The position numbers were made by a program, and so were the translations under genes. Below, in pieces: positions 1-40,935 of a stretch of 40,935 bases of DNA. Every line of letters starts with the position of its first letter. The first letter of the stretch is position 1. Source of the DNA: a virus; IMG/VR virus record IMGVR_UViG_3300042147_000001, positions 1-40,935 of that record; one strand, written 5' to 3'. The notes beneath the pieces are model-generated. The model worked only from the letters and a program-made list of their open reading frames with translations, was not told the origin of the DNA and made no database searches.

Positions 1-2012
1 ATGAGTCAACCTTTGCGGCCTACATCAAGGCCCTCGAAGAGGAAGCTGCCAAGCCTGATGGCCTGATCGTTGGGCACAACTTCATCAAGTACGACATCCC
101 TGTCTTGGACAAGTTGAAGCGTCTCTACTTTGGTAAGCGCTTGAACATCCCCCGCAAGAAGATCCTTGACACTCTGGTCCTTACTCGTCTGGTCTACAGC
201 AACATCCGCGACCGTGACGCCGGACTGCTCCGCTCTGGGATTCTCCCCGGCAAGATGTTTGGCTCTCATGCTCTCGAAGCGTGGGGCTATCGTCTGGGTG
301 AGATGAAGGGTGAGTACAAGCACGACTTCATTGTCATGTGCACCAACGAAGGGATCACCTATACGCCCGGTCTGGAATGGGCTGAGTGTTCCCAAGCGAT
401 GGAGGACTACTGCGAGCAGGACGTTAGGGTGACCTCTAAGTTGCTCCGTAAGATTCTCGATGATGGTCACTACTTCAGTGACGGTCAGGGCATCGAAGCG
501 GTTCGCATGGAACATGGTGCGGCTTGGACGCTTGCCCAGATGGAACGCAACGGCTTCCCATTCGATATGGATGCGGCTGAGCGTCTCTTCTCGGAGCTGG
601 CTGGCAAGCGCATGGACATGCTCGTGGAACTCATCGAGACCTTTGGGTCTTGGTGGGTCGCTAAGGGTGGCACTGAGCAATTCAGGCATCCGGTAACGGG
701 CGAACCTCTTGAGCGTTACCCACGAGTCAAGTACCCGAAGGTCGGTGACATCTTCACCAAGACCGGGACACGGGACAAGCGTGAGACGTTCGCTGGGGCG
801 CCCTATACGCCTATCGAACAGATCACCTTTAACCCTGGCTCCCGAGCGCACCTCATTAAGGTTCTCAAAGATGCCGGTTGGGTGCCCATAGAGTTCACCG
901 ATAACGGTTCACCTGTTGTCGATGACGAGACCCTTGGTTACATCAAGGTCGATGACCCTCACAAGATGAAGTGCATTGAGCTGATCCGCGAATACCTGAT
1001 GATCCAAAAGAGACTCGGGATGTTAGCGGAAGGTGACAACGCATGGATGAAGATGGTCAAGCCTGATGGAGCAGTCCACGGGAACATCAACCCGAATGGC
1101 GCAGGCACAGGTCGGGCAACTCACAGCTATCCGAACATGGGCCAAGTGCCGTCTTCGAGTTCCCCTTATGGGCCTCATTGCCGTGCTCTCTTTGGAGCTA
1201 TCCATGCGAAGAAACGCAAGGGCTGGGAGAACGTCCGTCAAGTGGGCACCGATGCGGCTGGCCTTGAGCTGCGCTGCCTTGGGCACTATGGGGCTCCATT
1301 CGACGAAGGTGTGTATGCCGAAACGGTCCTCAATGGTGACATCCACTGGGTGAATGGCAAGGCCGCTGGGATTATCAAGTTCGACATCCGTGACAAGCAC
1401 AACGAGGAACACGAGGCCCAACGTGGCACAGCCAAGACGTTCATCTATGCGTTCCTTTATGGCGCTGGTGATGAACTCGTGGGTGCCTTTGTGGGAGGCG
1501 GTAAGAAGGAAGGCAAGGCTCTCAAGAAGTCCTTTATGGAGAACACCCCGGCCATCTCTGGCTTGCAGGGTGCCATCGCTGACCAACTCATCACCGAACA
1601 GAAGTGGAACCAAGCGACCAAGCGATTCGACATCAAATGGAAGCGCCGTTGGTTGAAGGGTCTGGACGGTCGCAAGATCCATGTTCGGTCACCTCACTCA
1701 GCCTTGAACTTCCTGCTCCAGTCCGCTGGGGCAATCATCTGCAAGAAGTGGGTGGTGGAAGTTGAGAGAGTCCTCATGGAAGAACATGGCTTGTATCACG
1801 GCTGGTATGACGATGAAGGGAATCCGGGTGACTTCTGCTTTATGGCTTGGGTCCACGATGAACTTCAGATCGCTGCACGCACCCCTGAGATCGCTGAGAT
1901 TGTCGCAAAGGTCTCTCAAGACGCCATCCGTTCGGTAGGCGAATCATTCAACTTCCGTTGCCAGTTAGACACCGACTTCAAGATTGGTGACACATGGCGC
2001 GAGTGCCACTAA
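1..2012 (+). CDS. 5: T7-like DNA polymerase (gp5), 5' end missing
   Basis: Family A replicative DNA polymerase with a 3'-5' exonuclease domain; in T7 it uses host thioredoxin as processivity factor. The reading frame is open from base 3 and matches T7 gp5 from about residue 36, so roughly 35 N-terminal residues are missing, including the first exonuclease acidic motif (D5/E7 in T7). Visible are exonuclease-domain sequence (GLLRSGxLPGKxFGSHALEAWGYRLGEMKGEYK pattern near 219-318), a thioredoxin-binding-loop region (about 660-800, somewhat shorter than in T7), the polymerase metal site GTDAAGLELRC (Asp codon at 1251) and the motif C WVHDE (Asp codon at 1858). The C-terminus matches T7 (FRCxLDTxxKxGxxWxxCH). 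The first seven bases of the same gene are probably at 40929-40935. The downstream gene starts 10 bases later. Confidence 0.97.
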   Translation, partial: ESTFAAYIKALEEEAAKPDGLIVGHNFIKYDIPVLDKLKRLYFGKRLNIPRKKILDTLVLTRLVYSNIRDRDAGLLRSGILPGKMFGSHALEAWGYRLGEMKGEYKHDFIVMCTNEGITYTPGLEWAECSQAMEDYCEQDVRVTSKLLRKILDDGHYFSDGQGIEAVRMEHGAAWTLAQMERNGFPFDMDAAERLFSELAGKRMDMLVELIETFGSWWVAKGGTEQFRHPVTGEPLERYPRVKYPKVGDIFTKTGTRDKRETFAGAPYTPIEQITFNPGSRAHLIKVLKDAGWVPIEFTDNGSPVVDDETLGYIKVDDPHKMKCIELIREYLMIQKRLGMLAEGDNAWMKMVKPDGAVHGNINPNGAGTGRATHSYPNMGQVPSSSSPYGPHCRALFGAIHAKKRKGWENVRQVGTDAAGLELRCLGHYGAPFDEGVYAETVLNGDIHWVNGKAAGIIKFDIRDKHNEEHEAQRGTAKTFIYAFLYGAGDELVGAFVGGGKKEGKALKKSFMENTPAISGLQGAIADQLITEQKWNQATKRFDIKWKRRWLKGLDGRKIHVRSPHSALNFLLQSAGAIICKKWVVEVERVLMEEHGLYHGWYDDEGNPGDFCFMAWVHDELQIAARTPEIAEIVAKVSQDAIRSVGESFNFRCQLDTDFKIGDTWRECH

Positions 2013-2022
2013 GGAGAACTCC

Positions 2023-2406
2023 ATGGCTAAAACTCTGAAACTCAACGTGAGCTTCCCAATGTCCATCGTGATTAAGGCTGAGACCATCGCTGATCTACAG
2101 AAGATCCGTAAGGACTCCCTTGAGATTCCCGCTGAGAAACTCGCCAAGCTTAATGGTGAGGCGCGCTTCAAGGTCGGCCTGTTCACTGGTGATAAAACCG
2201 ATGAGCAGATCTTGGAGATCATCTTCCGTTCTGGCATCCGTACATTCCTCAGAGAGGACCTGCGAAAGGAACTCGAAGGTGACGAGTCTCGCATCCGAGT
2301 GGGTGACGTAAAGGTCGTCTATGAGGACCAATCCGTACTCGCTCGGGCCTGCTCCTGCGGGGCTTGCTTCGAGTGTCGAATTGCCCGTGGTGGCAGCGAT
2401 GAATGA
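2023..2406 (+). CDS. 5.5: gp5.5-like protein with C-terminal Cys cluster
   Basis: A 127-residue protein directly after DNA polymerase, the position of T7 gene 5.5. T7 gp5.5 binds the host nucleoid protein H-NS. The N-terminus (K-x-N/K-VSF) and a central F-x-R-x-x-x-RE segment resemble T7 gp5.5, but identity is weak, so the assignment rests partly on synteny. ATG 2023 was chosen because AAGGAG sits just upstream at 2011-2016. Unlike T7 gp5.5 (about 99 residues) it has a tail of about 28 residues with CSCGACFEC, four cysteines that could bind zinc. Its last 8 bases overlap the 5.7-like gene, so the two are probably translationally coupled. Confidence 0.65.
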   Translation: MAKTLKLNVSFPMSIVIKAETIADLQKIRKDSLEIPAEKLAKLNGEARFKVGLFTGDKTDEQILEIIFRSGIRTFLREDLRKELEGDESRIRVGDVKVVYEDQSVLARACSCGACFECRIARGGSDE

Positions 2407-2608
2407 GTACCTAAAGGTCCTTTGGGAACTCAAGAAGCAAGCCCGTTCCTATCAAGCTGACTTCGTTCGGTCCCGCATCGCGCTGGTCAACGAAGCGTCC
2501 TCTCGGGGGCACATCTCGTGCCTCTCTACTTCCGGTAAGAACATGGGCTTCTGGTCCTTGACGACTGCCGGTCAGGAATTCCTTTCGACTTATGGAGGTG
2601 CTGTTTGA
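2399..2608 (+). CDS. 5.7: gp5.7-like host sigma-S control protein
   Basis: A 69-residue protein, the same length as T7 gp5.7, with clear similarity along its length: YLKVL near the N-terminus, then EAxSRGHISCLxTSGxN in the middle and a C-terminal GG. T7 gp5.7 is known to inhibit transcription by sigma-S RNA polymerase and so prevents a stationary-phase response during infection; the same role is inferred here. ATG 2399 overlaps the end of the 5.5-like gene by 8 bases, and its own stop overlaps the start of the next small gene. The order 5-5.5-5.7-6 is that of T7. Confidence 0.85.
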   Translation: MNEYLKVLWELKKQARSYQADFVRSRIALVNEASSRGHISCLSTSGKNMGFWSLTTAGQEFLSTYGGAV

Positions 2609-2718
2609 GTTCGTTCTCAATGTTTGGCACATGCCAGAAGTGTGGCCTTGTTCAATACATGCAGGGCCAACCCTGTCGCGACTGCGGTGGAAAGGTTCAA
2701 CAAGGAGGTAAGCAATGA
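2605..2718 (+). CDS. small zinc-ribbon protein (TTG start)
   Basis: A 37-residue protein with two CxxC pairs (CQKC and CRDC) separated by ten residues, the layout of a minimal zinc ribbon. TTG 2605 is preferred because GGAGG at 2594-2598 lies six bases upstream and the TTG overlaps the previous stop codon (TTGA). The first in-frame ATG (2620) would be 21 bases from that site. The stop overlaps the exonuclease start (ATGA at 2715). The four-way chain 5.5, 5.7, this gene and 6, each overlapping the next, argues that it is translated. It could bind nucleic acid or a host protein; no specific function can be assigned. Confidence 0.7.
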   Translation: MSSFSMFGTCQKCGLVQYMQGQPCRDCGGKVQQGGKQ

Positions 2719-3650
2719 CCCAGAAACTTAAAGTAGGTCTCGCCCTCGACATGGACTATCTGATCTTCAGCGCGATGTCTGCTGCCGAGGAAGAGGTGGA
2801 CTGGGGCGAGGATGTATGGACCCTGAACTGCGACCACAACAAGGCTCGCTCGATTCTCTTCGGGACCATTAAGACCATCAAGGCGGACATCGGCGGTCAA
2901 CTCAAGCGTAAGTTCAAGCTGACTGAAGATCGCTACGAGTTCATCGACCTGTGCATCATCTCGGGCGAGAACAACTGGCGCAAAGAGGTCCTTGAGACCT
3001 ACAAGGCGAACCGTAAAGGCAAGCGCAAACCAGTCGGTTACCCAGCGTTCTGCGAGGGCATCATGGATCACTTCGGTCCTGAGCGATCCTTTAAGTGGGA
3101 CGGCGTGGAAGGTGATGATGTCTGTGGGATCTTGATGACTAACCCTGCGCTGGCTGGCTGTGACCGTATGGTCTCTGTGAGCTGCGATAAGGACTTCAAC
3201 ACGGTCCCCGGTTACTTCTTCTGGCTGACCCAAATGGACCTCGTTAAGAACGATGAGGCGGCCGCTGATGGCTTCCACATGCTTCAGGCGATGATGGGTG
3301 ATGTGACTGATGGCTACGGCGGGATTCCGGGTATCGGCAAGGAGACCGCTAAGGCTTTCCTTGAGTCCCCTGAGTTCTTCTATGAGACCACGAAGGTCAT
3401 GAAGTCCGGCCCCCGGAAGGGTGAGGAAGTTCCTTACTGGACCTCAATGTCTCGTGAAGAGGCTGGTGATGATCCTCGGTTTGTCTTCAACAATGGTGCT
3501 CCAACGCTGTGGGACTGCATGGTCTCCCTGGCAAACAAGCAGGGCATCACTGAGGCTGACCTTCTGGTCCAAGCTCAGGTCGCTCGCATCCTTCGGGATA
3601 GTGACTTCGATCACGATGCCAAGAAGCCAATCCTTTGGATTCCTCAATGA
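2715..3650 (+). CDS. 6: 5'-3' exonuclease (gp6)
   Basis: A 311-residue homologue of T7 gp6, a FEN-like 5'-3' exonuclease that degrades host DNA, removes RNA primers and takes part in recombination and concatemer processing. Family signatures include LDMDYLIFSAMSAAE near the N-terminus, NWRKEV and YKANRKGKRKPVGY, then EGDDVCGI, SCDKDF and GDVTDGYGGIPGIGKETA, which supply metal-binding acidic residues and the helix-3-turn-helix. Length is near that of T7 gp6. ATG 2715 overlaps the preceding stop, with AAGGAGG at 2703-2708. The end of the gene overlaps a tiny membrane-protein ORF. Confidence 0.96.
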   Translation: MTQKLKVGLALDMDYLIFSAMSAAEEEVDWGEDVWTLNCDHNKARSILFGTIKTIKADIGGQLKRKFKLTEDRYEFIDLCIISGENNWRKEVLETYKANRKGKRKPVGYPAFCEGIMDHFGPERSFKWDGVEGDDVCGILMTNPALAGCDRMVSVSCDKDFNTVPGYFFWLTQMDLVKNDEAAADGFHMLQAMMGDVTDGYGGIPGIGKETAKAFLESPEFFYETTKVMKSGPRKGEEVPYWTSMSREEAGDDPRFVFNNGAPTLWDCMVSLANKQGITEADLLVQAQVARILRDSDFDHDAKKPILWIPQ

Positions 3651-3736
3651 CCACCTTCGAGATCATCCTACTGATCATCATCATATTGACCTGCCCGTGG
3701 TGGGTCTCTCTGTTGTGTCTGATCTTCGCGGATTAA
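3647..3736 (+). CDS. 29-residue hydrophobic membrane peptide
   Basis: A tiny ORF starting at an ATGA overlap with the exonuclease stop. The product has one strongly hydrophobic stretch (IILLIIIILT near residues 6-15, then a PWWVSLLCLIF segment), so it looks like a single-span membrane peptide. T7 has a short gene 6.3 at this position, but no sequence identity is claimed. Its TAA stop forms bases -17 to -15 of the next phage promoter. No independent ribosome-binding site is obvious; translation would depend on coupling to gp6. Function unknown. Confidence 0.45.
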   Translation: MTTFEIILLIIIILTCPWWVSLLCLIFAD

Positions 3737-3756
3737 AACCCCTCACTATTGCGACC
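3734..3756 (+). promoter_or_regulatory. phage promoter, phi6.5-like (late type)
   Basis: TAAAACCCCTCACTATT then +1 G at 3751 (GCGACC). It matches the T7/T3/gh-1 promoter layout: CTCACT core, C at -11 and -10, A at -3. It lies before the 6.5-like gene, the position of T7 class III promoter phi6.5. Confidence 0.93.
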
Positions 3757-3799
3757 AACCTATGGGGATTGTTCCTTATAGATCCTTTAAGGAGGACCA

Positions 3800-4048
3800 A
3801 TGCTGGCAGTAATTCAACATCACATCCGCAACCCCGATGACATTCCTGACATCCCCCAAGCCTCCGCTGAGTATCTCAACGTCCGTCTCAACGCTTCCTA
3901 TCTGCTCGCCACTGGCGCAGTCGATGAGTTGCGCAAGGCGAACTACTCCGAGAGCTACATCGCGGGCTTCCTTGATGGCTGCAACGCGGCCACTGAGATC
4001 GTTGAGCTGATGCAGGAGAGTCAACGACAAGAACAGGAGGAAGAATAA
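3800..4048 (+). CDS. 6.5: gp6.5-like protein
   Basis: An 82-residue protein, first gene after the late promoter at 3734, with AAGGAGG at 3789-3795. The N-terminus (ML-x-x-I-x-x-x-x-NPDDIPDIP, then AxAEYLxVRxNxxYL) and the middle (SExxIxGFxxG) match my recollection of T7 gp6.5, which has about the same length. The C-terminus is rich in Glu and Gln. No biochemical role is established for this family. It is followed two bases later by the 6.7 gene. Confidence 0.8.
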   Translation: MLAVIQHHIRNPDDIPDIPQASAEYLNVRLNASYLLATGAVDELRKANYSESYIAGFLDGCNAATEIVELMQESQRQEQEEE

Positions 4049-4050
4049 GC

Positions 4051-4338
4051 ATGTGCTTCTCATCCAAGCCCAAGACTCCAAAGACTGACCCCAACTCCCT
4101 AAAGGCCCCTGAGCCGGTTCTCATTGAGGAACCTAAGGGTGTGGACTTTGGGGCATCCGCTTCTGACCAAAGCACCGCAACTGGTGTCGATGCGACAACC
4201 GTAGAGAAGGACCCAGCGACCGCCGATAAGGGTGATGGTTCTTCGTCTGCAACAGCCACCGATACTGGCACCGTCACGACCACCAAGAAGGCTAAGTCCC
4301 CTTCTGTCAAGCGAGCGATCACAAAGGTCACCGCATGA
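4051..4338 (+). CDS. 6.7: virion protein gp6.7-like
   Basis: A 95-residue protein beginning MCFSxKxKTPKxDxN, the diagnostic N-terminus of T7 gp6.7, a minor virion protein ejected into the cell early in infection. After residue 35 it is low-complexity (Ala, Thr, Ser, Lys, Asp), as expected for a largely disordered ejected protein. AGGAGG at 4034-4039 precedes ATG 4051. The stop overlaps the next start (ATGA at 4335). Confidence 0.88.
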   Translation: MCFSSKPKTPKTDPNSLKAPEPVLIEEPKGVDFGASASDQSTATGVDATTVEKDPATADKGDGSSSATATDTGTVTTTKKAKSPSVKRAITKVTA

Positions 4339-4769
4339 TCCTAAGGTCGGTCCTATTGGAACCCGGCCAACCCTCTTCAGCCCGCGAGATCATGAGTCGA
4401 ATCATTGACGACATGACCGAACTCACTTGGCAGTCAACACGACAAGAAGCTGAGACCCGAGTCCTTGAATCCGTCGAATCACTTGAGCGCATTGAGATAA
4501 CCGTGAGGGACCTTAAAGGGTCCTTGATGGGGATCGCATCGTGCGTGGGTGAGGATGATGATCACCTGGGAATCGTGTTCTCAGTTCACTGGCGCTTCGT
4601 CCTCCCTGAGGCTCGTGGCGCTGTCGGTGTGGCAATCCAAAGGGAGATCCTTAGGTCTGCTCGAAGGGCTGGCGTGAAGGTCGTGGCGTACACCAAGCGG
4701 GTCTCTGAAGGCCGGTTTGAAGTTATCTATCAGAAACTCAAGGAGAAACCCTATGGGCAAAAAGATTAA
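4335..4769 (+). CDS. possible GNAT-like acetyltransferase-fold protein
   Basis: A 144-residue protein between 6.7 and 7.3, the position of T7 gene 7. The segment around residues 85-130 (HWRFVLPEARG, then a helix REILRSARRAGVK and a strand VVAYTKR) looks like the core of a GNAT fold, where a strand is followed by the acetyl-CoA-binding R/Q-x-x-G-x-G/A loop and a helix. The loop here is ARGAVG, not perfectly canonical, so catalysis is uncertain. It could act in head-tail assembly rather than modify a substrate. Its 3' end overlaps the 7.3-like gene by 17 bases. Confidence 0.5.
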   Translation: MILRSVLLEPGQPSSAREIMSRIIDDMTELTWQSTRQEAETRVLESVESLERIEITVRDLKGSLMGIASCVGEDDDHLGIVFSVHWRFVLPEARGAVGVAIQREILRSARRAGVKVVAYTKRVSEGRFEVIYQKLKEKPYGQKD

Positions 4770-5013
4770 GAAGGCGATCCAAAGCGTTACCAAAGCGGCT
4801 GACGTGCTGGGTGTCCATAAAGAAGACAAACCGAAGCAAACCGAAGCGGCTGCTGTTGTGGCAACCCCTGCGCCTGCTGCAACCGTAGCGACTCCAGAGA
4901 CCGCCACGGACACCACTGAGGCTGATACTGAGGCCGCAAAGAAGTCTGCTCGATCCAAGGGCAAGACTGGCCTGTCCGTTGCTCGAAGCCCTGGCTCTGG
5001 CCTTAACGTTTAA
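4753..5013 (+). CDS. 7.3: tail protein gp7.3-like
   Basis: An 86-residue protein with the T7 gp7.3 N-terminus (MGKKxKKAxxxVTK) and C-terminus (KxARxxGKxxLSVARSxGxGxN). T7 gp7.3 is a virion component needed for adsorption or tail assembly. The centre is an Ala/Thr/Glu-rich low-complexity stretch. ATG 4753 is set by AGGAG at 4741-4745 and by alignment to T7; the gene overlaps the preceding ORF by 17 bases. The portal gene follows after 12 bases. Confidence 0.9.
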   Translation: MGKKIKKAIQSVTKAADVLGVHKEDKPKQTEAAAVVATPAPAATVATPETATDTTEADTEAAKKSARSKGKTGLSVARSPGSGLNV

Positions 5014-5025
5014 AGGAGGTGACTC

Positions 5026-6660
5026 ATGGCAACTACAGCCCGTGAGGGACTCGCTGAGGAAGGCGCAAAGGCCGTCTATGAACGCCTGAAGAACGACCGT
5101 GTTCCTTACGAGACCCGTGCGGAGAACTGCGCCAAGGTCACTATCCCGTCTCTGTTCCCTAAGGACTCCGACAACGCCTCTACTGACTACACCACACCGT
5201 GGCAAGCAGTGGGCGCTCGTGGTTTGAACAACCTGTCTGCCAAGGTGATGCTCGCTCTGTTCCCGTTGCAAACGTGGATGAAGCTGAAGGTGTCTGAATG
5301 GCAGGCTAAGCAACTCGTTGCCGACCCCTCGCAACTGGCTGTCGTGGAACAGGGATTGGGTATGGTTGAGCGAATCCTGATGTCCTACATGGAAGCCAAC
5401 AGCTACCGAGTGACGCTCTTTGAGTTGATCCGTCAGTTGGCCCTTGCAGGTTCCGGTTTGCTTTACCTTCCACCACCTGACGCAAGCTCCGCTGCTTACA
5501 ACCCGATGAAGCTCTACACGCTGCATAACCACACGGTTCAGCGAGATGCCTTCGGGTCTGTCCTACAGATCGTGACCCTCGATAAGGTGGCCTATGCGGC
5601 CCTCCCAGAGGACATCCGAAACTCTATGGACACCAATGGTCAGGACATGAAGCCTGATCAGGAAGTTGAAGTTTACACCCACGTCTATCTCGACGATGAG
5701 TCAGGAAACTATCTGAGCTACCAAGAGATAGACGGTGTGGAAGTCGATGGCACCGAAGGTGAGTATCCAGTGGATGCCTGCCCGTGGATCGCTGTTCGAT
5801 GGACCAAGCGTGATGGCGAACATTATGGCCGTAGCCATGTGGAAGAATATCTTGGTGACCTAACGTCCCTTGAGAGTCTCCATGAGGCCATGATCAAGTT
5901 CTCAATGATCGCCTCTAAGGTGATCGGATTGGTCAACCCTAACGGTGTCACTCAGGTTCGTCGTTTGGTTAAAGCCCAGACCGGTGACTTTGTGGCAGGC
6001 AAGAAGTCTGACATTGAGTTCCTGCAACTTGAGAAGACCGCTGACTTCACAGTAGCCAAGTCGGTAGCTGATGCTATTGAAGGTCGATTGAGCTACGTCT
6101 TTATGCTGAACAGTGCAGTGCAGCGACAAGGTGAGCGCGTTACAGCCGAAGAGATTCGATATGTGGCGTCTGAACTGGAAGATACCCTTGGGGGCGTCTA
6201 TTCGATCCTCTCTCAGGAACTCCAGTTGCCTATCGTCCGCATCCTGTTGAATCAGCTTCAGGCGACAAGCCAGATCCCTGATATGCCAAAGGAAGCCGTT
6301 GAGCCAACTGTGAGCACTGGGGTGGAAGCGCTGGGTCGTGGACAAGATCTCGACAAGTTGAATCAGTTCCTCGGTGCGATGACCCAAGTGGCTCAGCTCC
6401 AACAGGACCCTGACTTGAACATGTCGAACATCAAGTTGCGCTTAGCGAACGCCATTGGGATCGACGTAACGGGCCTCTTGCTGACTGAAGCTGAGAAGGC
6501 TCAGGCGCAATCCCGTGAGATGTTGCAGCAAGGTGGTATGGCTGCTGCTGCTGGTCTCGGTCAAGGTGCTGCTGCTCAAGCAACTGCAAGTCCAGAAGCA
6601 ATGAATGCCGCAATGGATACCGTTGGTGTTCAACCTTCGGCAATCAACGCTCAAGTTTAA
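5026..6660 (+). CDS. 8: portal / head-tail connector (gp8)
   Basis: A 544-residue homologue of T7 gp8 (536), the dodecameric portal at one head vertex through which DNA is packaged and ejected. Recognisable segments are YERLKNDRVPYETRAENCAKVTIPSLFP at the N-terminus, TPWQAVGARGLNNLSAKVMLALFP, PYLP-like LLYLP near 145, and ERVTAEEIRYVASELEDTLGGVYS in the C-terminal half. The last 50 residues are Ala/Gln-rich. AAAGGAGGTGACTC at 5012-5025 gives a strong ribosome site. The TAA stop (6658-6660) is also bases -17 to -15 of the promoter for the scaffold gene. Confidence 0.96.
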   Translation: MATTAREGLAEEGAKAVYERLKNDRVPYETRAENCAKVTIPSLFPKDSDNASTDYTTPWQAVGARGLNNLSAKVMLALFPLQTWMKLKVSEWQAKQLVADPSQLAVVEQGLGMVERILMSYMEANSYRVTLFELIRQLALAGSGLLYLPPPDASSAAYNPMKLYTLHNHTVQRDAFGSVLQIVTLDKVAYAALPEDIRNSMDTNGQDMKPDQEVEVYTHVYLDDESGNYLSYQEIDGVEVDGTEGEYPVDACPWIAVRWTKRDGEHYGRSHVEEYLGDLTSLESLHEAMIKFSMIASKVIGLVNPNGVTQVRRLVKAQTGDFVAGKKSDIEFLQLEKTADFTVAKSVADAIEGRLSYVFMLNSAVQRQGERVTAEEIRYVASELEDTLGGVYSILSQELQLPIVRILLNQLQATSQIPDMPKEAVEPTVSTGVEALGRGQDLDKLNQFLGAMTQVAQLQQDPDLNMSNIKLRLANAIGIDVTGLLLTEAEKAQAQSREMLQQGGMAAAAGLGQGAAAQATASPEAMNAAMDTVGVQPSAINAQV

Positions 6661-6680
6661 AAACCCTCACTATTGCGACA
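6658..6680 (+). promoter_or_regulatory. phage promoter, phi9-like (late type)
   Basis: TAAAAACCCTCACTATT with +1 G at 6675 (GCGACA). It starts exactly on the portal gene stop codon and precedes the scaffold gene, as phi9 does in T7. A at -3. Confidence 0.95.
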
Positions 6681-6747
6681 CACAAGACACGGAAACCTCA
6701 GGGCGGACGTTGAGTGTGATCGCTCCCTATTTAAGAAAGGAGACTCT

Positions 6748-7683
6748 ATGCGTTTTGGTATTGGTATGTCGATGGCAGTCCTTATGGGTGCTTGCTTCCG
6801 ATCCGAAGATGTTTACGCCTCCTTTGGTGTGAACGGTGCGGTTATGTCCAGCAACAACATCACTGAGCATGAGCAGAATATGCTTGCTCTCAATGTTAGC
6901 GCCCGTGATGGCGATGATTCTCTGGAACTCAATGAGGACCAAGGAACTGCTTTGCTTGACGAAGAAGGTAACGTCATTAATGAAGGTGGTGATGATCAGA
7001 ATGATGGCTCCGAGGAAGGTGATGAGGACAGTGCCCAAGACGAAGATGGTACTGACTCCGATGACTTCACCCCACTGGGCGAGCCTGACGCTGAACTGAT
7101 CCAATCCTCTAAGGAGATCGACGAGTACGCTGAAGGCTTCCAACAGCTCCGTGCTCAGGCGATCAAGTTGGGTCTTCCTGCTGATGCAGCCGCTGCCATT
7201 GAGGCCGAGTATGAGACCTCTCAGAAGCTCTCTGAGGCGTCCTTGGTGGCCCTTGAGGCCGTGGGTTACTCCCGTGGTTTCGTTCGGTCGTTCATCGCTG
7301 GTCAAGAAGCTGTTGCCTCGAAGTACGTCTCGCAGATCCAAGCGTTCGCTGGTGGTCCTGAGAAGTTCACCCAGATCATTGGGCACCTCAAGGCCAACAG
7401 CCCTGATGCTGTGGTAGCTCTCGAAGAAGCAATGGGTCGTCAAGACCTCGCTTCGATCAAGACCATCATCAACTTGGGTATGCAGTCCCGCACCAAGAAG
7501 TTCGGTAAGGCTCCTGAGCGTAGCGCCACCAAGCGCGCATCGGCTCCATCGGTCGCCGCTAAGGCATCTGAAGGGTTCGCCTCTCAGCGCGAGATGATCT
7601 CCGCTATGTCTGACCCACGCTATCAGAACGATGCAACTTATCGCCGTTCGGTTGAAGCAAAGGTTGGCGCTTCGAGCTGGTAA
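6748..7683 (+). CDS. 9: capsid assembly scaffold (gp9)
   Basis: A 311-residue homologue of T7 gp9 (307), the internal scaffold that guides prohead assembly and leaves before DNA packaging. The motif DVYASFGVNxAVMS lies near residue 22, followed by EHEQNMLALxVxARDGDD, an acidic low-complexity segment (GGDDQNDGSEEGDEDS), EEFTPLGE-like DFTPLGEP, and the T7-like C-terminus (MIxAMSDPRYxxDAxYRRxVExKV). ATG 6748 is chosen because AAAGGAG (6737-6743) lies five bases upstream. It adds about 14 residues before the part matching T7, so a later start (for example the Met at residue 7) is possible. Confidence 0.95.
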   Translation: MRFGIGMSMAVLMGACFRSEDVYASFGVNGAVMSSNNITEHEQNMLALNVSARDGDDSLELNEDQGTALLDEEGNVINEGGDDQNDGSEEGDEDSAQDEDGTDSDDFTPLGEPDAELIQSSKEIDEYAEGFQQLRAQAIKLGLPADAAAAIEAEYETSQKLSEASLVALEAVGYSRGFVRSFIAGQEAVASKYVSQIQAFAGGPEKFTQIIGHLKANSPDAVVALEEAMGRQDLASIKTIINLGMQSRTKKFGKAPERSATKRASAPSVAAKASEGFASQREMISAMSDPRYQNDATYRRSVEAKVGASSW

Positions 7684-7694
7684 AGCCAGTCATT

Positions 7695-7717
7695 TAAAAA
7701 CCCTCACTATTGCGACA
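7695..7717 (+). promoter_or_regulatory. phage promoter, phi10-like (late type)
   Basis: TAAAAACCCTCACTATT with +1 G at 7712 (GCGACA), 79 bases before the capsid gene; the equivalent of T7 phi10, the strongest T7 promoter. A at -3. Confidence 0.95.
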
Positions 7718-7790
7718 CACAACATAACTCTCTGTTCATTCAGGAGATGAGTGTGTCCGTCTTTTAGAAATCACAAAGGAGAACTACTCA

Positions 7791-8819
7791 ATGGCAAACG
7801 CAACTGGCGGTCAACAAATCGGCGCGAACCAAGGCAAAGGTCAGAACGCTGCTGACAAACTGGCCCTGTTCCTCAAGGTCTTTGGTGGTGAAGTCCTGAC
7901 TGCATTCGTGCGTCGTTCGGTAACTATGGACAAGCATATGGTCCGCACCATTCAGAATGGTAAGTCGGCCAGCTTCCCTGTTATGGGTCGCACCAAAGGT
8001 TACTACTTGGCACCGGGTGAGAACTTGGATGACAAGCGTAAGGACATCAAGCACTCCGAGAAAGTGATCACCATCGACGGTCTGTTGACCAGCGACGTTC
8101 TGATCTACGACATCGAAGACGCGATGAACCACTACGACGTTCGTGCTGAATACTCGGCTCAACTGGGCGAAGCTCTGGCAATCGCCGCTGACGGTGCTGT
8201 TCTGGCCGAGATGGCTAACCTGTGCAACCTGCCAGCCGCATCGAACGAAAACATCGCTGGTCTGGGCACTGCTGTTGTTATCAACATCGGCGTAGCTGCT
8301 GACCTCGTTGACGTTGAAGCTCGTGGCAAGGCGATCCTGAAAGGTCTGACTCTGGCCCGTGGCCGCTTCACCAAGAACTACGTCCCTTCCGGTGATCGTC
8401 GTTTCTTCACCTCGCCAGACGACTACAGCGCAATCCTGTCCGCTCTGATGCCAAACGCTGCCAACTACGCCGCTCTGATCGACCCTGAGACCGGCAACAT
8501 CCGCAACGTTATGGGCTTCGAGATCATCGAAGTTCCGCATCTGGTCGCTGGTGGTGCTGGTACTGACGCTGATGGCGCAAACCAAAAGCACGCCTTCCCG
8601 GCCACTGCTGCTGGTGACGTCAAGGTCGCTATGAACAACGTGATCGGCCTGATGGTTCACCGTTCGGCTGTTGGCACCGTGAAGCTGAAAGACATGGCTC
8701 TGGAGCGTGCTCGTCGTCCTGAGTTCCAAGCTGACCAAATCATCGGCAAGTACGCGATGGGTCACGGCGGTCTGCGTCCTGAAGCTGCTGGCGCACTGGT
8801 CTTCACTCCGGCTGCCTAA
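7791..8819 (+). CDS. 10A: major capsid protein (gp10A)
   Basis: A 342-residue HK97-fold capsid protein closely matching T7 gp10A. Conserved stretches include GGQQxGxNQGKG at the start, LALFLKVFGGEVLTAF, SGKSASFPVxGRT-like and LAPGENLDDKRKDIKH, MNHYDVRxEY, SAILxALMPNAANYAALIDP and KYAMGHGGLRPEAAGAxVF at the end. AAAGGAG at 7776-7782 precedes ATG 7791. There is no T7-style slippery run near the stop, and the -1 frame closes within a few codons, so no gp10B frameshift product is expected. A strong terminator follows 20 bases after the stop. Confidence 0.98.
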   Translation: MANATGGQQIGANQGKGQNAADKLALFLKVFGGEVLTAFVRRSVTMDKHMVRTIQNGKSASFPVMGRTKGYYLAPGENLDDKRKDIKHSEKVITIDGLLTSDVLIYDIEDAMNHYDVRAEYSAQLGEALAIAADGAVLAEMANLCNLPAASNENIAGLGTAVVINIGVAADLVDVEARGKAILKGLTLARGRFTKNYVPSGDRRFFTSPDDYSAILSALMPNAANYAALIDPETGNIRNVMGFEIIEVPHLVAGGAGTDADGANQKHAFPATAAGDVKVAMNNVIGLMVHRSAVGTVKLKDMALERARRPEFQADQIIGKYAMGHGGLRPEAAGALVFTPAA

Positions 8820-8837
8820 GTCGGTTTGATCTAACAC

Positions 8838-8878
8838 AAAAACCCCATTGGGCCCTCAAGGGTTCTTTGGGGTTTTTT
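8838..8878 (+). terminator. T-phi-like terminator after capsid gene
   Basis: AAAACCCCA pairs with TGGGGTTTT around an inner CCCT/AGGG hairpin, ending in six T residues (8873-8878). Position and form match T-phi of T7, which partly stops phage RNA polymerase after gene 10 and lowers expression of 11 and 12. Confidence 0.92.
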
Positions 8879-8903
8879 CGTTACTTACTTTAAGGAGATC
8901 CCT

Positions 8904-9485
8904 ATGGATGAATCCTATTTGACACAGGACGATGAACTGGCAGCCGTGAACGACATGCTCGCAGCTATCGGTGAGAGCCCTGTGAGTTCCCTCGAAGGCG
9001 ACCCTAACGCTGACGTTGCGAACTGCCGAAGAATCCTCAATCAGGTTAACCGTGAGATCCAATCGAAGGGCTGGACGTTCAACATTGAGGAAGCTGCAAG
9101 TCTCCTTCCGAACGCCTTAACGGGCCTCATTCCGTACCTGCCTTCGTACCTCCGAATGACCACCTCTGGTGGCACCTCCTACATCAATCGGGCTGGTGTC
9201 GTGTACGACCGGACGACCCTGACGGATGTCTTTACGGACCCCATTCAGGTCGATCTGATCAGGCTCAAGGCGTACAGCGAGATGCCTGAGTGCTTCCGTT
9301 CCTACATCGTTGCCAAGGCTTCCAGACGCTTCAACATTCGGTTCTTCGGGGCAGGTGAGATTGAAGGGTCCTTGCAAGAGCAGGAGGCCGATGCGTGGCA
9401 GGCGATCCAAGAGTACGAGCTGGACTTCGGCGGTTTCAACATGCTCGACGGTGATGCTTTCACTGGCGGGAAAATCTCTCGATAA
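8904..9485 (+). CDS. 11: tail tubular protein A / adaptor (gp11)
   Basis: A 193-residue homologue of T7 gp11 (196), which forms a ring below the portal joining head to tail. The N-terminal pattern [21 protein letters not shown] and [19 protein letters not shown] are typical of the family, as is the C-terminal FGGFNMLDG region. AAGGAG at 8892-8897 precedes ATG 8904. It is the first gene after T-phi, so it depends on read-through from phi10. Gene 12 starts 9 bases after its stop. Confidence 0.95.
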
Positions 9486-9494
9486 GGAGGTCTT

Positions 9495-11903
9495 ATGGCT
9501 CTCGTTACGCAAAGCATCAAGAACCTCAAGGGAGGTATCTCGCAGCAACCCGACATTCTTCGCTTCTCGAATCAAGGAGTCGTGCAGATCAATGGTTGGT
9601 CCTCAGAGATGAAGGGCCTTCAGAAGCGACCACCTACCCGGTTCATCAAGCGACTCGGGAACGTTGGGGCCATTGGTACGAAGCCACTGATCCACCTGAT
9701 CAACCGTGACGCCTCTGAGCAGTACCACCTTGTCCTCACGGGCTCTGGGGCTGCTGTGTGGGATCTCCAAGGGAACGCTTACACAGTGCGTGGCTACAAC
9801 GGATACGCTGACTGTGCGTCACCAAGGACCGACCTAAGGATCATCACCATCGCTGACTACACGTTCGTGGTGAACCGCAAGAAGATCACTGAGCTGGGAA
9901 GTGAGTTGACCTCACCAGCCTATCCACGCCTAAACGGGCGAGCCTTGATCAACGTCAGAGGCGGTCAGTATGGCCGTACATTGACGATCACTATCAACGG
10001 TGACCCAACCCCTCAGGCGTCCTTAAAGATGCCCAACGGGTCCGCTGAGAAGGTCCCAGTGGGTGAGCCCTATGCAGGCATGAACCAAGTGGACATGACG
10101 GACGCAACATGGATCGCCAAGGAGTTAACCACTCAGCTCACCACGGTCCTCGGGCCTTCCGGTTGGACCTTCTCTTCGGGTGCTGGCTGGATTCTCATTG
10201 AGGCCCCTTTGGCTGACACCGTGAGAACCGTTGCGACCGCTGATGGCTTCGCTGACACCCTGCTCTATGGGTTCATCTATCAGGTCCAGTCGTTCACCAA
10301 GCTGCCCGCTCAGGCACCCGCTGGGTACATCGTTGAGATCACCGGTGAGAGTGCCCGCTCAGGGGACAATTACTGGGTCGAGTATGACGCCTCGTCGAAG
10401 GTCTGGAAGGAGACCGCCAAGCCCAAGATGATCGCTGGCTTCGATGTCCTAACGATGCCCCATGCGCTCGTGAGGGCCTCTGATGGGCAGTTCGATTGGA
10501 AGCCCCTGGACTGGGACATCCGCAACTCTGGGGATGACACCACGAACCCTATGCCGTCCTTCGTGGGCAACACGATCAACGATGTGTTCTTCTTCAGGAA
10601 CCGCTTGGGATTCCTCTCGGGTGAGAACGTGATCATGAGTAGGACTGCCAAGTATTTCAACTTCTGGCCTTCCAGTGTTGCAGTCCTCAGTGATGACGAT
10701 CCGATTGACGTTGCGATCAGCCACAACCGTATCTCGATCCTGAAGTACGCTGTGCCATTCTCGGAGCAACTCCTGCTCTGGTCCGATCAGGCTCAGTTTG
10801 TCCTCACGTCCAGTGGGGTCCTCTCTGCGAAGACCATTGAGTTGAACCTTGCAACTGAGTTCGATGTGAGTGATGGCGCTCGCCCTCATGGCATTGGCCG
10901 TGGAGTCTACTTTGCGGCCCCTCGGGCTTCCTACACGAGCCTCAAGCGCTACTTCGCAGTACAGGAAGTTTCCGAGGTGAAGTCCGCTGAGGATGTCTCT
11001 GCGCATGTCCCAAGCTATATCCCAAACACTGTCCATGCGATCCATGGTTCAGGGACTGAGAACTTCGTGTCAATCCTCTCGGACTCCCAAGAGAACGCCG
11101 TGTTTGTCTACAAGTTCCTCTATCTGGATGAGCGCCTGCAACAACAGTCCTTCTCCCATTGGGAATTTGGGTTGAACACTAAGGTGCTCACTGCGGACTG
11201 CATTGGGTCATTCCTCTACATGATCATTCAGAGACCTGAAGGACTCATGATGGAACAGATCGAGTTCACCCAGAATACCCTCGACTTCAGCATTGAGCCT
11301 TATCGGACTTACATGGACATGAAGAAGCTGGTGACCCTCGGGGCGTTCAATGCGGACACCTATGAGACCACTGTGAGCGTCACTGCTCTGTACGGCGGAG
11401 TACCAGGAAATGATGCGGTCTTCTATACGGTCGATGCGCAAGGCGTCTATCTGGAACACCGTGGCCCATGGGACTCAGGCTCAGTGCTGACCTTCGTGGG
11501 CAACCGTAGTGGTGAGCAGGTCCTTGTTGGTAAACAGTTCACGTTCCAATACGAGTTCTCCAAGTTCCTCATCAAGCAGACCTCTGAGGATGGCGGTACG
11601 GCCACTGAGGATGTGGGGCGCCTACAGCTTCGCCGTGCGTGGCTCAACTACGAACTCAGTGGGTCCTTTGAGATCAACGTCAACAACGGCTCCAGTCAGT
11701 TCGTCTATGTGATGTCTGGTGGTCGCCTGAGTCAGAACACCGTCCTTGGTGAACTCTCTCTTGGGACTGGTCAGTACAAGTTCCCGGTAACGGGCAACGC
11801 CTTGAACCAGCGAGTCACTATCACCTCTTCCAATCCAAACCCTGTGAACGTCATTGGGTGCGGCTGGGAGGCCAACTACGTCCGTCGATCAGGCGGTATC
11901 TAA
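9495..11903 (+). CDS. 12: tail tubular protein B / nozzle (gp12)
   Basis: An 802-residue homologue of T7 gp12 (794), the hexameric nozzle at the tail tip, to which fibres attach at the adaptor interface. Family features are the N-terminal QSIKNLKGGISQQPDILRF, NGWSSEMKGLQKRPPT, a central FFRNRLGFLSGENVIMSR, LLLWSDQAQFVLTSSGVLS and the C-terminal strand-rich domain. AAGGAGG at 9484-9490 gives a clear start at 9495. It ends 18 bases before the next phage promoter. Confidence 0.96.
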   Translation: MALVTQSIKNLKGGISQQPDILRFSNQGVVQINGWSSEMKGLQKRPPTRFIKRLGNVGAIGTKPLIHLINRDASEQYHLVLTGSGAAVWDLQGNAYTVRGYNGYADCASPRTDLRIITIADYTFVVNRKKITELGSELTSPAYPRLNGRALINVRGGQYGRTLTITINGDPTPQASLKMPNGSAEKVPVGEPYAGMNQVDMTDATWIAKELTTQLTTVLGPSGWTFSSGAGWILIEAPLADTVRTVATADGFADTLLYGFIYQVQSFTKLPAQAPAGYIVEITGESARSGDNYWVEYDASSKVWKETAKPKMIAGFDVLTMPHALVRASDGQFDWKPLDWDIRNSGDDTTNPMPSFVGNTINDVFFFRNRLGFLSGENVIMSRTAKYFNFWPSSVAVLSDDDPIDVAISHNRISILKYAVPFSEQLLLWSDQAQFVLTSSGVLSAKTIELNLATEFDVSDGARPHGIGRGVYFAAPRASYTSLKRYFAVQEVSEVKSAEDVSAHVPSYIPNTVHAIHGSGTENFVSILSDSQENAVFVYKFLYLDERLQQQSFSHWEFGLNTKVLTADCIGSFLYMIIQRPEGLMMEQIEFTQNTLDFSIEPYRTYMDMKKLVTLGAFNADTYETTVSVTALYGGVPGNDAVFYTVDAQGVYLEHRGPWDSGSVLTFVGNRSGEQVLVGKQFTFQYEFSKFLIKQTSEDGGTATEDVGRLQLRRAWLNYELSGSFEINVNNGSSQFVYVMSGGRLSQNTVLGELSLGTGQYKFPVTGNALNQRVTITSSNPNPVNVIGCGWEANYVRRSGGI

Positions 11904-11921
11904 CTCTGGGATGGTGAGGAT

Positions 11922-11944
11922 TAAAACCCCTCACTATTGCAACC
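11922..11944 (+). promoter_or_regulatory. phage promoter, phi13-like (late type)
   Basis: TAAAACCCCTCACTATT with +1 G at 11939. The initial transcribed bases are GCAACC, unlike GCGAC at the other non-terminal promoters, so strength may differ. A at -3. It precedes the gene 13 homologue, as in T7. Confidence 0.92.
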
Positions 11945-11958
11945 TATGGGGGTTCTTA

Positions 11959-12405
11959 ATGATTCTTACAAAGGCAACACTTGGTGACCTTCGTGAAGCT
12001 GCCAATCAGTTATCCAAAGGTGATCTTGAAGAGTTCCATTGCAACATCGCTGGACGAGACCCTCGTGACATACTGCCTGCCTGCTTAGACGAGACCACTC
12101 GTGTGATCAAGGTGGGCGCTTTGGTATTGGCCGTGGGCGGCTCAAAGGAGTGCCTCTGGTTCGTGACTACGAATGTCGTGGAGATGCTCACAAAGGCCCA
12201 GCGGATTCGGTTCTATCGACTCCTTAAAGATCACCTTACAGGTCTCCGTGTGGAGTCTGAGTTGTATAGCAACAAGGCCCTGACCAACTTCGTGTCAGTG
12301 GACAATCACCACCACATCCGTCTTCTCAATTCCCTCGGTGCGACCTTCGCTCGGGAACACTTCATGAGTCCTGCCGGGTGTCGGTTCCGTCAATTCTGGC
12401 TATAG
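11959..12405 (+). CDS. 13: gp13-like virion assembly protein
   Basis: A 148-residue protein in the position of T7 gene 13 (138 residues), which is needed for infectious virion assembly. Shared features are a central VxxLxLAVGGxxxxCWFVT-type segment and a C-terminal HIRxLxSLGAxFxxE. This pattern (strand, basic helix, strand ending in a GA turn) suggests a degenerate GNAT-like fold; that is inference. ATG 11959 begins only 20 bases after the transcription start; a GGGGG run at 11948-11952 may serve as a weak ribosome site. It is followed by 14 after 10 bases. Confidence 0.85.
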   Translation: MILTKATLGDLREAANQLSKGDLEEFHCNIAGRDPRDILPACLDETTRVIKVGALVLAVGGSKECLWFVTTNVVEMLTKAQRIRFYRLLKDHLTGLRVESELYSNKALTNFVSVDNHHHIRLLNSLGATFAREHFMSPAGCRFRQFWL

Positions 12406-12415
12406 GAGGTCCACC

Positions 12416-12997
12416 ATGTGTGAACCAGTAAGCATCGGCATGGCTATCGTGGCTGTCGCTGGTGCCGCAATGAGCGCCTCTGAGAAGGCGAAGGCCGAAG
12501 GTGCCGCTGAGGATGGTCAACGCCGAACCGCTCGTGAGCAGGTCAAGCAGACCAACATGGCAAACGCCAACCTCAACCTGACCGCTCAGGACAAGCAGGA
12601 GGAAGCCCGCAAGCAACTCTCCCAGATCAATCTCCAGGCTACCCGCAACCGTGGGACCATCCGTGCCGCTGTTGGTGAGTCGGGTCTCTCAGGGAACTCT
12701 ATGGACCGCATTCAGAACAGCGTAGAGAACGAGTCGTCTAATGCTCGGACTGATGTGGTGGACAACTACCATCGCGACTATCAGTCGATCTTTGCGAACC
12801 AGATCGCCAACGTCGAGAACACCAAGTCGGCCCTCAAAGGTCAGGCTCAAGTGATCCGTACCAGTGGCGTGTCGAATGCCTTGGGGATCATCTCTGCGGG
12901 TGCCAATGGGTACGCTCAAGGATCGGCCATGAGCAAGACCGCCAAGCCAAGTCCAACATCGCCATCCAATGGCACACCTCAAGGAGGAACTAAGTAA
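12416..12997 (+). CDS. 14: internal virion protein B (gp14)
   Basis: A 193-residue homologue of T7 gp14 (196), an inner-core protein ejected with gp15 and gp16; it forms a pore in the outer membrane. The N-terminal 30 residues are hydrophobic and Ala-rich (SIGMAIVAVAGAAMSAS), and SIRAAxGESxLxGxSMDR-like IRAAVGESGLSGNSMDR and NYxRDYQxIFAxQ match T7. TAGGAGG at 12404-12410 precedes ATG 12416. Its stop overlaps the start of gene 15 by one base (TAATG). Confidence 0.94.
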   Translation: MCEPVSIGMAIVAVAGAAMSASEKAKAEGAAEDGQRRTAREQVKQTNMANANLNLTAQDKQEEARKQLSQINLQATRNRGTIRAAVGESGLSGNSMDRIQNSVENESSNARTDVVDNYHRDYQSIFANQIANVENTKSALKGQAQVIRTSGVSNALGIISAGANGYAQGSAMSKTAKPSPTSPSNGTPQGGTK

Positions 12998-15219
12998 TGG
13001 CTAACGCAATTGAACGTGCTGTCGATGGCGCACAGATGCAACAGAATGGCCGACTGAATTCCTCAGTGGGCACCGTTGGGTTCGAGGCGTCTGTCCAAAG
13101 GGCCCCAGTGGGCTCCAATGGTTTCGCTCAGTCCATGAACGACTTCGTGAAGGGTGCGACCAATGCTTATGGCGCCTATCAGGAGAACGCTCAGAAGACC
13201 GCTGAGGCCCGCTCAGACGAGATCATCCGTAAGCTGACACCGGACCAGCGCCGTGAGGCCATTGGGGCAGGAACCCTGTTGTATCAGGATGACCCTGACG
13301 CGATGAACCTCCTGCGCTTCAAGACTGGTCGGACGGCTGCCTATGATGTCGAGGATGAGATCCAGTCGAAGATCCAGAATGGTGAGTTTGATGGGAAGGA
13401 CCGTCAGTACCTTGAAGAGTACCGTCAGACCCGCTTAACGGAATCCGCCAAGAAGTATGCTGAATCGTCCGGGATCAACGAGGACGACCCTGAGTATCAA
13501 CGGGGCTACAATGGTGACATCGTTCAGCGCAATGCTGCGATCTATGACCTACATGGTCAACGCCGTTCCAAGTGGTTCCAGTCACAAGCCGCTGTGAACA
13601 CCCGTGGGGATCTGGCACCTCTGTTAGATGACCCTGAGGTGATGCACACGCCAAGTGGTGGTGAGCATATTGCCAACTACTTCAACACTGGCCTCAAGAC
13701 TGGTCAGTTCCCAAGCGACCAATCGGCAATGGTGGCTCTGACCCAACTGGTCAACGATGCGCAGAACAAGTCTGGTGGTGCAAACCTTCTCCAGTCCCTG
13801 CGTGCTCAGTCGATCAACGTCTTGGGTGGTGCCAAGAAGGTCGATGACCTGATGGGTGCTGACGTACTGGACAACGCCATCGTGAAGGCCAACGAGAATG
13901 AGTATAAGAAGTCCTCGGACCTCACTCGCACCTTCTCTCTGGGCGTCACTAAGGCGATCAACCAAGACGATCCGGCCACTGGCTGGGCCATGTTGGCAGC
14001 TCAAAGGACCCAATTGGATTCCATGCAGCCTGGGCAAGAGATGACCTCTCAGCGCCAGATGCTGATCCAAGCGGAGCAACACTTGATGACCCGCGTTAAG
14101 GCAGACTCAGCGGCCCGCACTGAGGGCCTCAAGAAGGCGACCCAAGCGGACAACAGAATGGACATCCTCGATCAGGCTTACACCAAGCGCATCGCTGGGG
14201 AGAACGTCCCTGTGGCGCCGAAGTCGCAAGCTGTCGATGACAATACGGGCGAGTTCAAGGACTCCGATGGACCAACCTTTGCGGCTCGCACCATGGACCG
14301 CATCGCTAACTCTGACCTGCCAGTAGAGAAACAGGACGCCATGCGCGCTCAGTACCTCAACGCTGACTATGAGGGTGGTCCATTCCAGACCTACTACAAG
14401 ACCCTGATCACTGACGCTCAGCGCGAGTGGTCGAACAGTGTCCGTCAAGGTGAAGCGGGTGACATGCCTCGCCTTCAGGAACTCCAACGGGCTTACGTCA
14501 CGAACCAAAGCACCATTGGGTCTGTGTTCCCTGAGCAGGCTGACTTCCTTGAGCAACTGAAGGATCTCTCTGATGGTGGGATCACGCCTCAGGTTCTCAT
14601 TGACGCTCAGCGATCAAAGAAGGGCCTCTCTACGGAAGAACAGAAGTTCCGCAACGAGGAATGGATGAACCTGATGAACGACTCGTCCAACAAGGATCTC
14701 TCAAGTATCCCTGGACCTCTTCAGCGCCTCGCACGGACTGTCTATGACGGTTACAACGAGCGCACCGGGAACCCATCCCTCGCCAAAGAGAAGCTCACCC
14801 AGTGGCTCACAGACAACACCGTGTCCTTCACTGAGGCCGGTGACGACTCTGCCTATATCGGTCGGATCGACAAGCGCACCCTCATGGCTTCCCCCGAGGA
14901 TGTGAACTCGTGGAAGGAAGGCAAGGACATCATTGAGCGCACCACTCAGGGCCTCCTTGAGACTCCCGCTTGGGCTGGCGCTTCAGCAACCATCACCGCT
15001 GACGAGAACACTGGGGACATCCTCATAGAGTCCCCTACAGGTCGCCGTGTGCGCCTGACCAAACAGTCGCTCCAGTTGATCTACAAAGCTCAGCGCGAAG
15101 CGGCACAACAGCAAGCCTTCCGTGAGGGAGTCGATGAGGCCAAAGGCCGTCAGAACTCTATCGAAGGTCTCAAGGGTTCCTCTAAGCAATTGGCTAAGGA
15201 GGGGCTGAAATCATTCTAA
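12997..15219 (+). CDS. 15: internal virion protein C (gp15)
   Basis: A 740-residue homologue of T7 gp15 (747), an inner-core protein ejected into the periplasm that, with gp16, forms the DNA-translocating channel. It is mostly helical, with many Gln, Arg and Ala. Recognition rests on size, position between 14 and 16, and family-like segments (RRSKWFQSQAAVNTRGDL, LLQSLRAQSINVLGGAK). AAGGAGG lies at 12981-12987. There is no sign of truncation. Confidence 0.93.
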   Translation: MANAIERAVDGAQMQQNGRLNSSVGTVGFEASVQRAPVGSNGFAQSMNDFVKGATNAYGAYQENAQKTAEARSDEIIRKLTPDQRREAIGAGTLLYQDDPDAMNLLRFKTGRTAAYDVEDEIQSKIQNGEFDGKDRQYLEEYRQTRLTESAKKYAESSGINEDDPEYQRGYNGDIVQRNAAIYDLHGQRRSKWFQSQAAVNTRGDLAPLLDDPEVMHTPSGGEHIANYFNTGLKTGQFPSDQSAMVALTQLVNDAQNKSGGANLLQSLRAQSINVLGGAKKVDDLMGADVLDNAIVKANENEYKKSSDLTRTFSLGVTKAINQDDPATGWAMLAAQRTQLDSMQPGQEMTSQRQMLIQAEQHLMTRVKADSAARTEGLKKATQADNRMDILDQAYTKRIAGENVPVAPKSQAVDDNTGEFKDSDGPTFAARTMDRIANSDLPVEKQDAMRAQYLNADYEGGPFQTYYKTLITDAQREWSNSVRQGEAGDMPRLQELQRAYVTNQSTIGSVFPEQADFLEQLKDLSDGGITPQVLIDAQRSKKGLSTEEQKFRNEEWMNLMNDSSNKDLSSIPGPLQRLARTVYDGYNERTGNPSLAKEKLTQWLTDNTVSFTEAGDDSAYIGRIDKRTLMASPEDVNSWKEGKDIIERTTQGLLETPAWAGASATITADENTGDILIESPTGRRVRLTKQSLQLIYKAQREAAQQQAFREGVDEAKGRQNSIEGLKGSSKQLAKEGLKSF

Positions 15220-15231
15220 AGGAGGCACTTA

Positions 15232-18200
15232 ATGAGCCGTAAAGACGAATACGCAAAGTTGCTGGCAAATGGCACCCCATACGACCAGATGATTCGTGAT
15301 GCAGCGGATCAGAACGGCGTGGACTATGCCTATCTGCACAAGAAGATCTTCAACGAGTCCAGCTTCAACCCGAACGCCAAGAGCCCAACCGGGCCTCGTG
15401 GTCTGGGTCAGTTCACGGCTGCCACTGGGAGGGCCTACGGGCTCGTCACAGACGCTGATTTCATGGACCCTCAGAAGTCTATCAATGCCTCAGCGGCTCT
15501 CACACGGGACCTTCTGGGGACCTACAAGGGCGACTATCTGAAGGCCGCATTGGCTTACAACCAGGGCAATGGTCGGTTGGGTTCCCCTCAGTTGGCCGCT
15601 CTGGATCGTGGGGACTTCTCAAAGATCTCCGAAGAGGGTCGGAATTACATGGCGAACCTGCTCGATGTAGCTGGCGAGTCGCCTTCCCGTAAGTGGTTCT
15701 CTGAGCCATCTGCCCCAAAGCAAAATGGTGAATTCGAGCAAGCCACGCAAGGACTCACCAAGGCACCACAAGTTGAGCGTGGCAACTCAAAGGGTCCTCA
15801 AGGTTTCAACCTGAGCCTTGGGGATGCCCCTCAGACCCAACAGACTTTCCAGGAGAAGGAGTTCGCTCAGAACGGTCCTGTGGATGACAGTTGGTTCAAG
15901 AACTTCATGCCGGGTGTTGAGGCTTCCATCGACAACTCATGGGGCGGCTCCAAGCTGCGTGACTTGTTCCGTGAAGAAGAACACGACCCATTGGCTGACT
16001 ACTCTGCTGTTCAACCTATGTGGGACGATCAGGACTACGAGCTGATTCGCCAAGAGGGCGTACCTCCGAGCATGTTCCCGTTCATCATGGACCGGACCAA
16101 GGGCGTCAAGGCTGAGATCCCAAACGCTATCAAGGTAGCCAAGGAGAACTACGCCAACGAGCAGACCATCATGAAGTCGGGCATCGGCACGCAGATCACT
16201 GGCGGTGTCTTCTCGGCACCTCTCGACCCTGTGTCCTATGTGCCCGTTCCGGGTGCCGCTGGGGCTACCTTTGCTGGCCGTGTAGCCAAGCAGGCAGCGT
16301 TCACTTCGGGCCTCTCTGTGGGCTCTGAAGCACTACGCTCAGATACCCTCGGTGTCGAAGCTCACTATGCGGCTGCTGCTGTTGGTGGTGCGGTGATGGG
16401 TGGCGGCATGGCTGCGATCCTCGACAAGTACATTGCCAAGGGTGTGAGCAACGTCAAGGCCCGTCCTGACATGGATGACGCTGACCTTGAAGCTATCCTT
16501 GCGCGTCACGGTGAGTCCTCTGAGAAGAACGCTGTGATCCCCCTGGATGACGGGATGGAGCCAACCGTGGCGAAGCCCCGAGAGGACGCTCAGGATGATG
16601 ACTACCTTGAGAAGATCCTTGGGATGCACGGTGAGCGACTGACGCGGCAAGAGGGTCTGAAGGATCTCCCTGATGACTCCATTGAGAACATCCTTGCGAA
16701 GCACTCGGAAGCCTCTGAGCCCAACGAGTTCTATGGCACCACGGCACGCCTACAGGCCCGTGAGGCTGCTCGCACAACTGGTCAGGACGATCCTACCCGG
16801 ATGCCTTGGAACAGTGATGACGTGCCCCAGAGCCACGATGGTGTGGACTTTGTGGATGTCCCTGGGGAACCTGGGGCAGTGCGCCTGCGCGATGGCTCGA
16901 TCATCTCGGCCTTCAACCCGCTGAACCCGAAGACCCTTCGCATGGTCGCCCAACTGGAGCCTGAGCGATCTGCCCGTGGCTTCAACCTTGGGGCCATCGC
17001 TGAGATTGGCTACACGCTCAACCGCACAGAAGATGAGTCGATCCGCAAGATTGGTGGTCAACTGTTCCGGTCAACTGTTCAAACAGAGAGCGGCACAAAT
17101 GGCAAGTTTGGGGCGACCGCTTCGGACATCATTGAGCGCATCCGTGGGGAAGATCACCTTCGCTATGGCAAGCTGAATGACCTGACTGAGCGAGTCCTTA
17201 AAGAAGACCCAGCGTATGCCATGCAGGCTGGTGTCGTTGCTAAGCGTGAGAAGGCTTATCGTCGAGTGGCTGAGGCTATCGAGGATCAATCCAAAGTGAA
17301 GCAAGGCCAGCTCTCCAAACAAGAGCGGGAACTGATGGACCTGATCAACGAGCACTTCACCCGCAAGCAGGACATGCTTCAGAATCCGGCTCAGTTCGGT
17401 AATGCAGAAGCAACATCTCTGCTCGACTCGACCCGTCACGCTGGTTCCTATGTTCCGAACGTCTATGACGATGCTGCCAAGGCGATCCACATCAATAAGT
17501 TTGGCGGTGAGGACGGCCTCCAGCGTGCGATCCAAGAGTCCTGGCTGGCGTCTTACGCTTCCCGTCCGGCTGTTAAGGCTCGAATTGACAAGATGGTCAA
17601 AGAGGCCATTGAGAAGGAAGGCAAAGTTGCTACCCCTGAGGCGATCAAAGCGGCTGTCACTAAGTACGCCAACGATAAAGCCTACGGGATCAGCCACACC
17701 TCTGACTTCAATCGAAGCTCAATGATCGACGATGGGTTGAACTCATTGGTCGGCGCTGAGAACAACAACTTCCTTGAGGCCCGTAACCTGTTCGACTCTG
17801 ATATGCCTGTTCCACTGTCCGATGGCTCGACCTTCGCTGTGAACGACTTGCGGATGTTCGATCTGCCAAAGGTGATGTCCAGCTACGACCGTCGAATCAA
17901 TGGCGACGTAGGGATCATGGGTGCCATGGGCAAGGATACTGCCGCGCTGAAACAGGAAGTCCTCGACATCCGTACCAAGCAAGGCAACTCCAAGGACATT
18001 GACGCACTGGAGAGCGCTGTGAAGCTGCTCACTGGACGCGCTCGTCGCGACCCTGATAGTACCTTCGGCACGGCCTTGAGATCCCTCAATGACCTCTCGT
18101 TCTTCACCAAGAACGCCTACATGGCCGCTCAGAACTTCACTGAGATCGCCGGGATGATCACCAATGGTCACCTTCGGATGATGATGCACGGCGTACCGTT

Positions 18201-19419
18201 CCTGCGTGAGATGACCACCTGGGGCTCCAAGATCAAACCGGAGCAACTCAAGGAAATGCACGGTCTCATCTTTGGCCGGGAACTGGATGATGCTATCCGT
18301 CCTCGTCGGGCTGACATCGTGGATCGACTGAGATCTCAAGGTGCCTCTAACGTTGCCGCTTCGATGGTCGGTACGGTGAAGTTTGGGACTCAGGAATTGG
18401 CTGCTCGCAGTCCGTTCACCAAGATGCTAACTGAGACCTCGAACTACATCATTGAGGCTGGCCGTCAAGGTGCCCTTATGGACATGATCAAGGCTGCTCA
18501 CGGTAGCGAGGCGAAGATCTTCACGTCCGAGCGGTTGAACCAACTGTCCATCACACCGGCTCAGTTCAGCGGGATCAAGAGCGCCATCAAGCAACACATC
18601 GTCCCTGACGGTGATGGCTGGAAGATCAAGGATGCAGTTGCTCTGCGCAATGACCCACGGACCATGGACATCTGGCGCCTGGGTGACAAGGTGGCCGATG
18701 AGACGATCCTTCGTCCTCACAAGCTGTCCTCACAGGACTCGAAGGCTCTGGGCGCTGGCTGGCACATGGCGCTCCAGTTCAAGAAGTTCGTCTTGCGGAC
18801 CCTCAACGCTCGCCTCGTCCGGGGCTTCTATAACTCGACGAAGAATGGTCAGGCGCTGGACACAGCCTTGCAGGTCGCCATCTCTACGGGCCTCGCTACG
18901 TCCTTCTATGTAGCGCAACGCTACGTCCAAGCTCAAGGGATGCCTCAGGAAGCCCGCAAGGACTTCTTAGCGAACAGCCTCTCGAAGGAGATGATTGGCT
19001 GGGCTGCGCTGTCCCGGGGGAACATCATTGGGGCGCCTATTGGTGTCGCAAACTTCTTCCTCGCTCCATTGGGTTTCGACCCGGCAGCCGCTGTGCGCAC
19101 CTCGATCCTCCCAAGGGGACCAGAGTTCGTGAAGCGAGACCACCCAACCCGTTACAGCCCATTACGCTCTGATGGTGTCACTGCGCCTCTCTCTCGGGTA
19201 CTCGAACAGGTCCCATCTGCTGGCATTCTGGGATCTGCCTATCAGGTCGGTGCAAACGCTGACGGCATCTGGAATAACTCACCTCGCAACTCTCAGGAGC
19301 TGGGCTACATGACCGGTCTCTACAACGGCCTGCGTGGTCTCGTACCTAACGACCCACTCACCCAGCGCGCTCTATCGGCAATCATGCAGGAGCAAGGCAT
19401 GGAATACCGCAAGCGATAA
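15232..19419 (+). CDS. 16: internal virion protein D with lytic transglycosylase domain (gp16)
   Basis: A 1395-residue homologue of T7 gp16 (1318). The N-terminal ~150 residues are a lytic transglycosylase (SLT) domain: catalytic Glu42 in NESSFNPNAKS, then GPRGLGQFTAATGRAYGL and ALAYNQGNGRLG, used to open peptidoglycan during DNA ejection. The rest matches T7 gp16 closely, e.g. EEGRNYMxNLLDVA, SASNPxNPKTL-type and GKFGATASDI, DKAYGISH, FLEARNLFDSD, LVPNDPLTQ near the end. The extra length is mainly an insertion around residues 414-500 carrying three related short repeats that T7 gp16 lacks. AAAGGAGG (15219-15226) precedes ATG 15232. The stop TAA starts the next promoter. Confidence 0.97.
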   Translation: MSRKDEYAKLLANGTPYDQMIRDAADQNGVDYAYLHKKIFNESSFNPNAKSPTGPRGLGQFTAATGRAYGLVTDADFMDPQKSINASAALTRDLLGTYKGDYLKAALAYNQGNGRLGSPQLAALDRGDFSKISEEGRNYMANLLDVAGESPSRKWFSEPSAPKQNGEFEQATQGLTKAPQVERGNSKGPQGFNLSLGDAPQTQQTFQEKEFAQNGPVDDSWFKNFMPGVEASIDNSWGGSKLRDLFREEEHDPLADYSAVQPMWDDQDYELIRQEGVPPSMFPFIMDRTKGVKAEIPNAIKVAKENYANEQTIMKSGIGTQITGGVFSAPLDPVSYVPVPGAAGATFAGRVAKQAAFTSGLSVGSEALRSDTLGVEAHYAAAAVGGAVMGGGMAAILDKYIAKGVSNVKARPDMDDADLEAILARHGESSEKNAVIPLDDGMEPTVAKPREDAQDDDYLEKILGMHGERLTRQEGLKDLPDDSIENILAKHSEASEPNEFYGTTARLQAREAARTTGQDDPTRMPWNSDDVPQSHDGVDFVDVPGEPGAVRLRDGSIISAFNPLNPKTLRMVAQLEPERSARGFNLGAIAEIGYTLNRTEDESIRKIGGQLFRSTVQTESGTNGKFGATASDIIERIRGEDHLRYGKLNDLTERVLKEDPAYAMQAGVVAKREKAYRRVAEAIEDQSKVKQGQLSKQERELMDLINEHFTRKQDMLQNPAQFGNAEATSLLDSTRHAGSYVPNVYDDAAKAIHINKFGGEDGLQRAIQESWLASYASRPAVKARIDKMVKEAIEKEGKVATPEAIKAAVTKYANDKAYGISHTSDFNRSSMIDDGLNSLVGAENNNFLEARNLFDSDMPVPLSDGSTFAVNDLRMFDLPKVMSSYDRRINGDVGIMGAMGKDTAALKQEVLDIRTKQGNSKDIDALESAVKLLTGRARRDPDSTFGTALRSLNDLSFFTKNAYMAAQNFTEIAGMITNGHLRMMMHGVPFLREMTTWGSKIKPEQLKEMHGLIFGRELDDAIRPRRADIVDRLRSQGASNVAASMVGTVKFGTQELAARSPFTKMLTETSNYIIEAGRQGALMDMIKAAHGSEAKIFTSERLNQLSITPAQFSGIKSAIKQHIVPDGDGWKIKDAVALRNDPRTMDIWRLGDKVADETILRPHKLSSQDSKALGAGWHMALQFKKFVLRTLNARLVRGFYNSTKNGQALDTALQVAISTGLATSFYVAQRYVQAQGMPQEARKDFLANSLSKEMIGWAALSRGNIIGAPIGVANFFLAPLGFDPAAAVRTSILPRGPEFVKRDHPTRYSPLRSDGVTAPLSRVLEQVPSAGILGSAYQVGANADGIWNNSPRNSQELGYMTGLYNGLRGLVPNDPLTQRALSAIMQEQGMEYRKR
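16471..16725 (+). repeat. three degenerate in-frame repeats inside gp16
   Basis: Within gp16 residues ~414-497, a unit of the form D-x-x-L/I-E-x-I-L-x-x-H-G/S-E occurs three times: LEAILARHGE, LEKILGMHGE and IENILAKHSE, spaced by about 40 and 30 residues and separated by acidic, Pro-containing linkers. The region lies where T7 gp16 passes directly into its RLEARETAR segment. Confidence 0.8.
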
Positions 19420-19439
19420 AACCCCTCACTATTGCGACA
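19417..19439 (+). promoter_or_regulatory. phage promoter, phi17-like (late type)
   Basis: TAAAACCCCTCACTATT with +1 G at 19434 (GCGACA). Begins on the gp16 stop codon and precedes the tail fibre gene, like phi17 in T7. A at -3. Confidence 0.94.
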
Positions 19440-19450
19440 CACAACCTACA

Positions 19451-19500
19451 GCCCAGTCCTCTGGCGTTCCTTCGTGGAGCGTTACGTCTGGGCCTTTTTT
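19451..19500 (+). terminator. hairpin plus T run between phi17 promoter and fibre gene
   Basis: GCCCAG (19451-19456) pairs with CTGGGC (19488-19493), enclosing an inner stem GCGTTCC/GGAGCGT with a TTCGT loop; CTTTTTT follows at 19494-19500. It has the form of an intrinsic terminator but lies only 17 bases after the promoter start, so it may attenuate fibre expression, stop transcripts arriving from upstream, or act as an RNA-processing or stability element. Confidence 0.55.
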
Positions 19501-19517
19501 ATTACAAGGAGGAACAC

Positions 19518-21770
19518 ATGGCAGAAACTCAAAAGTCCATTGCGACCTATGCACTGAATGGCGCTCAGTTGGACTTTCCGATTCCATTCGAGTACCTCGC
19601 TCGGAAGTTCATTGTGGTCACGTTGGTAGGAACCGACACACTGCCAAGCAAGGTGCTGATCCTTACGGACGACTATCGGTTCACATCGCCAAATCAGATC
19701 ACCTTGAACAGGGCTTGGGGTCCAGGCGATGGCTACACCTTGATCGAGATCCGCCGATTCACATCCGCGACTGATCGACTGGTGAACTTCTCTGATGGCT
19801 CAATTCTTCGTGCATACGACATGAACACCTCGCAGATCCAATCCCTGCACATCGCTGAGGAAGCCCGTGACGTTTCCAATACGGCCCTCCTTCGGGACTT
19901 GGTTTCGTGGAATGCCGCTGGCCTGCGAATCCGTAACGTGGCGAACCCTGTCAATCCTCAAGACGCTGCCACGAAGAACTATGTGGACAGCACCAGTGCG
20001 ACCGATAAGGCTTACCTTGAGACGCAGCTCAGTAGGACAGTCCGTGGGCTTCCCGGTGAGATCGTTGGACTTATGCCTTCGGCCTCCTTACGGGCCGGTA
20101 AGGTCATGGCCTTTGACGCCTTTGGGAACCCCTCAGTGATGGCCCCAGTGACCGGCTCTGGGACTGAGCTGGCGATTGACCTTGCGAGCCCCTTGAAGGG
20201 CGCCAATATGGTTGGTTGGCTGCGCCAGAAGCCGGTCACCGCGAGCACAACTGTCGGCCTCATCCTGTCCACTATGGTCGTCAGTATCTGGGAGTATGCC
20301 AACTTGGTCGTTAGTAAGCCGACCTTATTGGACCCAGCAACATGGGATTGGACCCCAGCCTTGGTGGCCGCCTGCGCTAAAGTGAACAATGGTGGTGGGA
20401 CACTCTACTTCCCTGAGGGTCTCTATAAGGTGTCCCCAACGGGTAACGGCGTGCTGGTCTACAGTACCCGGATCACCGGTAGCCGTGGAGCAACGCTGTC
20501 ATGCCTTACCAACAGCCTGTTTGAATTGGGTGATCGGGTCTATGCGGATGGTTTTCAAGTTGACTTCCCGAACGTTACTGGACCTCAGGCGGCTGGCGAT
20601 GCGGTTGTATTCCGTGGGCGGCTAATTGCGGCTGGCGCTGTTCCCCAGTTCTGCGACTTGCGGAATATCAACGTCGTAAAGTGCGGCACATTCCTGCATG
20701 GAGCCGCAACATCCGGGTTCTTCTCATGCACGGTGCATAACATCCGGGCCCGATGTGCTGGCTGGGGTATCAATCTCTCGAACCCCACTCGAACCCAGAA
20801 CGTCTATATCAACAACTACTTCCAGCCCCCTGCTGGTATTCGTGCCCCTGGCATTATCCGTCTTGTTGGTGAGGAAGTTGGCTCAACATTCCTCGGGTTG
20901 AACCTTGAGCAAGGCGAAGTATCCGGCCCGGTCTTTGATGTTGAAAACCTGACCTGCTCAATCACTGACTTGCACATTGAAGCATTGCGGATGTTTGGCG
21001 ACAACGCATGGATTCGTCAGAAGAACTCAACCTTGAGATTCACGAATGGGATTGAATTCTGGTATTGCTCGTTTGGTTCCTATGTAATCGGTGGGGCCAC
21101 TCAGTCATCCAGTTTATTCCAAGTGAGACTCGGGCCACAATCATCGCCTCCGTATAACATCCGTGCCTCTGTCATTGACGTTCCACACATTGACGTTAAA
21201 GGTATTAACTTCAGAGACCCGTCAGGTTTTACCGATGGATGGGTGACCGAACTTAACTTCAACTTCGTGTCTGAGGTAAATGAAGGAGCGGCCTCTGTAC
21301 GTCCAACGGTCATCTTCAGGAACTACAGCCGCCAAACTTGGCTGAGTGACTTTGCAAAGTATGCCGACTTCCCTGTCAGTGCCCCAACAGTCACTGTGGT
21401 TAAGCCGACTACCATGTATATCGACCTGACACTGAAGGGCGCGTGGGCGCTGCCAGGAGGCGGCAAGTCTGTTCGGTTCTACACGACCTACGACGAGAAG
21501 CTGCGCAAGTGGCACGTATACGCTCAGTTCGTATTGGGCAACCACGACCGTTCTGTTCCAACCATCTTGGACCTCACCTCAGTGGTGTTGCCCGTTCAGC
21601 GCATGTTCTTCCCAGCGATGATTGATGCTGGCCTTGAGATGGGCGCGTGGGTGCGAGTTGGTTACAACGCTGTGACCCTCACAGCAATCAATACGACACG
21701 CGTGGGCGACGCTGGGGCTGTGGCTTCGGCTTCTAACCAACTTCCTATCACCCTCGACTACTACGTCTAA
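19518..21770 (+). CDS. 17: tail fibre with T7-type anchor and beta-helix-like receptor domain (gp17)
   Basis: A 750-residue receptor-binding protein. Residues 1-~150 are the T7 tail-fibre anchor (ATYALNGAQLDFPIPFEYLARKF, GxTLIEIRR, FSDGSxLRAYDMNxSQIQSLHIAEEARD), which attaches to the tail. NPVNPQDAATKNYVDS then marks a linker. From ~residue 275 the sequence changes to WTPALVAACAKVNNGGGTLYFPEG-type, the start of a pectate-lyase-like beta-helix seen in many phage tailspike depolymerases, rather than the rod and tip of T7 gp17. The C-terminal ~150 residues match nothing I recognise. By eye, codon use from ~20600 to 21400 is more AT-rich than in neighbours, consistent with domain exchange. AAGGAGG lies at 19506-19512. 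Confidence 0.9.
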   Translation: MAETQKSIATYALNGAQLDFPIPFEYLARKFIVVTLVGTDTLPSKVLILTDDYRFTSPNQITLNRAWGPGDGYTLIEIRRFTSATDRLVNFSDGSILRAYDMNTSQIQSLHIAEEARDVSNTALLRDLVSWNAAGLRIRNVANPVNPQDAATKNYVDSTSATDKAYLETQLSRTVRGLPGEIVGLMPSASLRAGKVMAFDAFGNPSVMAPVTGSGTELAIDLASPLKGANMVGWLRQKPVTASTTVGLILSTMVVSIWEYANLVVSKPTLLDPATWDWTPALVAACAKVNNGGGTLYFPEGLYKVSPTGNGVLVYSTRITGSRGATLSCLTNSLFELGDRVYADGFQVDFPNVTGPQAAGDAVVFRGRLIAAGAVPQFCDLRNINVVKCGTFLHGAATSGFFSCTVHNIRARCAGWGINLSNPTRTQNVYINNYFQPPAGIRAPGIIRLVGEEVGSTFLGLNLEQGEVSGPVFDVENLTCSITDLHIEALRMFGDNAWIRQKNSTLRFTNGIEFWYCSFGSYVIGGATQSSSLFQVRLGPQSSPPYNIRASVIDVPHIDVKGINFRDPSGFTDGWVTELNFNFVSEVNEGAASVRPTVIFRNYSRQTWLSDFAKYADFPVSAPTVTVVKPTTMYIDLTLKGAWALPGGGKSVRFYTTYDEKLRKWHVYAQFVLGNHDRSVPTILDLTSVVLPVQRMFFPAMIDAGLEMGAWVRVGYNAVTLTAINTTRVGDAGAVASASNQLPITLDYYV

Positions 21771-21787
21771 CTCCCAAGGAGGACTTA

Positions 21788-22000
21788 ATGATCCAAATCG
21801 ACTTTAACAATGGTGTGGTCCAAGCGACCCCCGTTGTTGGAGCCGCTGTGACTGACGTGGCAGCCCGTTTGTTCCTGGGCTTGTCACCTTCAGAGTGGTT
21901 CTACGCATCCGCTGTTCTGTACTCCCTCGTGATGACTGTCATCGTGGTCTACAAAACTATCAAAGAAGAGAAACGCAAAGATAAGGAGGCTGACAAGTGA
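21788..22000 (+). CDS. 17.5: class II holin (gp17.5)
   Basis: A 70-residue homologue of T7 gp17.5, the holin that opens the inner membrane at lysis. The FNNxxxxAxPxVGxxVxDVxARLFxGLSxxEWFY pattern matches T7 across the N-terminal half. A membrane span at about residues 38-56 (FYASAVLYSLVMTVIVVY) is followed by a charged Lys/Glu tail. CAAGGAGG at 21775-21782 gives the start. Its stop overlaps the GTG start of the small terminase gene. Confidence 0.95.
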   Translation: MIQIDFNNGVVQATPVVGAAVTDVAARLFLGLSPSEWFYASAVLYSLVMTVIVVYKTIKEEKRKDKEADK

Positions 22001-22257
22001 ATGATAATACCCTTGAGAAACTCCTTGAGGCGCTCGATACGGTAGCTGCTCGATCCATGTTGGCCGACCTGAAGGATGAGAACAAGCGCACCCCTCAGCT
22101 CTACAATGCGGTCGGTAAGTTACTGGAGCGTCACAAGTTCACCATCGCTAAGTTGAAGCCTGACGAGTCCCTTCTGGGTGATCTCGCTGAGGCCCTCAAT
22201 GAAGTCCCCGATTTGACTGACGATGAACTTTACGGTTCGCCTGACGTTCGCCACTAA
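21997..22257 (+). CDS. 18: small terminase subunit (gp18)
   Basis: An 86-residue homologue of T7 gp18 (89), the small terminase subunit that works with gp19 in concatemer recognition and packaging. It starts at GTG 21997, overlapping the holin stop, with AAGGAGG at 21983-21989 placed seven bases upstream; the nearby ATG at 22001 is out of frame. The product is short, acidic and helical, with an ELL-x-RHKF-type middle and an LTDDELYG C-terminus. Location between holin and spanin genes matches T7. Confidence 0.9.
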   Translation: MNDNTLEKLLEALDTVAARSMLADLKDENKRTPQLYNAVGKLLERHKFTIAKLKPDESLLGDLAEALNEVPDLTDDELYGSPDVRH

Positions 22258-22261
22258 TAGG

Positions 22262-22307
22262 AGCCCCATATGTTGAACCTTAAAGAGTTCGTCATGTGGG
22301 GCTTTTT
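22262..22307 (+). promoter_or_regulatory. hairpin with T run that encloses the Rz start codon
   Basis: AGCCCCATATG (22262-22272) pairs over 11 bp (one G-T) with CATGTGGGGCT (22293-22303), followed by a T run to 22307. The ATG of the Rz gene (22270-22272) forms the loop-side end of the left arm and the ribosome site GGAG overlaps its base. It could act as an intrinsic terminator after gene 18, a translational brake on Rz, or both. Confidence 0.6.
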
Positions 22308-22737
22308 GGTATTGGCAGGTCTCGGCCTGACTTACGCCAAGGGGCACTCAGATGCAACGGACACCCTAACGATCAAACATCAAACCGAACAACTCGCAGC
22401 CTTAAGGCAACTGGAGGTGGAACGTGACACAACCCAAAGAGCCCTCGCAGATCTCTCGAAGAACTGGCAAGCCTATCTTGCAACGAGCACGGCATCTGCT
22501 GATCGGACTATTCATGGTCTGCGTAGCGATGGTATCCGGCTGTCAGTCAACCTCGCAGATGCAACCGTCCGTTGCGTCACGGGTGACGGTCGATCCCTCA
22601 GCGATGGTCGCGCCGAACTTCGAGAAGACGTTAGTCAATTTCTTATCGGAGAAGCCCAGCGAGCAGACGCCCAAGTGAAGTATCTGCAAGGAACCATTAA
22701 GACCCTACAAGGAGGACTCAATGAGCAAACCCCGTGA
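22270..22737 (+). CDS. 18.5: inner-membrane spanin Rz (gp18.5)
   Basis: A 155-residue i-spanin. An N-terminal signal-anchor ([16 protein letters not shown], residues 8-23) is followed by a long periplasmic helical region rich in Gln, Glu and Arg, as in T7 gp18.5. With Rz1 it bridges inner and outer membranes to complete lysis. Features like [14 protein letters not shown] and DGRAELRED resemble T7. The ATG lies inside an 11-bp hairpin stem. The Rz1 gene is nested within it in another frame, and its 3' end overlaps gene 19 by 17 bases. Confidence 0.92.
22424..22678 (+). CDS. 18.7: outer-membrane lipoprotein spanin Rz1 (gp18.7), nested in Rz
   Basis: An 84-residue o-spanin lying entirely inside the Rz gene in a different frame. 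It starts at GTG 22424 with GGAGG at 22413-22417. The signal sequence [16 protein letters not shown] ends in a lipobox with the lipidated cysteine at residue 40, and LIGLFxxCVAxxSGC matches T7 gp18.7 closely. The mature part is about 45 residues with few charged residues near the lipid anchor. The nested layout is the classic Rz/Rz1 arrangement. Confidence 0.93.
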   Translation: MTQPKEPSQISRRTGKPILQRARHLLIGLFMVCVAMVSGCQSTSQMQPSVASRVTVDPSAMVAPNFEKTLVNFLSEKPSEQTPK

Positions 22738-24466
22738 TGGGGCCTACGACATCGCACTAATCAAAAGGTCATTCGTGGCCTTTCTTTTTGTCTTGTGGAG
22801 AGCCCTTAACCTACCAAAACCAACCAAGTGTCAGATCGACATGGCGAAGTCCATCTCTGGAGAGTCAGAGCGTCGATTTATCCTTCAAGCCTTTCGAGGC
22901 ATCGGCAAGTCCTTCATCACCTGCGCCTTCGTGGTGTGGAAGCTCTGGAACAATCCAGATCTCAAGTTCCTCATCGTGTCTGCCTCTAAAGAGCGTGCGG
23001 ATGCGAACAGTATCTTCATCAAGCGCATCATCGACCTGTTGCCGTTCCTGCATGAGTTGAAGCCCCGCAATGGGCAACGTGACTCTGCACTGGCCTTCGA
23101 TGTTGGCTTAGCGAAACCCGACCACTCCCCTTCTGTGAAGTCTGTAGGTATCACCGGGCAACTGACTGGTAGCCGTGCTGACATCCTGATCGCGGATGAC
23201 GTTGAGGTTCCAAACAACAGCGGCACACAGGCAGCCCGAGACTACCTCGGAGAACTCGTTAAGGAGTTCGATGCGATCCTGAAGCCGGGTGGAACGATCA
23301 TCTATCTGGGCACCCCTCAGACCGAGATGACCCTCTATCGTGAGCTGGAGAACCGTGGCTACGTCACAACGATCTGGCCTGCGAGATACCCAAGGGATCA
23401 AGCTGACTGGGACTCCTACGGCCCACGGCTGGCTCCTATGCTCGCTAAGGAACTCAAAGAGGACCCACGGATCTTCTGGGAACCTACAGACCCTATTCGA
23501 TTCGATGACAAGGACTTGCGTGAGCGGGAACTCTCCTACGGGAAGGGTGGCTTCGCCTTGCAGTTCATGCTCAACCCGAACCTCTCGGATATGGAGAAGT
23601 ACCCTCTCAAGCTGCGTGACTTCATCGTGGGGACGTTTGCCCTCGATAAAGGACCAACCATGCTGACTTGGCTGCCAAACACGGCCAACGAGTGCAAGGG
23701 CGTTCCTCTGGTGGGCCTCAAAGGTGACCGCTTCCACAAGTACGAACAGGTCGGCCAGGGCATGGCAATGTACGCCCAGAAGATCCTCGTGATCGACCCA
23801 AGTGGTCGTGGCAAGGATGAGACCGGCTATGCAGTCCTGTACTCGCTGAACGGCTACATCTTCCTGATGGACGCTGGTGGTTTCCGTGGTGGCTACGAGG
23901 ACACAACCCTTCAGGCCCTTGCGAACATCGCTAAGATCTACCGGGTCAATGAGGTCGTGATCGAGGGCAACTTCGGTGACGGTATGTACGTCAAGCTGAT
24001 CGCCCCTGTGATCGCCGCTACGTTCCCCTGTGCTGTCACTGAGGTTAAGTCCAAGGGTCAGAAAGAGATGCGTATCTGCGACGTTCTGGAGCCTGTACTG
24101 GGTAGCCACAAGCTGGTGATCCAAGAGTCTCTAATCGACAAGGACTATCGAACAGCCTTCAACAACGATGGCACCCTCGACACCGCCTATAGCCTCCTGT
24201 ACCAGCTCACACGGATCACCCGCGAGCGAGGCTCACTGGCCCATGATGACCGACTGGATGCCCTTGCAATCGGCGTACAGTTCTTCACAGACGCCATGGA
24301 GAAGGACTCGAAGGTAGGTGAGCAGGAGATGCTCGCTGAGTTCCTTGAGAGCCACCTTGAGAACGCCATGAGCGGCTATGAGGATGCCCGCAAGATCGCT
24401 ATCAGCGACACCATTGACATCATGTACGAAGACGATGGCACCATGACCAACTACATGGGCTGGTGA
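22721..24466 (+). CDS. 19: large terminase subunit (gp19)
   Basis: A 581-residue homologue of T7 gp19 (586), the packaging ATPase and nuclease. The ATPase domain has a Walker A-like FRGIGKS with Lys63 and a Walker [11 protein letters not shown]; the coupling region ([11 protein letters not shown]) follows. The RNase H-like nuclease has [26 protein letters not shown] and a C-terminal [17 protein letters not shown] at 22709-22715 precedes ATG 22721, which overlaps the Rz gene. It is the last gene before the genome-end region. Confidence 0.97.
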
Positions 24467-24501
24467 GAAGTCTGCACGTTAGCGACACGTTCGACGAAGA
24501 T

Positions 24502-24524
24502 TAAAACCCCTCACTATTGGGAGA
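24502..24524 (+). promoter_or_regulatory. phage promoter, phi-OR-like
   Basis: TAAAACCCCTCACTATT with +1 G at 24519, then GGGAGAGA. This is the only promoter in the window with the strong T7-type GGGAGA start. It lies after gene 19, as phi-OR does in T7, where it serves as the right-end origin and in concatemer maturation. Confidence 0.94.
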
Positions 24525-24530
24525 GACCCC

Positions 24531-24554
24531 TCTGAGATACTTAAAGATCTCAGA
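24531..24554 (+). repeat. inverted repeat in the phi-OR leader
   Basis: TCTGAGAT (24531-24538) and ATCTCAGA (24547-24554) form a perfect 8-bp stem with loop ACTTAAAG, starting 13 bases into the phi-OR transcript. A related CTCTGAG ... CTTAAAGA ... CTCAGAG arrangement follows the promoter at 29182. Confidence 0.8.
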
Positions 24555-24670
24555 CACGTTCTCTACACATTAGGATTCCTCAGCATGAGGTCTGCCTAAT
24601 GCCCCAAGCTAAAGGACCATCGACCAAGGAAGGTCAATTATGAATTATCATCATAGGAGTGAACCAGACC

Positions 24671-24844
24671 ATGACCGTAGAGAAAGCCACCGTGCTGCTC
24701 GTACTGAAGCGGCTGGCTCTCTCACGGACTACCTACAAGCTCATTGGGCTCCTGATCGTAGCCTCTGGCGTAGCTCAAGGAACGATGGTAATGGAATGGG
24801 TCTCGACCTTCGTCTGTTTGGCTTCTGGTGGATGTGCTGAGTGA
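24671..24844 (+). CDS. 19.5: gp19.5-like small membrane protein
   Basis: A 57-residue protein between phi-OR and the genome-end repeats, the place of T7 gene 19.5 (49 residues). Both share an R-x-TY-K/R segment followed by a hydrophobic span (here LIGLLIVASGVAQG) and a short C-terminal stretch with a cysteine near the end. ATG 24671 is taken as start with AGGAG at 24655-24659. GTG 24659 is in frame but overlaps that site. No function is established for gp19.5. Confidence 0.65.
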   Translation: MTVEKATVLLVLKRLALSRTTYKLIGLLIVASGVAQGTMVMEWVSTFVCLASGGCAE

Positions 24845-24907
24845 CCAGCCGGAGCGGCTCATATTCGGCAGTGTTGACACACTACCTCTATGAGCAGTAA
24901 GATCAAC

Positions 24908-25003
24908 CCTAATGGTCTCCCTAATGATACCTCTCTAAGAGGTGTCCTAATGAGATCCTTAGGAGCTGATCACCTCAATGGTTCCCTTAAAGAGGACCTA
25001 ATG
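24908..25003 (+). repeat. CCTAATG short-word array (SRR-like)
   Basis: Exact CCTAATG occurs at 24908, 24920, 24946 and 24997, with a variant CCTCAATG near 24973 and an outlying copy at 24595. Spacing and word resemble the SRR/SRL short repeats that flank T7 terminal repeats. Confidence 0.75.
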
Positions 25004-25387
25004 AGAATCTGATAGAAAAATCTGAGAGACCACCTCTCATAAACAAACCCCGAGGATACCCCCCGTGTACCCCTCTCAGATCCTCTCTAAGGCACCTCAT
25101 CCCCATAATGGCACTGAAAGATTCATCCAGGGATCATGAATGAATCTCATGGGGATCATTATGGGCCCTCATGGTGAGGCTGTCAATAGGGTATCGTTGT
25201 GATCATCGTGAAGGTTTCTCATGGGGATCGTTGAGAAGGTGAGGGAATCTCATTGTGCCTATCTGTCTCTATCTGTATCAACTATTAGAGTCTCTACTCT
25301 AACCTCTAAGGGATCATTGAGGACTCTATAAGGTGACCACTGAGGCTCCCTGGTGAGGGCTGCCCTATAGGACACCTCTGAGGGCTA

Positions 25388-25431
25388 CCTAATGACGCCT
25401 ATAAGGAGCGCTCCTAATGATGACCCTAAGG
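25388..25431 (+). repeat. CCTAATG short-word array (SRL-like)
   Basis: CCTAATG at 25388 and 25413, plus CCCTAAGG near 25424. This second cluster lies just left of the host promoters, where SRL sits in T7. Confidence 0.6.
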
Positions 25432-25522
25432 CCCTGGTAGACCCTGGAGCGTTCTATATGGTGTTCCAGGCTGCTCTATAGCCTCAGTTGAAGGGATTGT
25501 GATTAGTTGGGATAATTAATGG

Positions 25523-25550
25523 TTGACAGTCCATGAGAAGTCTATAAGAT
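25523..25550 (+). promoter_or_regulatory. host sigma70-like early promoter 1
   Basis: Perfect -35 TTGACA at 25523-25528 and a -10 region TATAAGAT at 25543-25550 (16-bp spacing if TAAGAT is used). Right side of the genome-end region, upstream of all early genes. Confidence 0.75.
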
Positions 25551-25699
25551 GGGCCACATCAACAACGGAACAGCCCCAAGGGTCTCCCGGAGTTGCCAGA
25601 AGGTTAGTAGGGCCTGACTTGCGATCCTAAGGGTGCCAAGAGTCGATAAGGGTCTCCAAAGCCAACTGGATGTAACAAGGGCAAGGAAGAGACAACCGC

Positions 25700-25729
25700 T
25701 TGACACGATGCACCGCAGCATGATCAAAT
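25700..25729 (+). promoter_or_regulatory. host sigma70-like early promoter 2
   Basis: Perfect -35 TTGACA at 25700-25705 with a weaker -10 (TCAAAT, 25724-25729) preceded by an extended TG (25721-25722). Downstream sequence repeats that of early promoter 1. Confidence 0.65.
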
Positions 25730-25842
25730 GGCTACATCAACAAAGCAACAACGTTACAAGGTAACAACACGGTGTCCTTAGGGAGACCAGCGAGGCACCC
25801 TTGAGGCGGTCTACATGACGAAGCACGGGACACCTGCAAACC

Positions 25843-25854
25843 GCTCTTTAACAA
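25843..25854 (+). promoter_or_regulatory. boxA-like antitermination element
   Basis: GCTCTTTAACAA, preceded by C, is identical to the core of rRNA-operon boxA (consensus CGCTCTTTA / TGCTCTTTAACA), the RNA site bound by NusB-NusE. It lies in the leader of the host-transcribed early operon, just before a large hairpin. Confidence 0.65.
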
Positions 25855-25866
25855 CCGAATAGCAAC

Positions 25867-25924
25867 GCCCTGCATGTAACTGAAACCTCCGCTGTGAAGC
25901 GTCTCTGAGGTCCTCATGCAGGGC
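25867..25924 (+). ncRNA. structured early leader hairpin
   Basis: GCCCTGCATG (25867-25876) and CATGCAGGGC (25915-25924) form a perfect 10-bp outer stem. Inside, ACCTC/GAGGT and a CGCT-GTGA-AGCG tetraloop hairpin stack. It precedes the first early gene, the position of an RNase III processing site in T7; it may also be the partner structure of the boxA element. Confidence 0.7.
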
Positions 25925-26031
25925 AGTGAAGTGAAGATGTAAACCAGAGGGTTCTCGTGTATTCGAGCTGTATGCACGGGGATTGTGAGAGCCTTCGACT
26001 GTACATCTACAGGCAACAGAGGCAACGCAAC

Positions 26032-26202
26032 ATGACCAGACAGCAAATGCAATGGGCTGAGCAACACGACTGGTTCGTAAGTGCTGGCGGTATCAAGCAC
26101 AAGCCATTCAGTTGGGTCGTCAAGGTCCGACCATCCTTTGAGGGCGACACTGAGACGGTCTTCAAGGACTATCAGAAACTCCGCAACTGGGCAGGGTACT
26201 AA
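26032..26202 (+). CDS. early protein, unknown function
   Basis: A 56-residue protein (MTRQQMQWAEQHDWFVS at the N-terminus, KDYQKLRNWAGY at the C-terminus), the first early gene after the leader hairpin. Rich in Trp and Gln; no known motif. Two starts are possible: ATG 26032 with AGAGG at 26018-26022, or in-frame GTG 25957 with AGAGGG at 25946-25951, which would add 25 residues (an Arg/Cys/Tyr-rich segment). In T7-like phages the first early gene often blocks host restriction (Ocr), but this protein is not an acidic Ocr-like DNA mimic. No function is assigned. Confidence 0.65.
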   Translation: MTRQQMQWAEQHDWFVSAGGIKHKPFSWVVKVRPSFEGDTETVFKDYQKLRNWAGY

Positions 26203-26204
26203 CC

Positions 26205-26453
26205 ATGAGCCAACGCACACAAGCCCTTCAGGCGGCCTTAGAGGACCTCTCCCAGCGCATCAAGCTGGCAGTGAATGCCCATGAGGCCGCTAAGTCTACC
26301 TTCAGCCGCTTTGAGGGCCCTGCAAGCCATCCCATGTGGCAGACGCTAAGGGACGAGGTAGACAGCACCTTGACACATCAACGGGTCTTACAGGCCCATT
26401 GGCACCGCACCAAAGCGGATCTGTTAGAAGCCCTCAACGCTGATAAGGAATGA
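26205..26453 (+). CDS. early helical protein, unknown function
   Basis: An 82-residue protein starting two bases after the previous stop. The composition (ALQAALEDLSQRIKLAVNAHEAAK, then LTHQRVLQAHW) suggests two long helices, perhaps a coiled coil. Only a weak ribosome site (AGGG at 26193-26196) is visible, so translation may be coupled to the preceding gene. No family recognised. Confidence 0.7.
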   Translation: MSQRTQALQAALEDLSQRIKLAVNAHEAAKSTFSRFEGPASHPMWQTLRDEVDSTLTHQRVLQAHWHRTKADLLEALNADKE

Positions 26454-26458
26454 CGCAC

Positions 26459-26734
26459 ATGAAGCTCTCTGAACTCAATACAGCCGCACTGCAAGCCCTT
26501 TGGCTCTGCGCCAACGCTGAGGAAATCGAGGTGCATCACACCCTGGCTCACTTCTCGGTCGACATCGAGCACCGTGGGTTGGCCTATGCAGTGGGCCGCA
26601 ATGGCAACTGGCAGGGTCCTTACTGGGTCCGTGAGGACTCCACTGGGATCATCTTTCGGGGACCACTGGGTCACATCAAGGAGATGATTAAGCTCTGCTC
26701 TGCTGCTCACCACGAACCACATGCAATCAAATGA
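26459..26734 (+). CDS. early protein, unknown function
   Basis: A 91-residue protein. ATG 26459 is chosen because TAAGGA at 26444-26449 lies nine bases upstream; the in-frame ATG at 26450 would touch that site and overlap the previous stop. The sequence has an HTLAHFSVDIEHRGLAYAVGR middle and a Trp-containing NWQGPYWVRE segment, suggesting a small alpha/beta fold. It is the last gene of the first early cluster; a hairpin module follows. Confidence 0.7.
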   Translation: MKLSELNTAALQALWLCANAEEIEVHHTLAHFSVDIEHRGLAYAVGRNGNWQGPYWVREDSTGIIFRGPLGHIKEMIKLCSAAHHEPHAIK

Positions 26735-26755
26735 GGCCAGTTAGCTGGCGAGGGC

Positions 26756-26800
26756 ATCCACTTATGGGCATCTTAACGGTGTCCCATAGGGGAACAACTC
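26756..26800 (+). repeat. early intergenic hairpin module, copy 1
   Basis: ATCCACTTATGGGC..., stem TATGGG(CA)/(TG)TCCCATA with one bulge, then AGGGGAACAACTC. It shares its flanks (ATCCACT before, ATAGGGGAACAAC after) with copies at 27187 and 27716. A likely RNA-processing (RNase III-type) or translation-control site. Confidence 0.65.
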
Positions 26801-26827
26801 GAAACCAACGCAACCAAGGACATCACT

Positions 26828-27184
26828 ATGCACCCAACATACAAGACCGAAGCGGTAGCCAAGCTGGCCCAAGAGATCAAGGCCGAAGGGTTCCGCGTGT
26901 TCATCGCTCACAGCGGCACCTATGGGTTCTACACGGACCCTGAAGGCTCCCGAGTGACCTCCTTCCAATACGACCTGGGAGGCTTCAAGTTCTCCGGTAA
27001 CTACAAGACGGACCAGCCTCGCACCACGGGCACCGGTTGGGTGGTTCTCAACGGCACCTTCAAGGACATGCACGCCGAGTATCCGCCAGCATGGGCAACC
27101 AGAGGCGCTAAGTGGTCCTTCACGACCCTGGCGCAGCACCTCGCCACCTACCAAGCATCCTCACGCTACACCGAACTGGAGTGA
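26828..27184 (+). CDS. early protein, unknown function
   Basis: A 118-residue protein with AAGGA at 26816-26820 before ATG 26828. The sequence reads as an alternating strand-helix protein (FRVFIAHSGTYGFYTDPEGSR, then FQYDLGGFKFSGNYK), with a helical C-terminus; no enzyme motif or membrane segment. It stands alone between two hairpin modules, so it is probably translated from its own processed mRNA. I recognise no characterised family. Confidence 0.75.
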   Translation: MHPTYKTEAVAKLAQEIKAEGFRVFIAHSGTYGFYTDPEGSRVTSFQYDLGGFKFSGNYKTDQPRTTGTGWVVLNGTFKDMHAEYPPAWATRGAKWSFTTLAQHLATYQASSRYTELE

Positions 27185-27186
27185 CT

Positions 27187-27230
27187 ATCCACTGCTGGGC
27201 CTTCCATTGAGGGCTCATAGGGGAACCATC
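27187..27230 (+). repeat. early intergenic hairpin module, copy 2
   Basis: ATCCACTGC, stem TGGGCC/GGGCTCA around TTCCATTGA, then TAGGGGAACCATC. Related to the modules at 26756 and 27716. Confidence 0.65.
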
Positions 27231-27255
27231 ACCAACCGCATAAAGGAACATCACA

Positions 27256-27690
27256 ATGCAAGCAATCGTCTGTAAGTACCTGCGCCCAACTGACACCAAA
27301 GGGCCTCGCGTCAAGGCTGTCTGCGCCGCTGGCTCGTTCACTGTTGGCTACCATAGCTCCGACCGCTCAGATCCTCACTTGGACGCCGCCGAGGGCCTCT
27401 GTAAGAAACTCGGTTGGGTCTCCGCACCTAACAACCTGTACACCGAGTTGGTCCGTGGTGACCTGCCTAACGGTGACGTAGTGTTCACCTTCATTCCTGA
27501 GGCGTTCCACAAGGCCAAGCAGGCGATCTTTGAGGCTCGCTTAGCCATCTCCAAGGGTGAGAACAACGGCAACCCTCATGGGCGTCCCTGGGGCAAGTCA
27601 ATCACGCAACTGACCGATGACGAAGTGGGTCTCTGGAATGATGAATACGAGACCTTCAAGGCCGTCAACTGGGACCGGGTGAAGCCATGA
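27256..27690 (+). CDS. early protein, unknown function (phage-conserved type)
   Basis: A 144-residue protein with AAAGGA at 27241-27246 before ATG 27256. The N-terminus (MQAIVCKYLxPTxTKGxRVKAxCxAG) resembles small proteins I associate with many unrelated phages (pattern KYL-x-x-T-x-x-x-GxRxKA), whose role is unknown. The middle has LPNGDVVFTFIPEAFHKA and the C-terminus contains a Trp-rich WNDEYETFKAVNWD. No catalytic motif is visible. It lies between hairpin modules 2 and 3. Confidence 0.75.
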   Translation: MQAIVCKYLRPTDTKGPRVKAVCAAGSFTVGYHSSDRSDPHLDAAEGLCKKLGWVSAPNNLYTELVRGDLPNGDVVFTFIPEAFHKAKQAIFEARLAISKGENNGNPHGRPWGKSITQLTDDEVGLWNDEYETFKAVNWDRVKP

Positions 27691-27715
27691 GCTAATCCTC
27701 TGATCAAGTCGAGTG

Positions 27716-27759
27716 ATTCACTGTAGAGCCTTCCTTTGAGGGCTCTATGGGAACAACTC
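27716..27759 (+). repeat. early intergenic hairpin module, copy 3
   Basis: ATTCACTG, perfect 7-bp stem TAGAGCC/GGCTCTA, then TGGGAACAACTC. The best-formed of the three related modules. Confidence 0.7.
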
Positions 27760-27830
27760 ACAGTTAGTTCATCCGCTCTCCTACGCCAGCCACCTAAGGT
27801 TGGTCTATATGAAATGGAAGATCCTTCTCT

Positions 27831-28406
27831 ATGATTCCGCAACGTTACAACCGCACCAACTTCGTAACATCCGCTGTCGCTGTCAAGATTCTGAAGGCAA
27901 TGCAAGGGGCCCTCAAGGATGGCCTTCAGCACTACGTCGAGAACAAGCGTGGGCAACGCTGGCTCCGTGTGTGCATTCAGTCCGTCGATGGCTCTGACAA
28001 CCGTTTCACCTTCAAGTTCCATGCAGGCAACGGGCAAGACGTAGGCCACCTGATCCTACAAGCACTGTTCGTCTGGAGTGACGACCTTGAACGTGAGTTC
28101 TCAGTGCTGATGGGTGAACTTTACCGCTTGACAAATCATCCGTACACCCTTGCACGACGGAAGGTAGCTCAAGAAGTCGTAGAGGCAGCCGATAAGGCAG
28201 CCCGCGAGCACCTCGAATCCATAGGCGTGACCCATGTGTTCCGGTCCCCGAACGGCTTCACCGTGCTCGGTCGATATGCACGCAACTGGCTGGGACGCAA
28301 GGGTTTCCTTGTGGTGGCCGATGAGTTCGGTCGGGCTGTCTCGAAGCAATACCGCCTAACCGCTGAGGCGTATCTCTATGGGTCCTCGAAGGGGATCGCA
28401 GCATGA
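27831..28406 (+). CDS. early protein, unknown function
   Basis: A 191-residue protein, the largest of the early unknowns. ATG 27831 follows GGAAG (27816-27820) at a spacing of about 10. The N-terminal half contains KILKAMQGALKDGLQHYVENK, the centre a helical AQEVVEAADKAAREHLESIGV, and the C-terminus FRSPNGFTVLGRYARNWLGRKGFLVV, which is basic and could bind nucleic acid. No kinase signature is present, so it does not look like T7 gp0.7. Its stop overlaps the next start (ATGA). Confidence 0.75.
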   Translation: MIPQRYNRTNFVTSAVAVKILKAMQGALKDGLQHYVENKRGQRWLRVCIQSVDGSDNRFTFKFHAGNGQDVGHLILQALFVWSDDLEREFSVLMGELYRLTNHPYTLARRKVAQEVVEAADKAAREHLESIGVTHVFRSPNGFTVLGRYARNWLGRKGFLVVADEFGRAVSKQYRLTAEAYLYGSSKGIAA

Positions 28407-28609
28407 GCCTACACACCAACTACCAGCCGTCCCGTAAGGGCCTGATCGACAAACAGATCGAAGACGCAAAGGTCCTCAGGGCTGTCCGCAACCACTTCAA
28501 GAAGGAAGAGTTTGGAGGGATGCATAGCCTGATCGCCAAGATGCAACACCAGCGCCTCCGCTACAGCGATCAGGGCGACTTTACTCGCTGCTACCGGGGA
28601 GGGTTCTGA
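28403..28609 (+). CDS. small basic early protein
   Basis: A 68-residue protein rich in Lys, Arg and His (for example NHFKKEEFGGMHSLIAKMQHQRLRY). It begins at an ATGA overlap with the preceding gene and is followed one base later by the next gene, so these three are one translational unit. No family recognised; the charge suggests nucleic-acid or acidic-protein binding, which is inference only. Confidence 0.7.
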   Translation: MSLHTNYQPSRKGLIDKQIEDAKVLRAVRNHFKKEEFGGMHSLIAKMQHQRLRYSDQGDFTRCYRGGF

Positions 28610-28610
28610 T

Positions 28611-29171
28611 ATGAAGGTTGACTTCCGCAACCGGGTGTATCCAGACCCAATCCTCAAGGCCCTCAAGTTCCGCGCATCGTGGCCTGACCCTGGGTCGTAT
28701 AGGCTCATTAAGGCCCGTGAGGTGATCTTTGAGCTGGGGCTGGGCCCATGCGGTAAGCACGTCCTTGCGCTGGCCTACGAGGTCGATGAGCACCTCTTGA
28801 AGGTGACCCAGACGTCACGCCAACCGGATGACCTGGAGCCTCCTACAGAGGGTCTCAGTGCCATCTACAAGCTTCAGAAGCATGATCTGGCAAGGCGCCT
28901 GGAACGGCCTCTTCGAACTGGGATGAAACCGGGGAAGACGCACACAACAGGGTGGTGGATCTTCAAGTCCACTTGGAGTGAGCCGCCGATGCTCACACTT
29001 GAGCAACCTGAGCCACACCCTGACACCCTGACGATGGCCGAAGTGATCGACCTTCAAGTGATCGAACAGGCCCACAAGAAGGCATATCAGGAATGGCGAG
29101 ATCGCCTCGAAGTTAAGACCTTTGTCTACAAGATGTCCGACGTTCACGGCAGGATCGAAGCTACTCGGTAA
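28611..29171 (+). CDS. early protein, unknown function
   Basis: A 186-residue protein, last of the early block before the RNA polymerase promoter. GGGGAGGG (28598-28605) lies upstream of ATG 28611. Features: a basic N-terminus (MKVDFRNRVYPD), a region REVIFELGLGPCGKHVLALAYEVDEHLL, and a helical C-terminus with LQVIEQAHKKAYQEWRDRLEVK. It has no protein kinase motifs and does not resemble T7 gp0.7. Its place directly before gene 1 makes a host-takeover role likely, but nothing in the sequence defines it. Confidence 0.75.
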   Translation: MKVDFRNRVYPDPILKALKFRASWPDPGSYRLIKAREVIFELGLGPCGKHVLALAYEVDEHLLKVTQTSRQPDDLEPPTEGLSAIYKLQKHDLARRLERPLRTGMKPGKTHTTGWWIFKSTWSEPPMLTLEQPEPHPDTLTMAEVIDLQVIEQAHKKAYQEWRDRLEVKTFVYKMSDVHGRIEATR

Positions 29172-29181
29172 GCAAGAAAGT

Positions 29182-29204
29182 TAAAACCCCTCACTGTTGC
29201 GACA
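29182..29204 (+). promoter_or_regulatory. phage promoter upstream of gene 1 (middle type)
   Basis: TAAAACCCCTCACTGTT with +1 G at 29199 (GCGACA). G at -3, unlike the late promoters. It would let the phage polymerase transcribe its own gene, and it borders AT-rich, origin-like DNA. Confidence 0.93.
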
Positions 29205-29317
29205 CACTCTGAGGGGCTGTTCCTAAAAGACATCTTAAAGATTCTTAAAGACCTCTCAGAGATAAACCCTAATAGATAAAACCTATTAGATCATAATCTC
29301 TAAGAGAATCTTAAAGA
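29205..29317 (+). other. AT-rich inverted-repeat region, candidate replication origin
   Basis: Between the promoter at 29182 and gene 1 lies about 110 bases of markedly AT-rich DNA without a gene. It contains CTCTGAG (29207-29213)/CTCAGAG (29255-29261), CTAATAG (29269-29275)/CTATTAG (29283-29289), TCTCTAAGAGA (about 29297-29307) and three CTTAAAGA words. A phage promoter followed by AT-rich DNA is the layout of the T7 primary origin, although in T7 that origin lies after gene 1. Confidence 0.6.
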
Positions 29318-31999
29318 ATGATTCAGGTAACTCCGCGTCACGACTTCAGCGACATCTCCGAATCATCCTCAGCGTTCAACACTCTCTCCAACCTGTACAC
29401 CCTTGAGCTGGCCGCTGAGCAACTGCGGTTAGAGCACGAGGCTTACACACTGGGTGAAGAACGGTTCCACAAGGCCCTTGAGCGCCAAATGGAACGAGGG
29501 GAGTTCGCACAGAACCGGGTCGCAACCCCACTGATCACCGCCCTGGTCCCGTTGCTCTCTAAGGCAATCTCAGAGTGGATCGAGCACCAGACCACGAAGG
29601 TTCGACGGAAGCACGTTGCCATTGGCGCGTTCCAACAGATGAACCCAGACACGATGGCAGCAATCACCGTCAAGTGGGTCGTGAACATGCTCGCCCTGCG
29701 CCGCACTGGTGGCTCAAGGGAGTCCGCTCCGACCGTCACAGAGATGGCGATCAGCGTAGGCGGTGCCCTTGAAGATGAGGCCCGCTTCGGTCGTATCCGC
29801 TCACTCGAAAAGCAACACTTCGAAAAGCACATTGCCAAGGCTCTGGCCCAGCGCAACGGGATGACCTACAAGAAGGCGTACATGGAGAAGGTCGAGCAGT
29901 CCATGCTTGACAAAGGCGAGCTTCAACAGGAATGGGTCGAGTGGAACATTGCAGATGCTGATGTCCGGTTCCATATGGGCATCCGAATGTTAGAGCTGCT
30001 GATCGAATCGACCCAACTGATTGAGGTCAAGCGCCAGTTTGCCGGTGACAAGAAGGCAGACGGTGAGTATGTCCACATGAAACCTGAGTGGGCCGACAAG
30101 ATCAATGAGCGGGCCTATTCTCTGGCCGGTATCTCACCTCAGTTCCAACCATGTGTCGTCCCGCCGAAACCTTGGAAGGGTCTGCAAGGTGGTGGCTACT
30201 GGGCGAAGGGCCGCAAGCCGGTGACCCTGATCCGCTTAGGGACCAAGAAGGCTGTCAAGCGCTACCGTGACGTGCACATGCCTCAGGTCATTAAGGCGGT
30301 TAACATCGCCCAACAGACCGCATGGAAGGTGAACGAGAAGGTCCTCGAAGTCGCCAATGCGGTGATCCAATGGAAGAACGTTCAGATCAAGGAGTTCCCA
30401 ACAACGGAACGCCAAGAGTTGCCCATTAAGCCGCACGACATCGACACCAACGAGGAAGCCCTCAAGGCGTGGAAGAAGGAAGCCGCTGGGGTTTACCGCA
30501 AGGACTCCGCAAGGGTCTCTCGGCGGTTGGCCTACGAGTTCGCCCTGGAACAAGCCAACAAGTTCAGCGGCTACGATGCGATCTACTTCCCTTACAACCT
30601 CGATTGGCGTGGCCGAGTCTATGCGATCCCTGCATTCAATCCTCAGTCCAACGACATGACGAAGGGGATCTTGCAGGCAGCCCAAGGGGAACCTGTGGGC
30701 GAGGAAGGAATTCAATGGCTCATGATTCACGGGGCCAACACTGCGGGGGTCGATAAGGTCCCCTTTCCAGAACGCAAGCAATGGGTATTGGACAATGAAG
30801 ATCTCATCCTCGGATGCGCTGAAGATCCCCTCAACAACACTTCTTGGATGCAGATGGACTCTCCATTCTGTTTCCTCGCATTCTGCTTTGAATGGGCTGG
30901 GGTCGTTCGGGATGGTGCAAACCATGTGTCCGCACTGCCAATCGCCTTTGATGGTAGCTGCTCTGGCATCCAACACTTCTCTGCGATGCTGCGGGATGAG
31001 CGGGGTGGGCGTGCTGTTAACCTTGTGCCTTCTGAACGAGTTCAAGACATTTACAAGCTGGTCTCTGACGAAGTTGAGGCAGCCTTAAAGGTTCTCTCAG
31101 AAACCGGCACGGACGATTGGACCGAAGTGGTCACCGATGAGAAGACCGGTGAGATCAAGGAGATCCGCAAGCTGGGAACAAAAACCCTCAGTATTGCGTG
31201 GCTGACCTACGGGATGTCCCGAAAGGTTACCAAGCGATCCGTTATGACCCTCGCTTATGGATCGAAAGCCTACGGGTTTGCTGATCAGGTCCGTGAGGAC
31301 ATCGTTAAGAAAGCCATCGACAACGACGAAGGCCACATGTTCACCAGTCCAGGGGAAGCCTCCCGGTTCATGGCGGGCCTCATTTGGGACTCTGTGAGTG
31401 TCGTTGTGGTAGCCGCTGTGGAAGCAATGAACTGGCTGCAACGTGCCGCTAAGCTGCTGGCCGCTGAGGTCAAGTGCAAGAAGACCAAAGAGGTCTTGAA
31501 GCCTGCAATGCCTGTCTACTGGACCACGCCTGATGGTTTCCCGGTTTGGCAGGAGTACACGATTCCCGCGACTCGCCGCGTAGACCTCATGTTCCTCGGG
31601 GACATTCGTCTGCAAGCCACGGTGAACCTTCGCGATGACGGCACCAACAAGATCAACGCTCGGAAGCAAGAGAGCGGGATCAGCCCCAACTTTGTCCACT
31701 CACAGGATGGCAGCCACCTTCGCAAGACAGTGGTCCATGCCTACGAGAACTACGGTGTGACCTTCTTCTGCCTCATTCATGACTCCTTTGGGACCATCCC
31801 AGCGAAAGCCGGGGCGATGTTCAAGGCTGTCCGAGAGACGATGGTTGAGACCTACGAGAACCACAACGTGCTGGCTGACTTCCGTGAGCAGTTCATGGAG
31901 CAACTACACGAGACCCAACTTGAAAAGATGCCTGAGCTTCCTTCCATGGGGACTCTGGACATCCGTGAAATCCTAAAATCTGACTTCGCATTCGCCTAA
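29318..31999 (+). CDS. 1: single-subunit phage RNA polymerase (gp1)
   Basis: An 893-residue T7-type RNA polymerase (T7: 883) that transcribes middle and late genes from the ten phage promoters. Catalytic residues are intact: Asp545 in FDGSCSGIQHFSAML, Lys639 and Tyr647 in TKRSVMTLAYG, and Asp822 in HDSFGTIP; the C-terminus is DFAFA. The specificity loop reads RRVDLMFLGDIRLQATVN, with Asp756 at the place of T7 Asn748; T3 polymerase also has Asp there and prefers C at -11/-10, as in these promoters. The ribosome site before ATG 29318 is weak (AAAGA), so translation may be low or depend on leader folding. A promoter-like sequence lies inside the gene near 31179. Confidence 0.98.
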   Translation: MIQVTPRHDFSDISESSSAFNTLSNLYTLELAAEQLRLEHEAYTLGEERFHKALERQMERGEFAQNRVATPLITALVPLLSKAISEWIEHQTTKVRRKHVAIGAFQQMNPDTMAAITVKWVVNMLALRRTGGSRESAPTVTEMAISVGGALEDEARFGRIRSLEKQHFEKHIAKALAQRNGMTYKKAYMEKVEQSMLDKGELQQEWVEWNIADADVRFHMGIRMLELLIESTQLIEVKRQFAGDKKADGEYVHMKPEWADKINERAYSLAGISPQFQPCVVPPKPWKGLQGGGYWAKGRKPVTLIRLGTKKAVKRYRDVHMPQVIKAVNIAQQTAWKVNEKVLEVANAVIQWKNVQIKEFPTTERQELPIKPHDIDTNEEALKAWKKEAAGVYRKDSARVSRRLAYEFALEQANKFSGYDAIYFPYNLDWRGRVYAIPAFNPQSNDMTKGILQAAQGEPVGEEGIQWLMIHGANTAGVDKVPFPERKQWVLDNEDLILGCAEDPLNNTSWMQMDSPFCFLAFCFEWAGVVRDGANHVSALPIAFDGSCSGIQHFSAMLRDERGGRAVNLVPSERVQDIYKLVSDEVEAALKVLSETGTDDWTEVVTDEKTGEIKEIRKLGTKTLSIAWLTYGMSRKVTKRSVMTLAYGSKAYGFADQVREDIVKKAIDNDEGHMFTSPGEASRFMAGLIWDSVSVVVVAAVEAMNWLQRAAKLLAAEVKCKKTKEVLKPAMPVYWTTPDGFPVWQEYTIPATRRVDLMFLGDIRLQATVNLRDDGTNKINARKQESGISPNFVHSQDGSHLRKTVVHAYENYGVTFFCLIHDSFGTIPAKAGAMFKAVRETMVETYENHNVLADFREQFMEQLHETQLEKMPELPSMGTLDIREILKSDFAFA

Positions 32000-32009
32000 A
32001 GGAATCCAA

Positions 32010-32186
32010 ATGAATCGCAGTGAACAAATGCAGTACGCCAACAAGGCCATCCGAATCGTCTCGTTCAACGTGATCGACAAGCCTGGAATGGTTTGCATCG
32101 AGGTCCTCAAGGACCGTCACTCGGGTAAGACGGGAATCCAAATCATTCCCCGCACCGACCTGCTCAACCTCACTATCTTTGCATAA
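32010..32186 (+). CDS. small protein after gene 1, unknown function
   Basis: A 58-residue protein 10 bases after the RNA polymerase gene, with AAAGGA at 31998-32003. It begins MNRSEQMQYANKAIR and has strand-like patches (VCIEVLKDRHSG, GIQIIPRTDLL), suggesting a small beta-rich fold. The same gap in T7 holds gene 1.1 and neighbours, but no T7 match is seen. Good ribosome site and close packing between two real genes support it. Confidence 0.65.
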   Translation: MNRSEQMQYANKAIRIVSFNVIDKPGMVCIEVLKDRHSGKTGIQIIPRTDLLNLTIFA

Positions 32187-32199
32187 GGAAACTATTCGC

Positions 32200-32334
32200 A
32201 TGATCGCTAACTTCGAGAAGACCCGTAAGAACGCCCCACGTCGCAACGCTGACGAGATGGAGGCCATTCGGTCCCGCAAGTGCAAGCTCAACAAATCGAA
32301 CCGCCCTCAACGTGCTCAATGGGAGACCCTGTAA
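32200..32334 (+). CDS. 1.1: gp1.1-like small basic protein
   Basis: A 44-residue, strongly basic protein resembling T7 gp1.1 (42 residues): both have NFEK near the start, a central run of basic residues with KxxKLNKxxR, and a Trp near the C-terminus. AAGGAA at 32185-32190 precedes ATG 32200. The position after gene 1 fits. Role unknown in T7; the charge suggests nucleic-acid binding. Confidence 0.7.
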   Translation: MIANFEKTRKNAPRRNADEMEAIRSRKCKLNKSNRPQRAQWETL

Positions 32335-32336
32335 TC

Positions 32337-32783
32337 ATGCAAGTTATCGTAAGCGCCACCTCGTCCAAGGTCGAAGACCTGATCCTGATCGAAACCACCA
32401 CCACCATCGGTGACCAAGTGACCTCGCACCGTACCGGATACGATGCTGCTGAGCTGATGGACAACCGCTTCCTGAGCGGTGACCTTGAGACTCGCATCGA
32501 AGCCCTCCGCCTGGGCGCTGAGGCTGTCACTGTGCGTGCCGTTGAGGCCCACTTTAAGACCCTCATGAAGGTTCTCCAGAAGGAACCTGAGGTCACCGAA
32601 GTGGTTGTCCCAGAGTCTGGTGAAACAGGCCGCGTGGAAAGCTCTAAGGATGGTTTTGTAGTCGTCCCAGAGGTGGCATCGAAGAAGACCCGTGCCAAGA
32701 AGGTATCGAAGGGAACTCCTAAAGAGATCCTTGAGGCCGCTGACAAGATTGTCGCTTTCGAAACCCCTGCCGAATCCAAATAA
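32337..32783 (+). CDS. unknown protein upstream of ligase
   Basis: A 148-residue protein two bases after the 1.1-like gene. The first ~85 residues look folded (MQVIVSATSSKVEDLILIETTTT, then LETRIEALRLGAEAVTVRAVEAHFKTLMKVL); residues ~90-148 are Glu, Val, Lys and Ser-rich and probably flexible. No catalytic motif. It is not T7 gp1.2 by sequence although it sits in the 1.1-1.3 interval. GGGAG at 32320-32324 is a distant ribosome site, so coupling to the upstream gene is likely. Confidence 0.75.
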   Translation: MQVIVSATSSKVEDLILIETTTTIGDQVTSHRTGYDAAELMDNRFLSGDLETRIEALRLGAEAVTVRAVEAHFKTLMKVLQKEPEVTEVVVPESGETGRVESSKDGFVVVPEVASKKTRAKKVSKGTPKEILEAADKIVAFETPAESK

Positions 32784-32794
32784 GGAAGCAACTC

Positions 32795-33934
32795 GTGTCC
32801 AATATCCGCCCAGTAGTCCTGAACACCAAACCATTCCGCCCTACCGACTTCAGCTCCAAGGCTGTCCAAGAGGTTCTCGATGAGTCCTATCTGATCGTCG
32901 ATGTGAAGAAGGATGGTGTCCGCTTGAACCTGATCGTTGATACCAATCCCGGCTGGGGGGCTTGGGCAGGTGTCAGTTGGCTCAGCCGTGAAGGTAAGGG
33001 CTTCCCTGCAATCCTTGAAGGCGGTTCACCGCTGGACAATGACCCACGCTGGGCGAAGTTCTTCAACCCTAACTTGGGCGAGGCGATGTTCCGTGATGAG
33101 GGCTTCATGTTGGACGCTGAGTTGATCCTGCTGGGTGACGATGGCGAGGAACTCCCTTGCAAGAACACCAGCGGCAACCTGGCACGCAAAGGTGACCCTG
33201 TGACTCTGGACAAGATCCGCGTGTACGTCTTCGACATCGTGCCGATGGAAGCTGTGCGCTCAGGCTCCGAATACGAGGTCTTCACGAGCGTCCGTAAGAT
33301 GCACGTTGAGTACCAAGTAGCCAAACTCAAGGAGTTCTTCCCAGAGATTGACTGGCGTGTCGCTGAGTCCTTCGATGTGTTCTCTATGGACCCTTGTGAG
33401 CCTCTGATCGTCCAAGACGAGGAAGGCAACGAGATCCCCACTGAGACCCCTTTGAGCCTCTCTGAGGTTTACAACGCGGTCCGTGAGCGGGGTGAGGAAG
33501 GGCTGGTCGTTAAGAGTCCGATGGGCAACTATCGCCGCTCGAAGGTGACTGGCTGGTGGAAGATGGTTCCTGATGACAACGAGGATGGGATCATTCAGGG
33601 GCTCGTGTGGGGAACTCCAGGCAAGGCCAACGAGGGCAAGGTGATTGGCTTTGAGGTCCTCCTTGAGTCCGGCCATGTGGTCAACGCCTGCAAGATCAGC
33701 AAGGCCAAGATGGATGAGTACACTAAAGCTGTGGCAGATTCCACGAGACTGGCTTATGGCGAGATCGCTGAGTTTCCCGGTGGACTCTACGAGGAAACCC
33801 AAGAGATCGCGCTGAACCCGTACCAAGGATATACCGCCAAGGTGACCTTCATGGAGCGCTACCCTGACGGGTCTCTGCGTCACCCTTCGTTCGACTCGTT
33901 CCGTGGGATCTCTTCCCCATTCATCAAGGAGTGA
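32795..33934 (+). CDS. 1.3: ATP-dependent DNA ligase (gp1.3)
   Basis: A 379-residue homologue of T7 ligase (359). Motif I is KKDGVR with the adenylated lysine at residue 38. Further motifs are FMLDAELIL (III), EEGLVVKSP (IV), and GWWKMVPD with DGIIQGLVWGTPGKANEGKVIGFEVLLESG (V-VI region), nearly identical to T7. The C-terminal OB-fold ends in PDGSLRHPSFDSFRG. Start is GTG 32795 with AAGGA at 32782-32786. It seals nicks on the lagging strand. It is the last gene but one before the early-terminator-like hairpin. Confidence 0.96.
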   Translation: MSNIRPVVLNTKPFRPTDFSSKAVQEVLDESYLIVDVKKDGVRLNLIVDTNPGWGAWAGVSWLSREGKGFPAILEGGSPLDNDPRWAKFFNPNLGEAMFRDEGFMLDAELILLGDDGEELPCKNTSGNLARKGDPVTLDKIRVYVFDIVPMEAVRSGSEYEVFTSVRKMHVEYQVAKLKEFFPEIDWRVAESFDVFSMDPCEPLIVQDEEGNEIPTETPLSLSEVYNAVRERGEEGLVVKSPMGNYRRSKVTGWWKMVPDDNEDGIIQGLVWGTPGKANEGKVIGFEVLLESGHVVNACKISKAKMDEYTKAVADSTRLAYGEIAEFPGGLYEETQEIALNPYQGYTAKVTFMERYPDGSLRHPSFDSFRGISSPFIKE

Positions 33935-33938
33935 CATC

Positions 33939-34085
33939 ATGAAGTATTACGCCCGATGGAACCCAAGAGGGATTGATAGTTACTGGGAGGTACGCCTGGG
34001 AAGGAATGGCTACTACAAGGCATATGGCAGAACCTTAAGATACGCCATTGAGTACCTAAACCAGTTGCACGCAACGCTTCGCTAA
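33939..34085 (+). CDS. small Tyr/Arg-rich protein
   Basis: A 48-residue basic protein (YYARWNPRG, SYWEVRLGRNGYYKAYGRTLRYAI), four bases after ligase, with AAGGAG at 33927-33932 inside the ligase end. Aromatic and Arg content suggests RNA or DNA contact. No known match. It is the last gene before the early terminator. Confidence 0.65.
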   Translation: MKYYARWNPRGIDSYWEVRLGRNGYYKAYGRTLRYAIEYLNQLHATLR

Positions 34086-34098
34086 AGCAACTCAATGA

Positions 34099-34130
34099 GC
34101 CTCATCGACTTCGGTCGGTGGGGCTTTTTT
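34099..34130 (+). terminator. early terminator (TE-like)
   Basis: GCCTCATCGAC, loop TTCG, GTCGGTGGGGC (11-bp stem with two G-T pairs), followed by six T residues. It stands shortly after ligase, as TE does in T7, and should stop host RNA polymerase at the end of the early region. Confidence 0.93.
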
Positions 34131-34155
34131 GTGCCCATTACAATAGGAGAAATCT

Positions 34156-34236
34156 ATGGAACACATCGCTTCGATAGCTTGGGGATTCGTAGCTGTTTAC
34201 TGCTTCGTCCTGTGGCTGCTCAAGTCCAAGAATTAA
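34156..34236 (+). CDS. 26-residue membrane peptide
   Basis: A tiny ORF with TAGGAGA at 34144-34150 and ATG 34156. The product is one hydrophobic span (IASIAWGFVAVYCFVLWLL) with a KSKN tail, so an N-out/C-in single-pass membrane peptide is likely. The TAA stop provides bases -17 to -15 of the next promoter. Good ribosome spacing supports translation; role unknown. Confidence 0.6.
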   Translation: MEHIASIAWGFVAVYCFVLWLLKSKN

Positions 34237-34256
34237 AAACCCTCACTGTTGCGACA
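34234..34256 (+). promoter_or_regulatory. phage promoter (middle type)
   Basis: TAAAAACCCTCACTGTT with +1 G at 34251 (GCGACA); G at -3. First phage promoter after the early terminator, driving the kinase and gp2-like genes. Confidence 0.93.
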
Positions 34257-34286
34257 CACATTCAAACCGTGAACAGGAGAACCAAT

Positions 34287-34460
34287 ATGAAAGACCGTTC
34301 CTTCATTCATCGCACCGCCCAATCCCGAGAAGCCAAGGCAGACAATTTGCGGCGCTTCGGTCCAGCTCCAGTGATCGACCAGTTCCCAGCTCAACAGCTT
34401 GGCTTCTGGGCGACTATCGTTGCGGCCTTCCGTACCTTCATTAAGTGGGTGCGTGGATGA
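34287..34460 (+). CDS. small protein with amphipathic C-terminus
   Basis: A 57-residue protein, first after the promoter at 34234, with AGGAGA at 34275-34280. The N-terminal half is charged (KDRSFIHRTAQSREAKADNLRRF); the C-terminal 20 residues (LGFWATIVAAFRTFIKWV) are hydrophobic with basic residues, so it may lie along or cross a membrane. The stop overlaps the kinase start. No family recognised. Confidence 0.65.
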   Translation: MKDRSFIHRTAQSREAKADNLRRFGPAPVIDQFPAQQLGFWATIVAAFRTFIKWVRG

Positions 34461-35143
34461 GTCAGGGCAAACAAATACTCGTCCTCAACAGCATCCGTGG
34501 GAAGTCCGGCAAGGACACCCTGATCGCTCTGCTCGAATCGAAGGGCTATCAGGTCCATCGGGTGGCCTTTGCGGACATCTTGAAGAAGCAATGTGCTGAG
34601 GTCCTTGCGGGTTCCCTTAAGAACTACGCGATTGAACTTGAGCGCCGTATGCACTGCTCTCAGAAGGACGAACAGATCCAACTGTTGGCAATTGACGAGC
34701 TGCCCGATTCCGCATACCGGGACTGGTGGCTGTCCATTGACCCAACGCCGAACTTCACCAAGGCCAAGCGCTCGCTCCGCTGGCATCTCCAGAAGTACGG
34801 CACCGAGTACCGCCGAGAGTTCTGCAAGGAACCCAACGTGTGGCTCGATCAGGGTCTTAAGGAGATCCATGAGGGCATCGACAAGGCTGACGTGGACATG
34901 GTTGTGGTCACTGACTGCCGACTGCCAAACGAGCTGAAGGCCCTTGAGGATCTGCGCATGGTCTACAAGACCGTCAACACGGTTCGCATCGTCCGCGACT
35001 GGTTCATTCCAGGAGTTGATGACCAGCCTTATCACATCTCAGACATCGCCTTGATGGCCGCTCACTTCGATCACCTCGTGGTCAACAAGCTGGGCGAGCC
35101 TTGGGGCATGTTGGAGCAACTCGAAGAACAAGGAGCAATCTGA
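34457..35143 (+). CDS. deoxynucleoside monophosphate kinase-like protein
   Basis: A 228-residue P-loop protein. The N-terminus (ILVLNSIRGKSGKDT, Lys19) matches the P-loop of the T4 gp1 dNMP kinase family, where GxKxSGKDT replaces the usual Walker A. A basic middle (KRSLRWHLQKYGTEYRR) and VVVTDCRLPNELKAL are also typical of that family (the latter like its conserved DxRxxNE). It would phosphorylate dNMPs released from host DNA. T7 uses an unrelated kinase, gp1.7, in the same region. It starts at an ATGA overlap with the previous gene. Confidence 0.85.
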   Translation: MSQGKQILVLNSIRGKSGKDTLIALLESKGYQVHRVAFADILKKQCAEVLAGSLKNYAIELERRMHCSQKDEQIQLLAIDELPDSAYRDWWLSIDPTPNFTKAKRSLRWHLQKYGTEYRREFCKEPNVWLDQGLKEIHEGIDKADVDMVVVTDCRLPNELKALEDLRMVYKTVNTVRIVRDWFIPGVDDQPYHISDIALMAAHFDHLVVNKLGEPWGMLEQLEEQGAI

Positions 35144-35144
35144 T

Positions 35145-35318
35145 ATGAGCAACGCTGAGAAGCAAAAGATGAAGCTGTTCACGGCCAAGGTGACCATCCG
35201 TGGGGAGACCCAAGAGGTCCCTATCTGGGCCCGTGACATCGACGAGGCGCTCGAAGTGGCTGACCTTGAGTACGGTGAAGACAACGTTCAGCGCTTGCGC
35301 TCTGAGGTGCCTCAATGA
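35145..35318 (+). CDS. 2: gp2-like inhibitor of host RNA polymerase
   Basis: A 57-residue protein matching T7 gp2 (64), which binds the beta-prime jaw of host RNA polymerase and blocks open-complex formation. Shared core: EVPI-x-A-x-x-x-DEALE-x-A-x-x-x-Y; an R-x-R pair (Arg50, Arg52) sits where T7 has Arg56 and Arg58, which are important for binding. AAGGAG at 35130-35135 precedes ATG 35145. Gene order (after kinase, before 2.5) fits T7. Its stop overlaps the next start. The gene is short and easily missed in automated calls. Confidence 0.85.
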   Translation: MSNAEKQKMKLFTAKVTIRGETQEVPIWARDIDEALEVADLEYGEDNVQRLRSEVPQ

Positions 35319-35692
35319 CTGCTCACGCTCAAGGCGTACCTCGCAAGCTGCCTGATGGTCTTCTGCACATCCAAAACTTTACCGTGACCAAACACTCTGG
35401 AATGGCTGGCTTCCTGTACGCCAAGGTGATGACTACAGCACAGCGCGAGATCGTTGAGCTGGCCTTGATACAGCAACTGACCAAGAACGGTTATAGCGGC
35501 TACCCAAGTCACCAGAACGTGTCCACTTGGAGCGAAGCCCACGGCTGCCATCGGTTCCCTAAAGGGTTCCTAAAGGCTCGCTTCAAGGCAACCGTCTATG
35601 CGGTCTACAAGGCACTTAATCGCGACCCGGTTGGCGAGACCTCTTCGCTCATGTATCGGGAGCAGAGTGAGGCTCTCAAAGAGTCCCGCTGA
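35315..35692 (+). CDS. unknown protein between gp2-like and SSB genes
   Basis: A 125-residue protein that starts in an ATGA overlap with the gp2-like gene. It has a GLLHIQNFTVTKHSGMAGFLYAKV strand-rich N-terminus, a helix AQREIVELALIQQLTKNGY and a basic C-terminus. No catalytic motif is visible. The coupling to gp2 suggests joint expression, perhaps in host takeover. It ends just before the promoter for the SSB gene. Confidence 0.75.
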   Translation: MTAHAQGVPRKLPDGLLHIQNFTVTKHSGMAGFLYAKVMTTAQREIVELALIQQLTKNGYSGYPSHQNVSTWSEAHGCHRFPKGFLKARFKATVYAVYKALNRDPVGETSSLMYREQSEALKESR

Positions 35693-35693
35693 T

Positions 35694-35716
35694 TTAAAAC
35701 CCTCACTGTTGCGACA
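35694..35716 (+). promoter_or_regulatory. phage promoter, phi2.5-like (middle type)
   Basis: TTAAAACCCTCACTGTT with +1 G at 35711 (GCGACA). It has T instead of A at -16, being one base shorter in the A/C run than the others. G at -3. Precedes the SSB gene as phi2.5 does in T7. Confidence 0.9.
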
Positions 35717-35751
35717 CACAACAACTTCCCACTTGTATAGGAGACAACTCA

Positions 35752-36471
35752 ATGGCTGGTACTTTTGCAAAGAAGGAATTCTTCTTCACTCCAAAGGGCA
35801 AGGCTGAGCCTTATTGCTCGATCCAAAAGCCGGACTACGGCAACCCTGAGAAGGGCTTCGGTAATCCTCGTGGCGTCTATAAGGTCAACCTGACGATGCC
35901 CTCGAAGGATGCCCAACCGATGATCAATCGGATCGTCAAGGCTCACGAAGCCAACTATGCGGCCATCTTGGAAGCATGGGCCAATGGTGGCGAGGCTGAG
36001 GCCCGCTCCAAACTGCAACGCGGTAAGAAACTGCTGGAACCCTATGAGGGCGACCTGCCGTTCTTCGAGAATGACGATGGCACCGTGACCTTCAAGTTCT
36101 CGGGTTACGCCTCGTATCAGGACTCGAAAACCAAAGAGACCAAAGAGATCGTTCTCAAGGTCGTGGATGCCAAGGGCAAGCGCATTGACGCTGTTCCGGC
36201 CATCTCTGGTGGTTCCGAATTGAAGGTCCGTTACTCGCAGTTCGCTTACTCCTTCGGCGCTGTTGTTGGTGCCTCGGTGAAGCTGCAGCTCGATAGCGTG
36301 ATGCTGATCAAACTGGTCGAGTTCGCCGCTGGTGGTGACGATTGGGGTGGTCAGGAAGAAGACGGTTACGAAGCTCCAGATGATCGCGATGGCGATTGGA
36401 AGGAACAGGATAGCCAAGCTCCTGAGCGTGACGGTCCACCTGATTCGTCTTATGACAACGTCGATTTTTAA
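35752..36471 (+). CDS. 2.5: single-stranded DNA-binding protein (gp2.5)
   Basis: A 239-residue homologue of T7 gp2.5 (232). It has the OB-fold region (YGNPEKGFGNPRGVYKVNL, PFFENDDGTVTFKFSGYASYQD) and a long acidic C-terminal tail ending in Phe (SSYDNVDF), the part that docks on DNA polymerase and helicase in T7. It coats single strands and promotes annealing. AGGAGA at 35739-35744 precedes ATG 35752. The last 20 bases overlap the HNH gene. Confidence 0.96.
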   Translation: MAGTFAKKEFFFTPKGKAEPYCSIQKPDYGNPEKGFGNPRGVYKVNLTMPSKDAQPMINRIVKAHEANYAAILEAWANGGEAEARSKLQRGKKLLEPYEGDLPFFENDDGTVTFKFSGYASYQDSKTKETKEIVLKVVDAKGKRIDAVPAISGGSELKVRYSQFAYSFGAVVGASVKLQLDSVMLIKLVEFAAGGDDWGGQEEDGYEAPDDRDGDWKEQDSQAPERDGPPDSSYDNVDF

Positions 36472-36934
36472 AAGAATCGCACGGCGCTCCAAACAAGTAG
36501 GCGAGTGTCTGATCTTCATGGGCTGCCTGAACGCGTCCGGCTATGGAAACATAACGGTGACTTCAGGCGGTATCCGTAAGAGCAAGCTCGCTCACAGAGT
36601 TTCCTATGAGGCCCACTTTGGTTCAATACCTGAGGGCCTCGTAGTGATGCACTCGTGCGATAACCCTGCATGTATTGAACCAGAACATCTCAGTGTAGGA
36701 ACTCAACTCGATAACGTAACTGACATGATCCAGAAGAACCGCAAGGTGATCCTTAGAGGTCAGGCCCATGGCCGCACCCGGTTAACTGATGAACAGGTCA
36801 AGGAGATTTACTTATCGGACCTGAGCGATTCCGCATTGGCTAAGCAGTTCGAGATTAACAGGTCCGTCCCTTGGAAGATAAGGAGAGGACACTTATGGGT
36901 GCATATTACGCAGGACCTCGTAACGCCAGAGTAG
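36452..36934 (+). CDS. HNH homing endonuclease
   Basis: A 160-residue HNH nuclease. The core runs AHRVSYEAHFG ... VVMHSCDNPACIEPEHL ... GTQLDNVTDM, with His67, Cys69, Cys74, His79 and Asn88 as metal and catalytic residues. The C-terminus (RTRLTDEQVKEIY, then SALAKQFEINRSVPWKIRRG) is a helix-turn-helix for DNA binding. This is a free-standing homing endonuclease type, common between T7-like genes. ATG 36452 lies inside the SSB gene with no clear ribosome site, and the 3' end overlaps gene 3 by 40 bases. More AT-rich than neighbours by eye, which fits insertion. Confidence 0.9.
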   Translation: MTTSIFKRIARRSKQVGECLIFMGCLNASGYGNITVTSGGIRKSKLAHRVSYEAHFGSIPEGLVVMHSCDNPACIEPEHLSVGTQLDNVTDMIQKNRKVILRGQAHGRTRLTDEQVKEIYLSDLSDSALAKQFEINRSVPWKIRRGHLWVHITQDLVTPE

Positions 36935-37344
36935 GAGTATTCCGTTCTGGTCTTGAGGACCGAAACGCTAAACATATGGACAAGCTCGGGGTTCCTTTTG
37001 ACTTCGAGATGTTCCATATCAATTACACGGTTCCCGCAAGGGTCGCCCGCTACAACCCAGACTTTGTGTTGCGCAATGGGATCATCGTGGAAACGAAGGG
37101 TATTTTCGAGACTGAGGATCGGCGTAAGCACATCCTTATTCGTGAGCAATACCCCGAGGCTGACATTCGATTGGTCTTCTCCAACAGCAACTCAAAGATC
37201 TACAAAGGGTCCCCAACTTCTTATGCCGACTGGTGCAAGAAGCACGGGGTTCAGTTTGCTGACAAGTTGATCCCATTAAGTTGGCTCAAGGAGGCACGCA
37301 AGGAGTTCCCTGAGGGGATGCTCATTCCGAAAGGAGGTAAGTAA
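36895..37344 (+). CDS. 3: endonuclease I, Holliday junction resolvase (gp3)
   Basis: A 149-residue protein, the same length as T7 gp3. Conserved: VGxFRSGLEDxxxK, YxPDFxLxNGIxVETKGxxExxDRxKHxLIREQxPExDIRxVFS, KxYKGSPTSYxxxCxKHGxxFADKLIP. The catalytic metal ligands lie in the PDF and ETKG parts. It resolves branched DNA before packaging and degrades host DNA. ATG 36895 is fixed by AAGGAG at 36880-36885, which lies within the HNH gene. The stop overlaps the lysozyme start (TAATG). Confidence 0.96.
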   Translation: MGAYYAGPRNARVGVFRSGLEDRNAKHMDKLGVPFDFEMFHINYTVPARVARYNPDFVLRNGIIVETKGIFETEDRRKHILIREQYPEADIRLVFSNSNSKIYKGSPTSYADWCKKHGVQFADKLIPLSWLKEARKEFPEGMLIPKGGK

Positions 37345-37784
37345 TGCCTAAGGCAGAATTCAAGAAGCGACCGGTCACTAACCTGATCGTCGTTCACTGT
37401 GCAGCAACCAAGCCGACCATGGACATTGGGGTTCGAGAGATCCGCCAGTGGCATGTCCAGCAAGGCTGGCTTGATGTTGGCTACCACTTCGTGATCCGCC
37501 GCAATGGTGATGTCGAGAATGGCCGTCCTCATGATGTCGTTGGGTCTCACGTTAAGGGCCACAACTCCTACTCGCTGGGCATCTGCTTAGTTGGTGGAAT
37601 AGATGCCAAGGGTAAGCCTCAGGATAACTTTACTCCTGAGCAAATGAACTCCCTGCATCTCCTGCTGATCGCGCAAAAGCGCACCTATCCGCAAGCCAAG
37701 ATCGTTGGTCACCGAGACCTCGACTCAGGCAAGGCGTGTCCGTCATTCGTTGTTGCTGACTGGCTCAAGTCGGTCGGCCTGTAA
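37344..37784 (+). CDS. 3.5: lysozyme / N-acetylmuramoyl-L-alanine amidase (gp3.5)
   Basis: A 146-residue zinc amidase of the T7 lysozyme family (T7: 151). Zinc ligands His18, His123 and Cys132 and the catalytic Tyr47 and Lys130 are present (VHCAATKP, LDVGYHFVI, VGHRDLDSGKACPSF). In T7 it cuts peptidoglycan at lysis and also binds and restrains phage RNA polymerase, favouring late promoters; both roles are inferred here. AAAGGAGG at 37330-37337 gives the start. The TAA stop begins the next promoter. Confidence 0.96.
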   Translation: MPKAEFKKRPVTNLIVVHCAATKPTMDIGVREIRQWHVQQGWLDVGYHFVIRRNGDVENGRPHDVVGSHVKGHNSYSLGICLVGGIDAKGKPQDNFTPEQMNSLHLLLIAQKRTYPQAKIVGHRDLDSGKACPSFVVADWLKSVGL

Positions 37785-37804
37785 AAACCCTCACTGTTGC
37801 GACA
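37782..37804 (+). promoter_or_regulatory. phage promoter, phi3.8-like (middle type)
   Basis: TAAAAACCCTCACTGTT with +1 G at 37799 (GCGACA); G at -3. Starts on the lysozyme stop codon and drives the nucleotidyltransferase, primase-helicase and polymerase genes. Confidence 0.93.
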
Positions 37805-37805
37805 C

Positions 37806-37830
37806 ACCCTCTTAGGTTCTCTTTGAGGGT
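37806..37830 (+). ncRNA. leader hairpin after the phi3.8-like promoter
   Basis: ACCCTC (37806-37811) pairs with GAGGGT (37825-37830), placing a hairpin 7 bases into the transcript. Possible 5'-end stabiliser or RNase III site; no T run follows, so it is not a terminator. Confidence 0.5.
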
Positions 37831-37864
37831 TCGCACTAACTCAATTTGACATCTGGAGGTTCCT

Positions 37865-40118
<2,254 letters not shown>

Positions 40119-40134
40119 ACAGGAGATCCATCCC

Positions 40135-40329
40135 ATGAAGAACTTCGACCTCGTAACTTTCCTGCTGGTCCTGGCTGGCCGTATCCAACGCAAACGCGCT
40201 GAGGCTGCTGTCAAGCGCGAGGCTGATCTCCTGGCTGCCATAAAGGCAACCCAAGAGGCGTATGGCAAGGCCGTTGAGCATCGTGTCAATACCCATTGGC
40301 GCGCTGAGGACATCAAGAAAGTCAGCTAA
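40135..40329 (+). CDS. small helical protein after gene 4
   Basis: A 64-residue protein with AGGAGA at 40121-40126. A hydrophobic N-terminus (LVTFLLVLAG) is followed by a long Lys/Glu/Ala helix (RKRAEAAVKREADLLAAIKATQEAY), so it may be a membrane-anchored coiled coil. T7 has small genes (4.3, 4.5) here; similarity is general only. A terminator-like hairpin follows 18 bases after the stop. Confidence 0.7.
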   Translation: MKNFDLVTFLLVLAGRIQRKRAEAAVKREADLLAAIKATQEAYGKAVEHRVNTHWRAEDIKKVS

Positions 40330-40347
40330 GGATTGCTGAAATCCAAG

Positions 40348-40369
40348 AGCCTCCGAAAGGGGGCTTTTT
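40348..40369 (+). terminator. intrinsic terminator-like hairpin before the 166-residue gene
   Basis: AGCCTCC, GAAA tetraloop, GGGGGCT (one G-T pair), then TTTT. A compact hairpin between the small gene and the gene before DNA polymerase; it may lower polymerase expression or limit host polymerase read-through. Confidence 0.75.
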
Positions 40370-40417
40370 AGTTTCTGCAAACCCTAAACCAACCTATGCA
40401 GAAAGGAGGGAACACAC

Positions 40418-40918
40418 ATGAACAACACTGAAGTCCGTAAGCACCTGCGTAAAGGCGAGCTGGCTACGGCTCTCGCTGAGGCCCTTGGGTACACCTTCGG
40501 GACCGACCCTGAGAACTCCAACCGTGACATCTGGATCGCTCCACCTGCGAAGCCTGAGGACTCCGTAGCGAAGGCCGTGAAGGATCTCATTGAGGCCCAA
40601 ACGAAGGCTCAAGTGGACGCCTTTAAGAAGGCTCAAGTGGACCCGTTCCGTGACCCTCGTGGTCCCAACTGGCACACCCTGGAACCAATGATCGGGAAGC
40701 TCTTTCGGGTGCGTCAAGATAACATCCCAGAGAAGCATCCATTGCACGGCTTTGGTGACGCTCACTTCGCTGGCGTTAACTACCGGGCTCAATCCATTCA
40801 ATACGAGCGTTCGCCTGAATACACCGGTTACACCGTGTCCTTCAGTTTCCGCCTGCGCCCTTACGGAATTCCAAGTCTGGTTCGCCTGCCACTGAGCTGC
40901 GCTGCCTTCCAACCATAG
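40418..40918 (+). CDS. unknown protein before DNA polymerase, with internal duplication
   Basis: A 166-residue protein with a strong ribosome site (AAAGGAGGG, 40402-40410). Residues ~60-80 contain a duplicated KAQVD-A/P-F unit within a charged helix. The C-terminal half (HPLHGFGDAHFAGVNYRAQSIQYERSPEY) seems folded and strand-rich. T7 has 4.7 in this place, but I see no clear match. The gene for DNA polymerase begins 10 bases later, so it is co-expressed with the replisome. Confidence 0.75.
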   Translation: MNNTEVRKHLRKGELATALAEALGYTFGTDPENSNRDIWIAPPAKPEDSVAKAVKDLIEAQTKAQVDAFKKAQVDPFRDPRGPNWHTLEPMIGKLFRVRQDNIPEKHPLHGFGDAHFAGVNYRAQSIQYERSPEYTGYTVSFSFRLRPYGIPSLVRLPLSCAAFQP

Positions 40919-40928
40919 GAGGGCAACC

Positions 40929-40935
40929 ATGCTCA
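40929..40935 (+). CDS. 5: first codons of DNA polymerase gene (gp5), cut by window end
   Basis: TAGGAGGGCAACC before ATG CTC A gives a strong ribosome site and start at the place where gene 5 must begin. The rest of the gene is at 1-2012. About 33 codons appear to be missing between the two ends. Confidence 0.8.

Follow-up and report, generated by a model that had tools for sequence, protein, structure and literature searches.

Conserved hairpins and apparently exchangeable genes in the early operon of a Ghunavirus-like Pseudomonas phage

What does a T7-like phage carry in its early region when the familiar T7 early proteins are not evident there? This question is raised by a block at positions 26032–29171 of an IMG/VR viral sequence of 40,935 nucleotides (the whole stretch analyzed, hereafter "the window"), a complete or near-complete T7-like phage genome whose start point falls inside the late genes. 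By sequence comparison, this is a Ghunavirus-like Pseudomonas phage of the Autographiviridae: its nearest named relatives are PMBT23, HC15b2, and shl2 (~84% identical DNA across 60% of the region), homologous early blocks are present in many Pseudomonas phages, and Kallioja, Mudajogi, phiPSA2, and gh-1 are classified as Ghunavirus, Autographiviridae. We read the block as a ghunavirus class I (early) operon, ordinary in kind. The explanation we favor as a whole, to which we assign a probability of about 0.6, is that of a two-layer early operon with putative RNase III hairpins, gene swaps possibly anchored at these hairpins, and proteins acting in host takeover or counter-defence.

Between the host promoter and the RNA polymerase gene we find eight open reading frames (ORFs) rather than the seven genes counted in a first-pass annotation, the outer coordinates of which hold: the block opens with an ATG at 26032, and a stop codon ends at 29171. 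The features of the region are as follows:

25523..25550, + strand: probable host sigma-70 promoter driving the early block, TTGACA-N16-TAAGAT
26032..26202, + strand: g1, 56 aa, conserved C-terminal LRNWAGY, relatives in Kallioja and in contigs L011 and L012
26205..26453, + strand: g2, 82 aa, phrog_16407 (E 9.5e-43), conserved in ghunaviruses, dN/dS 0–0.13
26459..26734, + strand: g3, 91 aa, no family, found in some relatives, dN/dS 0.21
26757..26794, + strand: RNA hairpin copy 1, in the g3–g4 gap, covariance model R1 E 2.7e-12
26828..27184, + strand: g4, 118 aa, apparent cassette gene, AF2 model with pLDDT 92
27188..27224, + strand: RNA hairpin copy 2, in the g4–g5 gap, immediately after the stop codon of g4, R1 E 1.6e-15
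27256..27690, + strand: g5, 144 aa, N-terminal phrog_3199 domain and ghunavirus-specific C-terminal part, apparent cassette gene, dN/dS 0.20–0.32
27717..27753, + strand: RNA hairpin copy 3, in the g5–g6 gap, R1 E 1.1e-15
27831..28406, + strand: g6, 191 aa, phrog_8679, basic (pI 9.8), in 131 phage records
28403..28609, + strand: g7, 68 aa, phrog_19243, with HTNYQPxRKGL and YSDxGDFTRCYRGGF as conserved ends, overlapping the stop codon of g6
28611..29171, + strand: g8, 186 aa, T3 gp1.05-family protein (PF25755), insertion between residues ~70 and ~165
29184..29200, + strand: first phage-type promoter ahead of the RNA polymerase gene, AAACCCCTCACTGTTGC
29318..31999, + strand: T7-type RNA polymerase gene (context), 58% identity to T7 gp1

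All eight ORFs have homologues in other phages, against which g2–g8 display dN/dS ratios of 0–0.35 (Nei-Gojobori). For these reasons we regard the ORFs as more than chance, and the comparisons indicate clear purifying selection on g2–g8, while g1, with ratios of 0.32 and 0.76 on ~50 codons, is less certain and the weakest case among the eight. Matches to PHROG families of unknown function run along the length of g2, g6, and g7, g8 matches several PHROGs, and for g5 the phrog_3199 match covers the N-terminal half. A match of g2 to CDPS (E 0.03–0.08) lay below the cut-off and was rejected.

The early block would be read by host RNA polymerase from 25523–25550; in phiPsa17, a TTGACA-N16-TAAGA promoter has been proposed at the corresponding place (PMC4517105). 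The window contains 11 phage-type promoter matches where 0.2 are expected by chance, including AAACCCCTCACTGTTGC ahead of the polymerase gene, and a consensus search found none in the early block upstream of 29184.

We next consider how far the block departs from T7. For g1–g7, tblastn, phmmer, and profile searches with all T7/T3 early proteins, including Ocr (gp0.3) and the gp0.7 kinase, returned nothing credible, in line with the first-pass statement that T7 counterparts are not recognizable. The further statement that no Ocr-like or gp0.7 kinase-like protein is evident was borne out for all eight genes, since T7/T3 genes 0.3–0.7 gave no sequence or profile match to g1–g8 by tblastn, phmmer, or hmmsearch, a comparison at sequence level that leaves structural mimics outside its scope. 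The group was already known for this, an absence of similarity to T7 0.3–0.7 having been reported for phiIBB-PF7A in 2011 (PMC3080317). Across the window, T7/T3 early proteins matched only gene 1 (58% identity, 29336–31996), T7 1.1 (weakly, at 32203–32325, behind the polymerase gene), and T3 1.05, the last inside g8, so that the first-pass statement does not extend to g8.

The g8 protein provides the one real Pfam match in the block, to PF25755 (T3 gene 1.05; E 5e-20, 71.7 bits versus a curated cut-off of 27), and in the reverse direction T3 gp1.05 is recovered by a profile built from g8 relatives (E 4e-19). In the alignment, a core xxVxFxLGLGPCGrxV...ITQ and a C-terminal KxFxYK...GRI are common to short forms of 84–101 aa. 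T3 gp1.05 likewise has the GLGPCGK core and the C-terminal KxFxY...GRI element, but it is 90 aa long compared to 186 aa for g8, owing to ~95 residues inserted in the latter between the GLGPCGK-type core and the GRI part. Position differs too: T3 gene 1.05 lies downstream of gene 1 while g8 lies upstream of the polymerase gene. In the window and in ghunaviruses, the 1.05-type gene directly precedes the polymerase gene, and in three contigs (L058, L059, and L061) it directly follows it, as in T3; synteny with the polymerase gene is not part of the PF25755 family definition. In the phiPsa17 paper (PMC4517105), the counterpart VO98_045 is given as hypothetical and without T7 homologue, and the PSV6 record already labels its counterpart "gene 1.05 protein".

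Comparison with other ghunaviruses suggests two layers. A genus core would comprise g2, g6, g7, and g8/1.05, plus a 2OG-Fe(II) oxygenase usually encoded between g6 and g7, and would flank an exchangeable slot, g3–g5, the genes of which are probably swapped between phages. The early blocks of phiPSA2, phiPsa17, and vB_PpuP-Kallioja resemble the window in their position before the polymerase gene, g2/g6/g7/g8 homologues, a similar host promoter, and the same hairpins, with Kallioja additionally encoding g4 and g5 homologues. Unlike the window, these three phages keep the oxygenase gene. Among 25 distinct loci read from g6 to the polymerase gene, an intact oxygenase follows g6 in 20, whereas it is absent from the window and from L011 and L012 (3/25); in PSV6 it is split into two frames, and in PMBT23 only the last 54 residues are kept, next to a 268-aa gene that by eye resembles Bro-N proteins. 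The g6–g7 interval is thus a second exchange point.

The first-pass annotation had singled out three coupled genes at 27831–29171 as the most gene-like group. Their coupling stands, g6 and g7 being joined by an ATGA overlap at 28403–28406 and g7 and g8 separated by 1 nt. This group, g6–g8, is the conserved genus core, and the variable g4 and g5 are better anti-defence candidates. Within this core, g6 is predicted to consist of two domains (pLDDT 87), a conserved N domain of ~105 aa, which in the predicted structure resembles small phage proteins of 74–82 aa (target TM-score 0.75–0.81), and an exchangeable C domain, in place of which Kallioja, Lepni01, L016, and L018 have a short hydrophobic tail. 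Matches of the C domain to an Sm/Hfq-like fold were weak (Foldseek probability 0.30–0.38, E >0.5; VIA Z ~2–2.5), and a match of g6 to T7 gp1.2 (Z 3.3 over 43 residues) was taken as chance.

A stem-loop occupies each of the three early-gene gaps longer than 50 nt (3/3). Its consensus is UUC-a-CUg-x-UGGGCCUUC-loop-GAGGGCCCA-x-uGGGAA, with 15 pairs, one bulged A, and a 1×1 position. The covariance model R1, built from sequences that included the three window hairpins, has exactly three strong matches in the window (E ≤2.7e-12; next 0.42), all on the + strand and all in these long gaps, while in relatives 35 strong matches were found, all on the coding (+) strand. Double-changed cells numbered 22 across 22 hairpin copies compared to 8.8 in shuffles (0/500 shuffles reach the observed value), and 32 across 36 copies, a set fitted to the R1 model, compared to 12.2 in shuffles (0/500), with slid controls at ≤9. 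The family hence covaries as RNA in both arms. Rfam returned no match, R1 searched against T7, T3, and gh-1 gave none below E 0.06 and revealed no sequence similarity to known T3/T7 sites, and non-ghunavirus contigs recovered by a pattern search in IMG/VR gave no R1 match better than E 0.05. We conclude that the hairpin family is real and, as far as open papers go, apparently undescribed.

The covariation bears on one alternative, namely that the hairpins are promoters of the phage RNA polymerase. The left arm GATTCACTATAGGGCC does resemble a T7-class promoter core, with TCACT and GGG in common, and L013:2555-2604 reads CGATTCACTATAGGG. However, none of the 11 window matches to the phage consensus AAAACCCTCACTRTTGC falls at a hairpin within 3 mismatches, and the two arms covary as RNA; we hold this alternative to be highly improbable. 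Terminators were rejected, the hairpins having no U-tract.

Placement points instead to RNA processing. Hairpin copies start 3–29 nt behind a stop codon, mostly 6–8, and end ~20–70 nt ahead of the next start, leaving the ribosome-binding site of the downstream gene free; annotated RNase III sites of T3 lie 0–3 nt behind the stop and 20–30 nt ahead of the next start. The early RNase III sites of T3/T7 (R0.3, R0.5, R1, R1.1, and R1.3) are of similar size and likewise sit right behind a stop and shortly before the next early gene, although those of T3 carry an internal loop where the ghunavirus hairpin has one bulged A and a 1×1 position. In other words, selection keeps a structured hairpin between early genes, with a stop codon before it and a start codon after it, as in the processing sites of the T7 group. 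The same free ribosome-binding site and distance to the next start would also suit elements that, without being cleaved, act as 5′ stabilisers for the downstream gene or control its translation. Yet a 5′ stabiliser normally requires a 5′ end made there, and the hairpins sit directly behind the upstream stop codon as T3 R sites do, so we consider this second option unlikely. Because the placement is the same as that of the annotated T3 sites, putative RNase III-type processing is most likely the best reading: the conserved hairpin in each long gap would divide the early RNA into separate messages, like the T3/T7 R sites.

The hairpins also coincide with breaks in homology between closely related phages. 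The window and contigs L011/L012 are nearly identical in g2 (100% of residues), g6 (92–96%), and the polymerase N terminus (97.5%), yet homology stops at 26454, reappears only for 26750–26831, and picks up again at 27711, where hairpin 3 starts. Between g2 and g6, the two thus have in common only an 82-nt island around hairpin 1, with different genes on either side. Homology breaks likewise at or near hairpins in three further contigs (L015, L013, and L016). Overall, 14 of 21 breakpoints lie ≤20 nt from a hairpin, compared to an expectation of 19% of the stretch, a test that does not separate hairpins from gene borders, as breakpoints naturally fall between genes. Since homology between near-identical phages breaks at the hairpins, g4/g5-type genes look, by these alignments, like exchangeable cassettes, and we infer recombination at the hairpins, which may double as homology anchors because they are similar in sequence. 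An extended version, in which similar hairpins both split the early transcript and offer fixed crossover points, so that ghunaviruses could exchange takeover or counter-defence genes singly with expression undisturbed, is in our judgment doubtful.

Could g4 and g5 then be dedicated counter-defence genes that travel between unrelated phages as anti-defence cassettes? The two genes are part of the variable slot, and g4 also occurs in Pseudomonas phages of 95–101 kb at 60–67% identity. The g5 N-terminal domain recurs in Escherichia, Aeromonas, Stenotrophomonas, and Roseobacter phages. Plasmid homologues were found for neither gene, and no g4 homologue was confirmed in bacterial genomes. Against a dedicated counter-defence role, genes shared in this way can serve other takeover roles, no known anti-defence family or PDB chain was matched by sequence for any of the eight genes, and fold comparison is weak. 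PDB profile searches with g4, g5, g6, and g8 reached a best E of 0.03 without a coherent match, and PADLOC profiles, a library of defence rather than anti-defence families, gave none for block proteins at E up to 0.1. Profile searches and structure prediction, the checks proposed at first pass, placed g8 in PF25755 and yielded folds for g4 (pLDDT 92) and g6 without a PDB match below Foldseek E 0.2. The g4 model does show many matches to the UBC/RWD (ubiquitin-conjugating-like) fold at Z 3–5 (best Z 5.0, rmsd 4.2–4.3, 84–92 residues; Foldseek probability ≤0.13), a resemblance that is a lead only. A match of the g4 profile to T7 gp0.4 scored 6 bits in a search of 15 proteins and was rejected. 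Taken together, we hold the counter-defence role of g4 and g5 as a tentative possibility, somewhat short of even odds.

The type phage of the genus offers a natural test of what the block contributes. gh-1 has a leader and polymerase region homologous to those of the window, but its early block is deleted save for KEFIYKIADIHGRIVTTK, the last 18 codons of g8. Compared to phiPSA2 (94% identity over 1–879, 98% from 872 on), gh-1 lacks 3,220 bp bounded by the 8-bp repeat CAAGGAGT (positions 871–878 and 4091–4098), a second gh-1 record aligns across the same stretch in one piece, and the deletion junction lies within the site annotated in gh-1 as "R1 putative RNase III site" (845–893). The absence of early genes from gh-1 was noted before, and the consulted portions of the same two papers contain no description of a repeat-bounded deletion (PMC4517105, PMC3080317). 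Given this clean loss, the whole block is not required for gh-1 on P. putida, its laboratory host, although the phage may compensate elsewhere. Such a loss, like the variable gene content, could be expected of mainly selfish or neutral DNA whose variable ORFs bring the phage no benefit. We deem this very unlikely in view of dN/dS ratios of at most 0.35 for g2–g8 and the retention of g2, g6, g7, and g8 across the genus. Under the favored explanation, the most likely role of the block proteins is in host takeover or counter-defence; they would be needed only conditionally, which is why gh-1 could lose them all. The first-pass view of the block as a place to seek such genes gains from its host promoter, its dispensability in gh-1, and the varying content of g3–g5, while no match supports any specific role.

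New here are the hairpin family in all three long gaps, the hairpin-bounded homology breaks, the 8-bp-repeat deletion of gh-1, and the absence of the oxygenase. Here, the genes exchanged by a T7-like phage to suit its host can be read cassette by cassette, with their borders marked. gh-1 is a natural full deletion, which makes the early genes directly testable, one at a time, against Pseudomonas defences, and the hairpin can be used to search other ghunaviruses for such cassettes.

Phage-type promoters are strongly over-represented in the window, with 11 matches, all on the same strand, against 0.2 expected. The consensus of gh-1, the type phage of the genus, ends in TRTGGC; that of the window is the following:

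3736-37800, + strand, phage-type promoter consensus AAAACCCTCACTRTTGC (11 matches)

Upstream of the early promoter, the gene-poor stretch at 24930-25480 carries repeats of the types TCTCATGGGGATCAT and CCTCTAAGG, and is probably the terminal-repeat region. In gh-1 itself, the annotation of a putative RNase III site, R1, at 845-893 is probably wrong, because these positions span the deletion junction and the remnant of a gp1.05-like gene.

Among relatives, the 2OG-Fe(II) oxygenase locus takes several forms. In PMBT23 (7232-8202), only the last 54 residues of the oxygenase are left, adjoining a 268-aa protein that looks Bro-N-like by eye; at the matching spot, an anti-repressor gene is annotated in Laces98 and in Dickeya phage BIM BV-99. 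The oxygenase coding sequence of PSV6 (3021-3793) is broken up over two reading frames, which would come from a sequencing error or from a frameshift that the phage really carries.

In one branch of homologues of the early protein g6 (relatives' loci L004, L010, L016, L018, L036, L038, L039 and L041-L043), a hydrophobic, membrane-like tail stands in place of the C-terminal domain, which suggests domain exchange. For g7 (28403-28609), the C terminus YSDxGDFTRCYRGGF is near-invariant and the N terminus is also kept, while the middle part varies in length, a sequence pattern reminiscent of a protein whose two ends are constant and serve for binding.
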